Source of the DNA: Oceanidesulfovibrio indonesiensis
Lineage (GTDB): Bacteria; Desulfobacterota; Desulfovibrionia; Desulfovibrionales; Desulfovibrionaceae
DNA: 64,000 nt
Reading direction: 5' to 3'
NCBI RefSeq assembly: GCF_007625075.1
Contig: NZ_QMIE01000006.1
Location: forward strand, 1 to 64,000
This document shows, piece by piece, positions 1-64,000 of the stretch. Made by a program: the position numbers and the translations under genes. Below the pieces are notes generated by a model. The model saw only the letters and a list, made by a program, of their open reading frames with translations, was not told the DNA's origin and searched no databases. How positions within the stretch are numbered: the stretch's first letter is position 1; each line of letters starts with the position of its first letter.

Positions 1-1
1 C

Positions 2-229
2 GGCAACTCGGAAAATGCGGTGCTCAGCCAAGTCTATGTGGCGATGATCGTCCACCTGCTGCTGGCGTACCTGAAGTTCCGCTCCAAGATCGGTTGGAGC
101 CTCCAGGAGATGATCCAGTTGCTCCAGCTCAATGTGTTCAAGCGTACGGACCTGGAGGCGTTCTTCAAACCGCCAGGGAAAATCTCAAAGATCGATGCCA
201 GTTATCCGCTGCTGGCAATGGCGAGTTAA
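2..229 (+). CDS. IS4-family transposase, C-terminal fragment (cut by window edge)
   Basis: The frame is open from the window edge to the TAA at 227-229. About 75 residues are visible, including a run like VHLLLAYLKFRSKIG followed by LQEMIQLLQLNVF, which is typical of the C-terminal end of IS4-family DDE transposases after the catalytic Glu region. The catalytic part lies outside the window, so it is unknown whether the element is intact. I could not define a terminal inverted repeat between the stop and the peroxidase gene at 436. The family call rests on recognised sequence style; the group within IS4 is not determined. Confidence 0.75.
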   Translation, partial: GNSENAVLSQVYVAMIVHLLLAYLKFRSKIGWSLQEMIQLLQLNVFKRTDLEAFFKPPGKISKIDASYPLLAMAS

Positions 230-435
230 CCGGACAGCAATGAGCGGCTCCTGTTGAATCGATACCCTCGTTCAGGTATGATTAAGCATTATTGCTGGGA
301 GAAAAAAAGCTGTTCACGCCGCGCATTCCTGGCCATTGCCGTTTGGCTCAAGGGCCTTATGCCGAGCCGGCCCCTTGGGGGCGTTGATGCGTAATTTATC
401 GCTCACGATGATATCGAAAAAGCAGGGGGAGATTC

Positions 436-1590
436 ATGATGCGATGGTTTATTGCACGACCAACAGTGCGCACGCACATCCGTATAGTGAGTTCCGGTCT
501 CGTTGTCTTAACCTTGGCTGCAGCCGTATTGGCAGGCGGGACCGCCTCAGCCCAGAAATCTCTGCAAGAGCAAGCCGCGTCCCTGTTCAAGCCCATACCC
601 GAAGAGCCGCCGCAGATGGAGAGCAATCCGCTCACACCGGAAAAGGTGGAGCTCGGCAGAATGCTGTATTTCGATCCGCGGCTTTCGGCATCGCAACTCA
701 TCAGTTGTCAGACCTGCCATAATGTTGGCCTGGCCGGCGCCGATCTGCAGGAAACATCCATTGGCCATGGCTGGCAGCGCGGTCCTCGTAACGCGCCGAC
801 CACCTATAACTCGGTCTTCAACGTGGCCCAGTTCTGGGACGGCAGGGCCAAGGATTTGGCTGAACAGGCCAAAGGGCCCGTCCAGGCTGCCGTCGAGATG
901 AACAACACGCCCGAGCGTGTGGTGGAGACCTTGAAGAGCATGCCCGAGTATGTGGAGCGGTTCGGCAGGGCGTTTCCGGATCAGGAGGATCCTGTGAACT
1001 TCGAGAGCATGGCTATGGCCATAGAAGCTTTTGAAGCCACGCTGCTAACGCCCGGCGCGCCCTTCGACGAATACCTGCAGGGTGATGAAAGCGCACTGAC
1101 CGAAACGCAAAAGGAAGGTTTGCAACTTTTCATGGACAACGGCTGCGCCAGTTGTCACTACGGCGTCAATCTCGGTGGTATGGGTTATTATCCATTCGGG
1201 GTTGTGGAGGCACCCGGCGAGGATGTCCGCCCGGCAGACGACCCTGGCCGCTTTGAGGTGACCAACACCGCCAGCGACAAGTACGTGTTCAAGTCCCCGA
1301 CGCTGCGGAACGTGGCGATCACGCAACCGTTCTTCCACTCGGGCAAGGTTTGGAAACTTCAGGATGCCGTGCAGATCATGGGCTCAAGCCAGCTTGGCTA
1401 CGAGTTGGACAGCACCGAGGCTGCTAGCATCACCGAATTCCTCGAGTCTCTGACCGGCAACCAGCCGGAGATTGTCCATCCGGTGCTGCCGCCTTCCACC
1501 GAAGAAACCCCCCGCCCCATAGCGCACGTGGAAGGGCAGGCGGACGATTCCGGGAAAGAGTTGTTGATCGACCCCCCCAACCACAATTGA
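436..1590 (+). CDS. Di-haem cytochrome c peroxidase (CCP/MauG family)
   Basis: Periplasmic enzyme expected to reduce hydrogen peroxide to water with electrons from a cytochrome c. The 384-residue product has a signal peptide (residues 1 to about 39, cleavage near TASA-Q) and two c-type haem sites, CQTCH at 91-95 and CASCH at 237-241, the hallmark of the di-haem family. The FFHSG segment after haem 2 also fits. A tail of about 40 residues rich in Pro and Glu extends past the usual family end. The start is ATG 436, with the purine-rich AGGGGGAGA just upstream. It is followed after 18 bases by a ferritin-like gene, which suggests a peroxide and iron detoxification cassette. MauG-type oxidases are the alternative. 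Confidence 0.92.
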   Translation: MMRWFIARPTVRTHIRIVSSGLVVLTLAAAVLAGGTASAQKSLQEQAASLFKPIPEEPPQMESNPLTPEKVELGRMLYFDPRLSASQLISCQTCHNVGLAGADLQETSIGHGWQRGPRNAPTTYNSVFNVAQFWDGRAKDLAEQAKGPVQAAVEMNNTPERVVETLKSMPEYVERFGRAFPDQEDPVNFESMAMAIEAFEATLLTPGAPFDEYLQGDESALTETQKEGLQLFMDNGCASCHYGVNLGGMGYYPFGVVEAPGEDVRPADDPGRFEVTNTASDKYVFKSPTLRNVAITQPFFHSGKVWKLQDAVQIMGSSQLGYELDSTEAASITEFLESLTGNQPEIVHPVLPPSTEETPRPIAHVEGQADDSGKELLIDPPNHN

Positions 1591-1608
1591 AGGAAGGAGG
1601 ATTTCACT

Positions 1609-2037
1609 ATGGCAGCGCCCCCTAAGGTTTCCAAGGAACTGCTGGACATGCTCAACGATGCCATTGCCCGCGAGCTCTCCGTGTCCATCTCCTACATGTG
1701 GCAGCACGTCCTCATGACAGGCGTGCAAGGATTTGCCGTCAAAGATGAAATCAAGAAGATAGCAATTGTGGAGATGAAGCACGCCGAGGAAATAGCCGAG
1801 CGTCTCGTTTACCTGGGCGGCAAGCCCACAAGCAAGCCCACCGAGATCCGCGTGGGCGAGACTCTCAAGGAAATGATGCAGATCAACACGGAGCTCGAGA
1901 GCGGCGCCATCGAGCTGTACCGCAAGGTCATCGCCAAGGCCGAAGAAGAAGGTGACATAGTGACCGCGGATCTCTTCCATGAAATCCTTGCTCAGGAAGA
2001 AGAGCACCATGACACCTTTACCGGGCTTCTGGAGTAG
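1609..2037 (+). CDS. Ferritin-like di-iron protein (bacterioferritin/Dps-like)
   Basis: A 142-residue four-helix-bundle protein with the ligand pattern of the ferritin-like superfamily: Glu22, an E-x-x-H pair at Glu55/His58 (EMKHAEE), Glu in the third helix near 95-97, and a second E-x-x-H in EEEHHD around 130-134. It probably binds a di-iron centre and oxidises or stores iron, or acts on peroxide. It is shorter than bacterioferritin (about 158) and closer to small ferritin-like proteins of anaerobes. A very strong ribosome site (AAGGAAGGAGGA) precedes ATG 1609, and the short spacing to the peroxidase gene implies cotranscription, so that peroxide and free iron are removed together. Confidence 0.85.
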   Translation: MAAPPKVSKELLDMLNDAIARELSVSISYMWQHVLMTGVQGFAVKDEIKKIAIVEMKHAEEIAERLVYLGGKPTSKPTEIRVGETLKEMMQINTELESGAIELYRKVIAKAEEEGDIVTADLFHEILAQEEEHHDTFTGLLE

Positions 2038-2136
2038 AAACGTTTCTGGCGCTACGGGCATCGCAGTGACTCCGGCGCACTGGATACGTCCGTAGCGCGC
2101 CGGAACATGCTAGCAGCATCTACACGGCGAAGCATG

Positions 2137-2173
2137 ACGAAAGCCGGCCAGGATTCACCCGGCCGGCTTTCGT
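2137..2173 (+). terminator. Hairpin terminator after the ferritin-like gene
   Basis: A perfect 13-base inverted repeat (2137-2149 and 2161-2173, ACGAAAGCCGGCC) with an 11-base loop lies 100 bases after the ferritin stop. There is no clear U-tract, so intrinsic termination is likely but not proven. Confidence 0.55.
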
Positions 2174-2186
2174 CTGGGATCGCTAA

Positions 2187-2312
2187 TATTACTGGGAGCA
2201 AGAAATTTTAAACTTCCTGCTCCCGCGGCGTTCGCCGCGTGGCCCCGCCTGGAGCGTGGCCGTCCTTATAACTGGAACGCAAAAATGAAAGAATTTTCTG
2301 CTCCCAGTAATA
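2187..2312. repeat. 126-bp palindrome-ended element (MITE-like)
   Basis: The 14-base sequence TATTACTGGGAGCA at 2187-2200 is repeated as its exact reverse complement at 2299-2312. Next to each end the interior is AT-rich (AGAAATTTT on the left, GAATTTTC on the right), while the middle is GC-rich. There is no open frame of note. Perfect terminal repeats around a short non-coding core fit a miniature inverted-repeat element or a structured intergenic repeat. No target-site duplication is obvious. It occupies almost the whole gap between the ferritin-like gene and the 3' end of the selenoprotein gene. Confidence 0.5.
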
Positions 2313-2346
2313 GTTGCCGACCAAACTGGCCGGAAGGTCAAACGCC

Positions 2347-2547
2347 TCAGCTGCCCCCATAGCCTACGGTCACTTTGCCGTCTTCCGTTACGATGACGGG
2401 CACTTTTCGTTGGCCGCCGGAAAGTTCGAGCATCTTGTCCATGTGCGCCTTGTCGGACTTCACCTCGTGGTAAATATGGTCGGGGTACGCCTCACGGGCA
2501 TTGGTGGTGTAGGGTCAGCCAGACTTGCCATAGATGATCGTCGCCAC
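2347..2547 (-). CDS. Glutaredoxin-like selenoprotein with in-frame UGA (Sec) at codon 11
   Basis: Reading from GTG 2547 with UGA as selenocysteine gives 66 residues ending at the UGA stop 2349-2347. The N-terminus is an IIYGKSG strand followed by U-P-Y-T, aligned with CPYC of glutaredoxin; later come a KVPVI strand with the cis-Pro position and an EDGK..VGYGGS end. The UGA (2517-2515) stands exactly at the catalytic first Cys, and the protein has no Cys at all. The RBS GGAGGAGG sits 4 bases before GTG. After the UGA, 2501-2487 folds as a 5-bp stem with a CGUGA loop (AUGCC/GGCGU with one wobble), 14-28 nt downstream, where bacterial SECIS elements lie. It resembles the glutaredoxin-like (seleno)proteins in which UxxT or UxxS replaces CxxC, known from sulfate reducers. 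A pseudogene with a nonsense codon is the alternative and is less likely. Confidence 0.85.
2487..2501 (-). promoter_or_regulatory. Candidate bacterial SECIS hairpin
   Basis: Within the coding mRNA, 5 bp (AUGCC with GGCGU, one U-G wobble) enclose the loop CGUGA, starting 14 nt after the UGA. Bacterial SECIS elements are small apical hairpins with a G and U in the loop at this distance, and they recruit SelB with Sec-tRNA. Position and loop fit; the lower stem is weak. Confidence 0.5.
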
Positions 2548-2922
2548 GCGAACCTCCTCCGCATAGATGGTTTCTATGGCTAATGGGTATCACAGCGTGC
2601 CGCGCTGTCAACTCAAGCCTATGGCCGGTGTCCGCCTGGGGCCAGCGCATTGGCGGCGCACTCCCCGTAACAATGCGTGTTGACACCCACGTCAACAGGG
2701 GGCCAATGCGGACGCTCCCACCTTCACAATGCAGAGGAGGTCGGCCCCAATTGGATGTCGTCCAAATGCGACCTTGTCTGGAAGATTGGAGTGCTTCGAA
2801 AAAACAGCAAACCAGTTGCGGAATTAGTGGCGGCCGTGTAGAGACCCGATATGCTGGTAATCAAAATGTCGTGTGACACACATATGTTTTCAAATGGTTA
2901 ATAACAACTAGGAAGGCTCGCA
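2548..2922. other. Gene-free divergent intergenic region
   Basis: About 375 bases between the selenoprotein gene (leftward) and the DUF4019 gene (rightward), so it should carry both promoters. I see no convincing -35/-10 pair and no coding signal. The only clear structure is the inverted repeat at 2678-2697. Confidence 0.5.
2678..2697. promoter_or_regulatory. Operator-like inverted repeat
   Basis: TGTTGAC and GTCAACA form a perfect 7+7 inverted repeat separated by 6 bases. The half-site spacing of about one and a half turns suits a dimeric regulator. It lies 130 bases upstream of the selenoprotein start and 225 upstream of the DUF4019 gene. Function is inferred from symmetry only. Confidence 0.35.
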
Positions 2923-3369
2923 ATGAAGATAATGATTGCGTTTGTGTTTGCGTTCATGTTTGTGTCTGCAATTGCGGTCGACTATGCTCATGCCGAAGGA
3001 ACTGAAGCTGTGGCCGAGAAAGCAGCCGTCGAAAATGCTGTGCCTGCCGCCGAAGCCTGGCTGGCCCTGGTGGACGACGGCGCCTATGAGCAGAGTTGGG
3101 CTGAAGCGGCTTCCATGTTCCAGGCTCACCTGGACAGCCCGGAGTGGGCGAAGATGGTGGACGCCGTGAGGACCCCGCTGGGGCTTGTTCAAAGCCGAGT
3201 TCTCGAGAGTGCGACATATGCTTCAGAACTTCCCGGGGCCCCGGATGGCCACTACGTGGTCATTCAGTACAAGACTGCCTTTGCGAACAAGAAGCAGGCC
3301 ATGGAAACAGTGACCCCCATGCTGGACAAGGACGGGATATGGCGCGTGTCCGGCTATTACATCAGATAG
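2923..3369 (+). CDS. Secreted DUF4019-family protein
   Basis: A 148-residue protein with a signal peptide (about residues 1-24, ending AHA), so it is probably periplasmic or surface exposed. The mature part has the pattern AAEAWLALVDDGAYEQSWAEAA and later a SGYYIR end, which I recognise as the DUF4019 family, whose function is not known. The ribosome site AGGAAGG is well placed before ATG 2923. It stands alone, divergent from the selenoprotein gene. The family call is by recognisable motif layout. Confidence 0.75.
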   Translation: MKIMIAFVFAFMFVSAIAVDYAHAEGTEAVAEKAAVENAVPAAEAWLALVDDGAYEQSWAEAASMFQAHLDSPEWAKMVDAVRTPLGLVQSRVLESATYASELPGAPDGHYVVIQYKTAFANKKQAMETVTPMLDKDGIWRVSGYYIR

Positions 3370-3659
3370 AATCGCAATCTTCGGTTTGGGTGGACGGCAG
3401 GGAGTCAGGCCTCTTCAGGTCGGACTCCCATTGCGGGGCTTAGATTTATAGACCAAAAATACAGATCGTTATAGCGCCGCAGTGTTGGGGGCATGTGTTT
3501 GAGGAGTTGCGATGTCGCCGCGTTTGTGTTGCGGAAAGGCCGACCGCGGTTAGGCGCGTAGTTCCTGTAAGAGGTACTCTTCCCAGGAATCCGTCCAAGA
3601 GATATTGTATGAAGCATGAAGCGGACAGCCTGTTGAGAAATGTCTGATTGCTTCACTAA
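3370..3659 (+). other. Gene-free stretch ahead of a strong terminator; possible small RNA or long 3' UTR
   Basis: No supported gene on either strand. A minus-strand open frame of 86 codons here starts inside the terminator stem and resembles nothing known. Because a strong intrinsic terminator follows at 3660-3707, about 290 bases after the DUF4019 stop, the segment may be a long 3' UTR or an independent small RNA. Confidence 0.3.
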
Positions 3660-3707
3660 CATCAAGCCCTAAAACGTTTACATGCGTTTTGGTCTTGATG
3701 TTTTTCT
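3660..3707 (+). terminator. Strong intrinsic terminator
   Basis: CATCAAG at 3660-3666 pairs with CTTGATG at 3694-3700, and inside it AAAACG (3671-3676) pairs with CGTTTT (3685-3690). The stem is followed directly by TTTTTCT. This is a textbook rho-independent layout on the plus strand. Confidence 0.75.
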
Positions 3708-3842
3708 CGTCTTGCATTCAAGGAACCATGAATCGCCTGTGAGAGCGGTTTGTGCGAAGGCAAGATACGCTCTCTCTATGAACCTGGATAAATGTGATCA
3801 TGCAACTCATTCGTAGCTATCTCCCTTCTGGTGGATCGCGGC

Positions 3843-4130
3843 ATGTCTGCCGCGTTTCGGGGGAGGGACTGTACCCTGTCGACTGAATCCTGCATAGGAT
3901 GCGGCTGGTGCTGCCTTTCTGATCCGTGCTGGGATTCGCACCGGCGCTACGGCCAGCGGCGACGCTGCCCCGATCTGTACTGGGATGACAAACGGCATCG
4001 CTACATGTGCGGTCTCATGGACGATCCCGAAGTCGGCCCGGCTGTGCGGCATGCGCAGGACGAAGGGGGCGGTTGCTGCGCTCCCCTGAATCCCTGGCGG
4101 CAGGACGTCCGAAATCGTGACGAAGATTGA
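3843..4130 (+). CDS. Small Cys-rich metal-binding protein (YkgJ-like)
   Basis: A 95-residue protein with a CIGCGWCCLSDPC segment near its N-terminus, plus further Cys pairs (RRRCPDL, YMCGLM, GGGCCAPL). CxxCGxCC with later Cys residues resembles the YkgJ/zinc- or iron-chelating cysteine cluster family. Function is unknown beyond probable metal binding. I chose ATG 3843, because GGTGGA lies 7 bases upstream; a GTG at 3831 in the same frame is possible but has no ribosome site. It is isolated between gene-free stretches. Confidence 0.7.
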   Translation: MSAAFRGRDCTLSTESCIGCGWCCLSDPCWDSHRRYGQRRRCPDLYWDDKRHRYMCGLMDDPEVGPAVRHAQDEGGGCCAPLNPWRQDVRNRDED

Positions 4131-4373
4131 GGGTCTTGCAGAAAGTCTTACTGTTCAACTGGGTTTGCGTGGCGTTTGATTTCGTCGATCTGAGCCGCCA
4201 CACACAGGGCTGCATCTGACTCCGCGCGGGAGGCCAAAACGTAAGCACAGTCAGTTGTGCGGAGCGTTCTTCTCGGGCCTCATGCAGAAAAGGGCTTGCT
4301 GAAAAGCTGCGAAGCGCCTACAGCTGCCGGCGCAGATTGTTTCAGGATCATCGAACAGAGCAAGGAGCAAAGC

Positions 4374-4976
4374 GTGCAGGCGTTCTTCAATATTTTCATC
4401 AATTTTTTCATTCTGCTCACGCCATTTTTCGTACTTTCGGTTTTCCTGTCCGTGACACAGGATGAGACACCGGCCCGTCGGCGGGTCATTGCCGTGCGGG
4501 TGACCATTGCGGTGCTCGTCACCACCCTTGTGCTGTTCTACTTCGGCGGATCGATCTTCGAGGTCCTTGGCATCACCCTGGATGCCTTCCGCATAGGCGC
4601 CGGCAGTCTTTTGTTTCTCAACGCAGTGGCGCTCGTTTCCGGCCGCGCCTCTGTCCCAGGCGACCGCGTGGAGGGCGGCGACATGAGCGTGGTGCCTCTG
4701 GCCATACCCATCACGGTGGGGCCCGCCACGGTAGGCGCACTGCTCATATTCGGCGCCAAGGAGCAGTCCATGGGCGAAATGGCCATCGGCAGCCTGGCCC
4801 TGGTCAGCGCCGTGTTATGCGTAGGGATCATCCTGTACGTGGCAACGGCCATCGAACGAATCCTTGGCCGGTATGGCATCTCCATTCTCACCAAGCTCAC
4901 CGGACTCATCCTTGCCGCGTTGTCGGCACAGATCACCTTTACCGGCATAAAAGGTTTCCTGGAGCTGAATCCATAA
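4374..4976 (+). CDS. MarC-family integral membrane protein
   Basis: A 200-residue polytopic inner-membrane protein with about six hydrophobic segments and the family-typical PLAIPITVGPATVGALL motif in the middle. MarC/UPF0056 proteins are of unknown transport or structural function; an early link to multiple antibiotic resistance was not upheld. The start is set at GTG 4374, because AAGGAG lies 7 bases upstream and the encoded QAFFNIFINFFILLTPFF matches the usual N-terminus; the same frame extends upstream to 4257 but that part lacks family similarity. A strong bidirectional hairpin follows immediately. Confidence 0.88.
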   Translation: MQAFFNIFINFFILLTPFFVLSVFLSVTQDETPARRRVIAVRVTIAVLVTTLVLFYFGGSIFEVLGITLDAFRIGAGSLLFLNAVALVSGRASVPGDRVEGGDMSVVPLAIPITVGPATVGALLIFGAKEQSMGEMAIGSLALVSAVLCVGIILYVATAIERILGRYGISILTKLTGLILAALSAQITFTGIKGFLELNP

Positions 4977-5007
4977 AAACGCAATGGCACCGCCATTGCG
5001 TTTTTAT
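4973..5007. terminator. Bidirectional intrinsic terminator between marC-like and osmC-like genes
   Basis: A perfect 15-base inverted repeat (4973-4987 and 4993-5007, ATAAAAACGCAATGG) with a 5-base loop. The A-run on one side and T-run on the other let it end transcripts from both convergent genes. Confidence 0.88.
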
Positions 5008-5054
5008 AGTGCCACATAAAGTCGGTGGTGGAAAAGGATTGCTGGTGGCTGCGA

Positions 5055-5450
5055 TTAATTTACGAACGCAGTCTCCACTTCGATGTCGTCCTTGAGGTGC
5101 TTTTTTACGTAGCAGGATTGAATGGCGCGCTCCAGCGGTGCGCGGTGCGCATCCGGAAAATCTTCGGGTGTGGTTATCTTGAAAACGAGTTTCGTCACCA
5201 AGCGGGTCTTTTCGGCGGTTTCGTACTCCATGACAATGTCCAGCCCGTCAGCGTTCAGGCCGCGTTTATCGCAGTAGAGCCGCGCGAAAAACGCTCCGCA
5301 CGTGGCAAGCGAGGCGAGGAACAGGTCCGAGGGTTTGGGCCCCGTACCGTCGCCGCCGTCGGCTTGGGGCTGATCCGTGTGCAGTATGTGGCCGTCCACG
5401 ACGGCTTGGAGTTTTTTACCTTCGAGGATGCGTACGGGAATCTCTTTCAC
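5055..5450 (-). CDS. OsmC/YhfA-type thiol peroxidase-like protein
   Basis: A 131-residue cytosolic protein of the OsmC/Ohr superfamily, which reduces organic hydroperoxides. Two conserved Cys are present, one in LATCGAFF on the central helix and one in AIQSCYVKKHL, as needed for the peroxidatic/resolving pair. GTG 5450 is preferred as start because AAGGAG is 8 bases upstream; the frame stays open further upstream without family similarity. Together with the peroxidase, ferritin and selenoprotein genes to the left it makes a region rich in redox-defence functions, although each has its own transcription unit. Confidence 0.85.
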   Translation of the reverse strand: MKEIPVRILEGKKLQAVVDGHILHTDQPQADGGDGTGPKPSDLFLASLATCGAFFARLYCDKRGLNADGLDIVMEYETAEKTRLVTKLVFKITTPEDFPDAHRAPLERAIQSCYVKKHLKDDIEVETAFVN

Positions 5451-5575
5451 TGGGACAGCTCCTTGCTGATGCATGATGTGTGACCCGAGCAAGGTAGCGT
5501 CTCGGAAACGGGATTGCAAAGAAGATATGTAACTCGACAGGGCTGGATGACGGCCGTTGCCGTTCACAGAAGAGA

Positions 5576-5610
5576 AAGCGGACCGGCGGCGTGCAAGCGC
5601 CGGCCCGCTT
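5576..5610 (-). terminator. Intrinsic terminator of the glycosyltransferase operon
   Basis: On the minus strand AAGCGGGCCGGCG (5610-5598) pairs over 13 bp, with one G-U, with CGCCGGTCCGCTT (5588-5576), then comes TCTCTTCT. It lies about 25 bases after the last gene of the operon. Confidence 0.7.
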
Positions 5611-5632
5611 CAGATATACCGATTCGACAGGC

Positions 5633-5989
5633 CTAGCCGCGTTTGGAAAGAAATCGCGTGAAGCTCGGAGTGGTCTTCAGGGAGTTGCCGTAGCCGGCGT
5701 GTCGCCTGGACTCCTGCCGGGATCGAGCAAGCTCGTCTCTGACCTGGGCGTGAAGCTTTCGGGCTTCTTCGGTCAATCGGCCTTGCATTGACTGGAGCTG
5801 CACGAGCTTTTCCCGCAGCGGCTTGAGTTCCTGCAATGTGCCGGCTTTCCATGCCCCTTCGATGAGTTGCGCCCGGTCTTCAGCCAGGGCAGCGGCTTCG
5901 TCCACCTGCCCTTCCATAAGGAACGCCAACTCGCGATCGGCCACGTCCAGGGCGTGGTTCAGCAGAGTCTCGGGATCGGCGCTTGGCAT
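5633..5989 (-). CDS. Small helical protein, possibly a flagellar chaperone-like (FlgN/FliT) protein
   Basis: A 118-residue, almost wholly helical and charged protein with heptad-like Leu spacing (for example ELKPLREKLVQLQSMQGRL). I do not recognise a firm family. Size, helix content and the co-operonic neighbours recall FlgN/FliT-like export chaperones, but no diagnostic motif is visible. ATG 5989 follows the stop of the upstream gene by only 4 bases, with GGAG at the junction, so the two are translationally coupled. An operon terminator follows at 5576-5610. Confidence 0.5.
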   Translation of the reverse strand: MPSADPETLLNHALDVADRELAFLMEGQVDEAAALAEDRAQLIEGAWKAGTLQELKPLREKLVQLQSMQGRLTEEARKLHAQVRDELARSRQESRRHAGYGNSLKTTPSFTRFLSKRG

Positions 5990-5993
5990 GGGG

Positions 5994-6587
5994 TTACTCC
6001 TGGATATCCTTGCGCAGGGCGGCAACGACCTTGTCCCATTTCTCCACAGTCGGAATGAACTCATACTCGAGCACATCCGCCATGAGAATCCAGTCTTCGT
6101 TCTCAAGCACTTCGGATACTTCGGACAAAACGCCGGATATTTCCTGAGAAGCGGCGTTGAATTCGGTGCTCTTGGATAGGTCGAATTCCTCACGCAACAC
6201 GCCGATCATGCGCATGAAATTCCGGGTCACGTCGAGCAGGTCCTGGAACAACTCAAGGGCCTCGGCATCGTCGGCCTGGCGGAACAGCGCGGCCACCTGC
6301 CTGCCACCCTGCGCCATGATGCCGACGACCTTTTCCAGCTCGGTGGTGATGGACACGGCCATATCCGAAACCGCCACAGATTTGATTTCCACCTTTTTGA
6401 TGGACGAGGTTTCGATATCTTCGGCCTGGTGCGGGTAAATTTCGCTGAAGGATTCGTCGTCCACGAGAACGTCGGTGACCACGCGGTCCTCGAGGTTGCC
6501 GGATTCCATCATCTTAATGAGAAGATCCTCGAGGTTCTGGTAGTTGCTCACGTTGAGACCGGTGTTCTGGCCGTCAATCACGATCAT
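5994..6587 (-). CDS. Conserved helical protein of unknown function
   Basis: A 197-residue acidic protein starting MIVIDGQNTG, with an N-terminal part of mixed strands (1-60), then long helices containing VSITTELEKVVGIMAQGGRQ and repeated ELFQDLL-type runs. There is no signal peptide or membrane segment. I recognise no catalytic motif and assign no function. It lies second in a minus-strand operon behind the glycosyltransferase and is coupled to the next small helical gene; such a trio would fit a flagellin-modification or secretion context, which is inference only. Confidence 0.6.
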   Translation of the reverse strand: MIVIDGQNTGLNVSNYQNLEDLLIKMMESGNLEDRVVTDVLVDDESFSEIYPHQAEDIETSSIKKVEIKSVAVSDMAVSITTELEKVVGIMAQGGRQVAALFRQADDAEALELFQDLLDVTRNFMRMIGVLREEFDLSKSTEFNAASQEISGVLSEVSEVLENEDWILMADVLEYEFIPTVEKWDKVVAALRKDIQE

Positions 6588-6703
6588 GATGCACGCTCCA
6601 TGTGTTTGCGTATGGTGTTCCTGCGCCGGCGCCTGAAAACCGGCAAAAACTGCGCAAGTATGCGCACGCTGAAAATATCCAATATCCGTGCCAAAGTGTT
6701 GCG

Positions 6704-8332
6704 TCAGGAGCGTGTGAGCTGCGAAAACGCCTGCACGCAGGTGGCGTAGCGATCTGTCAGACCCAGGATCGAGGCCAGATCGCCTCCGGACTCCTGGGAA
6801 TGGGCGGCGAAGAGATAGCCGAGGACGCTCAGCTGCTCACTCGCCTCAAGAAGCCCCTGAATGCGCTGAAACGTTGCGAGAAACTTACGTTTCAGAGAGT
6901 CGATGGGAGCCGCGCCGAGAGCCCGGCCCTGCTGGGTGAGCAGCAGGAAGAGTTGCGAGACCTGCTCAAGTTCGGTCTGGAGCCGTGCGTGGGCCGCAGG
7001 CGAAAGTGTGGCTGAGCCGTTCTCTGCCAGAGCGGCATGGATGCGTTCGATGTCGGCTTCGGAAAACGAGCCGTTGTCAAAGAGATGGCGGTAGGTCTCC
7101 CGCTGGACGCGCAACCACGTGGTGCGATCCTCGCTGCCGTGGCCGGAAAGGGAGCGCAGGTCCATAAAATGGTGCGCGTCCGGCACTGTCTCCCAGACAC
7201 GAGCTTCGGCATCCGGCACTGGCGGCCAACTGCCGGTTTCCAGACGCGTGCGCACAAGATCTGCCACCATGCGGGGCGGAATGGACCAACGACAAGCCTC
7301 TTCATGAGGGCAGCTGCTGCCATATGCGCAGGGATGGCAGTCCATGGCCGGCTCCAGGCAGACATTGCCGGCGCTGTAGGGGCCGGTGTCCCAGGGCTGC
7401 GCCGTGGCCAGAAAAACGGCAGCAATGGGCACGCCCAGGCCGGCGGCCAGATGCATGGTGCCGGTGTCGTTGCTCACGAGCATGTCGCACGCCAACACCA
7501 CGGCGGCCAATTCCGTAAGGCTCGTCTTGCCGATGCAGTTTACCAGCGGGGCAGCGGCCGCCTTGTCCCTAAAATAATAAAGAAAACGTTCGCCGAGCTC
7601 GGCCTCGCCTTTTGCACCTAAAAGCACTGGAACGACGCCGCCCTCATGATGAAGGAGGGCAGCGAGCTCGGCAAAGTGCTCCACTGGCCAGCGGCGGCGG
7701 TTCTCGCTGGCGCCCAGCTGCAAGGCCACATAGCGGCGGGGTGTTTCCGGCAGCGGGCCTGTACCTACGGCGGACTTGCGCAAGAGCGAGACGGCGGTGT
7801 CCGTATCGTCCTGGCCGGGGTGGTTTAACGCAAACCGCCGGGGCGCGTCCGGAAGGCCGGAAACCTTCCAGAACAGATCCACGAGATTGAACGGGCTGAC
7901 GCCCCGATGCCTGGAAGAAGCCAGCAGAAAGGAGACCCACGGGTCCGTGCTGACGGAGAAGCCATGGTCGTCCAGCAGGAAGCCTCGACCGTCAACGGTG
8001 CGGTCCATGGTCAGATAGCGCGTAAGCAACCGCACGGACATGGACGCCGTGAGGTTGAAAACGTTGGAAAACTCAAAGGACGCGTGGACAGTGCTTTTGA
8101 AGGATTCGAGAAAGCCGAGCGCCTCTTTCCAGTTGCGGTCCAGCAGGGAGAGCACGCGTGAACCCGGAAAGGGGCATACGTAGTCCAGGTCGGCAAGCAG
8201 TTGCGTGGCTGGTGCGAAATTCTCCAGGCAGAGCAGGCCGACATCTTCGCCCCGCTCGGCCAGTCCATGAATGATCGGCTGCGTCTGGAGCAGGTCGCCG
8301 AAGCGCGTCAGGTTGCAGAGCAATGTTGCCAT
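6704..8332 (-). CDS. Glycosyltransferase family 9 (heptosyltransferase-like) with long C-terminal extension
   Basis: A 542-residue enzyme expected to transfer a sugar, probably a heptose, from an activated nucleotide donor. The N-terminus has the family motif LTRFGDLLQTQP, and the donor site VSNDTGTMHLAAGLGVP is near residue 290. A Cys cluster (DCHPCAYGSSCPHEEAC), common in this branch, follows near 330-347. About 170 residues of helical sequence follow the catalytic domain, longer than in LPS heptosyltransferases (about 350). With the two helical genes downstream it may act on a protein such as flagellin rather than on LPS; that is inference. No clear ribosome site is visible before ATG 8332. 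Confidence 0.8.
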   Translation of the reverse strand: MATLLCNLTRFGDLLQTQPIIHGLAERGEDVGLLCLENFAPATQLLADLDYVCPFPGSRVLSLLDRNWKEALGFLESFKSTVHASFEFSNVFNLTASMSVRLLTRYLTMDRTVDGRGFLLDDHGFSVSTDPWVSFLLASSRHRGVSPFNLVDLFWKVSGLPDAPRRFALNHPGQDDTDTAVSLLRKSAVGTGPLPETPRRYVALQLGASENRRRWPVEHFAELAALLHHEGGVVPVLLGAKGEAELGERFLYYFRDKAAAAPLVNCIGKTSLTELAAVVLACDMLVSNDTGTMHLAAGLGVPIAAVFLATAQPWDTGPYSAGNVCLEPAMDCHPCAYGSSCPHEEACRWSIPPRMVADLVRTRLETGSWPPVPDAEARVWETVPDAHHFMDLRSLSGHGSEDRTTWLRVQRETYRHLFDNGSFSEADIERIHAALAENGSATLSPAAHARLQTELEQVSQLFLLLTQQGRALGAAPIDSLKRKFLATFQRIQGLLEASEQLSVLGYLFAAHSQESGGDLASILGLTDRYATCVQAFSQLTRS

Positions 8333-8452
8333 GTGGAGGTAGTGATATGGAGCTGATTATCTTGCAATCAAAATCAGTGTGCCCTACCGTAACGCACTTT
8401 ACAATGCGTCGTGTCTCACCCACATATTCAATATTCAAGTGGAGGAAAAGGT

Positions 8453-9775
8453 ATGGCCTTGTTCACGAAGCAGGATGCCCTGGATTATCACGCCGTGGGG
8501 CACGCAGGAAAACTCGAAACTGTGCCGGCCAAGCCGTGCCAGACCCAAAAGCACCTTTCTCTGGCCTACACGCCCGGCGTCGCCGAAGCCTGCCGCGCCA
8601 TAGCAACTGATTCCCACCAGTCCTACAACTATACGAACAGGGGCAACCTCGTGGCCGTGGTCTCCAACGGCACCGCCGTGCTCGGCCTGGGCGACATCGG
8701 TCCGGCAGCCGGAAAGCCCGTCATGGAAGGCAAGGGCGTTCTGTTCAAAATTTTCGCCGATGTGGACTGCTACGACCTGAATATCGACACGAAGGATCCG
8801 GACAAGATCATCGAGTTCGTCAAGCTGCTGGAGCCCGGGTTCGGCGGAATCAACCTGGAGGACATCAAAGCCCCAGAATGCTTTTACATCGAGGACACGC
8901 TCAAGAAGGAAATGGACATCCCGGTCTTCCACGACGATCAGCACGGCACGGCCATCATCTCCGGCGCGGGCCTGATCAATGCCCTGGAAATCGCCGGCAA
9001 GAAGGCCGAGGACGTCAAGCTCGTGGTGTCCGGTGCCGGCTCCGGGGCCATTGCCTGCACCAAGTTTTATCAGGCACTCGGCGTGAAGCGAGAGAATATC
9101 TTCATGTATGACTCCCGCGGCCTCATCCACAGCGGGCGAACCGACCTCAATCCGCAGAAGCAGCTCTTCGCACAGGACAAGGACCACGGCTCCATGGTCG
9201 AAGCCATGAAAGGCGCGGACGTGTTCCTGGGTCTGTCCGTTGCCGGCCAGGTGACCAAGGAAATGGTCGCCTCCATGGCCGCCAAGCCCATCATCTTCGC
9301 CTGCGCGAACCCGGACCCCGAGATCCCTTATCCGGACGCCAAGGAAGCACGGCCCGATGCGATCATGGCCACCGGTCGCTCCGACTTCCCCAACCAGGTG
9401 AACAACGTGCTGGGCTTCCCCTTCATCTTCCGCGGCGCGCTCGATGTCCGCGCCTCCGCCATCAATGAAGAAATGAAGGTCGCTGCAGCCCAGGCCCTGG
9501 CCGATCTGGCCAAAGAACCGGTGCCGGACGAAGTGAAGAAAGCCTATGGCGTGGACGAGATGGAGTTCGGGATCGAATACATTATCCCCAAGCCACTGGA
9601 CCTTCGCGTCATCGAGTATGTATCCTCAGCTGTAGCTCAGGCTGCCATGGATACCGGCGTGGCCCGCGAGCCCATCGAGGATATGGCTGCCTACCGCGCA
9701 GCGCTCAAGGAACGCCTGGCCAAAGCGCAGGAGCGCATGAAAGCATTCATCGACAGCTATGAGCTTGACTTCTAA
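8453..9775 (+). CDS. NAD(P)-dependent malic enzyme (oxaloacetate-decarboxylating)
   Basis: A 440-residue enzyme converting malate to pyruvate and CO2 with NAD(P) reduction. Visible are the [10 protein letters not shown] segment with the catalytic Tyr near 39, [17 protein letters not shown] with the conserved Lys, the metal ligands in [11 protein letters not shown] and FHDDQHGTA, and a nucleotide-binding [12 protein letters not shown]. The length matches short bacterial malic enzymes without a phosphotransacetylase domain. ATG 8453 is chosen because GGAGG lies 8 bases upstream. It is single, divergent from the glycosyltransferase operon, and closed by its own terminator. Confidence 0.95.
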
Positions 9776-9796
9776 AGCTTCAGGATGCTGAATCCG

Positions 9797-9834
9797 AAAG
9801 GGCGCGGCTCCGCTTCGGGTCGCGCCTTTTTTGT
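9797..9834 (+). terminator. Intrinsic terminator of the malic enzyme gene
   Basis: GGCGCG (9801-9806) pairs with CGCGCC (9821-9826), extended by flanking A/T pairs and followed by a run of six T. Confidence 0.8.
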
Positions 9835-9879
9835 TGGAATAGCAACCGACATGGAAATGATTTCGAAATGTAATACATA

Positions 9880-10818
9880 ATGAAAGCAAAAATTCCAAAT
9901 CAATATGCTGGGCAGCGGTTGGACAAGGCGCTGATCCTGCTTTTTCCGGAAACGAGCCTGCGCCACAGGCGGCGCCTGTTTACATCATGGAACATCAGGG
10001 TGGACGATGTGGTTCGAGGACCGGCGTTCAAGGTGCAAGCCGGACAGGAACTGATCGCTATCGAGAAGAGCGATGCGGACCAAGCCTCCTTGCTGCGCAG
10101 GGCGGCGGTGCATGCCGTGTCGCCGCCGTGGGCGGCATTGTACAAACCCGCGGGGTTGGATAGCGTGACGTTGCCGGGCGGAAGCCGGCCCGGACTGGAC
10201 CAGATCCTTGTCGAGCTTGATTCCGCAGAAACCGCGCACTCCGAGGAGTCCCCCGGGTGGCGGCTCGCCAGCCGGCTGGACCGCGACGTCTCCGGCCTCG
10301 TGGTCGCAGTGCAAGGGCGAGGCGCCGAAGAACGGTTCCGCCGTATGGAAGCGGCCGGTGAGGTGGGGAAGACGTACCTCCTGCTGGCCGATACTGCAGA
10401 TGCGGCGCGTCTCTCTGCCGATCAGGAGCGCATCATCAAGAATGCCCTGGACATGCATGACCGCAGGAAGGTCCGCGTGCTGGATGAGGATGATCCCGAT
10501 CCATCGCGCTGGACGCACCTTGCCGTGCTCGGACAGATTTTGCTGGACGACAAAAAAATGACACTCGTTCGGGCGGAGATAGCCCGAGGCGCCAGGCATC
10601 AGATCCGCGCACACGCCGCAGCGGCAGGGCTGCCTATCGTTGGCGACCCGATCTACGGCGCCGGCGCTCATCCTTCCGGCATCCTGTTCCTGCACTGCGC
10701 AGCCCTCCGCGTCGAAGGTTTCGCAGTCGAATGTCCGCCGCCGTGGGATGCTGCTCTGGGCGAAGAAGGCGGTCGGCTGCTCGATCTTGCAGAGCTGGCT
10801 TCGAGTCCAGAAAAATAG
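9880..10818 (+). CDS. RluA-family pseudouridine synthase
   Basis: A 312-residue enzyme that converts uridine to pseudouridine in rRNA or tRNA. An S4-like N-terminal part (about 1-70) is followed by the catalytic motif SRLDRDVSGLVV near residue 130, containing the nucleophilic Asp, and by the conserved ARGARHQIRAHAAAAGLP and GDPIYG motifs. The target base cannot be told from sequence. The ribosome site before ATG 9880 is poor. It converges on tlyA, whose stop is only a few bases away, so the two RNA-modification genes share a 3' boundary. Confidence 0.9.
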   Translation: MKAKIPNQYAGQRLDKALILLFPETSLRHRRRLFTSWNIRVDDVVRGPAFKVQAGQELIAIEKSDADQASLLRRAAVHAVSPPWAALYKPAGLDSVTLPGGSRPGLDQILVELDSAETAHSEESPGWRLASRLDRDVSGLVVAVQGRGAEERFRRMEAAGEVGKTYLLLADTADAARLSADQERIIKNALDMHDRRKVRVLDEDDPDPSRWTHLAVLGQILLDDKKMTLVRAEIARGARHQIRAHAAAAGLPIVGDPIYGAGAHPSGILFLHCAALRVEGFAVECPPPWDAALGEEGGRLLDLAELASSPEK

Positions 10819-10822
10819 ACAC

Positions 10823-11569
10823 TCAGGGCAGGGTGAAGTAGGCCAGAAACTCCTGGTTTCCCTTGGGACCTTTGATGCGTGAGGGCACGCAGCCGCGTAC
10901 GGCGAATCCGCGAGAAGAAACCCACGCCAGCACGGACTGCACGGCCTCGTCGCGCAATGCCTCGTCGCGCACCACGCCCTTGTCCGTGCGACCCATGCCG
11001 ACCTCGAACTGCGGTTTGATGAGCGCGACGACATTACCGCCCGGTTGCAGAAACCCGGCGATGCCGGGCAAAGCCGTGGCCAGGGAGATGAAGGAAAGGT
11101 CCGCCACTATAAGATCCACGGCCTCGGGCAGCAGATCCGGCGGGGCGTAGCGCATGTTCACGCCGTCCATGGCGACGACGCGGTCATCGCGCATGAGTTT
11201 CTCGTGCAACTGATTCTTGCCTACGTCCACGGCGTAGACCCGCGCTGCGCCGTGTTGCAGCAGGCAATCCGTGAATCCGCCGGTGGATGCGCCGGCATCC
11301 AGGCAGACCAGGCCGGCCACGTCAAGCTTGAAGGCGTCGATGGCCGTGGCGAGCTTCTCGCCCCCGCGGGAGACGAAGCGCGGCGCTTCCTTGAGCAGCA
11401 ATTCGGCATCCGGTGAGAGCTGGTGCCCGGGCTTGGGCACGGGCTCTGCGAGACCACGGCCGGTGACCAGCAGAACCTGGCCCGCCATGATGAGCCGTTT
11501 GGCCTGCTCCCGGCTTGCGGTGAGACCCTGCTCAAAGGCGAGCTGATCGGCGCGGATTTTTTTCGCCAT
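10823..11569 (-). CDS. tlyA: TlyA-type rRNA 2'-O-methyltransferase / hemolysin-like protein
   Basis: A 248-residue protein with an N-terminal S4 RNA-binding domain (about 5-65) and an FtsJ-like SAM-dependent methyltransferase domain; the SAM site is CLDAGASTGGFTDCLLQHGA near residue 90-110. In mycobacteria the family methylates ribosomal cytidines; the hemolysin label is historic. GGAG lies 8 bases before ATG 11569 and overlaps the stop of the upstream DUF6125 gene, so it ends the minus-strand run coaX-eno-folD-DUF6125-tlyA. Confidence 0.9.
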   Translation of the reverse strand: MAKKIRADQLAFEQGLTASREQAKRLIMAGQVLLVTGRGLAEPVPKPGHQLSPDAELLLKEAPRFVSRGGEKLATAIDAFKLDVAGLVCLDAGASTGGFTDCLLQHGAARVYAVDVGKNQLHEKLMRDDRVVAMDGVNMRYAPPDLLPEAVDLIVADLSFISLATALPGIAGFLQPGGNVVALIKPQFEVGMGRTDKGVVRDEALRDEAVQSVLAWVSSRGFAVRGCVPSRIKGPKGNQEFLAYFTLP

Positions 11570-11575
11570 GCGCCG

Positions 11576-12151
11576 CTACTCCGGGTTGCTGCTGGCTGGT
11601 TCCATTGAGAACCTCCACGCGCACTCCAGGTGCTCGCAGCCAGCCGGCTTTGCCTCGGGCGGGTCCGGCGGGGCAAAACGGCATTCCACGCGTATGCGCG
11701 GGTCGATCTCCGCGGCAAAGGCGGTGAACTCGGCTAAGTGCATATGTTTGCAGACATATGGACCAAGGCCGTGCTTGCGGCGGCCTGCCTGAGCCGGGCA
11801 TTCGGGAATGGTCAGCTCCAGGGAGCCATCAGCCTTTTGCGTGAGCTCGTACCCCACCAGCAGCGACCAGGGAAACAGCGCCAGGGCGCGGGCGAATCCG
11901 TCCAGCCCACCAGCGTTGATGCCATGGCTTTGGCCGAACCGCTCCTTAATGTCGCGTGCGCCGAGTTTGCCGACGATCCCCCAGACGTCCTCGTTAAGGC
12001 GTTCGGCTTCGGAGAGTCCGTAATGCTCCTCGGTCTTGAGAAACCAGAACGCATCCACGAGCCGGTACTGCCAGAGCACGGAGCTCACGTAGTCGAGCAG
12101 TTCCTCCCGGCTGAAGTGCTCTAGCGCGCCGAGGTCGGCGTGTCGGGGCAT
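11576..12151 (-). CDS. DUF6125-type conserved protein
   Basis: A 191-residue soluble protein that I place, with moderate confidence, in the DUF6125 group of uncharacterised proteins common in Desulfovibrionales. It contains several Cys (IPECPAQAG, YVCKHMH, CEHLECAW) and His residues that could form a metal or redox site. Its start is 10 bases after the folD stop and its stop is 6 bases before tlyA, so it is clearly part of the same operon. No enzyme activity can be assigned. Confidence 0.6.
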   Translation of the reverse strand: MPRHADLGALEHFSREELLDYVSSVLWQYRLVDAFWFLKTEEHYGLSEAERLNEDVWGIVGKLGARDIKERFGQSHGINAGGLDGFARALALFPWSLLVGYELTQKADGSLELTIPECPAQAGRRKHGLGPYVCKHMHLAEFTAFAAEIDPRIRVECRFAPPDPPEAKPAGCEHLECAWRFSMEPASSNPE

Positions 12152-12161
12152 GGGGGCCAGC

Positions 12162-13028
12162 CTAACCTTCGGCGCCGATTCGGCGCTTGTATGCCGCCAG
12201 TGTGTTGGACAGCAGCTGCGCGATGGTCATGGGGCCGACGCCGCCGGGAACGGGCGTGATGGCGTGGACCTTATCCTGGAGGCTCTCGAAATCGACGTCG
12301 CCGCACAGGCCCTCGTCCGTGCGGTTCATGCCCACGTCCACCACCACGGCGCCTTCCTTGACCATATCCGCGGTCACGAGTTTGGCTCGGCCCACGGCGG
12401 CGAAGACGAAGTCCGCTCGCCGGGTGTGCTCGGCCAGGTCCGGAGTGCGGGAGTGGCACAGGGTGACGGTGGCGTTGCCCATGGGGCCGGGCTGGCCCAG
12501 CATGATGGCCAGCGGTTTGCCCACGATGTTGGAGCGGCCGATAACCACGGCGTGCTTGCCGGCCGGCGAGAGTCCGTAGCGTTCCAGCAGCACCATGACG
12601 CCGGCCGGCGTGCAGGAGCGGAAACCTTCGCGGCCGAGCACGAGGTTGCCTACGTTCACGGGGTGGAAGCCGTCTACATCTTTGGACGGATCGATGGCTT
12701 CGAGCAGGGGCGTGGCGTCCAGGTGTCCGGGCAGGGGAAGCTGGAGCAGGATGCCGTCCACGTCTTCGCGTTCGTTGAGCTGACGAATGAGCGAAGCGAG
12801 CTCGTCCTGTGTAGTGGAAGCCGGCAAACGATGGGCCTCGGAGGCGATGGATGCGGCCTCGCAGGCGCGCTCCTTATTGCGCACGTAGATGGCCGAAGCC
12901 GGGTCGTCGCCCACGAGAATGACGTGCAGACCGGGTTGTCTGTTGCCGGCCGCAGTAAGAGTCCGGACCTCGGCTGCGATTTCCTCGCGGATGGTCTGGG
13001 CAGTCGCCTTGCCGTCTAGCAGAATCAT
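12162..13028 (-). CDS. folD: Bifunctional methylene-THF dehydrogenase / methenyl-THF cyclohydrolase
   Basis: A 288-residue cytosolic enzyme interconverting 5,10-methylene- and 10-formyl-tetrahydrofolate for purine and formyl-Met synthesis. Family motifs are [18 protein letters not shown] with the catalytic Lys, the NADP site [13 protein letters not shown], and [15 protein letters not shown] near the C-terminus. GGAGAA lies 6 bases before ATG 13028. A hairpin separates it from eno upstream, so it may have its own promoter in the 80-base gap. In sulfate reducers it also links to the C1 branch of carbon metabolism. Confidence 0.95.
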
Positions 13029-13057
13029 GCAAGTTCTCCGTCTGAAATGTCGTCAGG

Positions 13058-13094
13058 AAAAAGACGGCCGGAAGCCGCTACGCCTCCGGCCGTC
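13058..13094 (-). terminator. Intrinsic terminator after eno
   Basis: A perfect 10-base inverted repeat (13063-13072 and 13085-13094, GACGGCCGGA) is followed on the minus strand by TTTTT (13062-13058), placed just after the eno stop. Confidence 0.8.
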
Positions 13095-13109
13095 CTGAGG
13101 AGCCGGGTT

Positions 13110-14483
<1,374 letters not shown>

Positions 14484-14505
14484 TCACAGGGTTTTGTGAA
14501 GGGCG

Positions 14506-15330
14506 TCAAGTAAAATCGGGCGCCTGATCGTGCAGCTTTTTCAGCCCTGCCAGCAGTAGATCCTGGTCCAGAACGATGGGGGTCCGCGCCACGCGGCATA
14601 CCGCGCGCGCCACACCGCCTGTGGCCACCACCAAAGGCGGTTCAGTCATCGCGCCGCGGGCTTCTTCGTTTAATATGGCGGAGAGCCGTTCCACCACTCC
14701 GTCCAGCATGGAGGCAAAACCGAAAAGCAGGCCATGGGTCAGGCTCTGTGAAGTGGAACGGCCGATGGACGGCGTCGGGTCGGCTTCTTCCAGAATCTGC
14801 AGGCGGATCTGTGGCAGCTTCGCAGTCTGGCCGGCCAGTGAGCGGGTGGAGGAAAGAACGCCCGGGCAGATGAGCCCCCCGAGATATGCCCGGCCCAGCA
14901 CGCAATCGAACGTGGTGGCCGTGCCAAAATCGATGACGATATGCGCCTGAGCCGGATGCAGTTCCACGGCGGCGTAGGCGGCCAGCAGTCTGTCCGCGCC
15001 TACCTCGGCAGGGCGCTCGTAACGGTTTTCCATGGGAAAAGGCAGGTCGTCCGGAACGAATCGCACGGAGCAGCCGAGATACTTGGCGCAGGCTTCATCC
15101 AGCACGGGGTCCATGGACGGCACCACGGAACTGGCCACGCAGGCGGAAACGTTGTTCGCTCCGGCATGGCGCAGGGAAGCATCCAGAAGCAGGCCCAGGG
15201 AATCCACTGTGGCCACGGGGTCTGTAGGCAGCATGTATGATGCGGCAATGGGCGCGCCCGAGTCGGTTGACGCGATGCCGATCTTCATGCCGGTGTTGCC
15301 GACGTCGAAAAGGATTACCTTGCTGGACAT
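14506..15330 (-). CDS. coaX: Type III pantothenate kinase
   Basis: A 274-residue kinase for the first step of coenzyme A synthesis. The ASKHA-fold motifs are all present: LFDVGNTGMKIG at the N-terminus, RPAEVGADRLLAAYAA in the middle, and IDFGTATTFD. The type III form is usual where coaA is absent. The ribosome site before ATG 15330 is weak. It heads the minus-strand run toward eno, with 88 bases between. Confidence 0.93.
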   Translation of the reverse strand: MSSKVILFDVGNTGMKIGIASTDSGAPIAASYMLPTDPVATVDSLGLLLDASLRHAGANNVSACVASSVVPSMDPVLDEACAKYLGCSVRFVPDDLPFPMENRYERPAEVGADRLLAAYAAVELHPAQAHIVIDFGTATTFDCVLGRAYLGGLICPGVLSSTRSLAGQTAKLPQIRLQILEEADPTPSIGRSTSQSLTHGLLFGFASMLDGVVERLSAILNEEARGAMTEPPLVVATGGVARAVCRVARTPIVLDQDLLLAGLKKLHDQAPDFT

Positions 15331-15470
15331 GGTTTTGCTATTTTACCTTGTCAGAGAGCAAGAGGGAAGGGGAAGCAGGCCGTGTCGTCGAAATGTCGCA
15401 GGCGGCGAATTTTACCGGGTCGACACGGATCGGCGTGTCTAACAATTTGAAACTACGAAATGTTGCAAGA

Positions 15471-15487
15471 AAAGCACAAATATTGCT
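15471..15487 (+). promoter_or_regulatory. Sigma-54-like promoter, imperfect
   Basis: AAGCAC and TTGCT are spaced so that the -24 and -12 dinucleotides lie at the canonical distance; the -24 GG reads AG. It would start transcription near 15497, 30 bases before the small gene at 15527. Confidence 0.3.
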
Positions 15488-15526
15488 TCAATTCATGGGA
15501 TAAACGACACCGCGAGGAGTATACCC

Positions 15527-15799
15527 ATGTCATTTCGTATTCAAGCCCCTGCCGCCGGAGATGCCCGAAAAGCCGAGGAACTGATGGCCAAGGTGGCCGA
15601 GTTGAGAAAAGCTCGCGAGGCCAAGGAAACGACGCCGGCCGCGGGAAACGAGCCCAAGGAAAAAGGAAAATCGATCGATGCTCAAAACCCCAACGAGGTC
15701 GCTGCTTTTCTGGACCGTTTGCCCGACGAGGCGGGCGACGGCCAGGAGCATCATCAGCTCAGCCCGGCCAAGGTAGCAGCGCTTCTGGACCTCGTTTAA
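15527..15799 (+). CDS. Small charged protein of unknown function
   Basis: A 90-residue hydrophilic protein. The N-terminal half is Lys/Glu/Ala rich and helical (AEELMAKVAELRKAREAKE). The C-terminal half has two similar short motifs, NPNEVAAFLDRLPD and SPAKVAALLDLV, that look like a duplicated helix signature. A good ribosome site (GAGGAG) stands 8 bases before the ATG. It is alone, with a sigma-54-like sequence upstream. Anti-sigma FlgM-like or regulatory roles come to mind for its size, but no family match is clear, so no function is assigned. Confidence 0.6.
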   Translation: MSFRIQAPAAGDARKAEELMAKVAELRKAREAKETTPAAGNEPKEKGKSIDAQNPNEVAAFLDRLPDEAGDGQEHHQLSPAKVAALLDLV

Positions 15800-15985
15800 T
15801 AAAGTTGTTGAAAAAGCCATTGCCCCGGACTGATGGGCGCGCCCTCAAAGAGGGGACAGTCTTCGGCGTCCACGTTTTCGGGCGGCGCTGATCTTCGCGA
15901 AGCATGCGGCGCTTTGCAGGAATGTCCCGACGCCATTGCGCACGGCCAACGGCTGTGGCGGCTGGCAGGCCGCAATGCGGGCCGA

Positions 15986-16486
15986 TTATTTCTCGCGAAA
16001 GTCGGCGCCTTCGATGCCGAGCAGCAGCTTTTTCATGGGCAGGCCTGCGCCGGTGAAACCGGTGAGAGCGCCTGAAGCCCCAAGCACCCGATGGCAAGGT
16101 ATGAGCAGCGGCCAGCGGTTGGACGCCATGGCCCTTCCTACGGCGCGGGCGGCGTTGGGTCTGCCGGCCAGCCTGGCCAGTGCTCCGTACGTGGTGGTGG
16201 AGCCGAACCGCACGGCGCGGAACAGAGCGAGCAGGATATCGCGGGAGAAATCGGAAATTTCGTCCATGGGAAGGTCGCGCTCCGGGTCGAGGCCGAAATC
16301 CGTCGCGCGGCCGCTCAGATACTCGGCGAGCCCTCGGGCAAAAGTCTGGCCGCGGGGCGAGAGCGAATCGACGGCCGTGGGCAAAGCCTCCTCCGGTGCG
16401 AAGTCCAGAAAAATAGACGCAAGGCGATCGTCGCGCCAGGTGAGCTGCACGGCCAAAGGCGGCATATATATTGTCTCAGCGCTCAT
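15986..16486 (-). CDS. ogt: Methylated-DNA--protein-cysteine methyltransferase
   Basis: A 166-residue suicide repair protein that removes the methyl group from O6-methylguanine in DNA. The C-terminal domain carries the active-site PCHRV motif (NRWPLLIPCHRVLGASGALTG) with the acceptor Cys near 131, and a typical TTYGALARLAGRPNAARAVG DNA-binding segment. The N-terminal part is poorly conserved, as usual. It lies 41 bases after a radical-SAM gene on the same strand, probably in one transcript. Confidence 0.94.
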   Translation of the reverse strand: MSAETIYMPPLAVQLTWRDDRLASIFLDFAPEEALPTAVDSLSPRGQTFARGLAEYLSGRATDFGLDPERDLPMDEISDFSRDILLALFRAVRFGSTTTYGALARLAGRPNAARAVGRAMASNRWPLLIPCHRVLGASGALTGFTGAGLPMKKLLLGIEGADFREK

Positions 16487-16527
16487 GAAAATTACTCCAC
16501 ATTTTCAAGAAACAGTTGATATAGAGT

Positions 16528-17454
16528 TTAGAAGTTGACATTGGACCCTTGGCGCACGTCTCGTTCCTTGAGGGCAGCCTCGATGGCGTTGCGTACGGCA
16601 TTCCTGTCCCCGGCCCATGCAGGAGCGAGCAGCTCGCCCGGGGCCGGATCGGCGTGCAGCCGGTGGACCACCACATGCTTCGGGACCAGCGGCAATGCCC
16701 TGCACAGCATATCAATGTACGCGTCGCGCGTCAGTGGGGAATATCCGCTGCGCCGCCACAGGGGCACCATCCCTGAGCCGCGGACCACGAGCAGATTGTG
16801 AAATTTGATGCCGGCCACGGGCTGCGCGCAGGCAGCGCGGATCGTGTGCAGAAAGTCTGCGGCGTCTTCGCCGGGCAGGCCTGCCACCACATGGACGCAA
16901 ACCTTGAGCCCTGCCTCAGCGGCGAGCCGGCAAGCCCACACCCAGGTTGCGAAGTCGTGGCCGCGGTTGATGCGGGCGAGGGTCGCGTCATTGGCGGATT
17001 GCAGGCCGAGGTCCAGCCAAATCTCGTCACCGACTCTGGACCGGCAGTCGGCCAGGGCTTGAATCCGCATGTCATCCAGACAGTCCGGTCGCGTGCCGAC
17101 GGCCAGTCCACCGATGTCCGGCAGGGCGCAGATCGTGTCCAGGATTCTGCGCAGATCGGGCAGGGCCATGTACGTATTGGAAAATGACTGCAGATAGGCT
17201 ATGTAGGTCGCATTCTTGTAGCGCGTCGCCAAACGAACCTTCCATTCAGCCCATTGCCGCTCAATCCCCATGCCCCGAACCCACGAACCCGTGCCCGAGC
17301 CCTGCACATTACAAAAAATACATCCGTGCCGGGAGATCGCACCGTCGCGGTTCGGGCAGCCGGCGCCCACATCGAGAGGTATTTTTTGCGCGCGTCGACC
17401 GAAAGCATTGCGGAAATGCGTGGAAAGTTTGGTATACCGTTCTTCTGTCGTCAT
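16528..17454 (-). CDS. Radical SAM protein of the YhcC/YtqA (TIGR01212) type
   Basis: A 308-residue iron-sulfur enzyme with the family-specific cluster motif GCPNRDGAISRHGCIFCN near 32-50; the final Cys-x-x-Cys plus the earlier Cys bind the 4Fe-4S cluster that cleaves SAM. Further along, AVGTRPDCL and LDLGLQSANDATLARINRGHD are typical of TIGR01212 proteins. Length is normal. The substrate is not known for the family as a whole. Cotranscribed with ogt; divergent from mreB, with about 170 bases between for both promoters. Confidence 0.88.
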   Translation of the reverse strand: MTTEERYTKLSTHFRNAFGRRAQKIPLDVGAGCPNRDGAISRHGCIFCNVQGSGTGSWVRGMGIERQWAEWKVRLATRYKNATYIAYLQSFSNTYMALPDLRRILDTICALPDIGGLAVGTRPDCLDDMRIQALADCRSRVGDEIWLDLGLQSANDATLARINRGHDFATWVWACRLAAEAGLKVCVHVVAGLPGEDAADFLHTIRAACAQPVAGIKFHNLLVVRGSGMVPLWRRSGYSPLTRDAYIDMLCRALPLVPKHVVVHRLHADPAPGELLAPAWAGDRNAVRNAIEAALKERDVRQGSNVNF

Positions 17455-17565
17455 GGGCGTGGCGCGGCTTCATCGCTCCGAGGCGGGAAACCGTAAGGGC
17501 TGGTAGGGAGCTGTTGGACGCAAGGGCGCGTCGCAGCGCAAGTTTTTCCGGTTGACATCTGGTGA

Positions 17566-18663
<1,098 letters not shown>

Positions 18664-18667
18664 TCTC

Positions 18668-19690
18668 GTGCCCAGACGACTCACAGTCGCGCTCCTCGTC
18701 GTCCTGTTCCTGTACTTGACGCTGTACACGTGGAACCTGCGCACGGGCTATCTGGACAAGCTCTCCACCACGACGGGCCTTTCCTTCATCGGCTTTGTCC
18801 TCAAGCCTGCGGACTGGGTCCAGGATACGGCGTCCGATCTCTGGTACCAGTACATATATCTGGTGGATGTCCAGAAGGAGAACACGCAGCTCAAGAGCCA
18901 GTTCCGGTCGCTCAATCTGGAGTTGGCGCGACGTCGCGAAGAGGCTTCGGAGCTCGAACGGCTCCGCAAACTCCTCCAGTTCGACGCGCCTCCGGCATGG
19001 CGGGTGGAGGGCTCGCGCGTGCTCAGCCGCAGGGTTGGTCCTTATGCGGTGCTGGAAACCCTTGTGATCGACAAGGGGGCGCGGTCCGGTCTGGAAAACG
19101 ACATGCCGGCCGTAACCGACACCGGCGTGGTGGGTCGGGTTTTCCGGGTCGCCCCTTTGAGCAGCCAGGTTCTTCTGGTCACGGACCCCAACTGCCGCAT
19201 CGCCGTGCTCGGCCAGGAGAGCCGGACCTCGGGCATCGTCATCGGGCAGGGCGCCAACAAACCCCTCAGCGTAGCGTATGTACCTCTCAACGCGGCATTG
19301 TACGAAGGTGAAATTCTCGTGACCTCCGGCTTTGCCGGGTTGTATCCCAAAGGATTGCCCGTAGCGCGGGTGAAGACCATCCGGCGGTCGGATATTTCCC
19401 TTTTCCAGGAGGTCGTTGCCGAGCCCTTGGTGGATCCGCGCGCTCTCGAGGAAGTCCTGCTGCTCGATGTCGTGGACGATGCCGATGCCCCGGAGGCCCC
19501 TACAGGCAACGCCTCGCGCGACATCATGCTCGATGTGGATGCGCTGGTGGACCAGCTCATGAGCAAAAACGCCACCAGCGGACTCCCGCACGAACTTCAG
19601 CCCGAAGCTGGAGCGGACGACCGGACCGGCTCTGCGCCATCGCCTGGAGACGCGATGGAAACAGAAACCACGGGAAGAGCGACCCAGTAG
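18668..19690 (+). CDS. mreC: Rod shape-determining protein MreC
   Basis: A 340-residue bitopic membrane protein of the elongasome. An N-terminal transmembrane segment (about 6-24) is followed by a coiled coil (about 70-105, rich in Leu/Arg/Glu) and the double beta-barrel MreC domain with SRRVGPYAVLETLVIDKGA and later TSGFAGLYPKGLPVARV. A disordered tail of about 80 acidic residues extends past the family core. The start is GTG 18668, directly after the mreB stop. Confidence 0.92.
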   Translation: MPRRLTVALLVVLFLYLTLYTWNLRTGYLDKLSTTTGLSFIGFVLKPADWVQDTASDLWYQYIYLVDVQKENTQLKSQFRSLNLELARRREEASELERLRKLLQFDAPPAWRVEGSRVLSRRVGPYAVLETLVIDKGARSGLENDMPAVTDTGVVGRVFRVAPLSSQVLLVTDPNCRIAVLGQESRTSGIVIGQGANKPLSVAYVPLNAALYEGEILVTSGFAGLYPKGLPVARVKTIRRSDISLFQEVVAEPLVDPRALEEVLLLDVVDDADAPEAPTGNASRDIMLDVDALVDQLMSKNATSGLPHELQPEAGADDRTGSAPSPGDAMETETTGRATQ

Positions 19691-20191
19691 TTGAATACGA
19701 AACGCAATACGCAACCGATGAACATTCGCAACATACTGTGGTGGTTCAGCTTTACGGTGCTGGCCTTGTTGGGGCAAATGTTTTTCCCAGGGGTGGATCT
19801 GCTTGTTGCCGGGCTCATCGTCTCCATGCAGGAAGAGCGGAAAAGGCAGAGCATCATTCTCGGCGTCGCTTTTCTGCTCATCCAGGAAGGGGCGGGGAGC
19901 CTCGCATTTGGCGCCGGGCTGGCATGGTACGGCATGGCGGTCATTCTGTTTATCGGCGGTCGATGGCTTTTCGAAGCCCGCAACATCATGTTCATGGTTA
20001 TCCTGGGCGCTGCTTTGGGCGTATGGCGGTTTGTGCTTGTCTCCATGCTTACGGCCTTGCAGGAGTATACATTCTCCCAGGAGTTGATTTTCTGGGAATG
20101 TGTGCACCAGGCCCTGACCTTCCCTCTGATGTGGTCGCTCACCGCAGCACTGAGGCCGCGCAAGCAGGAAAGTAATGCCTATTCGGTCTGA
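19691..20191 (+). CDS. mreD: MreD-like rod shape membrane protein
   Basis: A 166-residue polytopic membrane protein with about five hydrophobic segments, located exactly where mreD is expected between mreC and mrdA. Sequence conservation in MreD is low, so the name rests mainly on size, topology and position. The frame starts at TTG 19691, abutting the mreC stop, with GGAAGAG upstream; ATG 19721 is an alternative start closer to the first membrane segment. Its 3' end overlaps mrdA by 17 bases. Confidence 0.75.
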   Translation: MNTKRNTQPMNIRNILWWFSFTVLALLGQMFFPGVDLLVAGLIVSMQEERKRQSIILGVAFLLIQEGAGSLAFGAGLAWYGMAVILFIGGRWLFEARNIMFMVILGAALGVWRFVLVSMLTALQEYTFSQELIFWECVHQALTFPLMWSLTAALRPRKQESNAYSV

Positions 20192-21983
20192 ATCGTCGCA
20201 GGATAGTCACCCCGCTCCCAAACTGGGACTGATTTTGATCCAGGTGCTCATCCTGGCGCTGTTCTTCGCGTTCGGCCTGCGGTTCTGGTATCTTCAGGTG
20301 CACAAGGGTGAGGACTTCGAAGCCAAGGCGCGTCAGAACCAACTGCGCGAAGAAGAAGTTTATGCTCCGCGGGGGAGGATTCTAGACCGTTCCGGAGAAC
20401 TGCTTGCCGTCAACCAGCCGGCGTATGCGCTTGCCATAGTGCGCGAGGACGTGGAGGACGAGGAAGCCACCCTGCGCAAAGTCGCCGAATGGACGAGCAT
20501 ACCCTACGAGCAACTTTCCGAAAGACTGGAAGCTGGCCGGAAGAAAATCAAGCCCTTCGATCGCCTGATCCTCGTGCCTGACATCGAGTTCGAGCTGTTG
20601 TCCCTCATCGAGTCGAACAAGGTCTACTGGCCGGGGCTCGAAATAGTCATCCGGCCCAGGCGCGTGTATCGACAGGGTCCTTTGCTGGCCCATGTGCTGG
20701 GTTATGTGGCGGAAGCCAACGAGAAGGAGCTTAAGGAGCGCCCTGAGTTGTCCATGGGCGACATGGTCGGCAAGCAGGGTCTGGAGTACATGATCGAGGA
20801 CACCCTGCGCGGTGACAAAGGGCTCAAACGTGTGGAGGTGGACGCTACCGGGCGACGGCTCAAGGAGTTCATGATCGAGCAGCCGGTGGCCGGGCAGTCC
20901 GTGGCCCTCTCCATAGACCTGCCACTCCAGGAGAAAGCGTTTTCACTGCTTGAGGGCCAAGCCGGCGGCATCGTGGTGCTCGACCCGGATACGGGCAAGG
21001 TTCTCTCCCTGGTCACCCAGCCTTCGTACGACAATAACGCCTTTGCCGCGGGGCTGACCAAAACCCAATGGAACGCATTGCGCTCCCATCCGCGCAATCC
21101 ATTGCAGAATCGCGTCATACAATCCGTATATCCGCCAGGTTCCGTGTGGAAACTGCTCGTGGCCGGATGCGCCCTGCACGAAGGCATGCTGGACCCCAAG
21201 GCCACGACCTTCTGCAGCGGCTCGTATCGTCTCGGGCGGCGCGTGTTTCGGTGTTGGAAGAAGGGCGGGCACGGGCACGTCGACCTGATGAAGGGACTTG
21301 TGGATTCCTGCGACGTCTACTTCTATCAGCTCGGCGAACGGCTCGGGGTGGACCGCATCAGCGAGTACGCTTTCGCCTGCGGCTTCGGCAACCCCACGGG
21401 TATCGCTCTGCCGCACGAGAAGGGCGGTCTCGTGCCCACACGGGCGTGGAAGCGCGAACGCTTCAACGAGCCCTGGCATGGTGGTGAGAACCTCAACCTC
21501 GCCATTGGACAGGGGTTCACCCTGGCCCACCCGCTCCAGGTCGCCCGCTTTGTGGCTGCGTTGCTCAACGGCGGGGTCCTGTACCGCCCTTCATTGCTGC
21601 TGGATGAAGAGCCTGAGGCGCAAGGCGAGATCCCGTTGAGCGAAGCGCACCGAAAGCTCATTCTGGAATCCATGATCAAAACCGTGGAAGACGGCACCGC
21701 GCGTCGCATCAAGCGTCCGGACGCCGTGCTTGGCGGGAAGACGGGAACGGCTCAGGTCGTTCGCCTGGGTACGGAACGGCTGGATGCCGAGGATATACCA
21801 TATAAACATCGCGACCATGCCTGGATGGCCAGTTGGGGCCAAAAGGGTGATCAACGGTACGTCGTGGTGTGCATGGTGGAGCACGGCGGTGGCGGTGGCT
21901 CCACAGCCGGTCCCATAGTGCGCGAGATATTCAGGCATCTCTTCGGCGAGCCCGAAGAAAAGGTGGCCGGGAGCGGCAACTGA
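20175..21983 (+). CDS. mrdA: Penicillin-binding protein 2 (elongation transpeptidase)
   Basis: A 602-residue class B PBP that cross-links peptidoglycan in the side wall with RodA. It has an N-terminal membrane anchor (about 17-38), a pedestal region with VYAPRGRILDRSGELLAVNQ, and a transpeptidase domain with PPGSVWK (catalytic Ser near 323), SCDVYFYQLG (second motif) and GGKTGTAQ near 520. Length and motif order are normal. Its start lies inside the end of mreD, which implies translational coupling. Confidence 0.95.
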   Translation: MPIRSESSQDSHPAPKLGLILIQVLILALFFAFGLRFWYLQVHKGEDFEAKARQNQLREEEVYAPRGRILDRSGELLAVNQPAYALAIVREDVEDEEATLRKVAEWTSIPYEQLSERLEAGRKKIKPFDRLILVPDIEFELLSLIESNKVYWPGLEIVIRPRRVYRQGPLLAHVLGYVAEANEKELKERPELSMGDMVGKQGLEYMIEDTLRGDKGLKRVEVDATGRRLKEFMIEQPVAGQSVALSIDLPLQEKAFSLLEGQAGGIVVLDPDTGKVLSLVTQPSYDNNAFAAGLTKTQWNALRSHPRNPLQNRVIQSVYPPGSVWKLLVAGCALHEGMLDPKATTFCSGSYRLGRRVFRCWKKGGHGHVDLMKGLVDSCDVYFYQLGERLGVDRISEYAFACGFGNPTGIALPHEKGGLVPTRAWKRERFNEPWHGGENLNLAIGQGFTLAHPLQVARFVAALLNGGVLYRPSLLLDEEPEAQGEIPLSEAHRKLILESMIKTVEDGTARRIKRPDAVLGGKTGTAQVVRLGTERLDAEDIPYKHRDHAWMASWGQKGDQRYVVVCMVEHGGGGGSTAGPIVREIFRHLFGEPEEKVAGSGN

Positions 21984-21997
21984 GGATCGCAGTGTCC

Positions 21998-23155
21998 ATG
22001 TCCATAGACAGACGAGTCATAAAGTATCTGAACTGGCCGCTACTGGGGCTTACCGTGGCGCTTTTCGTCGTCGGCGCGGTGAACCTCTATTCGGCCAGCG
22101 CCGTCAGGCTCGAAGACGGCATAGCGCTCGCGCCATACTTCGAAAAACAGCTCGTCTGGGGTCTCGTTGGTCTGGCCGGCATGGTCGTGTTCATGTTGTT
22201 CGATTACACCAGGTTCCATGCTCTGGCCTGGCCGCTGTTCTTTCTCACACTGCTCTTGCTGGCCGCCGTCCCGGTATTCGGTTCGACTGTGTACGGCGCA
22301 AAACGATGGCTCGACCTGGGGCCGTTCAGCTTCCAGCCCAGTGAGGTGGCGAAGATAACCATCCTTGTCGTTGGCGCTCGGCTTCTGTCGCGTAAACCGG
22401 AAAAGCTCGGCTGGGGCGAGTTTTTATTCATAGTTTTCGTCGGTATGCTGCCGGCTGCTCTCGTCGTCATCCAGCCCGATCTGGGATCTTCGCTGAACCT
22501 GCTCTTGCTATTGGCGGGCATCATCCTGTACAGAGGCCTCAAAGGTCGAGTGCTCAAAGTACTTGCTATCATTGTACCTGCGGTGCTGCCGCTGGGGTGG
22601 TTCTTTCTCCACGACTATCAGAAACGACGAATTCTGACGTTTCTCGACCCCACAAACGATCCGTTGGGAGCCGGCTATCATATTATTCAGTCGCAGATAG
22701 CCATTGGCTCCGGGCGACTCTGGGGCAAAGGCTTTCTGCAGGGCACGCAGAGCCAACTGCGTTTTCTGCCTGAAAAGCACACGGATTTTGCGGTGGCCGT
22801 GTTCGGCGAGGAATGGGGATTCGTGGGATGCCTTCTCCTGTTGTCCTTGTTTGCAATGTTTCTGATGAGCATATTCTCGACCGCGCGCGACGCCCGAGAT
22901 CGATTCGGCAGCTTTTTGGCGGCCGGGGTGTTCTTTTACTTTTTCTGGCAGATCCTGATCAATATGGGGATGGTGCTGGGCCTGATGCCCGTGGTGGGTA
23001 TCCCACTGCCGTTCATGAGTTACGGCGGCAGCACCACCCTTGTGAATTTTTGTCTTATCGGACTCGTGCAGAACGTCTCCATGCGGCGGCATACGTTTCG
23101 CCATAACAGATCGTTGCAGTTCAGGGGCGAGGCGGCGTACGCTTCGAAGAAATGA
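21998..23155 (+). CDS. rodA: Rod shape-determining peptidoglycan glycosyltransferase RodA
   Basis: A 385-residue SEDS-family membrane enzyme that polymerises lipid II together with PBP2. About ten hydrophobic segments are seen, and the C-terminal signature GLMPVVGIPLPFMSYGGST is diagnostic of RodA/FtsW. The start is set at ATG 21998; GTG 21992 in the same frame is equally possible because AGGA lies 5 bases upstream of it. Genetic partnership with mrdA just upstream favours RodA over FtsW. Confidence 0.93.
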   Translation: MSIDRRVIKYLNWPLLGLTVALFVVGAVNLYSASAVRLEDGIALAPYFEKQLVWGLVGLAGMVVFMLFDYTRFHALAWPLFFLTLLLLAAVPVFGSTVYGAKRWLDLGPFSFQPSEVAKITILVVGARLLSRKPEKLGWGEFLFIVFVGMLPAALVVIQPDLGSSLNLLLLLAGIILYRGLKGRVLKVLAIIVPAVLPLGWFFLHDYQKRRILTFLDPTNDPLGAGYHIIQSQIAIGSGRLWGKGFLQGTQSQLRFLPEKHTDFAVAVFGEEWGFVGCLLLLSLFAMFLMSIFSTARDARDRFGSFLAAGVFFYFFWQILINMGMVLGLMPVVGIPLPFMSYGGSTTLVNFCLIGLVQNVSMRRHTFRHNRSLQFRGEAAYASKK

Positions 23156-23198
23156 CAACACGCAGGCGCCCTGAACACGGCGCGAGGGAGTAAGAACC

Positions 23199-23636
23199 AT
23201 GGCCAAAGACGAGATCAATGCCTTTCTCGGCAGCGGCACCGCTTATGAGGGGAAGCTGAATTTTCAGGGATCCGTCCGCGTGGACGGTTCATTCACCGGA
23301 GAGATCCAGTCCGAAGGCACGCTGATAGTGGGCAAGGACGCCAGGGTCCAGGGCAAAGTCTGGGTCGGCCAGCTTATAATGTCTGGCCACTTCCAGGGTG
23401 AGATCCTCGCTTCCAAGAAAGTGGTCCTGCACAAAACAGCGAATCTCCTGGGTAGTTTGAACACGCCGGTGCTGGTTATAGAGGAAGGCGCCGTGATGGA
23501 AGGGCAGGTGAGCATGGGCACAGCCGATTCAGGCAAGTCGAAATCCAGGTCCGAACTCAAAGCTGTGAGTTCCATGTCCAAGACATCGGAGCCGGAAAGT
23601 CCCAAGGACGCCAAAGAGTCTGCGGGCAAAGCGTAG
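23199..23636 (+). CDS. Bactofilin
   Basis: A 145-residue cytoskeletal protein forming a right-handed beta-helix that polymerises without nucleotide. The core (about 10-110) shows short repeated strands with hydrophobic-Gly spacing (VRVDGSFTGEIQSEGTLIVG, ARVQGKVWVG, GHFQGEILASKKV), flanked by a polar tail rich in Ser/Lys/Glu. Its position at the end of the elongation cluster suggests a scaffold role in cell-wall synthesis. A very strong hairpin follows and separates it from the ATP synthase operon. Confidence 0.92.
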   Translation: MAKDEINAFLGSGTAYEGKLNFQGSVRVDGSFTGEIQSEGTLIVGKDARVQGKVWVGQLIMSGHFQGEILASKKVVLHKTANLLGSLNTPVLVIEEGAVMEGQVSMGTADSGKSKSRSELKAVSSMSKTSEPESPKDAKESAGKA

Positions 23637-23656
23637 CGACAAGTTGCGAAAATGAC

Positions 23657-23690
23657 GAGGCCCCGCGCCGGAAACGGCGCGGGGCCTCGG
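23657..23690 (+). terminator. Very stable hairpin after bactofilin
   Basis: A perfect 15-base stem (CGAGGCCCCGCGCCG) closed by a GAAA tetraloop. The stem is symmetric, so it could act in both directions; the U-tract is short (GTTCTTC). Confidence 0.8.
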
Positions 23691-23722
23691 TTCTTCAGGC
23701 CCTCGACTCAAAAAAATGCCTT

Positions 23723-23751
23723 TGACACGCAGGGGTAAATTGGTTAAGCCG
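23723..23751 (+). promoter_or_regulatory. Candidate promoter of the ATP synthase operon
   Basis: A perfect TTGACA (23723-23728) is followed at 16-17 bases by TTAAGC/TAAGCC, a weak -10. It lies about 60 bases before atpF' and after the bactofilin terminator. Confidence 0.35.
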
Positions 23752-23810
23752 CAGTGACTTTGATCTAAAATTCACAATAACCCGCCAGCCGCAAGTCCGA
23801 GGGGAGCACT

Positions 23811-24227
23811 ATGATCGATCTTGACATTACTGTAGTTGTTCAGCTCATCAACTTTCTCATTACGCTGGTCGTGCTGAACTATCTTCTCGTGAAGCCCATC
23901 CGCGCCAAGATGAAGGAGCGCGCGGACTCGATCGACGCCATGACCGCCGAGGTCGAGAAGTTCAATGAGCAGGCGGAAAATAAGCTGCAGAATTACGAAG
24001 AAGCGCTCGCCGAGGCGCGCAAGGCCGGCACTGGCGAGCGCATCAAGATGAAGGAGGCGGGGGAGGCCGAGCAGGACAGCATTCTCGCTGCTGCACAGGA
24101 GACCGCGCAGGACGACCTGACCAAGGCGCGCAGCGAGATCGAGAGTCAGACCAAGGTCGCTCTCGAAAAGCTTCGGTCCCAAGTGGACGCTATGGCCGCG
24201 AAGGCTGCTGACAAGGTTCTGGGATAA
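23811..24227 (+). CDS. atpF': ATP synthase subunit b' (peripheral stalk)
   Basis: A 138-residue stalk subunit with one N-terminal membrane helix (about 8-28, VVVQLINFLITLVVLNYLLV) and a long charged coiled coil. Two b-type genes in tandem (this and the next) imply a b/b' heterodimeric stalk, seen in photosynthetic bacteria and also in Desulfovibrionales. First gene of the atpF'-F-H-A-G-D-C cluster. The a and c subunit genes are not in this window and must lie elsewhere. Confidence 0.9.
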   Translation: MIDLDITVVVQLINFLITLVVLNYLLVKPIRAKMKERADSIDAMTAEVEKFNEQAENKLQNYEEALAEARKAGTGERIKMKEAGEAEQDSILAAAQETAQDDLTKARSEIESQTKVALEKLRSQVDAMAAKAADKVLG

Positions 24228-24241
24228 AGGAGGACGGTGCG

Positions 24242-24823
24242 TTGAAACGAATCATTCGGATTACGGTCACAGCCCTTGGTCTTCTCGCGTTCGCGGGAGT
24301 CGCCATCGCGGCTGAACAGACGGGGCACGGCGGTGCCGAGCATCACTACGACTGGACGAACTTCCTGCTGCGCATCGCGAACTTCGTCATCGTCGCGGGT
24401 ATTATCTGGTACTTCGCTGGCGGCAAGATCAAAGACTACCTCAAGACCCGCCGCTACAACATTGAAAACGAGCTCGCCGAACTCGACCAGCGCAAAAAGG
24501 ACGCGGACAAGCGTCTGAAGGACGTCGAGATGGGCATCGCGAACATGGAGCAGGAGCGCGAGAAGATCCTGGACGACTACCGTGCCCAGGGCGAAGCGCT
24601 CAAGGCGTCCATCATCGAGCATGCCGAGAAGTCGGCGCAGCAGATAAGAGACATGGCCAAAGCGACTGCGGAGACCGAGTCGCGCATGGCTGTGGAGTCC
24701 ATCCGCGAGCAGCTTGCCGACATGGTCGCCGAGGCCACGCAGAAGGTGCTCGAGGAGCGGTTGACCAAGGAAGAGCATCAGAAGCTCATCGATAAATACT
24801 TAACAAAGGTGGTGCTCAATTGA
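24242..24823 (+). CDS. atpF: ATP synthase subunit b (peripheral stalk)
   Basis: A 193-residue stalk subunit. A Leu/Ala-rich N-terminal segment ending in AIAA (residues 1-22) looks like a signal peptide or first helix, then HHYDWTNFLLRIANFVIVAGIIWYF forms the membrane helix, followed by a long coiled coil. The extra N-terminal hydrophobic stretch is a feature of this lineage. Start TTG 24242 with AAAGGAGGA upstream. Its stop overlaps the TTG start of atpH. Confidence 0.9.
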   Translation: MKRIIRITVTALGLLAFAGVAIAAEQTGHGGAEHHYDWTNFLLRIANFVIVAGIIWYFAGGKIKDYLKTRRYNIENELAELDQRKKDADKRLKDVEMGIANMEQEREKILDDYRAQGEALKASIIEHAEKSAQQIRDMAKATAETESRMAVESIREQLADMVAEATQKVLEERLTKEEHQKLIDKYLTKVVLN

Positions 24824-25371
24824 TCGGCAACGTCGTCGCGCGCAGATACGCCCGGGCCATCTTCGCTCTGGGCAAGCAGAAAGGTGTCGAGGAGCTCGAG
24901 CGCTACGGTAAGGATCTCGCTGCCGTTGCCGGAGCGCTGAAGGCGAGTCCTGAGCTCCTGCGAGTGTTCAAGAACCCGCTCTTCGGCGTCGAGGAGAAAA
25001 AGGCTGTGCTGGTCAAGCTCCTCGAAAAGGCCGGGGCCTCCCCTGTGGCGAGCAACTTCATGAAGCTCCTCGCCGACAAGGAGCGCCTGGGTGTGCTGCC
25101 GGAAATTGAAGCTCACTACGCCGACCTCCTCGACGCGGAGAAAGGCGTCATCCGTGGCGAGCTGCTTACGGCCGTCAAGCTCAACGCGGCCAAGCAGAAA
25201 GAGGTCAAGGCTTCGCTCGAAAAGCAAGCCGGCAAGGAACTCATCCTGGAGTTCGCAACCGATCCCGAGATTCTGGGAGGGGTCGTGCTCAAGGTCGGGG
25301 ACCGCGTTCTCGATGCGAGCATCCGGGCTCAGCTGGAGATGCTGAAGGAAAACATCAAGAGGGGTGAATAG
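24820..25371 (+). CDS. atpH: ATP synthase subunit delta
   Basis: A 183-residue F1 subunit (OSCP homologue) that joins the alpha/beta ring to the peripheral stalk. Family patterns include [17 protein letters not shown] at the N-terminus and the conserved C-terminal [25 protein letters not shown]. It starts at TTG 24820, overlapping the atpF stop by four bases, a clear case of translational coupling. Confidence 0.93.
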
Positions 25372-25375
25372 GGTC

Positions 25376-26884
25376 ATGCAGATCAAAGCCGAAGAGATCA
25401 GCCAGATTATTGAGGAGCAGATCCAAAATTACGAGCAGAAAGTGGAGATGAGCGAAACCGGTACCGTGCTGTACGTCGGTGACGGTATCGCTCGTGTCTA
25501 CGGTGTCCAGAACGCAATGGCCATGGAACTCCTCGAGTTCCCCGGCGGTCTGATGGGCATGGTGCTGAACCTTGAAGAAGACAACGTCGGTGTCGCCCTG
25601 CTCGGCGAAGACACCGGCATCAAGGAAGGCGATCCTGTCAAGCGCACCGGCCAGGTGTTCTCCGTGCCGGTCGGCGATGCGGTCATGGGCCGCGTCATCA
25701 ACCCGCTCGGTCAGCCCATCGACGGTCTCGGACCCATCGAGGCCAGCGACAACCGCCCGGTGGAGCTCAAGGCGCCCGGCATCGTTCAGCGTAAATCGGT
25801 CCACGAGCCCTGCTACACTGGTCTCAAGGCTGTCGACGCCATGACGCCCATCGGCCGCGGCCAGCGCGAGCTCATCATCGGCGACCGTCAGGTCGGCAAG
25901 ACCGCGATCGGCATCGACGCCATCCTGGCGCAGAAGAACTCCGATGTGCACTGCTTCTACATCGCGGTCGGCCAGAAAAAGGCTTCGGTCGCCCTCGTCG
26001 CGGACATCCTCCGCCGCGAAGGCGCCCTGGAGTACACCACCATTATCTCGGCTACCGCTTCCGAACCGGCGCCGCTGCAGTTCATCGCCCCTTACTCCGG
26101 CGCTACCATGGCGGAGTTTTACCGCGATAACGGCAAGCATGCCCTGATCGTCTACGATGACCTGTCCAAGCAGGCTGTCGCCTACCGCCAGATGTCTCTG
26201 CTGCTTCGCCGTCCTCCGGGACGCGAGGCCTTCCCCGGCGACGTTTTCTATCTCCACTCCCGTCTGCTGGAACGCGCTGCCAAGCTGGCCGACTCCCAGG
26301 GCGCAGGCTCCCTGACCGCGCTGCCCATCATCGAGACCCAGGCCGGCGACGTGTCCGCGTACATCCCGACCAACGTTATCTCGATTACGGACGGCCAGGT
26401 GTACCTGGAGCCCAACCTCTTCAACGCTGGTGTTCGGCCCGCCATCAACGTCGGCCTTTCGGTCAGCCGAGTCGGCGGCGCGGCGCAGGTCAAGGCCATG
26501 AAGCAGGTCGCCGGCACCCTCCGTCTGGACCTCGCCCAGTACCGCGAACTCGCTGCCTTCGCGCAGTTCGGCTCCGACCTGGACAAGGCCACCCAGGCCA
26601 AGCTGAACCGCGGCGCCCGCATGGTCGAACTGCTCAAGCAGGATCAATACCAGCCGCTGCCCGTCGAGGAGCAGGTTTCTTCGCTTTACGCTGGTACTCG
26701 CGGCTACATGGACGAGGTTCCGCTGGAAGCCGTCCGCAAGTTCGAAGCAGAGTTCCTCGACTTCATGCGCAACGCCAAGGCCGACATTCTTACGGACATC
26801 CGCGAGAAGCAGGCCCTGGACGACGACCTGGAAAACCGACTGAAGGCCGCGATCGAAGAGTTCCAAAAAGGCTTTTCCGCCTAA
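25376..26884 (+). CDS. atpA: ATP synthase subunit alpha
   Basis: A 502-residue regulatory F1 subunit. The Walker A motif [13 protein letters not shown] lies near 168-180 and the [17 protein letters not shown] segment near 365 is fully conserved. I use ATG 25376 ([11 protein letters not shown]), which is the usual N-terminus; a GTG at 25364 is in frame but lies inside the atpH end. Length is typical. atpG begins 13 bases after its stop. Confidence 0.97.
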
Positions 26885-26897
26885 GGGGGAATGATCG

Positions 26898-27785
26898 ATG
26901 GCATCCTTACGGGACATCCAGAACAAAATATCTGCGGTCAAAAAGACCAAGCAGATAACGAAGGCCATGAACATGGTGGCCTCCGCCAAGCTGCGCAAAG
27001 CGCAGCAGAGCATCGAACGGTTCCGCCCCTACGCGGACAAGTTCTACGAGATGCTCGGCGATATGGCCTCCAAGGTGGACGAGACCGCCCACCCGCTGCT
27101 CGCCAGGCGCGACGAGATCAAAAAGGTCGGCATTATCGTAATGACCTCGGACCGCGGCCTGTGCGGCAGTTTCAACGCGAACCAGAACAAGGCAGCCATG
27201 CGGCTCGCCGAGGAGAAAGAGGCCGAAGGCAAAGAAGTCGTCTTCTACACCGTCGGTAAAAAAGCGCGCGATCGTGTCCGTAAAACCAAGTACGAGAGCG
27301 CCGCCGAATATGCCGATCAGATGACCTCCTTCGACTTCTCCTTCGCCAACACCGTCGCTACCGAGGTCATTGAGGCCTACCTGAGCGGCGCTCTGGACGA
27401 AGTGGTCATGATCTTCGGTGAGTTCATCTCCATTGCGCGGCAGCGGCCCCATGTCCTGCCCATTCTCCCCATTCAGCCCGCAGAGGCAGGCGCTGAGGAG
27501 AAGGATACATCTGTCGGCGGCGGTACCGAGTACATCTATGAGCCGGACGTCGAAGGTCTGCTCGCAGAATTGCTGCCCCGCTTCATCAAGGTCATGGTTT
27601 ACCGCGGCATGCTGGACACTTCCGCGTCCGAGCATGCGGCACGTATGGCAGCCATGGATAACGCCACCAAGGCTTGCGACGATATGGTTGGAAACTTGAC
27701 CCTCGTATACAACAAGACACGCCAGGCGACGATCACCACAGAATTGATGGATATCGTCGGCGGAGCCGAGGCGCTCAAAGGATAA
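26898..27785 (+). CDS. atpG: ATP synthase subunit gamma
   Basis: A 295-residue central shaft subunit. The conserved N-terminal helix SLRDIQNKISAVKKTKQITKAMNMV, the TSDRGLCGSFN motif near 80, and the C-terminal helix with RMAAMDNATKACDDM and ELMDIVGGAEAL are all present. Length is normal. A ribosome site GGGGGAA precedes ATG 26898. atpD follows after 18 bases. Confidence 0.96.
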   Translation: MASLRDIQNKISAVKKTKQITKAMNMVASAKLRKAQQSIERFRPYADKFYEMLGDMASKVDETAHPLLARRDEIKKVGIIVMTSDRGLCGSFNANQNKAAMRLAEEKEAEGKEVVFYTVGKKARDRVRKTKYESAAEYADQMTSFDFSFANTVATEVIEAYLSGALDEVVMIFGEFISIARQRPHVLPILPIQPAEAGAEEKDTSVGGGTEYIYEPDVEGLLAELLPRFIKVMVYRGMLDTSASEHAARMAAMDNATKACDDMVGNLTLVYNKTRQATITTELMDIVGGAEALKG

Positions 27786-29219
<1,434 letters not shown>

Positions 29220-29237
29220 TAGACCGGGGAGACCACC

Positions 29238-29645
29238 ATGGAAAAGTCCCTGCAGTTGGAAATAGTCACCCCCGACAAGCTCGTATTGAGCGAGGCGGTG
29301 GATTATGTCGGAGCTCCCGGCCAGCAAGGCGAGTTCGGTGTTCTGCCGAACCATATTCCCTTCCTGTCCGCGCTGAGCGTCGGCAACTTGTATTACAAGA
29401 AGGACGGCAAGACGAGCTACGTGTTCGTCGCCGGCGGATTCGCCGATGTCACCTCCAACAAGGTCACCATCCTCGCGGAAGCTGCGGAAAAAGCCGAGGA
29501 GATCGACATCGAGCGTGCACGCAAGGCCAAGGAGCGCGCTGAAGCGCGTATGGCCAAGGCAGAAGATCAGGTCGCCTACGCGCGCGCCCAGGCCGCACTC
29601 CAGCGGGCCCTCATTCGCATGCGTGCAGCCGGCGTCTCTTCCTAA
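29238..29645 (+). CDS. atpC: ATP synthase subunit epsilon
   Basis: A 135-residue F1 subunit with the N-terminal beta-sandwich ([38 protein letters not shown]) and a C-terminal two-helix arm (about 90-135) that can inhibit the enzyme. Last gene of the operon; a strong terminator follows 25 bases after the stop. Confidence 0.96.
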
Positions 29646-29669
29646 GCGCTGTCCGTTTATTACAAAGAA

Positions 29670-29702
29670 GGGCAGGCCGCATCCGTGCGGCCTGCCCTTT
29701 TT
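29670..29702 (+). terminator. Intrinsic terminator of the ATP synthase operon
   Basis: A perfect 11-base stem (GGGCAGGCCGC with its complement at 29687-29697), a 6-base loop and a T-run. Confidence 0.92.
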
Positions 29703-29808
29703 CATGTAATCATCTTGTCAGTTTCACACTCTTGTTGATCGCTTGTGGAAAAGGTACAGACATCGCAACCTGATCAACGATATGCTTTACACCAGACGGG
29801 GGCATCGT

Positions 29809-31248
29809 ATGAAGAATGCTGCATCGTCCATGGAGCCTCTGGACGAGAAATGGGGAGCGGTCGTGCTGGCTGCCGGCAAGGGCACGAGGATGCATTCCCC
29901 AAAGCCCAAGGTGCTTATGGAAATGCTCGGCGAGCCCATGCTGGCCTATGTGCTCGACACCCTCGAACCCTTGTTCAGCAGCAGAATTTTCGTGGTCGTG
30001 GGCCACGAGGCAGAATCTGTTCGCACCAGGTTCGAGGACAGATCATGCACATTCGTGCATCAGGCTGAGCAACTCGGCACCGGTCATGCGCTCCAGGCGG
30101 CCTGGGACGATCTCGCCGCCGCAGGCATCGAAAAGCTTTTGGTCATCAACGGCGATACGCCTCTGGTGACCACGCGGGACGTCGCATCCTTCGTGGAGCG
30201 CGGCGCCAACGCGCACTTGGCGTTTCTCACTGTGTCCCTGCTCGACCCTGGCGCTTTCGGCCATGTGGTCAGGCAAGAAGGCCGCGTTCGCGCTATCATC
30301 GAAGCCAGGGACTACGATCGAGACACGTATGGTCCGGCCACGGGCGAAATCAACGCCGGCCTGTATTGCATGAACATGCGTTCCGTGGAGCCGCTTCTGG
30401 GCAAACTCACCGCCGAGAACGCCGGCGGCGAATATTACATCACGGATCTTGTTGGCCATGGACTCGAGGCCGGCCTGCAGGTCGAAGGTGTACCTGCTGC
30501 GGCTGCGCGCACCTCCGGAGACGGCGATGTGCTCCGGCTACTGGGCATCAACAGCCCGCGGGAGCTGGTCCGAGCCGAAACCCACCTGAGGGAATCCATT
30601 GTGGATGCGCTTTTGGGGGCAGGGGCCTTGCTGCGCTCGCCTGAGCAGTTGCGAGTCGGTCCGCATGTGGTTGTTGAGCCGGGCGCGGAGATTGTCGGAC
30701 CCTGCGAAATATACGGTCGTAGCGTCATCGAGTCCCGGGCTCGTGTGGAGTCGCACTGTGTGGTAACGGAGTCACGCGTGGAGAAAGGCGCCGTGATCCA
30801 TTCCTTTTCTCATCTGCAAGGCGCGCACGTAGGGCCGATGTGCAGCGTGGGTCCGTACGCCAGGCTGCGTCCTGGCGCGATCCTGCAGGAGAAGGCCAAG
30901 GTTGGCAATTTCGTGGAAGTCAAGAAAGCTACTCTGGGGCCTGGAGCCAAAGCGAGCCACCTAACGTACCTGGGCGATGCCGAGATCGGCGCGGATGTCA
31001 ATATCGGAGCCGGCACCATCACCTGCAACTACGATGGAAAAAGAAAACATGTCACCAGGATAGAGCACGATGTGTTTGTCGGGTCGAATACCGCGCTGGT
31101 CGCACCGGTCACGGTGGGCGCACACGCACTCATCGCCGCAGGTTCCGTGATTACGCAGGATGTGCCGGAGAATGCCCTGGCCGTGGCCCGAAGCCGGCAA
31201 ACGGTCTTGAAAAATCGGGGAAATCGCCCGGATGACGAGGCATCTTGA
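29809..31248 (+). CDS. glmU: Bifunctional UDP-GlcNAc pyrophosphorylase / GlcN-1-P acetyltransferase
   Basis: A 479-residue enzyme making UDP-GlcNAc for peptidoglycan and LPS. The N-terminal uridyltransferase has VVLAAGKGTRMHSPKPKVL near 18-36 and NGDTPLVTTRD near 110. The C-terminal left-handed beta-helix has hexapeptide repeats and the acetyltransferase stretch GNFVEVKKATLG and YLGDAEIGADVNIGAGTITC. ATG 29809 is chosen for the GGGGG sequence 6-10 bases upstream; residues 1-15 exceed the usual N-terminus slightly. It stands on its own between the atp terminator and zapB. Confidence 0.94.
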   Translation: MKNAASSMEPLDEKWGAVVLAAGKGTRMHSPKPKVLMEMLGEPMLAYVLDTLEPLFSSRIFVVVGHEAESVRTRFEDRSCTFVHQAEQLGTGHALQAAWDDLAAAGIEKLLVINGDTPLVTTRDVASFVERGANAHLAFLTVSLLDPGAFGHVVRQEGRVRAIIEARDYDRDTYGPATGEINAGLYCMNMRSVEPLLGKLTAENAGGEYYITDLVGHGLEAGLQVEGVPAAAARTSGDGDVLRLLGINSPRELVRAETHLRESIVDALLGAGALLRSPEQLRVGPHVVVEPGAEIVGPCEIYGRSVIESRARVESHCVVTESRVEKGAVIHSFSHLQGAHVGPMCSVGPYARLRPGAILQEKAKVGNFVEVKKATLGPGAKASHLTYLGDAEIGADVNIGAGTITCNYDGKRKHVTRIEHDVFVGSNTALVAPVTVGAHALIAAGSVITQDVPENALAVARSRQTVLKNRGNRPDDEAS

Positions 31249-31279
31249 TATATTGAGCCAACACGTGTAGAGAAAAAAA

Positions 31280-31516
31280 ATGGATTTGATAGATCAATTG
31301 GAAAGCAGAATCGATGAACTGCTGACCACGCTGAAAGGGGTCCGAGAGGAAAACGCCCGGTTGCGGCAGGAAGCTGCCGCGGGAGCCAGCACGTACGAAG
31401 AAGAAAAGCGCCGGTTGCTCGAAGAGTTGCAACAGGAGCGCGAGGCGAAGAACGCCGTGCTTGCACGTATTGACGCACTGCTGGAGAAGTTGAAATCTGA
31501 TCCCGAGGAGTCATGA
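31280..31516 (+). CDS. zapB: ZapB-like coiled-coil cell division protein
   Basis: A 78-residue protein that is one continuous coiled coil (DLIDQLESRIDELLTTLKGV, then EEEKRRLLEELQQERE). Size and structure match ZapB-like Z-ring regulators. The name rests mainly on its location: it overlaps zapA by four bases, and zapA is a certain Z-ring gene. A direct sequence motif for ZapB does not exist, so the symbol is provisional. Confidence 0.65.
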   Translation: MDLIDQLESRIDELLTTLKGVREENARLRQEAAAGASTYEEEKRRLLEELQQEREAKNAVLARIDALLEKLKSDPEES

Positions 31517-31782
31517 CTGCAGAGATGCATCGTTATAATTTGACTCTGCTCGGACTCAACATATCTTTTATGGCAGAGGCCGACAGAGAGCGTGTCGACG
31601 AAGCCGTCGCCCTGCTCGAGTCGCGATTCGAAAAACTTGATGATGGAAGGCAAATCAGTAGAGAACGCCTGTTGATATTTTTGGCCTTGGGACTAGCAGA
31701 CGACCTGCTGCTGTCCAACAGGAGGCAAGCCGAGCTCGAAGAACGGCTCGGCAAGCTGGTGGCCAGGATCGAAGAGGTGTAA
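31513..31782 (+). CDS. zapA: Cell division protein ZapA
   Basis: An 89-residue protein with the ZapA N-terminal pattern YNLTLLGLNISFMAEADRERVDEAVALLE and a C-terminal coiled coil (LEERLGKLVARIEEV). It bundles FtsZ filaments at midcell. Length is typical. It is coupled to the ZapB-like gene by an ATGA overlap. The 6S RNA gene directly follows, as in many proteobacteria. Confidence 0.85.
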   Translation: MTAEMHRYNLTLLGLNISFMAEADRERVDEAVALLESRFEKLDDGRQISRERLLIFLALGLADDLLLSNRRQAELEERLGKLVARIEEV

Positions 31783-31800
31783 GCAACAGAGACGACGAGC

Positions 31801-31998
31801 TGTTTCCTTAGAAAATGCCCTGGGGTGTACGTGATCGCCTGTGTGTTTTTTGAGCCAACGATCAGAAAACAGGGTGCCGGCCCCGCGGACTGGTGCGCAT
31901 GCCCGCAATTGATGCGGGGAGCCTGAAGGTCTGCGGTAGGCGCCCACCATGCTAGCCATGGTTCAAAAACTCGGGCGACACGGCTCTCTGGGGAATTG
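31801..31998 (+). ncRNA. ssrS: 6S RNA
   Basis: About 195 nt directly after zapA, the classic 6S position. The ends pair (TTCCTTAGA 31804-31812 with TCTGGGGAA 31987-31995, two G-U). Inside are the typical 6S sequences TTGAGCC on the 5' side of the central bubble, GGTGCGCATG of the hairpin loop region, and GCCTGAAGGTCTGCGGTAGGC on the 3' side. 6S RNA mimics an open promoter and holds the sigma-70 RNA polymerase. The exact ends are estimated from the closing stem. Confidence 0.88.
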
Positions 31999-32742
31999 CT
32001 TTCAAAAAAGATCGTTCAAGGAAAAGCTCGTAAATGGCCGAACGCGTTCGAATACGGAGCGATCGGAAGCATGACGCGACAATGCCGCACCGGGCAAGAC
32101 GTGGGGTCGTCGATAGTCCGGAGCAGATGCGCCCTCGGAGGGGCTTGCGGCGAACAGGAACAACTGCGCTTCCGATCAATATTGCGCCGGATAGGCGAAG
32201 ACCGGATGCCCGTGCGGACGGCGACCGCGAAGGGAGCGAGGTGTCCGCTCGGAAAAGCCTGCACGGCAAAGCATACTGCAGCACGCAGCCTGCTCTCCAT
32301 GCCGCAAATCCGGTATGCGGTGCGTAAACGAACGATGCGCGGCCCTAAATGGTACGGCGATGTCCCAGGGGTAGAGATGGTTTCGGTAATGTACGACAAC
32401 ACCACACGGCCACCGGGCTGCAAGACGTGTCGCCTGCGGAAGCGGGCGCCCAGTCCGTGTGCGTGTGTCTCGATTATTGGACATGTCAAAGCCCTGAGAT
32501 AGCACCGTCGTTTCTGCCGTCGGCGCTTTCGGCGCGCGACGAGCTTGCCCATCCTCGCCCCTTGCGCTTCGTCAGACAACAAAGCGCAGAGGCCACCTTC
32601 CGCAAACGGCATGGCATCATGTCGTATTCCTCCGAGTCCCGAGCCAGACGACTGAAGATCGTGCATGTCTGCTCACGCAGGTCTGCATACGTACATCGGC
32701 ACTGGTCGCACCAGCGCCGTCACAATAGAGGAGGCTCGTGGC
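31999..32742. other. Long stretch with no recognisable gene
   Basis: About 740 bases between 6S RNA and rny. Overlapping open frames exist on both strands (168 codons rightward from 31996, 216 codons leftward from 32666), but their compositions are Arg/Cys/Ser rich and match no family I know. No ribosome site stands out except that of rny at the right end. In other bacteria a 5-formyl-THF cyclo-ligase gene often follows 6S; none of its motifs is seen here. It may hold a decayed gene, a long rny leader or an unknown RNA. Confidence 0.4.
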
Positions 32743-34305
32743 ATGGAATCCATACTCAGTATACTTTTTGTCGCATTAGGCATCATTGTTGGCGCCGCTG
32801 GAGGATATGCTCTCCACCGGCTGCTTGCCACCAAACGCCTGGAGGATGCCCGGGAGCTTGCCAAACGAATCGTGGAGGAAGCCCGCAAGGAGGCCGTGGC
32901 CCACAAGAAGGAGGCCAAGCTCCAGGCCCACGACGAGATTCTCGCACAGAAAAAGGAGATGGAGGCGGAGCTCAAGGAGCGCGAACGGGAAATCAAACAG
33001 CGCGAAAACAAGGTGCTCGAAAAGGAAGAACGGCTCGAGGATCGACTGGAAAAAGCTACCCAGAAAGAGAGCGAGGTCATCGCGCTGGAAAAAAGCCTGG
33101 CCAGGAAAGAGCGTAAACTCGAGGAGCGCGAAGAAGAGGTCGAACGGTTGGCCGAAGAGGAGGCCAGACGGCTTCAGGAAATTTCCGGACTCACCCAGGA
33201 GGAAGCGCGGAAACGGCTCATGGACGACGTGGAAGCGCGCGCCCGACACGAGGCCGGCATGATGATCCGCCAGATAGAAACCGAAGCCAAAGAACAGGCC
33301 GTGCGCAAGTCACAGGAAGTCATGGCCACGGCGCTTCAGCGCTACTCCGGCGATTTCGTGGCCGAGCAGACCGTGACGACTGTGGCTCTGCCCAGCGAAG
33401 ACATGAAAGGCCGCATCATCGGTCGCGAAGGCCGCAACATCCGCGCCCTGGAAGCAGCTACAGGCGTGGACCTGATTATCGACGACACGCCTGAGACAGT
33501 CATCCTCTCGGCGTTCAGCCCCTTGCGGCGGCAGGTTGCCAAGCTCGCTCTGGAACGGCTCATCTCCGATGGCCGCATCCACCCGGCGCGCATCGAGGAT
33601 GTGGTCCGCAAGGTGGAGCAGGAGATGGACGTGAAACTGCGCGAGATAGGCGAGCAGGCCACGTTCGACGTGGGTGTGCACGGCATCCATCCGGATGTAA
33701 TCCGGCTGCTCGGTCAGCTCCAGTACCGCACGAGCTTCTCGCAGAACGTGCTTCAGCATTCGCTGGAGGTCGCCTCTCTGTGCGGAGTCATGGCAGCCGA
33801 ACTCAAGATGGATGTGAAACGCGCCAAGCGCGCAGGTTTGCTCCATGACATCGGCAAGGCTGTGGACCACGAAGTGGAGGGGCCACACGCCACCATCGGC
33901 GCTGATCTCGCCAAGAAGTACAACGAATCCAAGGAAATCATCCACGCCATCGCAGCGCATCACGAGGACGTTCCTCCGCAAACGGCTCTGGCCGTGCTGG
34001 TCCAGGCGGCGGATTCTCTGTCCGGCGCACGGCCCGGAGCGCGCAAGGAGCTTCTGGAAAACTACGTGAAGCGGCTCGAAGACCTGGAAAACATCGCCAC
34101 GAACTTCGACGGCGTGTCCAAGGCCTACGCCATTCAGGCCGGTCGGGAAATCCGCGTCATGGTGGACTCCGAGACAATCGATGACGACAATACGTACATG
34201 CTTTGCAAGGATATCTCCAAGTCCATCGAGGAGAATCTCACGTATCCCGGGCAGATCCGCGTCACGGTCATCCGCGAGCGCCGCGCCGTAGGATACGCCA
34301 AGTAA
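32743..34305 (+). CDS. rny: Ribonuclease Y
   Basis: A 520-residue membrane-anchored endoribonuclease that starts mRNA decay. An N-terminal membrane helix (about 3-22) is followed by a long Lys/Glu coiled coil (30-170), a KH domain with [20 protein letters not shown] near 220, and an HD domain with [15 protein letters not shown] near 365. Length matches the family exactly. ATG 32743 has GAGGAGG 9 bases upstream; an upstream extension to 32665 has no such site. Confidence 0.97.
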
Positions 34306-34314
34306 GGAGGGCCC

Positions 34315-36294
34315 ATGGCCTCCAGGGACAGAGCCGGCATCTATCTGGAAACAATCCCTGTCGAGGAGGCGGTGGCCAAGGTCGCCGCCTCCATTGACAG
34401 GGCGTCGTTTCTTGCCTCGGAAATTGTGGACAGCCGTGCTGCAGCGGGGCGCATCACCGCAGTGCCCGTCACCGCTGTCCTCTCCTCTCCCAACGTGCAT
34501 TGCGCCGCCATGGACGGCATCGCCGTGGTGGCAGGGTCAACATTCAAAGCCCGCGAAGGCAGACCGGTTCGGCTCGCCAAAGGGGTGGACTATCTGCCGG
34601 TGAACACGGGCCATCCGCTGCCGCGGAATCCTTTTCGAGCGGATGCCGTGGTCATGGTGGAACATGTCCGCTTCGATGACGACGAGAACGCCTTCATCGA
34701 GTCGCCGGCGTTTCCCTGGCAGCACGTGCGTCGCATGGGCGAGGACATCATCGCCACGGATATGCTGTTGCCGCGCAACCACCGCATAACTGCCTACGAC
34801 GTGGGCGCGCTCCTCGGCGCCGGCGTGTGGGAGGTGGAAGTCCGCAAAAAGCCACTGGTGTACATCGTGCCCACGGGCGACGAAGTGCTCGAGGCGGCGA
34901 AGCGGCCCAAACCCGGACCGGGCCAGGTGGTTGAGTCCAACTCCTACGTGCTCGCCGCGCTGGCCGAGGAGGCCGGCTGCGTGGTGGAGCGGGCTGCACC
35001 AGTCAAGGACGACCCCGACGCCATCCGCCGGGAGGTCGAAAACGGGCTGAAGCAAGCTGCGAGCGCAGTGATCGTCTGCGCCGGTTCATCCGCCGGCACC
35101 AAGGATTTCACCCGCCAGGTCTTTGAATCCCTGGGCGACGTGCTCGTACACGGCGTGGCCGCCATGCCGGGCAAGCCGGCGCTTCTGGGCGTGGCCGGCG
35201 CGGAGTCCCCGCGACCGGGCGCGTTGCTGGCCGGGGCGCCTGGCTATCCGGTCAGCGCCATAGTGGTCATGGAGGAAATCATTCTGCCCGTTCTTGCCGA
35301 GGCGGCGCGCATCGAGCGCAAACCGCGCCACGAGATTCCCATCACGCTGGCCAGGCGTTCGCCCTCCAAGCTCGGGCTCGTTGAGTATCTGCGCCTCAGC
35401 GTGGGCCATGTGGGCGATCGCAACGTGGGCATTCCGTTGTCCCGCGGAGCCGGCAACATCACCTCCATGTCGCGAGCCCAGGCCATCACGCGCATCCCGC
35501 GCGACCGCGAAGGGGTTGAGGCCGGCGAAGAAGTCGCGGCCGAACTGCTTGTGCCGCGCGATATGCTCGACCGTATCCTTCTGGTGGTGGGCAGCCACGA
35601 CGCCACGCTCGACCTGCTGGCTGACGCGCTCATGGGCGGCGCCGAGGGCGTGGTCCTGGCCTCAAGCCACGTAGGCAGTCTAGGTGGACTGCAGGCGCTC
35701 AAGTCCGGCCACGCACATCTCGCCGGGTGCCATTTGCTGGAGCCCGAGAGCGGCGATTTCAACTTCCCGTTCATCAAGCGCTACACCCCGGACCTCGAAT
35801 GCGCGGTATTCAACCTCGCCATTCGCCACCAGGGGCTCATCGTTGCGCCGGGCAACCCGAAAGGAATCGAGTCCGTGGCTGACCTCGCCCGCGCGGATGT
35901 GCGGTACGTAAATCGCCAGCGGGGGGCCGGAACTCGCATCCTCTTCGATTATGAGCTGGAAAGGGCCGGGATCGAGCCGGCAAGCGTCAACGGCTACGGC
36001 AAGGAAGAGGTCACGCATACGGCTGTGGCGCTCAACGTGGCCGCCGGCGAGGCAGATTGCGGATTGGGCATACTCGCTGCGGCGCGGGCTCTGGAGCTCG
36101 ACTTCGTGCCCCTGGCTCGGGAGCGGTACGACCTGGTTGTTCCGAACGCGCTCCTGGCGGACTCGCGGGTGGAGGCGCTGTTGACCATGCTCGGCCAACC
36201 GCAGATAAAGGCGGCCATTGAGGCCCAGGGCGGCTACGAGACCACGCTCACCGGACAGCGCATGCAACCAGGCATGGGGCTGGGAGTCGGCTAG
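34315..36294 (+). CDS. MoeA-type molybdopterin molybdotransferase fused to a periplasmic-binding-like domain
   Basis: A 659-residue protein. Residues 1 to about 410 form a MoeA domain (molybdate insertion into adenylylated molybdopterin): CAAMDGIAV near 64, VNTGHPLPRNPFRADAVV near 95, PTGDEVLEA near 185, GSSAGTKDF near 257, and AGAPGYPVSAIVV near 305. From about 420 to the end there is a substrate-binding-like domain with ATLDLLADAL, NRQRGAGTRILFDYEL and NVAAGEADCGLG, as in the PBP-like domain found fused to MoeA in archaea and sulfate reducers. It may sense or deliver molybdate or tungstate for the many Mo/W enzymes of such bacteria (inference). AAGGAGG overlaps the gap to rny, 9 bases upstream. 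Confidence 0.9.
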   Translation: MASRDRAGIYLETIPVEEAVAKVAASIDRASFLASEIVDSRAAAGRITAVPVTAVLSSPNVHCAAMDGIAVVAGSTFKAREGRPVRLAKGVDYLPVNTGHPLPRNPFRADAVVMVEHVRFDDDENAFIESPAFPWQHVRRMGEDIIATDMLLPRNHRITAYDVGALLGAGVWEVEVRKKPLVYIVPTGDEVLEAAKRPKPGPGQVVESNSYVLAALAEEAGCVVERAAPVKDDPDAIRREVENGLKQAASAVIVCAGSSAGTKDFTRQVFESLGDVLVHGVAAMPGKPALLGVAGAESPRPGALLAGAPGYPVSAIVVMEEIILPVLAEAARIERKPRHEIPITLARRSPSKLGLVEYLRLSVGHVGDRNVGIPLSRGAGNITSMSRAQAITRIPRDREGVEAGEEVAAELLVPRDMLDRILLVVGSHDATLDLLADALMGGAEGVVLASSHVGSLGGLQALKSGHAHLAGCHLLEPESGDFNFPFIKRYTPDLECAVFNLAIRHQGLIVAPGNPKGIESVADLARADVRYVNRQRGAGTRILFDYELERAGIEPASVNGYGKEEVTHTAVALNVAAGEADCGLGILAAARALELDFVPLARERYDLVVPNALLADSRVEALLTMLGQPQIKAAIEAQGGYETTLTGQRMQPGMGLGVG

Positions 36295-36492
36295 AAGCCT
36301 CTCTTGTGCTTTGGGCGGCGGCCGTCTCGCCGCGCTCGAAGGTCGAATATTTCTCAATGCCGACTCTGCTGTTCCTGACGCAGAACAAATATGCACTGCT
36401 GACACGGCTTCTCGTTTTACATGGCGCACCAATGCATTTTGGGTTGCGCCGAATACCGCCGATGGGCCCGGCGGTGAGGGGGACCAGAGCAC

Positions 36493-37620
36493 ATGAGCGG
36501 CGCAACCATCCAGGCTGCCAACAAGACCTGCAACCGCCCGGCGAAGCGCGTCGTCATCATCTCCCGCGAGCGCTCCCATGTGGAGCGCGACCGCCAGGCG
36601 CTCAAGCGATTTCCCCTGGAGGTGGACAAGATCGCCTCTTCCGGAGCCGAAGCTTACAAGCACATCGCGAAAAATCCATGCGACCTGGTGCTGTGCGATA
36701 CCGACGTCGACGATATCGACCCCTACGCCGTTCTGCGTTCCCTGAAAGCGAACAAAAGCCTCAAGCACATCCCGGTGGTAATGGTTACCAGGGAGAACGA
36801 CCGTGGCGCCGTGCTCGACGCCGTTGCGGCAGGTTGCTCAGGCTATATCCTGCGACCATACTCGGACGAAACCTTCGAGCGGCACGTGAACACGGCCATG
36901 CAGCTTATTCGCTACAACGAGATCGAGGCGCGGCAGCTCAAGGACGCCAGACTCATGATGGAGACCGGAGACTACGACGAAGCCATCGAGGAGTTCGAGG
37001 AAGTCCTGTCCCAGCAGGAGGAGGCGCAGAAGTTCTACGACATCGGGTGCACGTACCTGGCCAAGGACAAGTTCGGCAAAGCCATCGTGGCGTTCCAGAA
37101 AGCGCTGAAGATCAACGACATGTTCGCCGAAGCGTACGAAGGGCTCTCGGAAGCGTACAAACGCAAGGGCGACCTGGAGCAGTGCCAGTTTTTTCTGAAA
37201 AAGGCTGCGGATCTTTACGCCGCCCACGACCATATGGAAAAGGTCAAGGAAGTCTTCATCGACATCCTCAAAATGGACAACCGCGCGGCCAATCCATTCA
37301 ACTCCTTGGGCGTGAAATTGCGCAAGGTGGGTGATTACCAGGCTGCCATCCGCGCTTACAGGCAAGCACTGGAACTCACGCCCAACGACGAGAATGTCCA
37401 CTTCAACATGGCCAAGGCCTACTACTTCATGAGCGATATTGAAAACGCCCTCGACAAGCTGGCCGTGGCCCTTTCCATCAACCAGGACTTTCCGGAAGCC
37501 CTGACGATGTACAAATCCCTCAAGGGCGCTCCGTGGCCCGGTCTCAGGCAGCAGGGCGAATCGGATTTGGAAAAGCGCCACCGTATCCGCAATCACGGCT
37601 CGGCGGTCAAGGACGTCTGA
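36493..37620 (+). CDS. Receiver-domain protein with TPR repeats and degenerate phospho-pocket
   Basis: A 375-residue protein. Residues 19-140 form a response-regulator receiver fold with a candidate acceptor Asp69 (LVLCDTD) and Thr99. However the acidic pair that binds Mg in canonical receivers is replaced by SRE (24-26), and the conserved Lys is Arg121 (YILRPYS), so ordinary phosphorylation is doubtful. From about 148 to 355 there are at least four TPR motifs (for example YDEAIEEFEEVLSQQ, FGKAIVAFQKALKIN, YQAAIRAYRQALELTP), which bind partner proteins. There is no DNA-binding domain. Its stop overlaps the start of the thioesterase gene. Confidence 0.85.
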   Translation: MSGATIQAANKTCNRPAKRVVIISRERSHVERDRQALKRFPLEVDKIASSGAEAYKHIAKNPCDLVLCDTDVDDIDPYAVLRSLKANKSLKHIPVVMVTRENDRGAVLDAVAAGCSGYILRPYSDETFERHVNTAMQLIRYNEIEARQLKDARLMMETGDYDEAIEEFEEVLSQQEEAQKFYDIGCTYLAKDKFGKAIVAFQKALKINDMFAEAYEGLSEAYKRKGDLEQCQFFLKKAADLYAAHDHMEKVKEVFIDILKMDNRAANPFNSLGVKLRKVGDYQAAIRAYRQALELTPNDENVHFNMAKAYYFMSDIENALDKLAVALSINQDFPEALTMYKSLKGAPWPGLRQQGESDLEKRHRIRNHGSAVKDV

Positions 37621-38033
37621 TGGTGAGCAGTGACTACCTGAACGCGCTGCTCCGGGGCGACCTGCACGTCAACAGACTGTTCGCCTTTCTCGGAGTGGAG
37701 GTCGTGGTCCTGGAGCCGGAGGAGTGCGTTCTCGGCCTCGTGATCCGGCCCGAACTCCTGCAGGGAGCCGGGATCATGCCCGGAGGCATCGCGGCGACGC
37801 TGTTGGACGAGGCCATGGCGCACGTGGTTCTGGCCGGTATGCAAAACAGCCAGTCAACGGCCACGGTTGAACTTTCGGTGCGCTTTCTGGCGCCGGTTGC
37901 CGAGTCCGAACACGTCACCGCGCGCGCCCGGCCGCTCAAACGGGGCAAGCGCGTCGTCACCGTGGAGGCGGAATTGCTCAAGGATGACGGCACAATCGCC
38001 GCCAAGGGTATGGCTTCCTTCCTGGTCACTTGA
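37620..38033 (+). CDS. PaaI-type hotdog-fold thioesterase
   Basis: A 137-residue single hotdog-domain protein. The MPGGIAATLLDEAMAHV segment carries the catalytic helix pattern of PaaI/YbgC-type acyl-CoA thioesterases (Gly-Gly and the acidic residue), followed by STATVELSVRFLAPV and a final TIAAKGMASFLV strand. The substrate cannot be inferred. ATG 37620 shares its first base with the last base of the preceding stop, so translation is coupled to the receiver-TPR gene. Confidence 0.85.
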   Translation: MVSSDYLNALLRGDLHVNRLFAFLGVEVVVLEPEECVLGLVIRPELLQGAGIMPGGIAATLLDEAMAHVVLAGMQNSQSTATVELSVRFLAPVAESEHVTARARPLKRGKRVVTVEAELLKDDGTIAAKGMASFLVT

Positions 38034-38141
38034 ACGACCTGACCGCCAGGAAAGACATCACACGATCAAGTGGGGGACCCGGCTCCCCCTCGTCCCCATC
38101 CGGCTCCCCGAAAGGTAATGAGCGCCTTGCTATCCGAAAAA

Positions 38142-38153
38142 TGCCCGAAGGCA
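38142..38153 (-). terminator. Weak terminator-like hairpin after rlpA
   Basis: On the minus strand TGCC-TTCG-GGCA, a 4-bp stem with a TTCG tetraloop, is followed by TTTTTCGG. It lies about 40 bases past the rlpA stop. Confidence 0.45.
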
Positions 38154-38190
38154 GTGTCCTCGGTGCGTGGGGACAACGGCCTCCCGAATC

Positions 38191-38628
38191 TTACATGAAA
38201 CGGATCGTGGGCGGCTCGCCGTTTTCAGCGTTGCGGTCCAGCACGGTGAGGCGGACTTTGGCCTTGCCGGCGTTGTACATGCCCAGTTGGATCGCGGCTC
38301 TTTTGGACAGGTCGATGATACGGCCTTTGATATAGGGGCCGCGGTCGTTGATGCGCACCTCGATTGAGTAGCCGTTCTCAAGGTTCTCCACGCGCACCAG
38401 GGTGCCCAGGGGCAATGTCTTGTGCGCGGCGGAGAAGCCGTTTTTGTCGTAGCGCTCCCCGCTGGCCGTCGTGCGGCCGTGGAACTGGCCGCCGTACCAG
38501 GAAGCTTCGCCTTCCTGGGTGAATCCCGGGGTCGGGTCGGTCTGGGTTTTGGATGCAAACGACGCAGCAGGGAAAAGTAAGGTCAGGGCCAGAATCGAAA
38601 TGAGAGCGAGATGCATGATGCGATGCAT
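38191..38628 (-). CDS. rlpA: RlpA-like septal lytic transglycosylase / lipoprotein-like protein
   Basis: A 145-residue exported protein. A signal peptide covers residues 1 to about 25 (ALISILALTLLFPAASFAS); there is no lipobox Cys, so it is probably soluble. The double-psi beta-barrel has EGEASWYGGQFHGRTTASGE, PLGTLVRVENL, VRINDRGPY and IIDLSKRAAIQLG, the residues that form the RlpA active site. It lacks a SPOR domain, unlike E. coli RlpA. ATG 38628 is chosen for GGAGG 6 bases upstream; the upstream-extended frame has no family similarity. Confidence 0.88.
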   Translation of the reverse strand: MHRIMHLALISILALTLLFPAASFASKTQTDPTPGFTQEGEASWYGGQFHGRTTASGERYDKNGFSAAHKTLPLGTLVRVENLENGYSIEVRINDRGPYIKGRIIDLSKRAAIQLGMYNAGKAKVRLTVLDRNAENGEPPTIRFM

Positions 38629-38770
38629 GAGTCGCCTCCGGAAGTTGCGTTTTGATAAGGATGCGCAGATCGACAGATCACGCAGATCGTTGATAAAAAC
38701 CGTCCAACTGTGGACGGGGTGCCATGAATGGGATGGTGGCATTTAACTCAGCCGATGTCGGTGATCAAGC

Positions 38771-38805
38771 AAAAAAAGAGCGGGGCCACCGAAATGTACC
38801 CGCTC
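38771..38805 (-). terminator. Intrinsic terminator of the zinc-ribbon gene
   Basis: On the minus strand GAGCGGG (38805-38799) pairs with CCCGCTC (38784-38778) and is followed by TTTTTTT (38777-38771), 20 bases after the stop. Confidence 0.75.
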
Positions 38806-38825
38806 CTGCAGGGCTGGCGCCGCCG

Positions 38826-39113
38826 TTAAGGCGTGCTGTCGATGCTGTCCATGTACTCGCGTGCCTTCTCTCGGATTGAAGGCGGCATCCAGGACAGGAG
38901 GTTGAAGGGCTTGTTGTCGTTCATGGGGTCCACGGCGTAACGGAAGGCCAGGGATTCTTTGGCTCCCTGTTCAGTCAGGCAATCGTTGGACGACAGATAG
39001 TAGGTGCACTCGTTGTTGTTGCAAACGAATATCTCGCCCCACATGGATTCGGGCGGGCCGATCCAGGAATCAAGCTCGATGCTGCAGTGGGGACATGTGC
39101 GATGCTCACTCAT
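38826..39113 (-). CDS. Small zinc-ribbon protein of unknown function
   Basis: A 95-residue soluble protein with a CPHC pair near residues 7-10 and a second Cys pair in VCNNNECTYYLSSNDC, forming a probable zinc ribbon. The rest contains NDNKPFNLLSWMPPS, a conserved-looking surface. I know no function; such proteins occur widely in Desulfovibrionales. ATG 39113 has AAGGAG 9 bases upstream, while the longer open frame to 39218 has none. A proper terminator follows. Confidence 0.7.
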   Translation of the reverse strand: MSEHRTCPHCSIELDSWIGPPESMWGEIFVCNNNECTYYLSSNDCLTEQGAKESLAFRYAVDPMNDNKPFNLLSWMPPSIREKAREYMDSIDSTP

Positions 39114-39267
39114 GAATGATACTCCTTGAGGCTGAAAATGTCCGGGCAACAGCGCGAAAGGGATGCGCCGGACGTGCGTCAATGGTATGGAAGCTATGAC
39201 GCGAGGACGTTGCGTCAACCCCGGGGGCGGAAAAAATCGCCGTCAATAAAAAAAAGCGAGGACTTGC

Positions 39268-39297
39268 TTGACAACGCCATGACAGGACAGATAGGTA
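39268..39297 (+). promoter_or_regulatory. Candidate tRNA-Val promoter
   Basis: A perfect TTGACA (39268-39273) is followed after 18 bases by TAGGTA (39292-39297), a weak -10. This would start transcription about 15 bases ahead of the tRNA. Confidence 0.45.
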
Positions 39298-39318
39298 AGT
39301 CGTCTGCTTTGCGGCAGT

Positions 39319-39393
39319 AGGCGCGTAGCTCAGGGGGAGAGCACTTGCTTGACGCGCAAGGGGTCAGGAGTTCAAATCTCCTCGCGCCTACCA
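39319..39393 (+). tRNA. tRNA-Val (anticodon GAC)
   Basis: A 75-nt cloverleaf. The acceptor stem AGGCGCG pairs with CGCGCCT, the D-arm is GCTC/GAGC, the anticodon stem CTTGC/GCAAG encloses loop TTGACGC with anticodon GAC, and the T-arm AGGAG/CTCCT encloses TTCAAAT. Discriminator A and an encoded CCA end the gene. It reads the valine codons GUC and GUU. It lies just ahead of thrS. Confidence 0.95.
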
Positions 39394-39407
39394 CAAAAGA
39401 CGCTGGA

Positions 39408-39431
39408 AGCGGGAGGCATCGTCCTCCCGCT
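39408..39431 (+). terminator. Hairpin after tRNA-Val
   Basis: A perfect 9-base stem (AGCGGGAGG and CCTCCCGCT) with a 6-base loop, then TCTTGTTCTG. Likely terminates the tRNA transcript before thrS. Confidence 0.65.
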
Positions 39432-39535
39432 CTTGTTCTGTCCGCCACGCTTTCGGCCGCGCGGCCAGGGCGGCGGACGTATAGGTATTGAACCGTCGAC
39501 AATGTCATCGCCGGTCGTACGTGAAGGGCATAACC

Positions 39536-41494
39536 GTGGAAATCGCAGTGGAAGGAAGCAAGACGGAAATTCCTGAGGGCGCCAGCTGTCTGGATGCGCT
39601 CAAGGAATCCTTGAGCGGTAAGAAGCTCCGGAAGGTTGTGGCCTGCAAATGCGGCGACCGCATTCTGGATCTGTCTGCGCCCGTGCCCGAGACCTGCGAC
39701 GAGCTGGAGCCCGTGGCCGAGGATTCGCCGGAAGGGCTCGACCTGCTTCGGCACAGCGCCGCGCACATCATGGCCGCGGCGGTCAAGCGGCTGTTCCCCG
39801 AAGTCAAGGTGACCATCGGCCCGGCCATCGAGAATGGGTTCTACTACGATTTCGACACGCCCAAACCCTTCACCCCTGAGGACCTGGAGGCCATCGAGGC
39901 AGAGATCCAGAAGATCATCGCCGAAAATCAGGAGTTCACCTGCGAGGTGATGGGGCGCGACGAGGCGCGCGCGCTGTTCGAGAACATGGGCGAGACGTAC
40001 AAGCTCGAACTTATCGACGCCCTCGACCAGGACACGGTCTCCATTTACCGGAACGGCGATTTCGTGGATCTGTGCCGCGGCCCGCACATTCCGGCCAGCG
40101 GCGCGCTCAAGGCCGTCAAGCTGACCCATGTTTCCGGTGCGTACTGGCGCGGCGACGAAAACCGTCCCATGCTGCAGCGCATTTACGGCACGGCCTGGCA
40201 CGATCCCAAGGCGCTGAAGAAATATCTCAACCAGCTTGAGGAAGCCAGGAAGCGCGACCACAGGAAGCTCGGGCGCGAGCTCGACCTTTTTTCCGTCCAT
40301 GAGGACGTCGGTCCGGGCATGGTCATCTGGCACCCCAAGGGCGCCCTGGTGCGCACCATTCTCGAGGACTTCGAGCGCAAGGAACACCTCAGGCGCGGCT
40401 ATGACATCGTGGTCGGCCCCACCATTCTCAAGAAAGAGATGTGGGAGATTTCGGGCCACTACGAGCACTACCGTGAGAATATGTATTTTACCGAGATTGA
40501 CGACCAGGAGTATGGCATCAAGCCCATGAACTGCCTGTCGCACATGCTCGTGTATAAATCGCGCATTCGCAGCTATCGCGATCTGCCCATCCGTCTTTTC
40601 GAACTCGGCACGGTGCATCGCCATGAGCGCGCCGGCGTGCTCCACGGCCTGCTGCGCGTGCGCCAGTTCACGCAGGATGATGCGCACATCCTGTGCCGCC
40701 CGGACCAGCTCCAGGACGAGATCCTCGGCATCATCAAGTTCGTGAGCGACGTGATGGCGCTGTTCGGATTCGAGTATGAGATGGAGCTTTCCACCCGTCC
40801 CGATAAGTCCATCGGCAGTGAGGAGGACTGGGAGCGGGCCACCAACGCCCTCAAGGGCGCCATGGAAAGCGAAGGGCTGCCGTATGAAATCAATGAAGGC
40901 GACGGCGCCTTTTATGGTCCGAAGATTGACATCAAGCTCAAGGATGCCTTAGAGCGTCGCTGGCAATGCGCTACCATTCAGTGCGATTTCACCTTGCCTG
41001 AACGATTCGACCTGTCCTATGTGGATCATGACGGCGAACGCAAGCGGCCGGTGATGTTGCATCGTGTGGTGCTCGGAGCCATAGAGCGATTCATGGGCGT
41101 GCTCATCGAGCACTTCGCCGGCGCGTTTCCCGTGTGGCTGGCGCCGGTGCAGGCGCGTGTGCTCACGGTCACGGACGCGCACAACGCATTCGCCGAAGAG
41201 GCGGTCGCCGCGCTCAAGGCGCGCGGCATCCGCGCAGAAGCAGATACGCGGAACGAAAAGCTCGGATACAAGGTGAGGGAAGCACAGCTTGAGAAAATTC
41301 CCTATATTCTTGTAGTCGGAGACAAAGAAGTCGAGGAACAGGGAGTCAGCGTGCGCATTCGGGGCAACGAAAACCTCGGCATGCATGGCCTGGACGCAAC
41401 GGCCGCGATGATTCTCGATGAATGCCAGAAGCCATTTGCGCAAGGAGGAATGTCCTATAGCTTCGCCCACGCAAACGCAACAAGCTCGCTGTAA
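39536..41494 (+). CDS. thrS: Threonyl-tRNA synthetase
   Basis: A 652-residue class II synthetase charging tRNA-Thr. The order is TGS domain (1-60), editing domain with HSAAHIM near 72 and the Cys/His site in RGPHIPASG, catalytic core with the zinc ligands in MNCLSHM, HRHERAG and [13 protein letters not shown], and an anticodon-binding domain. I choose GTG 39536, because AAGGG lies 8 bases upstream and the encoded start [14 protein letters not shown] matches a TGS beginning; GTG 39521 is in frame but has no site. Its 3' end overlaps infC by 38 bases. Confidence 0.95.
41442..41459 (+). promoter_or_regulatory. Ribosome site with non-standard ATA start of infC
   Basis: AAGGAGG (41442-41448) stands 8 bases before an ATA codon (41457-41459) in the infC frame. 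No ATG, GTG or TTG in that frame is near a ribosome site. Non-AUG starts on infC are known elsewhere and let IF-3 repress its own synthesis. Confidence 0.75.
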
Positions 41495-41990
41495 CAATCA
41501 GATCCGCGCCCGGCAGTTGCGGGTGATCGATGCAGACGGCAATCAGCTTGGGGTCATCCCCAAGGATGATGCTCTGCGCATAGCGCGCGATCAGGGTCTC
41601 GATCTCGTGGAGGTCGCGCCCAATGCGGATCCTCCCGTGTGCCGCATCATGGACTACGGGAAGTACAAGTATCAGCAGCAGAAGAAGCAGCAGGAAGCAC
41701 GCAAACGGCAGTCGGTCATCCAGGTCAAGGAAATCAAAGTCCGACCCAAGACCGACGAGCACGACTACCAGACCAAGCTCAAGCACGTGCGCCGCTTTCT
41801 CGAGAACGGCGACCGGGTCAAGGTGACCGTGTTTTTCCGCGGCCGCGAGATAGTCCATAAGGACCGCGGGCTCATCATCCTCCAGCGCATGGCGGATGAT
41901 ACGCAGGAGCTGGCCAAGGTCGAGCAGGAGCCTCGCGCCGAAGGCCGGACCATGAGCATGTATCTGGCCCCTGTGGCCAAGAAGAAATAA
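41457..41990 (+). CDS. infC: Translation initiation factor IF-3 (ATA start)
   Basis: A 177-residue initiation factor that keeps ribosomal subunits apart and checks the start codon. The N-domain has [20 protein letters not shown] and [19 protein letters not shown]; the linker is Lys/Gln rich; the C-domain has [19 protein letters not shown] and [19 protein letters not shown]. With ATA 41457 as start the protein has the usual family length and N-terminus. An ATG at 41418 in the same frame would add a peptide encoded inside thrS, with no ribosome site. It leads the conserved infC-rpmI-rplT unit. Confidence 0.93.
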
Positions 41991-42036
41991 AACAATGCGC
42001 CGACGCATGGCGCTGGAATGAACAAGGGAGCAAGTC

Positions 42037-42237
42037 ATGCCCAAGATGAAGACGAAAAAATCCGCAGCCAAGCGGTTCTCCGTGACCGGCAGCGGCAAGT
42101 TCAAGCGCCGTCGGCAGAACCTTCGCCACATTCTGACCAAGAAGAACGCCGACAGAAAGCGCCGTCTTGGTCAAAGCACCCTCGTGGACAAGACCAACCG
42201 CAAAGCCGTCGAGCGGATGCTGCCCTACGCGGGCTAA
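42037..42237 (+). CDS. rpmI: 50S ribosomal protein L35
   Basis: A 66-residue highly basic ribosomal protein, with the family hallmarks PKMKTKKSAAKRFSVTGSGK and RRQNLRHILTKK. Length is standard. GGGAG precedes the ATG. Second in the infC-rpmI-rplT operon, 46 bases after infC, where L20 commonly represses translation through a leader structure; such an operator is not resolved here. Confidence 0.97.
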   Translation: MPKMKTKKSAAKRFSVTGSGKFKRRRQNLRHILTKKNADRKRRLGQSTLVDKTNRKAVERMLPYAG

Positions 42238-42267
42238 CGTTCCGGTTCCTGCGAGGAGGAGAGAAAT

Positions 42268-42621
42268 ATGCGAGTCAAACGCGGAAAAACCGCTCACCAG
42301 CGGCACAAAAAATATCTGAAGCAAGCGAAAGGCTATCGGGGCGGACGCTCCAAGCTGTACCGCAGCGCGCGCGAGGCAGTGGAGCGCGCCGGACAGTACG
42401 CCTATCGCGACCGCAAAACCAAAAAGCGCGAGTTCCGCAAGCTGTGGATTCTGCGCATCAACGCGGCAGCCCGGGAGCACGGTCTCTCCTACAGCCGATT
42501 TATGCGCGGCCTTTCTCTGGCCGGCGTGGAGCTGAACCGGAAAGTGCTGGCCGACATGGCCGTGCGCGAGAAGGAAGGCTTCGCCAAGCTGGCCGAGACC
42601 GCCAAGAGCAAGCTGGACTAG
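42268..42621 (+). CDS. rplT: 50S ribosomal protein L20
   Basis: A 117-residue basic protein needed for early 50S assembly. The N-terminal helix begins [20 protein letters not shown], and [10 protein letters not shown]-type and [24 protein letters not shown] segments are canonical. GAGGAGGAGAG precedes the ATG. A strong hairpin 90 bases downstream separates it from pheS. Confidence 0.97.
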
Positions 42622-42710
42622 CGGCCGCGCAAGTCGTCGGGCTTATGCCCGGCGCACAGAACCGACCTGCCCTGAGCGCCAAAAGGGCATGGGTGTGAAT
42701 CGAGCGATAA

Positions 42711-42733
42711 GGCCCCCGCTTGCGGGGGCCTTT
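42711..42733 (+). terminator. Intrinsic terminator after rplT
   Basis: GGCCCCCGC (42711-42719) and GCGGGGGCC (42722-42730) form a stem, effectively closed by a GCTTGC apex, followed by TTTCT. It may be partial read-through, since pheS begins 77 bases on in the same direction. Confidence 0.75.
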
Positions 42734-42809
42734 CTGTGCTTGAGGGATCGAAATGATCCCGCATCCCGTCCGAAAAGAGCAGGTGAACCTCTTCCACAGG
42801 CAGCGATCC

Positions 42810-43856
42810 ATGTCCCTCTCAGACCTGATCACAGAACTGGAAGCCCTTGTCCCGGCCATGCGCGACGCCATGGCGCATGTGGAGGGCGAGAAAGAGCTTG
42901 AGGCCGTGCGCGTCGAGTTCCTCGGCCGCAAAGGCAGCCTCGCCGCGATCATGTCGCGGCTGCCGGAACTCGATCCGGACGATCGCCCCGAGGCCGGCAA
43001 GGCGGCAAACACGGTCAAGACCGCGCTTACCGAGCTTTTCGAGGAACGTCTGGCCTCGCTGGCCCGCTCCCGGGCCGAGGCCGAGCTCCAGGGCTTCGAC
43101 CCCACGCTCCCGGGCCGCGACCCCGCGTGCGGCACCGTCCATCCCATTACCCTGGTCATGGAAGAGGTCTGCGCCGTGTTTGCGGAGTTGGGCTTCGAGA
43201 TAGTGACCGGCCCCGAAGTGGAGAACGACTACTACAACTTCGAGGCCCTCAATATGCCGGCCGACCACCCGGCCCGCGACATGCAGGACACCCTCTACGT
43301 CCGCGACAACATCGTGCTGCGTACGCACACTTCGCCCATTCAGGCGCGCGTCATGGAAAAGCGCGAGCCCCCTGTCGCCATCATCGCGCCGGGCAAGGTC
43401 TACCGCCGCGACTCGGACGTGACCCACACCCCCATGTTTCACCAGATTGAAGGGCTGCTCGTGGACAAAGGCGTGTCCATGGCCGACCTGCGCTCGACTC
43501 TGACCTACTTCGTGCGCAAGGTCTTCGCTTCGGACGCCCAGCTCCGCTTCCGGCCGTCCTTCTTCCCGTTCACGGAGCCTTCGGCCGAGGTGGACATTTC
43601 ATGTGTCATGTGCGGCGGCACTGGCCGCGTGCATAACCAGACCTGCCGGATCTGCAAGCAGACCGGCTGGGTGGAGATATTGGGCTGCGGCATGGTGGAT
43701 CCGGAAGTCTTCAAATTCGCCGGGTATGACTCTGAAAAGTGGACGGGCTGGGCTTTTGGCATGGGCCTGGAACGCATTGCGCTGCTCAAGTACGGCGTGG
43801 GTGATATCCGTCTTAATTTCGAGAACGACCTGCGCTACCTGCGGCAGTTCTTTTAG
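42810..43856 (+). CDS. pheS: Phenylalanyl-tRNA synthetase alpha subunit
   Basis: A 348-residue catalytic subunit of the alpha2-beta2 synthetase. An N-terminal coiled coil (1-90) is followed by the class II core with [13 protein letters not shown], the [15 protein letters not shown] motif, [10 protein letters not shown], and the C-terminal [20 protein letters not shown] four-Cys ribbon ([22 protein letters not shown]) is inserted before motif 3, longer than the usual form. ATG 42810 gives the standard [12 protein letters not shown] start; the frame is open to 42753. Confidence 0.95.
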
Positions 43857-44012
43857 AGCGCCTTAAGCTTGAAAGGGTTCAGATGGGAGCCTTGCTTCAA
43901 GACGAAATGCACTGAAAACTACACAGGGCAGGTCGTGAACCGCTTTCTGCTCTGAGTGACATACCCGTAACGGTCCGGCGAAGCGCCGGGCTGCCAGCAC
44001 GGAGAGATGACG

Positions 44013-46448
44013 ATGCTCGTCAGTGTGAAATGGTTGCGTGAGATGGTCCCCTTCGAGGTCGGCGTGGAAGAGCTCGCCGACAGGCTCACCATGCTCGGTC
44101 TCGAGATGGAGGAGTTCACCCGTCCGTTCGAGGAGATCGAGGACGTGGTGGTGGGCCATGTGCTCACCTGCGAAAAACACCCGGAGGCGGATAAGCTCTC
44201 CGTATGCACCGTGGACGTGGGCGGCGGCGAGCCTCTGAACATTGTGTGCGGCGCGCCCAACGTGGCTGCCGGCCAGAAGGTGGCCGTGGCAAAGGTGGGC
44301 ACGACTCTGCCTGGCGGCCTCAAGCTCAAGAAGGCCAAGATCCGCGGCGTGGCGTCGCAGGGTATGATCTGCGCCGAGGACGAACTGGGCCTGGGCGAGG
44401 ACCACAGCGGCATCATGGTGCTTTCAGAAGACCTTGAGATCGGCGCCAAGCTCGTGGACGCACTGAATCTGGACGACCTCGTCCTGGACATCGGCGTCAC
44501 CCCCAACCGCGCGGACTGCCTCTCCATACTCGGCGTGGCTCGCGAGGTGGCCATGGCCTACGGCCTGCCCGTTACCCTGCCGCCGCTGGACATCGCCGCA
44601 TTCGAGGATGATTCTCTGGCGCCGGTGTCCAAAATCATGGACATCGAGGTCGCCGATCCGGACCTCTGTCCGGCCTACCGAGGCCGCGTCATCGAGGGCG
44701 TCTCCGTAGGAAAATCTCCGGCCTGGCTGCGCTATCGCCTCCTGGCCCACGGCATGCGGCCCATATCCAACATGGTGGACATCACCAACTACATTCTGCT
44801 GGAGACTGGTCAGCCCCTGCACGCATTCGACCTTGCCCTGCTGGAAGGCGGAAAGATCCGCGTGGCCCCGGCCGAAGACGGCATGGAGTTCACAACCCTG
44901 GACGACCAGACCCGCAAGCTCACGGGAGATGACCTGCTGATATGGGACGGGAACCGTCCCGTGGCCCTGGCGGGCGTCATGGGCGGCGCCAACACCGAGG
45001 TCAATGCAGGCACCTCGCGGGTGTTTCTGGAATCCGCCGTGTTCAAGCCCATCAGCGTGCGGCGCACCGCCCGCCGGCTCGGCATTCCCAGTGAGGCGTC
45101 CTACCGTTTCGAGCGCGGAGTGGACCAGCCCGGCTCGCGCATCGCCATGGACCGCGCCGCGGCGCTCATGGCCCGGCTGGGCGGCGGCCGCGTCGCTCCG
45201 GGGTCCACGGAAGCCGAGCCCGCACCGTGGGAAAATCGCGTCATCAATTTCCGCGCCCAGCGCGCCCGCGAACTGCTCGGCATGGATGATCTTGCCGACG
45301 ACTTCTGCCACAGGGTGCTCGTGAACATGGGCTGCGAGACCAGGGAGCAGGCTCCTGGCGTCTGGCAAGTCGTGGCACCCAGCCACCGCCTGGACCTGGA
45401 GCGCGAGGTGGATCTTGTGGAAGAGGTCGGCCGCGTGTTCGGCATGGACCGCATCCCCCTGGTGCGGCCGCACATGGCCAAGTCTCTGGAAAGCCCGACC
45501 CTGGCCGACACGGAATTCGGCTTCATCGCCAAGCTCAAGGACTGGGGCCGCGGCGTGGGGCTCAACGAGGTCATCAACTACAGTTTCTTCGGTCAGAAGG
45601 ACCTGGACCGCCTCGGTCTGCCCAAAGAGGACCGCGTGCCCGTAGCCAACCCGCTCACCGAGGAGCAGGACGTGCTGCGCACGGCGCTTGCTCCCGGCCT
45701 GTTGTATTCCATGAAAGTGAACCTGGCGCAGGGACAGGAGCGGCTCCGGCTGTTCGAGCATGCGCGTATCTTCCACCACGACGCATCCTCCGAAACCAGC
45801 GCCCGCGAGGCTGGTCGTCTCGGCATCCTGCTGCATGGACCGCGTGAACGCGAAGGCTGGCCCCACAACCGCGAAGCTGTGGATTATCTGGACGTGAAAG
45901 GCCTGGTGGAGCATTTGCTTGAATCCCTCGGTCAGCCTGAGGCCGGGTTCTCCATGGCTCCGGCGGACTACGTGCCGCAGAGCTACTGTTCTCCGTGCGT
46001 GCTGGTCACGCTGGCGGACGAAGAGCTCGGCTTTGTCGGCCGGGTGAAGCCCGATGTCGCGGACGAATATCACGCCCGAACCGCAGTGTGGATCGCCGAG
46101 TTGGATGCCGATCTGCTCCGGGCCAAGTATAGCGCCTCTATCCCAGTGTGGAAGGAACTGCCCAAGTTTCCCCCGGTCAAACGCGACATCACGCTGACAG
46201 TGCCTGCCGGCATATCAGCCGGCCGCGTGCTCGATGCCTTCCGTTCGCAGAACTCCAGGATCATGGTGAGCGTGATGCTTCAGGACCTTTTCGAGCCGAC
46301 GGAAACCGGGTCGGGAGAGGGCGCGCGCAACCTGACCTTCCGGCTCACGTTCCGCCATCCGGACAAGACCCTGAAGGACAAGGACGTGGACAAGGAGATG
46401 GAGCGCATGGCACAAGCGGTGATGAAGGAGTTGCCGGTGAGCCGATAG
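44013..46448 (+). CDS. pheT: Phenylalanyl-tRNA synthetase beta subunit
   Basis: An 811-residue subunit that binds tRNA and edits mischarged Tyr. It has the EMAP-like tRNA-binding domain (about 40-150, with HPEADKLSVCTVDVG and GVASQGMICAEDELGL), B3/B4 editing, B5 and catalytic-like domains, and the C-terminal anticodon domain (PPVKRDITLTVPAGISAG). ATG 44013 is chosen because GGAGAG ends 6 bases before it and abuts the earlier ATG 44007. The 155-base gap after pheS holds no gene. Confidence 0.95.
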   Translation: MLVSVKWLREMVPFEVGVEELADRLTMLGLEMEEFTRPFEEIEDVVVGHVLTCEKHPEADKLSVCTVDVGGGEPLNIVCGAPNVAAGQKVAVAKVGTTLPGGLKLKKAKIRGVASQGMICAEDELGLGEDHSGIMVLSEDLEIGAKLVDALNLDDLVLDIGVTPNRADCLSILGVAREVAMAYGLPVTLPPLDIAAFEDDSLAPVSKIMDIEVADPDLCPAYRGRVIEGVSVGKSPAWLRYRLLAHGMRPISNMVDITNYILLETGQPLHAFDLALLEGGKIRVAPAEDGMEFTTLDDQTRKLTGDDLLIWDGNRPVALAGVMGGANTEVNAGTSRVFLESAVFKPISVRRTARRLGIPSEASYRFERGVDQPGSRIAMDRAAALMARLGGGRVAPGSTEAEPAPWENRVINFRAQRARELLGMDDLADDFCHRVLVNMGCETREQAPGVWQVVAPSHRLDLEREVDLVEEVGRVFGMDRIPLVRPHMAKSLESPTLADTEFGFIAKLKDWGRGVGLNEVINYSFFGQKDLDRLGLPKEDRVPVANPLTEEQDVLRTALAPGLLYSMKVNLAQGQERLRLFEHARIFHHDASSETSAREAGRLGILLHGPREREGWPHNREAVDYLDVKGLVEHLLESLGQPEAGFSMAPADYVPQSYCSPCVLVTLADEELGFVGRVKPDVADEYHARTAVWIAELDADLLRAKYSASIPVWKELPKFPPVKRDITLTVPAGISAGRVLDAFRSQNSRIMVSVMLQDLFEPTETGSGEGARNLTFRLTFRHPDKTLKDKDVDKEMERMAQAVMKELPVSR

Positions 46449-46470
46449 CAGCGCACCGGCGCCATGAGCC

Positions 46471-46794
46471 ATGTCCGGTGAATCCAAGGCATACAAGATA
46501 GGCGAAGCGGCCGAGTTGCTCGGCCTGAAAACCTATGTGCTGCGGTTCTGGGAGACCGAGTTTCCGCAGCTCAGGCCCAAACGCTCGTCCACCGGCCAGC
46601 GCGTCTACACGCAAAAGCACATCGAAATGCTGCGCACCATCCAGCACCTGCTCCACGAGGAAGGGCTGACCATAGACGGGGCGCGCAAACGATTGAAGGA
46701 AACAATGGGCCCGCCGCCGGAAGCGCTCATCGGCCATGTGGTGGAAGAGCTCGAGGCCATGCGCCGGCTGTTGTCCGGCGGGACCAAACCATGA
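46471..46794 (+). CDS. MerR-family transcriptional regulator
   Basis: A 107-residue regulator with a winged-helix DNA-binding domain at residues 8-75 (YKIGEAAELLGLKTYVLRFWE, then RSSTGQRVYTQKHIEMLRTI) and a short dimerisation helix. No effector domain or metal-binding Cys is present, so the ligand is unknown. A MerR gene straight after pheT is a common arrangement in proteobacteria. Only 12 bases separate it from rpe. Confidence 0.88.
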   Translation: MSGESKAYKIGEAAELLGLKTYVLRFWETEFPQLRPKRSSTGQRVYTQKHIEMLRTIQHLLHEEGLTIDGARKRLKETMGPPPEALIGHVVEELEAMRRLLSGGTKP

Positions 46795-46806
46795 GGAAAC
46801 ACGTCC

Positions 46807-47508
46807 ATGTCAGGACTCGATCGTAAACGCCCCTCCCCCATTCTCTCGCCTTCGCTGCTTTCGTCCGACTTCTCCCGCCTGGGCGAGGAGCTGGAAGCCC
46901 TCAAAGACGCCGGGCTGGAGTGGGTCCACTGGGATGTGATGGACGGCATGTTCGTGCCTAACATCACCCTGGGGCCGCCCATCATCAAGAAGGCGCGCAA
47001 ACGCAGCGACCTCTTCTTCGACGTCCACCTGATGATCGAGAAGCCCGAGCGGTATCTTGAAGAATTCGCCGACGCCGGCAGCGATCTGCTTGTGGTCCAT
47101 GCCGAGGCGAGCCTGCATCTGGAGCGCACCATCAGCGAGATCAAGCGACTCGGCATGAAGGCAGGCGTGGCCCTCAACCCGCACACGCCATTGGACCACG
47201 TGCATTACCTGCTGCCCGAGCTCGATCTCGTACTCATCATGACAGTGAACCCCGGCTTCGGCGGCCAGTCGTTCATCGAGTTCACCAAAGAGAAGATTCG
47301 CGATCTCGCTCAGGAGGTCGCCAGACGCAGCGCGGACACCATCATCCAGGTGGACGGCGGCGTGACTGCCGAGAATGCCGGCGAACTGGTCTCCCTGGGC
47401 GCCGATTGTCTGGTATCCGGCTCCGCCTTTTTCGGACACCCGCCGTATGCGGAACGGCACCAGACATTCCGCCGCGCAATGGACATGGGCGCGGGCATCG
47501 CCGTGTAA
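46807..47508 (+). CDS. rpe: Ribulose-phosphate 3-epimerase
   Basis: A 233-residue TIM-barrel enzyme interconverting ribulose-5-P and xylulose-5-P. Active-site signatures are [32 protein letters not shown] with the catalytic Asp, [30 protein letters not shown] and [15 protein letters not shown]. Length is normal. It is followed by tkt and pgk on the same strand, forming a pentose-phosphate and glycolytic block. Confidence 0.96.
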
Positions 47509-47629
47509 CCCCAGCTTTTTGCGACGTGTTTCACTAATGAATTCAGTGGCCTCGGGGCGGATTGCCCTCGGGGCCATTTCTTATTACGTAGAGCGCGCCC
47601 TACGAGTTCACCCACCCCAAGGAGGAATC

Positions 47630-49642
47630 ATGAGCCAGTCTCCCTCGCCCCGCGAGCTTGCCAACGCGGTGCGTTTTCTCGCCATGGACGCTGTCCAGCA
47701 AGCCAACTCCGGCCATCCCGGCGCGCCCATGGGCATGGCCGACTTCGCCCAGGTCGTCTGGTGCGATTTCATGAAGCATAACCCCACCAACCCCGCATGG
47801 TGGGACCGCGACCGGCTCGTGCTTTCCGGCGGCCATGCCTCCATGCTGCTCTACGCCATGCTGCACCTTTCCGGGTATGATCTGAGCCTGGACGACATAA
47901 AGAATTTCCGGCAGCTGCATTCCAGAACGCCCGGCCACCCCGAGTACGGTTTGACCCCCGGCGTGGAGACCACCACCGGCCCCCTCGGCCAGGGAATCTG
48001 CAACGCCGTTGGGTTCGCCCTGGCGGAAAAGATTCTCGCAGCCACGTACAACCGCCCCGGCCACCCCGTGGTGGACCATAACACCTACTGCTTCCTGGGC
48101 GACGGCGATCTCATGGAAGGCATTTCCCACGAGGCCTGTTCCCTGGCCGGCACGCTCAAGCTGGGCAAGCTCATCGCCCTCTGGGACGACAACCGCATTT
48201 CCATTGAAGGCAACGTGGACGAGTGGTTCGCGGACGACACGGCCAAACGCTTCGAGGCGTATGGTTGGCACGTCGTCGCATGCGTGGACGGCCACGACGC
48301 CGAGGCGGTGCGTCAGGCCGTGGCGGCGGCCAAGGCAGAGACCGAGCGGCCTTCCATCATCTGCTGTCGCACCGAAATAGGGCACGGCGCGCCCACGGTC
48401 TGCGGCAGCGAGCGTTGCCACGGCTCTCCCCTCGGCGCGGAAGAGATCGAAAAGGCCCGCGAGAATCTGGGCTGGCCCCATGAGCCGTTCCATGTGCCGG
48501 ACGCGCTGTACGCCGGCTGGGACCTGCGCGAAAAGGGCGCGCAGACGGAAGCTTCCTGGGACCAGGCATGGGCCGCATACGCCAAGGAATTTCCAGAGCT
48601 TGCGGAGGAGTTTGCCCGCCGGATGCGCGGAGAGCTGCCCGCAAACTGGGAGGAGGAGTCCGGGAAGTTCATCGCCGGCGTGCGGGATGCCGCCGAAGAC
48701 AAGGCCACGCGCAAGGCCTCCCAGGCGGCGCTGAACGGCTATGGTCCGCTCCTGCCCGAGCTGCTGGGCGGTTCGGCAGATCTGGCCGGCTCCAACGGCA
48801 CGCTGTGGTCCGGCTCCAAGCACATCACGCCGAACGACGCAGCCGGCAACAACATGCGGTACGGCGTCCGCGAGTTCGCCATGGGCGCCATAATGAACGC
48901 CTTGACGCTGCACGGCGGGTTCATCCCGTTCGGCGGCACATTCCTCGTGTTCTCGGATTACATGCGAAACGCCATGCGCCTGGCAGCGCTGATGGAACTG
49001 CGGACCATCTACGTGCTCACCCACGACTCCATCGGCGTGGGGGAGGACGGCCCCACTCACCAGCCCGTGGAGCACGTCTCGTCCCTGCGGATCATGCCCA
49101 ACATGGATGTCTGGCGCCCCTGCGACACGGTGGAGACGGCCGTGGCCTGGAAATGCGCCATCGAGAGTGAGAAAACGCCCTCCTCGCTGGTGCTCAGCCG
49201 CCAGGGCCTGCCCTTCATGCAACGCAACGCCGAGCAGGTCGAAAACATCGTCAAAGGCGGCTACATTCTACGCGATGCCGAAGACGGCAATCCCGAGGCC
49301 ATCATCATCGCCACAGGTTCCGAAGTATCCCTGGCCATGTCCGCGGCGGATGCCCTCGCCCGGAAGGGCCGGTCGGTTCGGGTTGTATCCATGCCGTGCG
49401 CGGATCGTTTTGATCAGCAGGATGATGCGTACAAGCTGCAGGTCCTTCCGGCCGAGGTCGAAGCCCGCGTGGCTGTGGAGGCGGGAAGCACGGGTCTGTG
49501 GTTCAAATATGTCGGCGGAAAGGGTACAGTAATCGGGATGGACCGCTACGGCGAATCTGCGCCGGGCAAAACGCTGTTCGAGTTTTTCGGTTTCACTGTG
49601 GACAACGTCGTCGAGGCCGTCGAATCGGTGCTCGGCGAGTAA
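47630..49642 (+). CDS. tkt: Transketolase
   Basis: A 670-residue thiamine-diphosphate enzyme moving two-carbon units in the pentose phosphate pathway. Conserved segments are [14 protein letters not shown] near 24, [28 protein letters not shown] (the ThDP/metal site) near 160, STLGADLA-like [10 protein letters not shown] near 380, and [19 protein letters not shown] near 465. ATG 47630 follows GGAGG; the open frame extends upstream into rpe but only as a shadow. Confidence 0.96.
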
Positions 49643-49663
49643 GCGAGCCGAGGAGGTGGCATC

Positions 49664-50842
49664 GTGGCAGTGCAGAGCATGAAGGACGTGGAGCTCGGTG
49701 GGAAACGGGTCCTCATCCGCGAGGACTTCAATGTGCCGCTCAAGGACGGCGTGGTGCAGGACGACACCCGCATCCGCATGGCGCTGCCCACCATACGGGC
49801 CGCCCTGGACGCTGGCGCGCATGTCATTCTGATGAGCCACATGGGCCGGCCCAAGGAAGGCGAGTTCGATGAAGCGCTCTCCCTGAAGCCCGTGGCCGCG
49901 GCGTTGGAAAAAGCTCTGGACCAGCCCGTGGAACTCGTGCGGGACTGGGAAGGCGGCGTGGACGCCGGTCCGGACAAAATCCTGCTCCTGGAGAATATCC
50001 GCTTCGCCAAGGGCGAGAAGGCTGATGACGACGAGCTGGGCAGGAAGCTCGCCGCTCTGTGCGACGTTTTCGTGTTCGACGCCTTCGGCGCGGCCCATCG
50101 TGCGCAGGCGTCGACTCATTCCGTCATGAAGCACGCACCCGTGGTCGTGGCGGGTCTCCTCATGGAAAAAGAGTTGGACAGCCTGGGCAAGGCTATCGAG
50201 AATCCGCAACGGCCTCTCGTGGCTATTCTCGGCGGCGCCAAGGTCTCCTCCAAACTCGGTGTGCTCAAGAACCTTGTCTCCAAGGTGGATGTGCTCATCG
50301 TGGGCGGCGGCATCGCCAATACGTTCCTCGCCGCCGCCGGCAAAAACGTGGGTAAATCGCTCCATGAACCGGACCTTATCGAGGACGCCAAGGCCATAAT
50401 GAAGATGGCCGAGGAAAAAGGCGTGGAGATGCCTTTGCCGGAAGATGCGGTCATCGCTTCCGAGCTTTCCAAAAACGCCCGGCCCCATCTGGAGTCCGTG
50501 GATGTGATCAACGACGAGGACATGATCCTGGACATCGGTCCACAGACGGCCAAGAAGTACGGGGATCTCATCAAGGGAGCGAAAACCGTGCTCTGGAACG
50601 GTCCTGTGGGAGCCTTCGAGTATGACCAGTTCGCCGGCGGCACCAAGGTTCTTGGCTACGCCATCAAAGATTCCGAAGCCTTCAGCGTGGTCGGCGGCGG
50701 CGATGTCGTCTCGGCTCTGGAAATGTTCGGCCTGGCCGACGGCGTTTCGTACATATCCACCGGCGGCGGGTCCTTCCTGGAGTTCGTGGAGGGCAAGGAG
50801 CTGCCGGCCGTGAAGCTGCTCAAGGAACGCAGCGCCGGATAG
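49664..50842 (+). CDS. pgk: Phosphoglycerate kinase
   Basis: A 392-residue glycolytic kinase interconverting 1,3-bisphosphoglycerate and 3-phosphoglycerate with ATP formation. Motifs: RVLIREDFNVPLKDG near the N-terminus, MSHMGRPKEGEFDEALSL, ENIRFAKGEKADDDEL, VFDAFGAAHRAQAST, the hinge LGGAKVSSKLGVL, and the nucleotide loop VGGGDVVSAL. Start GTG 49664, because GAGGAGGTGG precedes it; an in-frame ATG at 49679 is a possible later start. A UUCG-capped terminator follows 28 bases after the stop. Confidence 0.96.
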   Translation: MAVQSMKDVELGGKRVLIREDFNVPLKDGVVQDDTRIRMALPTIRAALDAGAHVILMSHMGRPKEGEFDEALSLKPVAAALEKALDQPVELVRDWEGGVDAGPDKILLLENIRFAKGEKADDDELGRKLAALCDVFVFDAFGAAHRAQASTHSVMKHAPVVVAGLLMEKELDSLGKAIENPQRPLVAILGGAKVSSKLGVLKNLVSKVDVLIVGGGIANTFLAAAGKNVGKSLHEPDLIEDAKAIMKMAEEKGVEMPLPEDAVIASELSKNARPHLESVDVINDEDMILDIGPQTAKKYGDLIKGAKTVLWNGPVGAFEYDQFAGGTKVLGYAIKDSEAFSVVGGGDVVSALEMFGLADGVSYISTGGGSFLEFVEGKELPAVKLLKERSAG

Positions 50843-50870
50843 CGGATCATCGTATTACAATGTATGGTGG

Positions 50871-50905
50871 GGCGGTTGCCTTCTTCGGAAGGTGGCCGCC
50901 TTTTT
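50871..50905 (+). terminator. Intrinsic terminator of the pgk transcript
   Basis: GGCGG/CCGCC and CCTTC/GAAGG stems around a TTCG tetraloop, with an internal bulge, then TTTTTC. Confidence 0.88.
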
Positions 50906-50989
50906 CATGCCGGGCAGGATGCGCCGAAACACGAGGCTCATGCATCGACGCCCTGAACAATTCCAGCCAGCGACGCGGGAGGCGACGCC

Positions 50990-51415
50990 ATGCTCAGACT
51001 TTTACTCAACATTCTTTGGTTCATTCTCGGCGGCTGGGCCATGGGGCTCATGTGGTGGCTCGCCGGCGTCATCATGTTCATCACCATCATCGGCATCCCG
51101 TGGGGTATGTCATGCTTTCGAATCGGGCTGCTGGCGTTCTGGCCCTTCGGGCGCACCGTGGTGCAGCGCGAGACACTGGGCCAGCATGACGCGGGCACGG
51201 GTCTGGTGGGTTTCGTGGGCAACGTGCTCTGGTTCGTACTCGCCGGAATCTGGCTGGCCATAGGTCATCTGCTGGAAGCCATTGCCCTGGCCATCACCAT
51301 CATAGGCATTCCCTTTGCCTTCCAGCACCTCAAGCTCGCCAGGATAACCCTGGCGCCCATCGGCACGTCCATAGTGGCTGTGGATTTCCTGGAGCAGGTG
51401 CGGCTCAAACAGTGA
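50990..51415 (+). CDS. YccF-domain membrane protein
   Basis: A 141-residue inner-membrane protein with a tandem duplicated motif: LNILWFILGGWAMGLMWWLAG...ITIIGIPWGMSCFRIG and, in the second half, NVLWFVLAGIWLAIGHLLEA...ITIIGIPFAFQHLKLA. This two-fold YccF repeat is diagnostic. Function is unknown. GGGAGG is placed 7 bases before ATG 50990. Confidence 0.88.
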   Translation: MLRLLLNILWFILGGWAMGLMWWLAGVIMFITIIGIPWGMSCFRIGLLAFWPFGRTVVQRETLGQHDAGTGLVGFVGNVLWFVLAGIWLAIGHLLEAIALAITIIGIPFAFQHLKLARITLAPIGTSIVAVDFLEQVRLKQ

Positions 51416-51460
51416 TGTCCAGAATAATGGACGAACGCAACAGGCGGTTGTGAGCCGGCG

Positions 51461-52528
51461 CTAATCCATAGGGAGATTCATGGTGACGGTGGTTCCGCTC
51501 CGCTCGGACGTGCGCATGGATATGGCGCCGCCATGCAACTCTACGACAAGTTTGGCGATGTATGTGCCGAGTCCGGCGCCGTGCCGCTTGTCGCTGACGT
51601 ATTTTTCGAAGAATCGGTCGCACACGGCGGGAGCCACAGGGCTCGGGTTGTGGATTTCGATCAGTACTGAATCCGCGCCGCGGGTGCAGCTGACGGTCAC
51701 CATGGAGCCATTTTCCTCTGCTTCCACGGCGTTGCGCAGCAGGTTGGAAAGAGCGCGGATGATGAGCGATCTTTCGCCGAGGAGCATAACCGGACTGTAC
51801 GCCGGCGGCAGGTCCGAACTGATGGTCACGCCATATTGCTCGATCATGGGATCGAGAAGCTCGACGGCGTAGTCTATGAGCTTGTGCAGATCGACGGGTT
51901 CGGGGTTCAGTTCGTATAGTCCTTCCTCAATGAGAAACGCCTGCTGACCGCTTTCCATGAGCTCCATCGTCTGCATCACTGTGGTGCGGATGGTCTGGAG
52001 CATCTCTGCCGAGGCGGCGGCATCGTCATGCAGCTGGGACATGATTTCGGCGGCGTTGCCCAGACTGACGACATAGTCTCGCAGGTCGTGGCGGATGATG
52101 CGCTCGGCATTCTCCCGGCTTTTTTCGAGGCGGCGATTTTCCGTGACGTCGACTACGGTGATCAAACGGTGGCTCTGCCCGTTTGAAGAGAAGAGCGTTT
52201 CTGTGACTCGCACCTCCAGAGGTGTTTCGTCCTTTCGCGTGGTCGAGTAGTATCTCGGGTTTTCGTCTGCCGGCTGTTCATCCAGAAACGGGTATCGTTC
52301 ACGAATTTCCGAGACCACAGACGGAGGGAGGATGGAAATGGCTTTGAAGGATTCCAGCATCATTTCGCATTCATAGCCGAATATTTCACAGAACGCCCTG
52401 TTTGCATACACGACGTTTTGCACGTTGGTGCCGAATACGGCGATGCCATCCGGGAGGGAGTAGAAAATTGCGTCGAGGAGCGAGCGGGTGTCGATGGATT
52501 CGATCAGGCTGGGTGCGTCATGTGTCAT
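51461..52528 (-). CDS. PAS-domain sensor histidine kinase
   Basis: A 355-residue soluble kinase; no membrane segment is seen, so it senses an internal signal. A PAS domain (about 15-130, DGIAVFGTNVQNVVYANRAFCEIFGYE) is followed by an H-box with the phospho-acceptor His147 (IIRHDLRDYVVSLGNAAEIM), and a catalytic domain with LSNLLRNAVEAEENGS (N-box) and KRHGAGLGTYIAKLVVELHGG (G-box). No response regulator is adjacent, so it is an orphan; the dual-receiver gene at 58502 is the nearest candidate partner. Confidence 0.9.
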   Translation of the reverse strand: MTHDAPSLIESIDTRSLLDAIFYSLPDGIAVFGTNVQNVVYANRAFCEIFGYECEMMLESFKAISILPPSVVSEIRERYPFLDEQPADENPRYYSTTRKDETPLEVRVTETLFSSNGQSHRLITVVDVTENRRLEKSRENAERIIRHDLRDYVVSLGNAAEIMSQLHDDAAASAEMLQTIRTTVMQTMELMESGQQAFLIEEGLYELNPEPVDLHKLIDYAVELLDPMIEQYGVTISSDLPPAYSPVMLLGERSLIIRALSNLLRNAVEAEENGSMVTVSCTRGADSVLIEIHNPSPVAPAVCDRFFEKYVSDKRHGAGLGTYIAKLVVELHGGAISMRTSERSGTTVTMNLPMD

Positions 52529-52608
52529 TGCTTAGTCCCCGGATGTAAAAGGAGTTGCAGCTTACCGATTTCGATATGGAGCGACAACAAACCAGGGTGT
52601 CGTGCTTG

Positions 52609-54180
52609 TCATGGGGAAATCCTGCATTCGCTGCCGCGCTTCCGGGTGGTCCAGGTGGGGCCGTCGATCACTTCTGCGTCCAGGCGTCTGGCTATGGAAG
52701 CCAGCGTACCCCGGAAGATGTACAGGTGCAGCGGATATGTCGCCCACCAATAGGCGATGCCGAACAGACCGCGGGGCAGGAAGTTGGAGGTCTGGACCAG
52801 CACGGTCCTGTCAGGTCCCTGAGGCCGCAGGGTGAACTCCAGAAGCGCATCTCCAGGCACTTTCATTTCGGCGAGCAGCAACAAGCGTTCGTTCTCGCGC
52901 AGGTCGAGCACGCGCCAGAAGTCCAGCGCGTCGCCCACAGCGAGTTTTTCGGGGTCTCGCCGGCCGCGGCGCAGGCCCGGGCCGCCCACGAGCTTGTCCA
53001 TGAAACCGCGCAGTTTCCAGAGTGCGTTGCCGCAGTACCAGCCGTTCTCGCCGCCGATGGAGGCCACGAGCTTCCAGACCTTGTCCACCGGCGCGGCAAG
53101 CGTTACGGAGAACGCCTCGCCCAGCACGTCGCCCCCGGCATAGGCTGCGTCGCCGCAGCGCAGCCACTCCGGCGGCACAAGCTCGCCCGCGTCGGACCAG
53201 CACGTTTCCACGGCGCGTTGTTTCGCCTTGTCCAGGGCTCGGCGAATGGTCGTGCGCACCGGAAGCGGATCAAACGGCACGATGTGTCGGATCGAGTCGT
53301 CATGGCAGACAACGCGGTTGGCGGCTCCCCGGACCAGGGGCATGCCGAGGACCGCCGGGATGGGCGTCACAAGGCCGATCCAGAGAGAGGAGAGCCTGGG
53401 GCTGAGCAGGGGGGCGGGAATGATGAGACGCTTTCGCAGGCCGGCTTCCTGAGCATAGATTTCGAACAGCTCCTGGTAGGTGATGATGTCCGGGCCGCCG
53501 ATGTCGAAGGAGCGGTTCGCGGCCTCGGGCGCATCGAGCACGCCGATCAGGTAGCGGATCACGTCGCCCACGGCGATGGGCTGGGCCTCTGTGCGAATCC
53601 ATTTCGGACCCACCATGACGGGTAGCCGCTCCACGAGATAGCGGATCATCTCGAAGGAGGCCGATCCCGCCCCCAGAATCTGGGCCGCGCGGAGCACTGT
53701 GACCGGCACGGTGGACGCCATAAGGATTTGCGCCACCTCGTTGCGCGATTGCAGGTGGTGAGAGATGTTTTTTTCCGGCGGCATGATGCCGCCCAGATAG
53801 ACAATGCGTTCCAGGCCGGAGGCCTCGGCGGCGCGGCGAAACACCCGGGCTGCGGCGCGGTCCGTGGCGGCAAAGTCCGTGTTTGAGCCGGACATGGAGT
53901 GCACCAGGTAATAGGCGGCTCGGCAGCCTTCCATGGCCTTGCGCATGGAGGCGTAGCTGAGCAGATTGCCCTCGGCCAGCTCCAGAGAGGATTCGTGGGC
54001 CCACGGCCGGCAGGCGAGCTTGTTCTTAGAACGGGCAAGTGCGCGAACACGTTGCCCCTGCCGCAGCAGGGCCGGCGCCAGGCGACCGCCCACGTAGCCG
54101 GTGGCGCCGGTGACGAGCACAGGCGTATCGAGTTTGTTCGCATCGTCTTTGTAGGTAGCCGGCTTCGGCGATTTGTCCAT
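52609..54180 (-). CDS. SDR-type NAD(P)-binding protein fused to a DUF2867-like domain
   Basis: A 523-residue two-part protein. The N-terminal half (1 to about 310) is an atypical short-chain dehydrogenase with the nucleotide loop VLVTGATGYVGGRLAPALLR near 22-41 and an NmrA-like pattern. The C-terminal half (about 340-510) has GNALWKLRGFMDKLVGGPGLRRGRR and a PRGLFGIAYWWATYPLHLYIFRG end, as in DUF2867/ligand-binding fusion proteins. The substrate is unknown. Its start overlaps the stop of the flavoprotein gene by one base, so the two redox proteins are translated together. Confidence 0.82.
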   Translation of the reverse strand: MDKSPKPATYKDDANKLDTPVLVTGATGYVGGRLAPALLRQGQRVRALARSKNKLACRPWAHESSLELAEGNLLSYASMRKAMEGCRAAYYLVHSMSGSNTDFAATDRAAARVFRRAAEASGLERIVYLGGIMPPEKNISHHLQSRNEVAQILMASTVPVTVLRAAQILGAGSASFEMIRYLVERLPVMVGPKWIRTEAQPIAVGDVIRYLIGVLDAPEAANRSFDIGGPDIITYQELFEIYAQEAGLRKRLIIPAPLLSPRLSSLWIGLVTPIPAVLGMPLVRGAANRVVCHDDSIRHIVPFDPLPVRTTIRRALDKAKQRAVETCWSDAGELVPPEWLRCGDAAYAGGDVLGEAFSVTLAAPVDKVWKLVASIGGENGWYCGNALWKLRGFMDKLVGGPGLRRGRRDPEKLAVGDALDFWRVLDLRENERLLLLAEMKVPGDALLEFTLRPQGPDRTVLVQTSNFLPRGLFGIAYWWATYPLHLYIFRGTLASIARRLDAEVIDGPTWTTRKRGSECRISP

Positions 54181-55967
54181 CAGGATGCCTTTTTCTTCCA
54201 GTACGGGTGGGCGATATCCTCGAAGGCGCTGATGGCGGCCACCGAGCCCTCGCCAATGGCGGTGACGATCTGCTGAACACCGCCGGTCAGGTCTCCGGCC
54301 GCGTATATGCGCGGGATGTTCGTACGCATGCCGCGGTCTACTTTGACAAAGCCGTTGTCGTCCAACTCTACGCCCAGATCCTGGGCGAGTTGGTTGTTGG
54401 GAATGATGCCGATGGCCACGAACACGCCGTCGAGCTCCATCTCGTGAGTGGCGCCGTCCATCACGTTTTCCAGCACAACGCCGCGGATCGAGTCATTTCC
54501 GTCGCCCTGCACTTCCTTGACCACAGTGTTCCAGAGAACAGGAATGCCGGCTTCCGCCACGCTGTCCTGAAGATGTTGCTGTGCGCGGAAAGCGTCCCGC
54601 CGGTGCACGATTGTCACGTCCACACCGAGGTTCTTCAGGTGCAGGGCGTCGGTGAGCGCGGTATTGCCCCCCCCCACGATGACGACCTTCTTGTTCTTGT
54701 ACAGGTAACCGTCGCACGCGGCGCAGTAGTTGACACCGCGGCCGAAAAAGCGGTCCGCCCCGGGCACCTCGAGTCGGCGCCATGTGGCCCCTGTCGCCAG
54801 AATGAGGGCCTTGGTCACATAAACGGCGCGGTTCGTGTAAACCTCTACGTTCTTGCCGATTTTTATCTCGCGCACGTCTTCGCCTTCGCGAATGTCGCAG
54901 TACTCGCGGGCATGGGCGGACATGATGTCCATGAGATTCTTGCCGGCCACGCTGGCGAAACCGGGGTAGTTCTCCACCACCGGGGTCAAAGCCACGGCTC
55001 CGCCCACGATGCTCTTCTCCAATATGACTGCGCGCATGCCGGAACGTTCAGCATAGATGCCGGCGGTGAGGCCGGCCGGTCCGGCGCCTACGATCACGCA
55101 GTCCATCTGCTCCACGTCCATGTGTTCGTGGTGATGGTCGTGTCCGCCTTCCAGCTCCACGCGGGCGAGCTCCTCCGCGATGCGTCCAGGCAGTTCCAAC
55201 CCTTCCACGCGCCCCTTTTCTTTGGCTTCGGCCACCAGATCTTCTACGGTTCGCAGCGCCAGGGTTTCCAGCACGAAGCGCTCTTCCTGAAGCAGGCCGA
55301 GGGAATCGAATGAGTCGTTGACCACGGTGTGGGGCACGGAGCCTACGTCGTAACGGTCGGCCGTGTCCGGGTCCTGAGATGAATCAATGCACACGGCGCT
55401 CACCAGGTCGGGCCGCTCCACGGCGATGCGGAAGGCATGGAGCACCTGGCCGGGGCAGTAGGGGCAGCTGGGGTTCACGAAGACCTTGATCTCTCGCTCT
55501 TCCGTGAGTTCCTTGAGCATCTCACGGGATATCTCTGTCAGGCCGGAGTTGCGCCGCGAGATGTGCATGAGGATCTGCATGAACGAGCGGCCCTCTTCGC
55601 CCAGAGGCGCGCCGCGGTAGGCGATGTGGTAGTTGTCCGGATCCACGAGCAGGGTCGGGGAGAAGTCCACGCCACGCTTTTCGGCCTCGTCGGTGTCCAG
55701 GCTGTGCTCGTGCAGGGTGATCTTGCCCGAAGAAAGCTTGGCGATGTCACGCACGAATTTCAGCAGAAAATCGTTGGGGGCGTCGTTTTCGCCGGGCTGG
55801 GTATATGCTTCCAGCGAAACCGGCTCGCGCAATGTCTCAAAGAGTTTGGTGATTGATTTACGGCTGTCTTCGGGCAGGAACCAGCCGGCATCGGTGGTCT
55901 TCGAATCCGTGTCCGCCACGTCTCCGTCCTCCGTGTCCGCATGTCGTTTGAAGGGGTTGAACTTCAT
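54180..55967 (-). CDS. AhpF-like flavoprotein: two thioredoxin folds plus thioredoxin reductase domain
   Basis: A 595-residue flavoenzyme. Residues 40-140 and 155-250 resemble the tandem thioredoxin-fold N-terminal domain of AhpF; only the second has a redox pair, Cys168/Cys171 (NPSCPYC). A His-rich linker (276-282, HDHHHEH) leads to a thioredoxin-reductase domain with FAD loop GAGPAG (294-299), active-site pair Cys415/Cys418 (CAACDG) and NADPH loop VIVGGG. It would pass electrons from NADPH through FAD to the N-terminal dithiol and on to a peroxidase or disulfide target. No ahpC is adjacent. ATG 55967 is preferred; ATG 56000 adds 11 residues. Confidence 0.87.
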   Translation of the reverse strand: MKFNPFKRHADTEDGDVADTDSKTTDAGWFLPEDSRKSITKLFETLREPVSLEAYTQPGENDAPNDFLLKFVRDIAKLSSGKITLHEHSLDTDEAEKRGVDFSPTLLVDPDNYHIAYRGAPLGEEGRSFMQILMHISRRNSGLTEISREMLKELTEEREIKVFVNPSCPYCPGQVLHAFRIAVERPDLVSAVCIDSSQDPDTADRYDVGSVPHTVVNDSFDSLGLLQEERFVLETLALRTVEDLVAEAKEKGRVEGLELPGRIAEELARVELEGGHDHHHEHMDVEQMDCVIVGAGPAGLTAGIYAERSGMRAVILEKSIVGGAVALTPVVENYPGFASVAGKNLMDIMSAHAREYCDIREGEDVREIKIGKNVEVYTNRAVYVTKALILATGATWRRLEVPGADRFFGRGVNYCAACDGYLYKNKKVVIVGGGNTALTDALHLKNLGVDVTIVHRRDAFRAQQHLQDSVAEAGIPVLWNTVVKEVQGDGNDSIRGVVLENVMDGATHEMELDGVFVAIGIIPNNQLAQDLGVELDDNGFVKVDRGMRTNIPRIYAAGDLTGGVQQIVTAIGEGSVAAISAFEDIAHPYWKKKAS

Positions 55968-56057
55968 AAAATGTCCCGTGGTGGTTGAAGTTGCAGACAT
56001 ACAAGAGTACCACGCTTATTCCATGAGATACAAGATGATGAACGCACGAGAGTCGAT

Positions 56058-56714
56058 ATGTCACGCTACGATCTGATCTGCCTTGATTACGACGGCACGT
56101 TGATGCACAGCGTGCCGGCCATTGCCGCAGCGCTTGGAGAGGTCTTCACGGAGTTCGGTCTGGAGCCGCCGGCTGAGGATGTGGTGCGCGCAGCCGTGGG
56201 CATGGGCATTCGGGAAACGTTTTTGCAATTGCACCCGGGGTTCGGCGAAGAGCAGCTGGAACAAGGCATTGTGCGCTACCGCGCCGTGTATTCGGCGCAT
56301 GAACAGACGAAGTCCCGGCTGTTCCCCCGAGTGCTGGAGACGATGAAGGAGCTTGCCGCGCGCGGCCACAGAATGACCGTGGTCTCCAACAAGGGCAGGC
56401 AGGTGCTCGAAGAGTCGGTGGCTCGGCTAGGGCTGGCAGAGTATGTGGACCTGGTGGTGGGCGACAGGCCCGGCTATGCCAAGAAGCCGGACGCCAGGGT
56501 CTGGGACGAGGACGTGTCGCCGGCGTTTCCTGGCATTGCGCCGGAGCGTGTGCTCATGGTGGGCGACGCCTACCCGGACATGGCCTTTGCCCGCGCGGTG
56601 GGCATGGCGGCGTGTTTCGCCACCTGGGGCTACGGAGACAGGGCGGCGTGCCTGGAGCTCGGACCCCGGCACGTCATTGATGCGTTCGATGAGCTTGTCG
56701 AGATATTTGAGTGA
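56058..56714 (+). CDS. HAD-family phosphatase (phosphoglycolate phosphatase-like)
   Basis: A 218-residue HAD hydrolase with the nucleophile motif DYDGTL near residues 10-15, motif II Ser in VVSNKG near 115, the motif III Lys in AKKPDARVWD, and motif IV GDAYPDM near 171. A four-helix cap (20-85) is of the beta-phosphoglucomutase or phosphoglycolate phosphatase type. The true substrate is uncertain. Divergent from the flavoprotein operon; RidA follows after 29 bases. Confidence 0.85.
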   Translation: MSRYDLICLDYDGTLMHSVPAIAAALGEVFTEFGLEPPAEDVVRAAVGMGIRETFLQLHPGFGEEQLEQGIVRYRAVYSAHEQTKSRLFPRVLETMKELAARGHRMTVVSNKGRQVLEESVARLGLAEYVDLVVGDRPGYAKKPDARVWDEDVSPAFPGIAPERVLMVGDAYPDMAFARAVGMAACFATWGYGDRAACLELGPRHVIDAFDELVEIFE

Positions 56715-56743
56715 TTTTTCCCCAAAAGAAAAGGAGCCATATC

Positions 56744-57118
56744 ATGCAGACAGTGCACACGGACAAAGCTCCCAAGGCCGTGGGCCCTTACTCCCAGGCC
56801 GTGATTGCCGGCGGCGTGGCCTATTGTTCGGGACAGCTCGGACTCGACCCCGCAACCATGACGCTCAGAGAGGGCGTGGAGGCGCAGGCGCGGCAGGCGC
56901 TGGCCAACATGGCCGCGGTGCTGGAGGCGGCTGGGTCGTCGCCGTCGCGGGTGGTCAAGGCGACGGTCTTCGTCGCCGACATGGCGGATTTCCCCGTGGT
57001 GAACGGTATCTATGAGGAGTTCTTCGGCGAGCACAAACCGGCGCGTTCCACCATACAGGTGGCCGGCCTGCCGCTGGGCGGTCTGGTGGAGATGGAGTGC
57101 GTGGCGCTGACCGAATGA
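56744..57118 (+). CDS. ridA: RidA-family reactive-imine deaminase
   Basis: A 124-residue trimeric enzyme that hydrolyses reactive enamine/imine intermediates released by PLP enzymes. Family residues visible: PKAVGPYSQAVIAGGVAYCSGQLGLDP, the VVKATVFVADMADFPVVNGIY segment, and the C-terminal PARSTIQVAGLPLGGLVEMEC with the active-site Arg and Cys/Glu. ATG 56744 has AAGGAG 8 bases upstream. Probably cotranscribed with the HAD phosphatase. Confidence 0.93.
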   Translation: MQTVHTDKAPKAVGPYSQAVIAGGVAYCSGQLGLDPATMTLREGVEAQARQALANMAAVLEAAGSSPSRVVKATVFVADMADFPVVNGIYEEFFGEHKPARSTIQVAGLPLGGLVEMECVALTE

Positions 57119-57128
57119 GCCGGAAAAA

Positions 57129-58505
57129 CTATTCCGAAAAGGGCGAGTCGTTCCAGAGTTCATCCATGGCCGCCACGTAGCCTTTGACGTCGAACTTGGA
57201 TTTGGCGCCGCCGTAGGACATGAAGCGGACAGTGCCGAACACGGAGCGCTCCTTCCAGGCCCGGTCGTGCACGCCGCCTATGGACCAGGCCACGCCGGTG
57301 TAGCCGTTGGCGTCGCGGCCGTCGAGTTCGTACCGGTCGTTCAGGTAAATGGCGATGTCCATGGCGTCCTGCGGGGTCTTCGTCCATTCGAGAATTTTCT
57401 TTGCCCAGTACATGCGCATGTAGCCGTGCATGTAGCCGCTGGCGACCATCTGCTTCTGCGCCGCATTCCACAGCTCGTCGTGCGTCCGGGCCGCCTCGAA
57501 AGTGTCCGGATCGTACACGTATTCGCGCACGTCGCCTTCATGTTTGGCCAGGGTCTTTTCGGCCCAGTCCGGAAAGCAGTCCGCCGAGTCGTAGTCCGGC
57601 GTGTGCAGGCAGAAGTTGTCCGACAGTTCGCGGCGCACCACCAGTTCTTCGAGAAACGATTCCCTGCCCTCGTGGGAGCCGCTCCGTGCGTTGGATACAG
57701 CCAGGGCGGCGCGCAACGGAGAGAGCATGCCGAAATGCAGATACGGCGACAGTTGCGAGGTGACATTGCCGTTTGGGTCGTTGCGTTTGTCTGCATACGA
57801 GTCCAGCCGGTGGCGGATGAACGCGCCGAGCATGCCGGATGCGGCCTGCTCGCCCGGTGATATCCAGTCCACCTCGGGTACGCTTCTGTCGACATGCAGC
57901 CCGTCGCGCAGGGCGGCCCAGTCCGTATCCGGCACGTGTCCCTGGTAGGCGTGGGGATGTGGACGCAGGTCCGGCGGTTCGTGCAGGAACTCGGGCAGCA
58001 GCCGGTGAATCTTTGGCCGGATGGTGCGGGCTGCATACTCGCGTTTGTCCGAAACAGCCCGACAGGGCACTACGTTGCGGGAATCCACCTCATGTACGGG
58101 GATGTCCAGTTCCTTGGACACAGCTGCCAGCCAGCCGCGCTTGATGCGCAGGGAGTCGAAGTCCGTGACCAGGAGCCCGGCGGCGGAGTCGCGCACGTAG
58201 CGGGGAATCTCCTTGGCAGGATCGCCGGTGAGCACTACAAAGGGGATGGACTTATCCGCGAGAGCGGCGGCGGTTTCTTCCAGGCCGCGCAGCAGGAATC
58301 CGAACTGGCGGATCGTGGCGTCCAGAAACTTGGACGCAAGGCAGTAGGCTACTGCTAACGATACGCCGCGCTCCAGGGCGATGTTCTGGGCGTGGAGCAG
58401 GCCGAAGTTGTCGCGTGCGCGGTGGTCGCGATGCATCCAGTAGAGCACCGGGCCCTTGCCGGGCTCGCCCTGGTTCAGGATATGGATGCGCCGCTGATCG
58501 ATCAT
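57129..58505 (-). CDS. Class II CPD DNA photolyase
   Basis: A 458-residue flavoprotein that repairs cyclobutane pyrimidine dimers using light. The N-terminal antenna domain (PVLYWMHRDHRARDNFGLLHA, then ALADKSIPFVVLTGDP) and the C-terminal FAD domain (LSPYLHFGMLSP, QMVASGYMHGYMRMYWAKKILEW, YELDGRDANGYTGVAWSIGG) are typical of class II enzymes. ATG 58505 overlaps the stop of the dual-receiver gene as ATGA, so the two are translationally coupled. Photolyase in a strict anaerobe suggests occasional exposure to light (inference). Confidence 0.92.
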   Translation of the reverse strand: MIDQRRIHILNQGEPGKGPVLYWMHRDHRARDNFGLLHAQNIALERGVSLAVAYCLASKFLDATIRQFGFLLRGLEETAAALADKSIPFVVLTGDPAKEIPRYVRDSAAGLLVTDFDSLRIKRGWLAAVSKELDIPVHEVDSRNVVPCRAVSDKREYAARTIRPKIHRLLPEFLHEPPDLRPHPHAYQGHVPDTDWAALRDGLHVDRSVPEVDWISPGEQAASGMLGAFIRHRLDSYADKRNDPNGNVTSQLSPYLHFGMLSPLRAALAVSNARSGSHEGRESFLEELVVRRELSDNFCLHTPDYDSADCFPDWAEKTLAKHEGDVREYVYDPDTFEAARTHDELWNAAQKQMVASGYMHGYMRMYWAKKILEWTKTPQDAMDIAIYLNDRYELDGRDANGYTGVAWSIGGVHDRAWKERSVFGTVRFMSYGGAKSKFDVKGYVAAMDELWNDSPFSE

Positions 58506-59293
58506 TCGAGTTTGTCGTAGCAGTTCTTGAGTTCGGCGAAGATGTCCACCATCTCCATGCACTGGTTCACGCGCCATCCGAATTCTTCCACTTCGAACGG
58601 CTTGGTGAGGAAGTCGTTGGCCCCGTTCTTGAGGAACCGGGCAGTGAGCGGACCGGAACCGGCTGCCGAGACACCGATGATGGGCAGCTGGTCCATCTTG
58701 TGACGTTCGCGTACGGCCATGACGAGCTCGCAGCCGTCCATCTCCGGCATGTTGAAGTCCGTAATGATGAGACGGATGTCCGGGTTCTCCTGGAGCTTTT
58801 CCAGGGCCCTTGCGCCGTTCTCCGCGTCAATGACCTTGAACTGCTGAATTTCGAGCCACTGGCGCATGATGCTTCGGTCCACCAGGCCGTCATCAACGAC
58901 CAGCACCGTGATGAAGCGGTTCTTGTACAGCCGCTCCAGGCTGCGGACCATGGGGTCCATGTCGCGGATTGAGCCTTTGAAAAAGTAGTCGGCCACCCGC
59001 TTGTGAATGAACTGCTGACGCAACTCCTCGCTGAAGGTCGCGGTGAGCACCACGGTGGGCACGCCGCTTTCCAGTGTCAGATCCACGGCCTCGCCGTCTG
59101 GGGCGTCCGGCAAGTTGAGATCCACCACGGCCACGAAGAATCGATGCGAGCTGGACAGAGCCTCGCGGGCTTCCTGCATGGTGTTGCAGATGATCGTTTC
59201 GAAGTTGGAGAGGGCGAGGATCTGCTTCTGGATGATCTTGGCCTGGACGTTGGAGTCCTCGATAAGCAGCACCTGGTTGGCGGTCTGGTTCAT
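58502..59293 (-). CDS. Response regulator with two receiver domains
   Basis: A 263-residue protein of two receiver domains and no output domain. Receiver 1 (8-120) has Glu12/Asp13, acceptor Asp58 and Lys106, but lacks the usual Pro after the Lys (FFKGS). Receiver 2 (129-245) is canonical: Asp134/Asp135, acceptor Asp179 (ITDFNMP), Ser209 and Lys231-Pro232. Such proteins relay phosphate or signal by binding a partner. It is the first gene of a two-gene unit with the photolyase. Confidence 0.9.
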   Translation of the reverse strand: MNQTANQVLLIEDSNVQAKIIQKQILALSNFETIICNTMQEAREALSSSHRFFVAVVDLNLPDAPDGEAVDLTLESGVPTVVLTATFSEELRQQFIHKRVADYFFKGSIRDMDPMVRSLERLYKNRFITVLVVDDGLVDRSIMRQWLEIQQFKVIDAENGARALEKLQENPDIRLIITDFNMPEMDGCELVMAVRERHKMDQLPIIGVSAAGSGPLTARFLKNGANDFLTKPFEVEEFGWRVNQCMEMVDIFAELKNCYDKLE

Positions 59294-59533
59294 GGTTGGT
59301 CCTCATCCCGGCCGCGTGGGGCGGGGGTGGCGTGAATTCGGAGTGCTCCGCTCAGGATGCGCAAACCGGCCGGTGTGGTCAAGAAAATTGGTCCGACCGG
59401 GCAATGGTCCTTTCCAAGCGTGCAATATGTTCCGATGTGATCGAACTGCGCAGCCCGGGCCGGGCCTGGGCGTTGGGTGACTTGTCGTGTCAGGCCGGTG
59501 ATTCTGATCGTGAAGAGACGGGTTTTGCGAAGC
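59294..59533. other. Intergenic gap without features
   Basis: 240 bases between holB (3' end) and the dual-receiver gene (5' end). I see no gene and no clear hairpin; it must contain the receiver gene promoter. Confidence 0.5.
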
Positions 59534-60604
59534 TCAGGCGCGGTGCCTGCGCAGGGTGGCGTCGCGAGCCAGGGATACGGCGGTCGTAGCCAGCCAGTCC
59601 AGGGTCAGGGCGGGATTCACGAGCTTGTCCAGGGCCTGGGTCGCCTGGTCAACGGCAATGTCCAGAGCGCGCAGGGCAGCGGGGTCGAGCCGGTTCGCCA
59701 GCGCGCCGGCAAGACGGTCGTCCCCGACCTTGCCAGTGAGCACGGCGAGTATGGCCCGTTCCAGCTTGTTGCAGAATCCCAGGCCGATGTTCTTGTTCAC
59801 CGCGCCTTTGGCGCCGGTCAACGCGAACCAGCCTTTGCCAGACTCAAGGAACATGGCAAAGCCTTCGGCGAAGCGCAACATGCTCGCGGCGTCCTCGGTT
59901 GCTTCTTCGCGCAGGGCCGGGATATTTCCATCCGGATCGGAAACACCGCGCGGCCAGGCCAGCGTAAGCACGAAGCTGCGGGACACCAGGGTTGGCAGAA
60001 GGCGTTCCCGCTGGGGGGCGAGCAGCACGAAGCTGTTGCCGGGGCGGGGTTCTTCCAGGGATTTGAGCAGGGCGTTGGCCGCCGGCACGGTCAGATTCTG
60101 GGCCTCGGCCAGGATGACGACGCGCACAGGATGGTCCCGTGGGGGCTCGCCTAGCACCCGCCGCATCTCCCGCACGGGGTCGATCTTGATGAAGTCCACG
60201 CGTCCGTCCAGCAGGAACAGGTCGCGGTTTGCTCCGGTGAGGGCCTGCATACAGCGGGTGCAGGCGAGGCAGGGTCGTTCGTCGGAGTCCTGCACGGCTT
60301 CTGAGTCCGGAACCATGGCCCCGAGCATGCTGACCTGGGCAGGAGCCCTGGAAGGCTCAGGGCCGCGGCAGTGGAGCAGGGCGGTCCAGTACAGCGCCAT
60401 GGCGAGGCGTTCCGTGGTGGATCCGCCTTCGAGCAGGATGACCTGCGGGATGGCGTCCGGAGATTCGGCCAGACGCTGCATGTGACCGCGCACGCGCGCA
60501 TGCACAGGATCGCGGACGAGATCCCGTATCGCGTCCGGTTCGGGCAGAGGGACGCCTTCGACGGCTTCCGAGTCTGCGGGCTCTGCTGCGCGTGCGGCGG
60601 CCAT
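59534..60604 (-). CDS. holB: DNA polymerase III delta' subunit
   Basis: A 356-residue clamp-loader subunit. The N-terminal AAA-like domain has a degenerate P-loop (LLEGGSTTERLAMAL), as usual for delta', a Cys cluster (LLHC, later CLACTRC) that matches the zinc module, and the box VRVVILAEAQNLTVPAANALLKSLEEP. The C-terminal part is helical. ATG 60604 has AGGAAA upstream; the frame extends further into purA without family similarity. It starts 4 bases after the purA stop. Confidence 0.88.
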   Translation of the reverse strand: MAAARAAEPADSEAVEGVPLPEPDAIRDLVRDPVHARVRGHMQRLAESPDAIPQVILLEGGSTTERLAMALYWTALLHCRGPEPSRAPAQVSMLGAMVPDSEAVQDSDERPCLACTRCMQALTGANRDLFLLDGRVDFIKIDPVREMRRVLGEPPRDHPVRVVILAEAQNLTVPAANALLKSLEEPRPGNSFVLLAPQRERLLPTLVSRSFVLTLAWPRGVSDPDGNIPALREEATEDAASMLRFAEGFAMFLESGKGWFALTGAKGAVNKNIGLGFCNKLERAILAVLTGKVGDDRLAGALANRLDPAALRALDIAVDQATQALDKLVNPALTLDWLATTAVSLARDATLRRHRA

Positions 60605-60608
60605 GTCG

Positions 60609-61910
<1,302 letters not shown>

Positions 61911-61919
61911 TCAAAATCG

Positions 61920-61958
61920 CTTCCTTCGCGTGATGGAAAAATTTCCAGGCGAAGGAAG
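61920..61958 (-). promoter_or_regulatory. Nested hairpin in the purA leader
   Basis: CTTCCTTCGC (61920-61929) and GCGAAGGAAG (61949-61958) are perfect reverse complements, and inside them TGGAAA pairs with TTTCCA. The stem ends 28 bases before the purA start and about 10 bases upstream of its ribosome site. It may be a regulatory leader or a stability element. Confidence 0.45.
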
Positions 61959-62003
61959 GCGTTCCCTCCTAATTTCGATCATCAGAAAAGTCAATCTATA
62001 CCA

Positions 62004-62025
62004 AGCGGTTGTTATGCGAACCGCT
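62004..62025. promoter_or_regulatory. Operator-like inverted repeat
   Basis: AGCGGTT and AACCGCT are a perfect 7+7 repeat spaced by 8 bases, centred in the purA/mltF divergent region. It could be a regulator site; this is based on symmetry only. Confidence 0.3.
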
Positions 62026-62114
62026 ATCGCTGTTTCTGTGCGCCTGCGCACTGTGCCATGCGAACTGAGCGGAGGGACACGCTCATGCCGTGACGCCAAC
62101 AAGGTAGCTCCACT

Positions 62115-63590
62115 ATGACCCAAGAACCACACGGATATCAATGCAGAGGTGCATTCGTTCTCGTCACCGCGCTTTTGGCCGTTCTCGTCTTTTTTCTCTA
62201 CCAGACTGATTTTTCCGTACAAACCGCGCAGACCAGTCACGAGGTCGAGGTCGAGCTGAAACGCTTCACCGTGAACGCCAACCCCGACCCGACGCCCCGC
62301 GGCCCGGCCAGAATCATCCGCGTGCTCGCCACGCAGAACGAGCATGTTCTGTCCACTCTCACGCCGTACGGGCCCGGTTTCGAGCGGGAGCTCCTGGAAC
62401 GCTTCGCCGAGCAGTACGACTACACCTTGTACTGGATGCAGAGCCGGAGTCCGCAGGAAGCCTGGAAGGCGCTGACCAAGGGCGAGGCCGACCTCTTCAT
62501 CGGCTTGGGGTTCCAGCCCAAGGAAATGGTTCACCACAAGGTCAAGGTCGGTCCGGCGTACGCGCACTACCGGCCTGTGGCAGTTTCCACCAAATCGCCC
62601 GGCTCCGGTGAATTCTGCCCGGATACGGTGCTGGTCTCGGCCGACACGTCACTGCGTGAAGACATGATCGAATCGAAAAACTGCGGACCGGCGCGGCGCC
62701 ATCTGAATTCTTCCGAACTGCCAACGCTGCTCGGCAACGTATCGAGCCGGAAAAGCGCAGTGGCCATGGTGGACCAAGGCCGTTTCCGGCTGTGGCAGCC
62801 CTTTTTTCCCAAGCTCAAGGCCGTTGCGCCCATGGGGCAACCCGTTCCGTACCGCTGGTACTGGAGCGAAGGCAGACCCGGTTTGGCCCGCGACCTGGCG
62901 CTTTTCTGGAAAAGCGCCTCTGCCAAGCGCACGCTCACCGAGCTTACCGAGTTATACTTCGGCTTCCTGCCCGAGGAGTCTGATCCGTACGCCTTGCGAC
63001 AGTTCTACGCCACGGTTCAACGCGGCGCTGCCCAATGGGGCGACGACATCGTCCGCGTGAGCAAAAAATATGAGATAGATCCGCTCCTGCTCATGGCTCT
63101 CATCTATCAGGAGTCCCGGTTCGACCCGCATGCAGTAAGCCCTACGGGCGTGCGCGGGCTGTTGCAGATCACCGCTGACACCGCTCGGGGGCTGGGCATA
63201 GACCGCAGAAATCCAAGACAGTCCATCGAGGGCGGAGCGCGCTACCTGAGCATGCTCTGGGAAGATATCGAGAGCTGGAACCTTTCCAAGTGGGATCGCT
63301 GGTTCTTCGCTCTGGCGGCCTACAACCAAGGCCCGCGGAATCTGGAAAAGGCCCGCGAACTCGCCATTTCCATGGGCGGCGACGGCTCACGCTGGAACGA
63401 GTTGAGAACCGTCTACCCCCTGCTCTCCAAGCAGAGCAGCTGCCGCGGCAATGAAGCCGTGCAATACGTTCAGCGAATCCGATTTTATTATTACGTCCTA
63501 CACGGACTCGTCGTCCTCTCTGGGGCGGAAGTGGAGGACCTTGGCTCGCTTTCCCGTCTCGTTTCCCGGGACAGCGGACCCTTCTCCTGA
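62115..63590 (+). CDS. mltF: MltF-like membrane-bound lytic transglycosylase
   Basis: A 491-residue envelope enzyme that cleaves peptidoglycan without hydrolysis. An N-terminal membrane anchor (about 13-29) is followed by a solute-binding-type domain (about 65-295) and a C-terminal lysozyme-like SLT domain with the catalytic Glu in LIYQESRFDPHAVSPTG near 336, GVRGLLQIT, and FALAAYNQGPRNLEKA. E. coli MltF has a signal sequence and outer-membrane location; here the first segment lacks a lipobox. The last 31 codons are overlapped antisense by the next gene. Confidence 0.88.
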   Translation: MTQEPHGYQCRGAFVLVTALLAVLVFFLYQTDFSVQTAQTSHEVEVELKRFTVNANPDPTPRGPARIIRVLATQNEHVLSTLTPYGPGFERELLERFAEQYDYTLYWMQSRSPQEAWKALTKGEADLFIGLGFQPKEMVHHKVKVGPAYAHYRPVAVSTKSPGSGEFCPDTVLVSADTSLREDMIESKNCGPARRHLNSSELPTLLGNVSSRKSAVAMVDQGRFRLWQPFFPKLKAVAPMGQPVPYRWYWSEGRPGLARDLALFWKSASAKRTLTELTELYFGFLPEESDPYALRQFYATVQRGAAQWGDDIVRVSKKYEIDPLLLMALIYQESRFDPHAVSPTGVRGLLQITADTARGLGIDRRNPRQSIEGGARYLSMLWEDIESWNLSKWDRWFFALAAYNQGPRNLEKARELAISMGGDGSRWNELRTVYPLLSKQSSCRGNEAVQYVQRIRFYYYVLHGLVVLSGAEVEDLGSLSRLVSRDSGPFS

Positions 63591-63881
63591 GTTTTCTTCC
63601 AGCTTGCCGGCAAGCTCCCGGAACGGATCGTTCTCTACATCGTGCAGCGGCGGCAGGGGGGCGTTTTTTCCGGGGCGCGCGCTTTGCGCCCAGTGGTAAT
63701 TGAAGAGCTGGTTTTTCCAGCGCATCGCTTGCAGAAAGCCGAAGACGAGAACGGCCTCCTCCCAGCGCTTGGTCGGTTCGAAATGCTGGACGCGCGCCGC
63801 GTATGTCTCCCAGAGGGACATGAGCGACGCCTCGTCGTAGGCGTTGAGTTGGCGGGCCAGTTTGATCAGTACCTTTTCCAT
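63498..63881 (-). CDS. Small conserved protein of unknown function
   Basis: A 127-residue soluble protein with an ordered N-terminal half (EKVLIKLARQLNAYDEASLMSLWETYAARV, then WEEAVLVFGFLQAMRWKNQLFNYHWA) and a disordered acidic C-terminus. I recognise no family motif. ATG 63881 has GGGAG 7 bases upstream. Its 3' end overlaps the mltF 3' end by 93 bases on the opposite strand. Both frames have plausible coding character up to their ends, but the last part of either may be less constrained. Confidence 0.65.
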   Translation of the reverse strand: MEKVLIKLARQLNAYDEASLMSLWETYAARVQHFEPTKRWEEAVLVFGFLQAMRWKNQLFNYHWAQSARPGKNAPLPPLHDVENDPFRELAGKLEENSGEGSAVPGNETGKRAKVLHFRPREDDESV

Positions 63882-63974
63882 CGTAAAATCTCCCGTGTCC
63901 GTTGCGACGGACGAGCCAGACACTACGTCATTCCAAAACACAATCCAAGGGGCCTGGCTCCGGTCTGCGGATTG

Positions 63975-63989
63975 CCCCCCGTTGGGGGG
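63975..63989. other. GC-only hairpin near the window edge
   Basis: CCCCCC and GGGGGG separated by GTT. It could be part of a terminator for a gene beyond the window; no U-run is seen. Confidence 0.3.
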
Positions 63990-64000
63990 TGTGATAGGCC

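Follow-up and report, generated by a model that had tools for sequence, protein, structure and literature searches.

A gene of Oceanidesulfovibrio indonesiensis with two in-frame UGA codons belongs to UXX-star selenoprotein family 1

The first 64,000 nucleotides of contig NZ_QMIE01000006.1 of Oceanidesulfovibrio indonesiensis (NCBI RefSeq assembly GCF_007625075.1; hereafter the window) carry, on the minus strand, a 69-codon gene for a predicted glutaredoxin-like selenoprotein with in-frame UGA codons at two places, viz., in a UxxT motif near the N-terminus and in a C-terminal U-x-x-stop motif. Sequence comparison makes this gene a member of the UXX-star selenoprotein family 1, an identity that is far surer than our reading of its mechanism. 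The window member is ordinary for this family, a small, almost Cys-free one that is common in the phylum and is listed without a known function.

Results

Structure of the gene and its product

The reading frame opens with a GTG at position 2547 of the minus strand and runs through an in-frame TGA at 2517-2515, giving residues 1-66 as VATIIYGKSGUPYTTNAREAYPDHIYHEVKSDKAHMDKMLELSGGQRKVPVIVTEDGKVTVGYGGS. A preliminary description of this locus had these 66 residues letter for letter, and its in-frame TGA and the absence of Cys are likewise borne out, as is the ribosome-binding site that it placed ahead of the GTG. Its end of the gene was wrong: the TGA at 2349-2347, taken there as the stop, is the second selenocysteine (Sec) codon, beyond which the frame continues as U-G-V to a TGA at 2340-2338. 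The C-terminus thus reads GYGGS-U-G-V-stop, and the predicted product has 69 residues rather than 66, with two Sec and no Cys; even a careful reading of a sequence can end one Sec short. Under the ordinary code, the open reading frames of at least 60 amino acids that overlap the gene are a plus-strand shadow at 2314-2583, which had been recognized earlier, and an other-frame minus-strand ORF at 2492-2695. The features of the gene are as follows:

2553..2560, minus strand: ribosome-binding site GGAGGAGG, 5 nt upstream of the GTG (direct reading)
2338..2547, minus strand: UXX-star family 1 gene with two Sec codons, from the GTG through the true stop (69 codons and the final TGA)
2515..2517, minus strand: first Sec codon UGA, residue 11, in UPYT
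2487..2501, minus strand: SECIS-1 hairpin AUGCC-CGUGA-GGCGU, 18 nt from UGA to apical loop
2347..2349, minus strand: second Sec codon UGA, residue 67
2338..2340, minus strand: true stop codon UGA
2317..2333, minus strand: SECIS-2 hairpin CCGGCCA-GUU-UGGUCGG, past the stop codon, 20 nt from second UGA to apical loop

Family membership and conservation of the two UGA codons

Against the NCBIfam model NF041114 (UXX-star selenoprotein family 1; a profile of 70 positions), the predicted protein scores 108.2 bits (cut-off 72) over positions 2-70; the score rises to this value from 99.3 bits once U-G-V is added, whereupon the last position of the profile is reached. In a search of the whole genome with the same model, the match in the window contains two TGA codons. 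The cut-off was passed in 100 of the 395 genomes of the phylum and in none of 14 control genomes, seven of which gave weaker matches; such conservation greatly exceeds what chance would produce. For the comparisons below we assembled a 102-member set comprising the window gene, its counterpart in the genus's second genome, and 100 of the remaining 103 above-cut-off rows (104 rows from the 395 genomes, with G020, G084, and G098 left out and the G000 row being the window itself). Of the rows below the cut-off, a subset of 40 was fetched and 23 were placed on the tree. The two UGAs were also both present in four named genomes that were retrieved with the window protein, one of them an Ignavibacterium, while in a fifth, SAR202, the first site is Cys and the C-terminus reads U-T-F-stop. 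Relatives were found neither in plasmid nor in phage records.

Among the 102 members the UPYT site is UGA in 89 and Cys in 13, the latter being the Cys-containing homologs that the preliminary description had proposed to look for. The C-terminal site is TGA in 93 members, Cys in none, and absent in nine, which have a different tail or a truncated match. A stop codon lies exactly three codons past the C-terminal TGA in 90 of the 93, the site having been located by this very pattern in those 90 and by a looser motif in the other three (L094, L162, and L163); for TGA triplets in the flanking DNA a stop at this distance occurs in 818 of 17,250 cases (4.7%). A preference for TGA as a stop codon does not explain why the upstream TGA is so constant, since the true stop of the 90 members varies between TGA (48), TAA (22), and TAG (20). 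Cys is absent from the matched stretch in 78 of the 80 double-U members.

Several members depart from the common pattern. L144 and L153, which share the family code of the window genome, have Cys at the first site (CPHT) and retain the C-terminal Sec. L197, whose score of 63.8 bits is below the cut-off, reads GGPYT with Gly in place of the first Sec and an intact U-G-V-stop, and is either the product of a sequencing error or a protein with the tail Sec only. L084 (in G368) comprises tandem family 1 genes at about 5572 and 5997, with starts 425 bp apart and two UGAs each.

Hairpins downstream of both UGA codons

The SECIS-2 helix, seven pairs joining columns 19-25 with 32-38 of the 93-sequence alignment A1, has 86.2% of its cells paired. 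Shuffled alignments give 60.4%, with none of 500 reaching the observed value, and slid positions give 29-40%. Its covariation score is 0.713 versus 0.257 in the shuffles, again with 0 of 500 as high, both sides vary in all seven pairs, and RNAalifold recovers six of the pairs unprompted. SECIS-1 lies within coding sequence; in 88 distinct sequences 85.0% of its cells are paired as against 78.0% when shuffled (0 of 500 as high) and 20-52% at slid positions, and RNAalifold predicts no pair in the site-1 alignment. The SECIS-1 pair that joins two third-codon positions is C-G, U-A, or U-G in all 89 members with Sec at site 1 and a standard pair in 7 of the 13 with Cys there (Fisher's test, 1.3e-6, kinship ignored); SECIS-1 weakens in members with Cys as residue 11. 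The count of pairs changed on both sides, one of the five measures used, tells neither helix apart from shuffles, being at least as high in 276 of 500 for SECIS-1 and in 488 of 500 for SECIS-2.

The hairpin that had been described 14-28 nt past the first UGA was found, at 2501-2487 of the window. Taken alone, the window hairpins are matched in stability by 62 of 200 (first) and 28 of 200 (second) shuffles, and the folding energy of SECIS-1, -5.3 kcal/mol, is weaker than the -7.5 limit of the published SECIS model (PMC13188914). With 60 shuffles per sequence, the share of members in which fewer than 5% of the shuffles match the best hairpin is 62% at site 2; at site 1 it is 19% of those with Sec and 0 of the 13 with Cys. 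It is the covariation across relatives that supports the window hairpins. Together, the alignments show both UGAs to be under selection at the level of coding as well as of RNA structure.

Spacing and the two meanings of UGA

The distance from a recoded UGA to the loop of its hairpin is given in a 2026 review as 16-37 nt (PMC13188914), and the window gene has a SECIS-type hairpin in this range past each UGA, at 18 and 20 nt. Counts over the family took in hairpins at 10-30 nt only. By these, 89 of 90 members have 16-25 nt between the second UGA and the loop, the window gene having 20, and in 86 of the 90 SECIS-2 carries the loop G of the published rule. The true stop, being 9 nt nearer to the hairpin, falls in the published range in just 1 of the 90; in the 48 members, including the window gene, in which the true stop is itself UGA, it does so in none. 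Of 88 members, 51 show a site-1 spacing of 18 nt, the most frequent value, and 12 have their best hairpin nearer than 16 nt.

From these sequence patterns, a single hairpin could assign Sec to the one UGA while the next stays a stop. We advance, as a tentative proposal, the wider picture of a Cys-free protein whose redox couple consists wholly of selenium, with a tail Sec that has no Cys version and a hairpin that would serve by spacing alone as a ruler for Sec insertion. If this is true, a UGA about 19 nt from the hairpin means Sec and an in-frame UGA 9 nt closer means stop, such that a single codon would carry opposite meanings within four codons in 48 of 90 members, including the window gene. 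Such pairs of Sec-UGA and stop-UGA 9 nt apart would amount to dozens of natural experiments on the distance limits of SECIS elements. A literature search that covered few of the subscription papers returned nothing on point for either the spacing idea or the tail without a Cys version.

Fold and active-site motif

The Pfam glutaredoxin model PF00462 matches the protein with 29.2 bits (cut-off 22.9), and its nearest solved chains by sequence are glutaredoxins (E 3.8e-5). An AlphaFold2 model, computed with Cys for Sec from five sequences, has a mean pLDDT of 81 (63 over the last nine residues) and runs strand, helix, strand, helix, strand, strand, with the second Sec placed in a tail past the last strand. 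This model resembles thioredoxin-like, glutaredoxin, and NrdH chains with a modest best VIA Z of 8.3; Foldseek returned no match at E<=0.001, the best being 0.004. A glutaredoxin/NrdH-like fold is predicted. The original identification, a selenoprotein of glutaredoxin type whose Sec occupies the catalytic position in UxxT, is supported. The fourth motif position is Thr in the window protein, as in 88 of the 90 members with U-x-x-stop, and this Thr in place of Cys rules out a dithiol or UxxC glutaredoxin. Canonical glutaredoxin 3 (TIGR02181) was likewise rejected, at 28.4 bits versus a cut-off of 90.

Selenocysteine machinery of the host

The window genome, a draft of 330 contigs with a completeness of 99.74%, encodes tRNA-Sec (81.6 bits, cut-off 47), selA (613.5 bits, cut-off 267.9), and selB (375.4 bits, cut-off 242.25). 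A second match to the tRNA-Sec model, at 47.1 bits, may be another tRNA. The machinery that the preliminary description had called for is thus present as regards these three components; selD was not found in the draft (G000), the best match reaching 36.5 bits against a cut-off of 125. Since a selD that holds one in-frame TGA passes the cut-off in three of three relatives tried (the other genome of the genus and two of the family), a gap in the draft is likelier than absence. A search of the window genome with the DNA of a relative's selD region gave no match, an uninformative outcome. In the phylum at large selA is found at E<=1e-60 in 355 of 395 genomes, so its co-occurrence with the UXX-star gene, in 93 of the 100 genomes above the UXX-star cut-off, separates nothing; in the other seven, selB is over the cut-off in five and not over it in G165 (73% complete) and G199.

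Gene neighborhood and other elements of the window

The two nearest genes downstream of the Sec gene are convergent with it:

1609-2037: ferritin-like protein gene
436-1590: di-haem peroxidase of the CCP/MauG family

When six window neighbors were sought by tblastn in a 12-kb stretch from the genus's second genome, four had a homolog, viz., the ferritin-like protein (82% identity) and the ORFs 2923-3369, 4257-4976, and 5055-5567; the peroxidase and ORF 3831-4130 had none in that stretch. Among 100 fetched stretches, homologs of the ferritin-like protein occur in three genomes of another family code, f28 (70-72% identity), and in all four cases the gene is convergent and about 2 kb downstream. 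The peroxidase has a homolog in 1 of the 100 stretches, at 41% identity. The peroxide-defense context suggested earlier may accordingly hold for the ferritin-like gene, which recurs in some relatives, but not for the peroxidase. A rubrerythrin-type gene lies downstream on the same strand in 10 loci, nine of them in f28 and all 10 with the tail Sec.

A scan of adjacent ORFs (89 and 94, the longest ORF being taken, which may have let in shadow ORFs, and a few being omitted) found no Pfam family above 5 of 89 or 6 of 94, both sets being headed by a window neighbor. Single-linkage clustering of genes within 6 kb in 98 genomes gave, as raw counts, clusters of a cNMP-binding plus rhodanese protein (18), HhH-GPD (15), SBF (12), NDK (11), and rubrerythrin (10); another, with 23, is larger but has all its ORFs on the opposite strand and looks like shadow ORFs. 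Conserved context is on the whole a weak guide to function. As raw counts that ignore kinship, arsenic-type genes divide between the nine tail-less and the 93 tail-bearing members as SBF 8 versus 4, ArsP_1 8 versus 2, and ArsR-type regulators 7 versus 3, making an arsenic-linked branch next to the two-Sec branch possible. Eight of the nine tail-less members (L146, L148, and L155-L160) have both SBF and ArsP_1 within 6 kb. Arsenic-type genes beside the tail-less members and ferritin or rubrerythrin genes beside some two-Sec members offer a first lead on function.

The window also holds one copy (2187-2312) of a roughly 122-bp palindromic element, TTACTGGGAGCA...TGCTCCCAGTAA, with TA on both sides, that begins 4 nt past the SECIS-2 hairpin. 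At least 40 near-full-length copies occur in the genome, counting this one (40 of 118 candidates were scored), the others being 88-95% identical to it, and as RNA the stretch 2182-2320 folds far better than shuffles (z -6.1). It resembles a miniature inverted-repeat element whose target sites are TA. Farther along lies one more RNA feature:

31814-31998, plus strand: 6S RNA (98.9 bits)

Discussion

Proposed mechanism

We propose that SelB recodes each UGA at its own hairpin, and that the true-stop UGA would go unrecoded because it is only about 11 nt from the SECIS-2 loop. Sec11 of UPYT would be the glutaredoxin nucleophile, and the C-terminal Sec67 would replace the missing second Cys of CxxC; the oxidized form would then contain an internal Se-Se bond, or an S-Se bond where residue 11 is Cys, which a cellular thiol or reductase could reduce again. 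The Se-Se pair, its substrate and reductant, and the spacing rule as the cause of termination are the parts of this scheme that we infer. As a whole, i.e., a 69-residue two-Sec family 1 protein with SelB recoding at each hairpin and a putative Sec11-Sec67 redox pair, we regard the scheme as probable, if by no great measure.

The redox pair is favored by the following patterns. Firstly, Cys occupies the fourth motif position in just 3 of 96 sequences with the C-terminal Sec as against 42 of 46 without it (the former comprising the 93 members and 3 of the 40 sequences below the cut-off, the latter the other 9 and 37), which suggests from sequence that the second Cys of CxxC has its substitute in the tail Sec. 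On the tree, however, this residue changes only about twice, so the anticorrelation is not independent evidence; the test by independent pairs had two pairs and no power. The lack of Cys in the matched stretch of 78 of the 80 double-U members also speaks for the pairing. Secondly, where the tail Sec is present, the tree shows residue 11 to have alternated between Sec and Cys on about 10 occasions, and the tail is never Cys. These 10 or so replacements of the one Sec, set against none of the other, make the family testable. Two further glutaredoxin-like sequences, L205 and L210, combine CPYC with a C-terminal GGUGF-stop, i.e., a full CxxC plus a C-terminal Sec.

Alternative readings

A C-terminal Sec on a flexible tail is the catalytic centre of animal thioredoxin reductase. 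The tail Sec of the UXX-star protein could similarly be the catalytic centre, with residue 11 as its resolving partner, an arrangement that we consider possible but doubtful. It would account for a first site that alternates between Sec and Cys beside a tail that does not, it accords with L197, which retains the tail despite having Gly as residue 11, and with a structural model that is at its least certain in the tail, which may be mobile. Then again, L197 may be a sequencing error, and the lack of tail Cys may partly reflect the way in which the family model was constructed.

Less probable still is a role of the selenolate pair in binding a thiophilic metal or metalloid (such as Hg, As, or Cu) for sequestration or hand-over. 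Two selenolates in this position would fit the same anatomy as the redox pair; as the protein has no Cys, the two selenium atoms would be its softest ligands; and within 6 kb of the gene there are SBF-family transporters in 12, ArsP_1 permeases in 10, and ArsR-type regulators in 10 relatives. However, SBF lies near 8 of the 9 tail-less members but near only 4 of the 93 with the tail, the window locus belongs to none of the SBF, ArsP_1, and ArsR-type clusters, and the two-Sec type instead lies near ferritin- or rubrerythrin-type genes, in 12 loci. The redox-pair, tail-centred, and metal-binding readings overlap with each other.

Monothiol motifs are similar to UxxT, and Sec insertion is commonly in competition with termination. 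It is therefore conceivable, though improbable, that Sec11 alone acts, through selenenylation and a glutathione-like thiol, and that the C-terminal UGA is mostly read as a stop, leaving a 66-residue main product; residue 11 does hold the position of the glutaredoxin nucleophile. Against this, 93 of 102 members retain the C-terminal UGA, which is never Cys, SECIS-2 covaries strongly, and the stop three codons later would be left unexplained. The one-thiol mechanism with no resolving partner that was proposed at first is not supported either, and that picture of a one-selenium, 66-residue protein fails because the protein has two Sec. In sum, what had been observed is partly confirmed and its interpretation partly supported. 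A chance open frame with two plain stops, to which the small size and the unexceptional stability of each window hairpin on its own might point, can be dismissed in view of its conservation across genomes with 108.2 bits to NF041114 (cut-off 72), the stop at +3 codons in 90 of 93, and the hairpin covariation at both UGAs.

Comparison with known systems

The family to which the window gene belongs is on record. Table 1 of the 2026 review lists a "Distant Grx-like protein 1 (UXX-star selenoprotein family 1)", NF041114, with a UxxT motif and two Sec (PMC13188914), and NF041114 family 1 is likewise given as UxxT in PMC9312934. As a family 1 protein with two Sec is already recorded, the window gene is a further member of a known family, and the earlier statement that relatives are known and their function is not agrees with the review (PMC13188914). 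The review credits family 1 to the 2008 GOS paper (PMC13188914); the phrase "distant Grx-like" is absent from the main text of that paper.

The window protein is like family 1 (NF041114) in length, in UxxT, in its two Sec, and in U-x-x-stop, with no essential difference. With UXX-star families 2 and 3 (NF041211 and NF047338) it has the subfamily model NF041212 in common, at 74 bits (cut-off 66), but it falls far below the own cut-offs of these families (39.8 of 100 bits for NF041211 and 31.3 of 97 for NF047338); family 2 is listed with one Sec and the motif GxGU (PMC13188914). The Sec-glutaredoxin with UxxC, which also appears in Table 1 of the review (PMC13188914), shares with the window protein the Sec at the first motif position, whereas the latter has Thr for the resolving Cys and a short tail with a second Sec. 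Among solved structures, NrdH (4fiw; VIA Z 8.1 over 60 residues at 1.9 A) and Grx3 (3grx; VIA Z 7.0) have folds like the window model. The GRX_bact model gives the window protein 28.4 bits against a cut-off of 90 and matches it only to residue 59.
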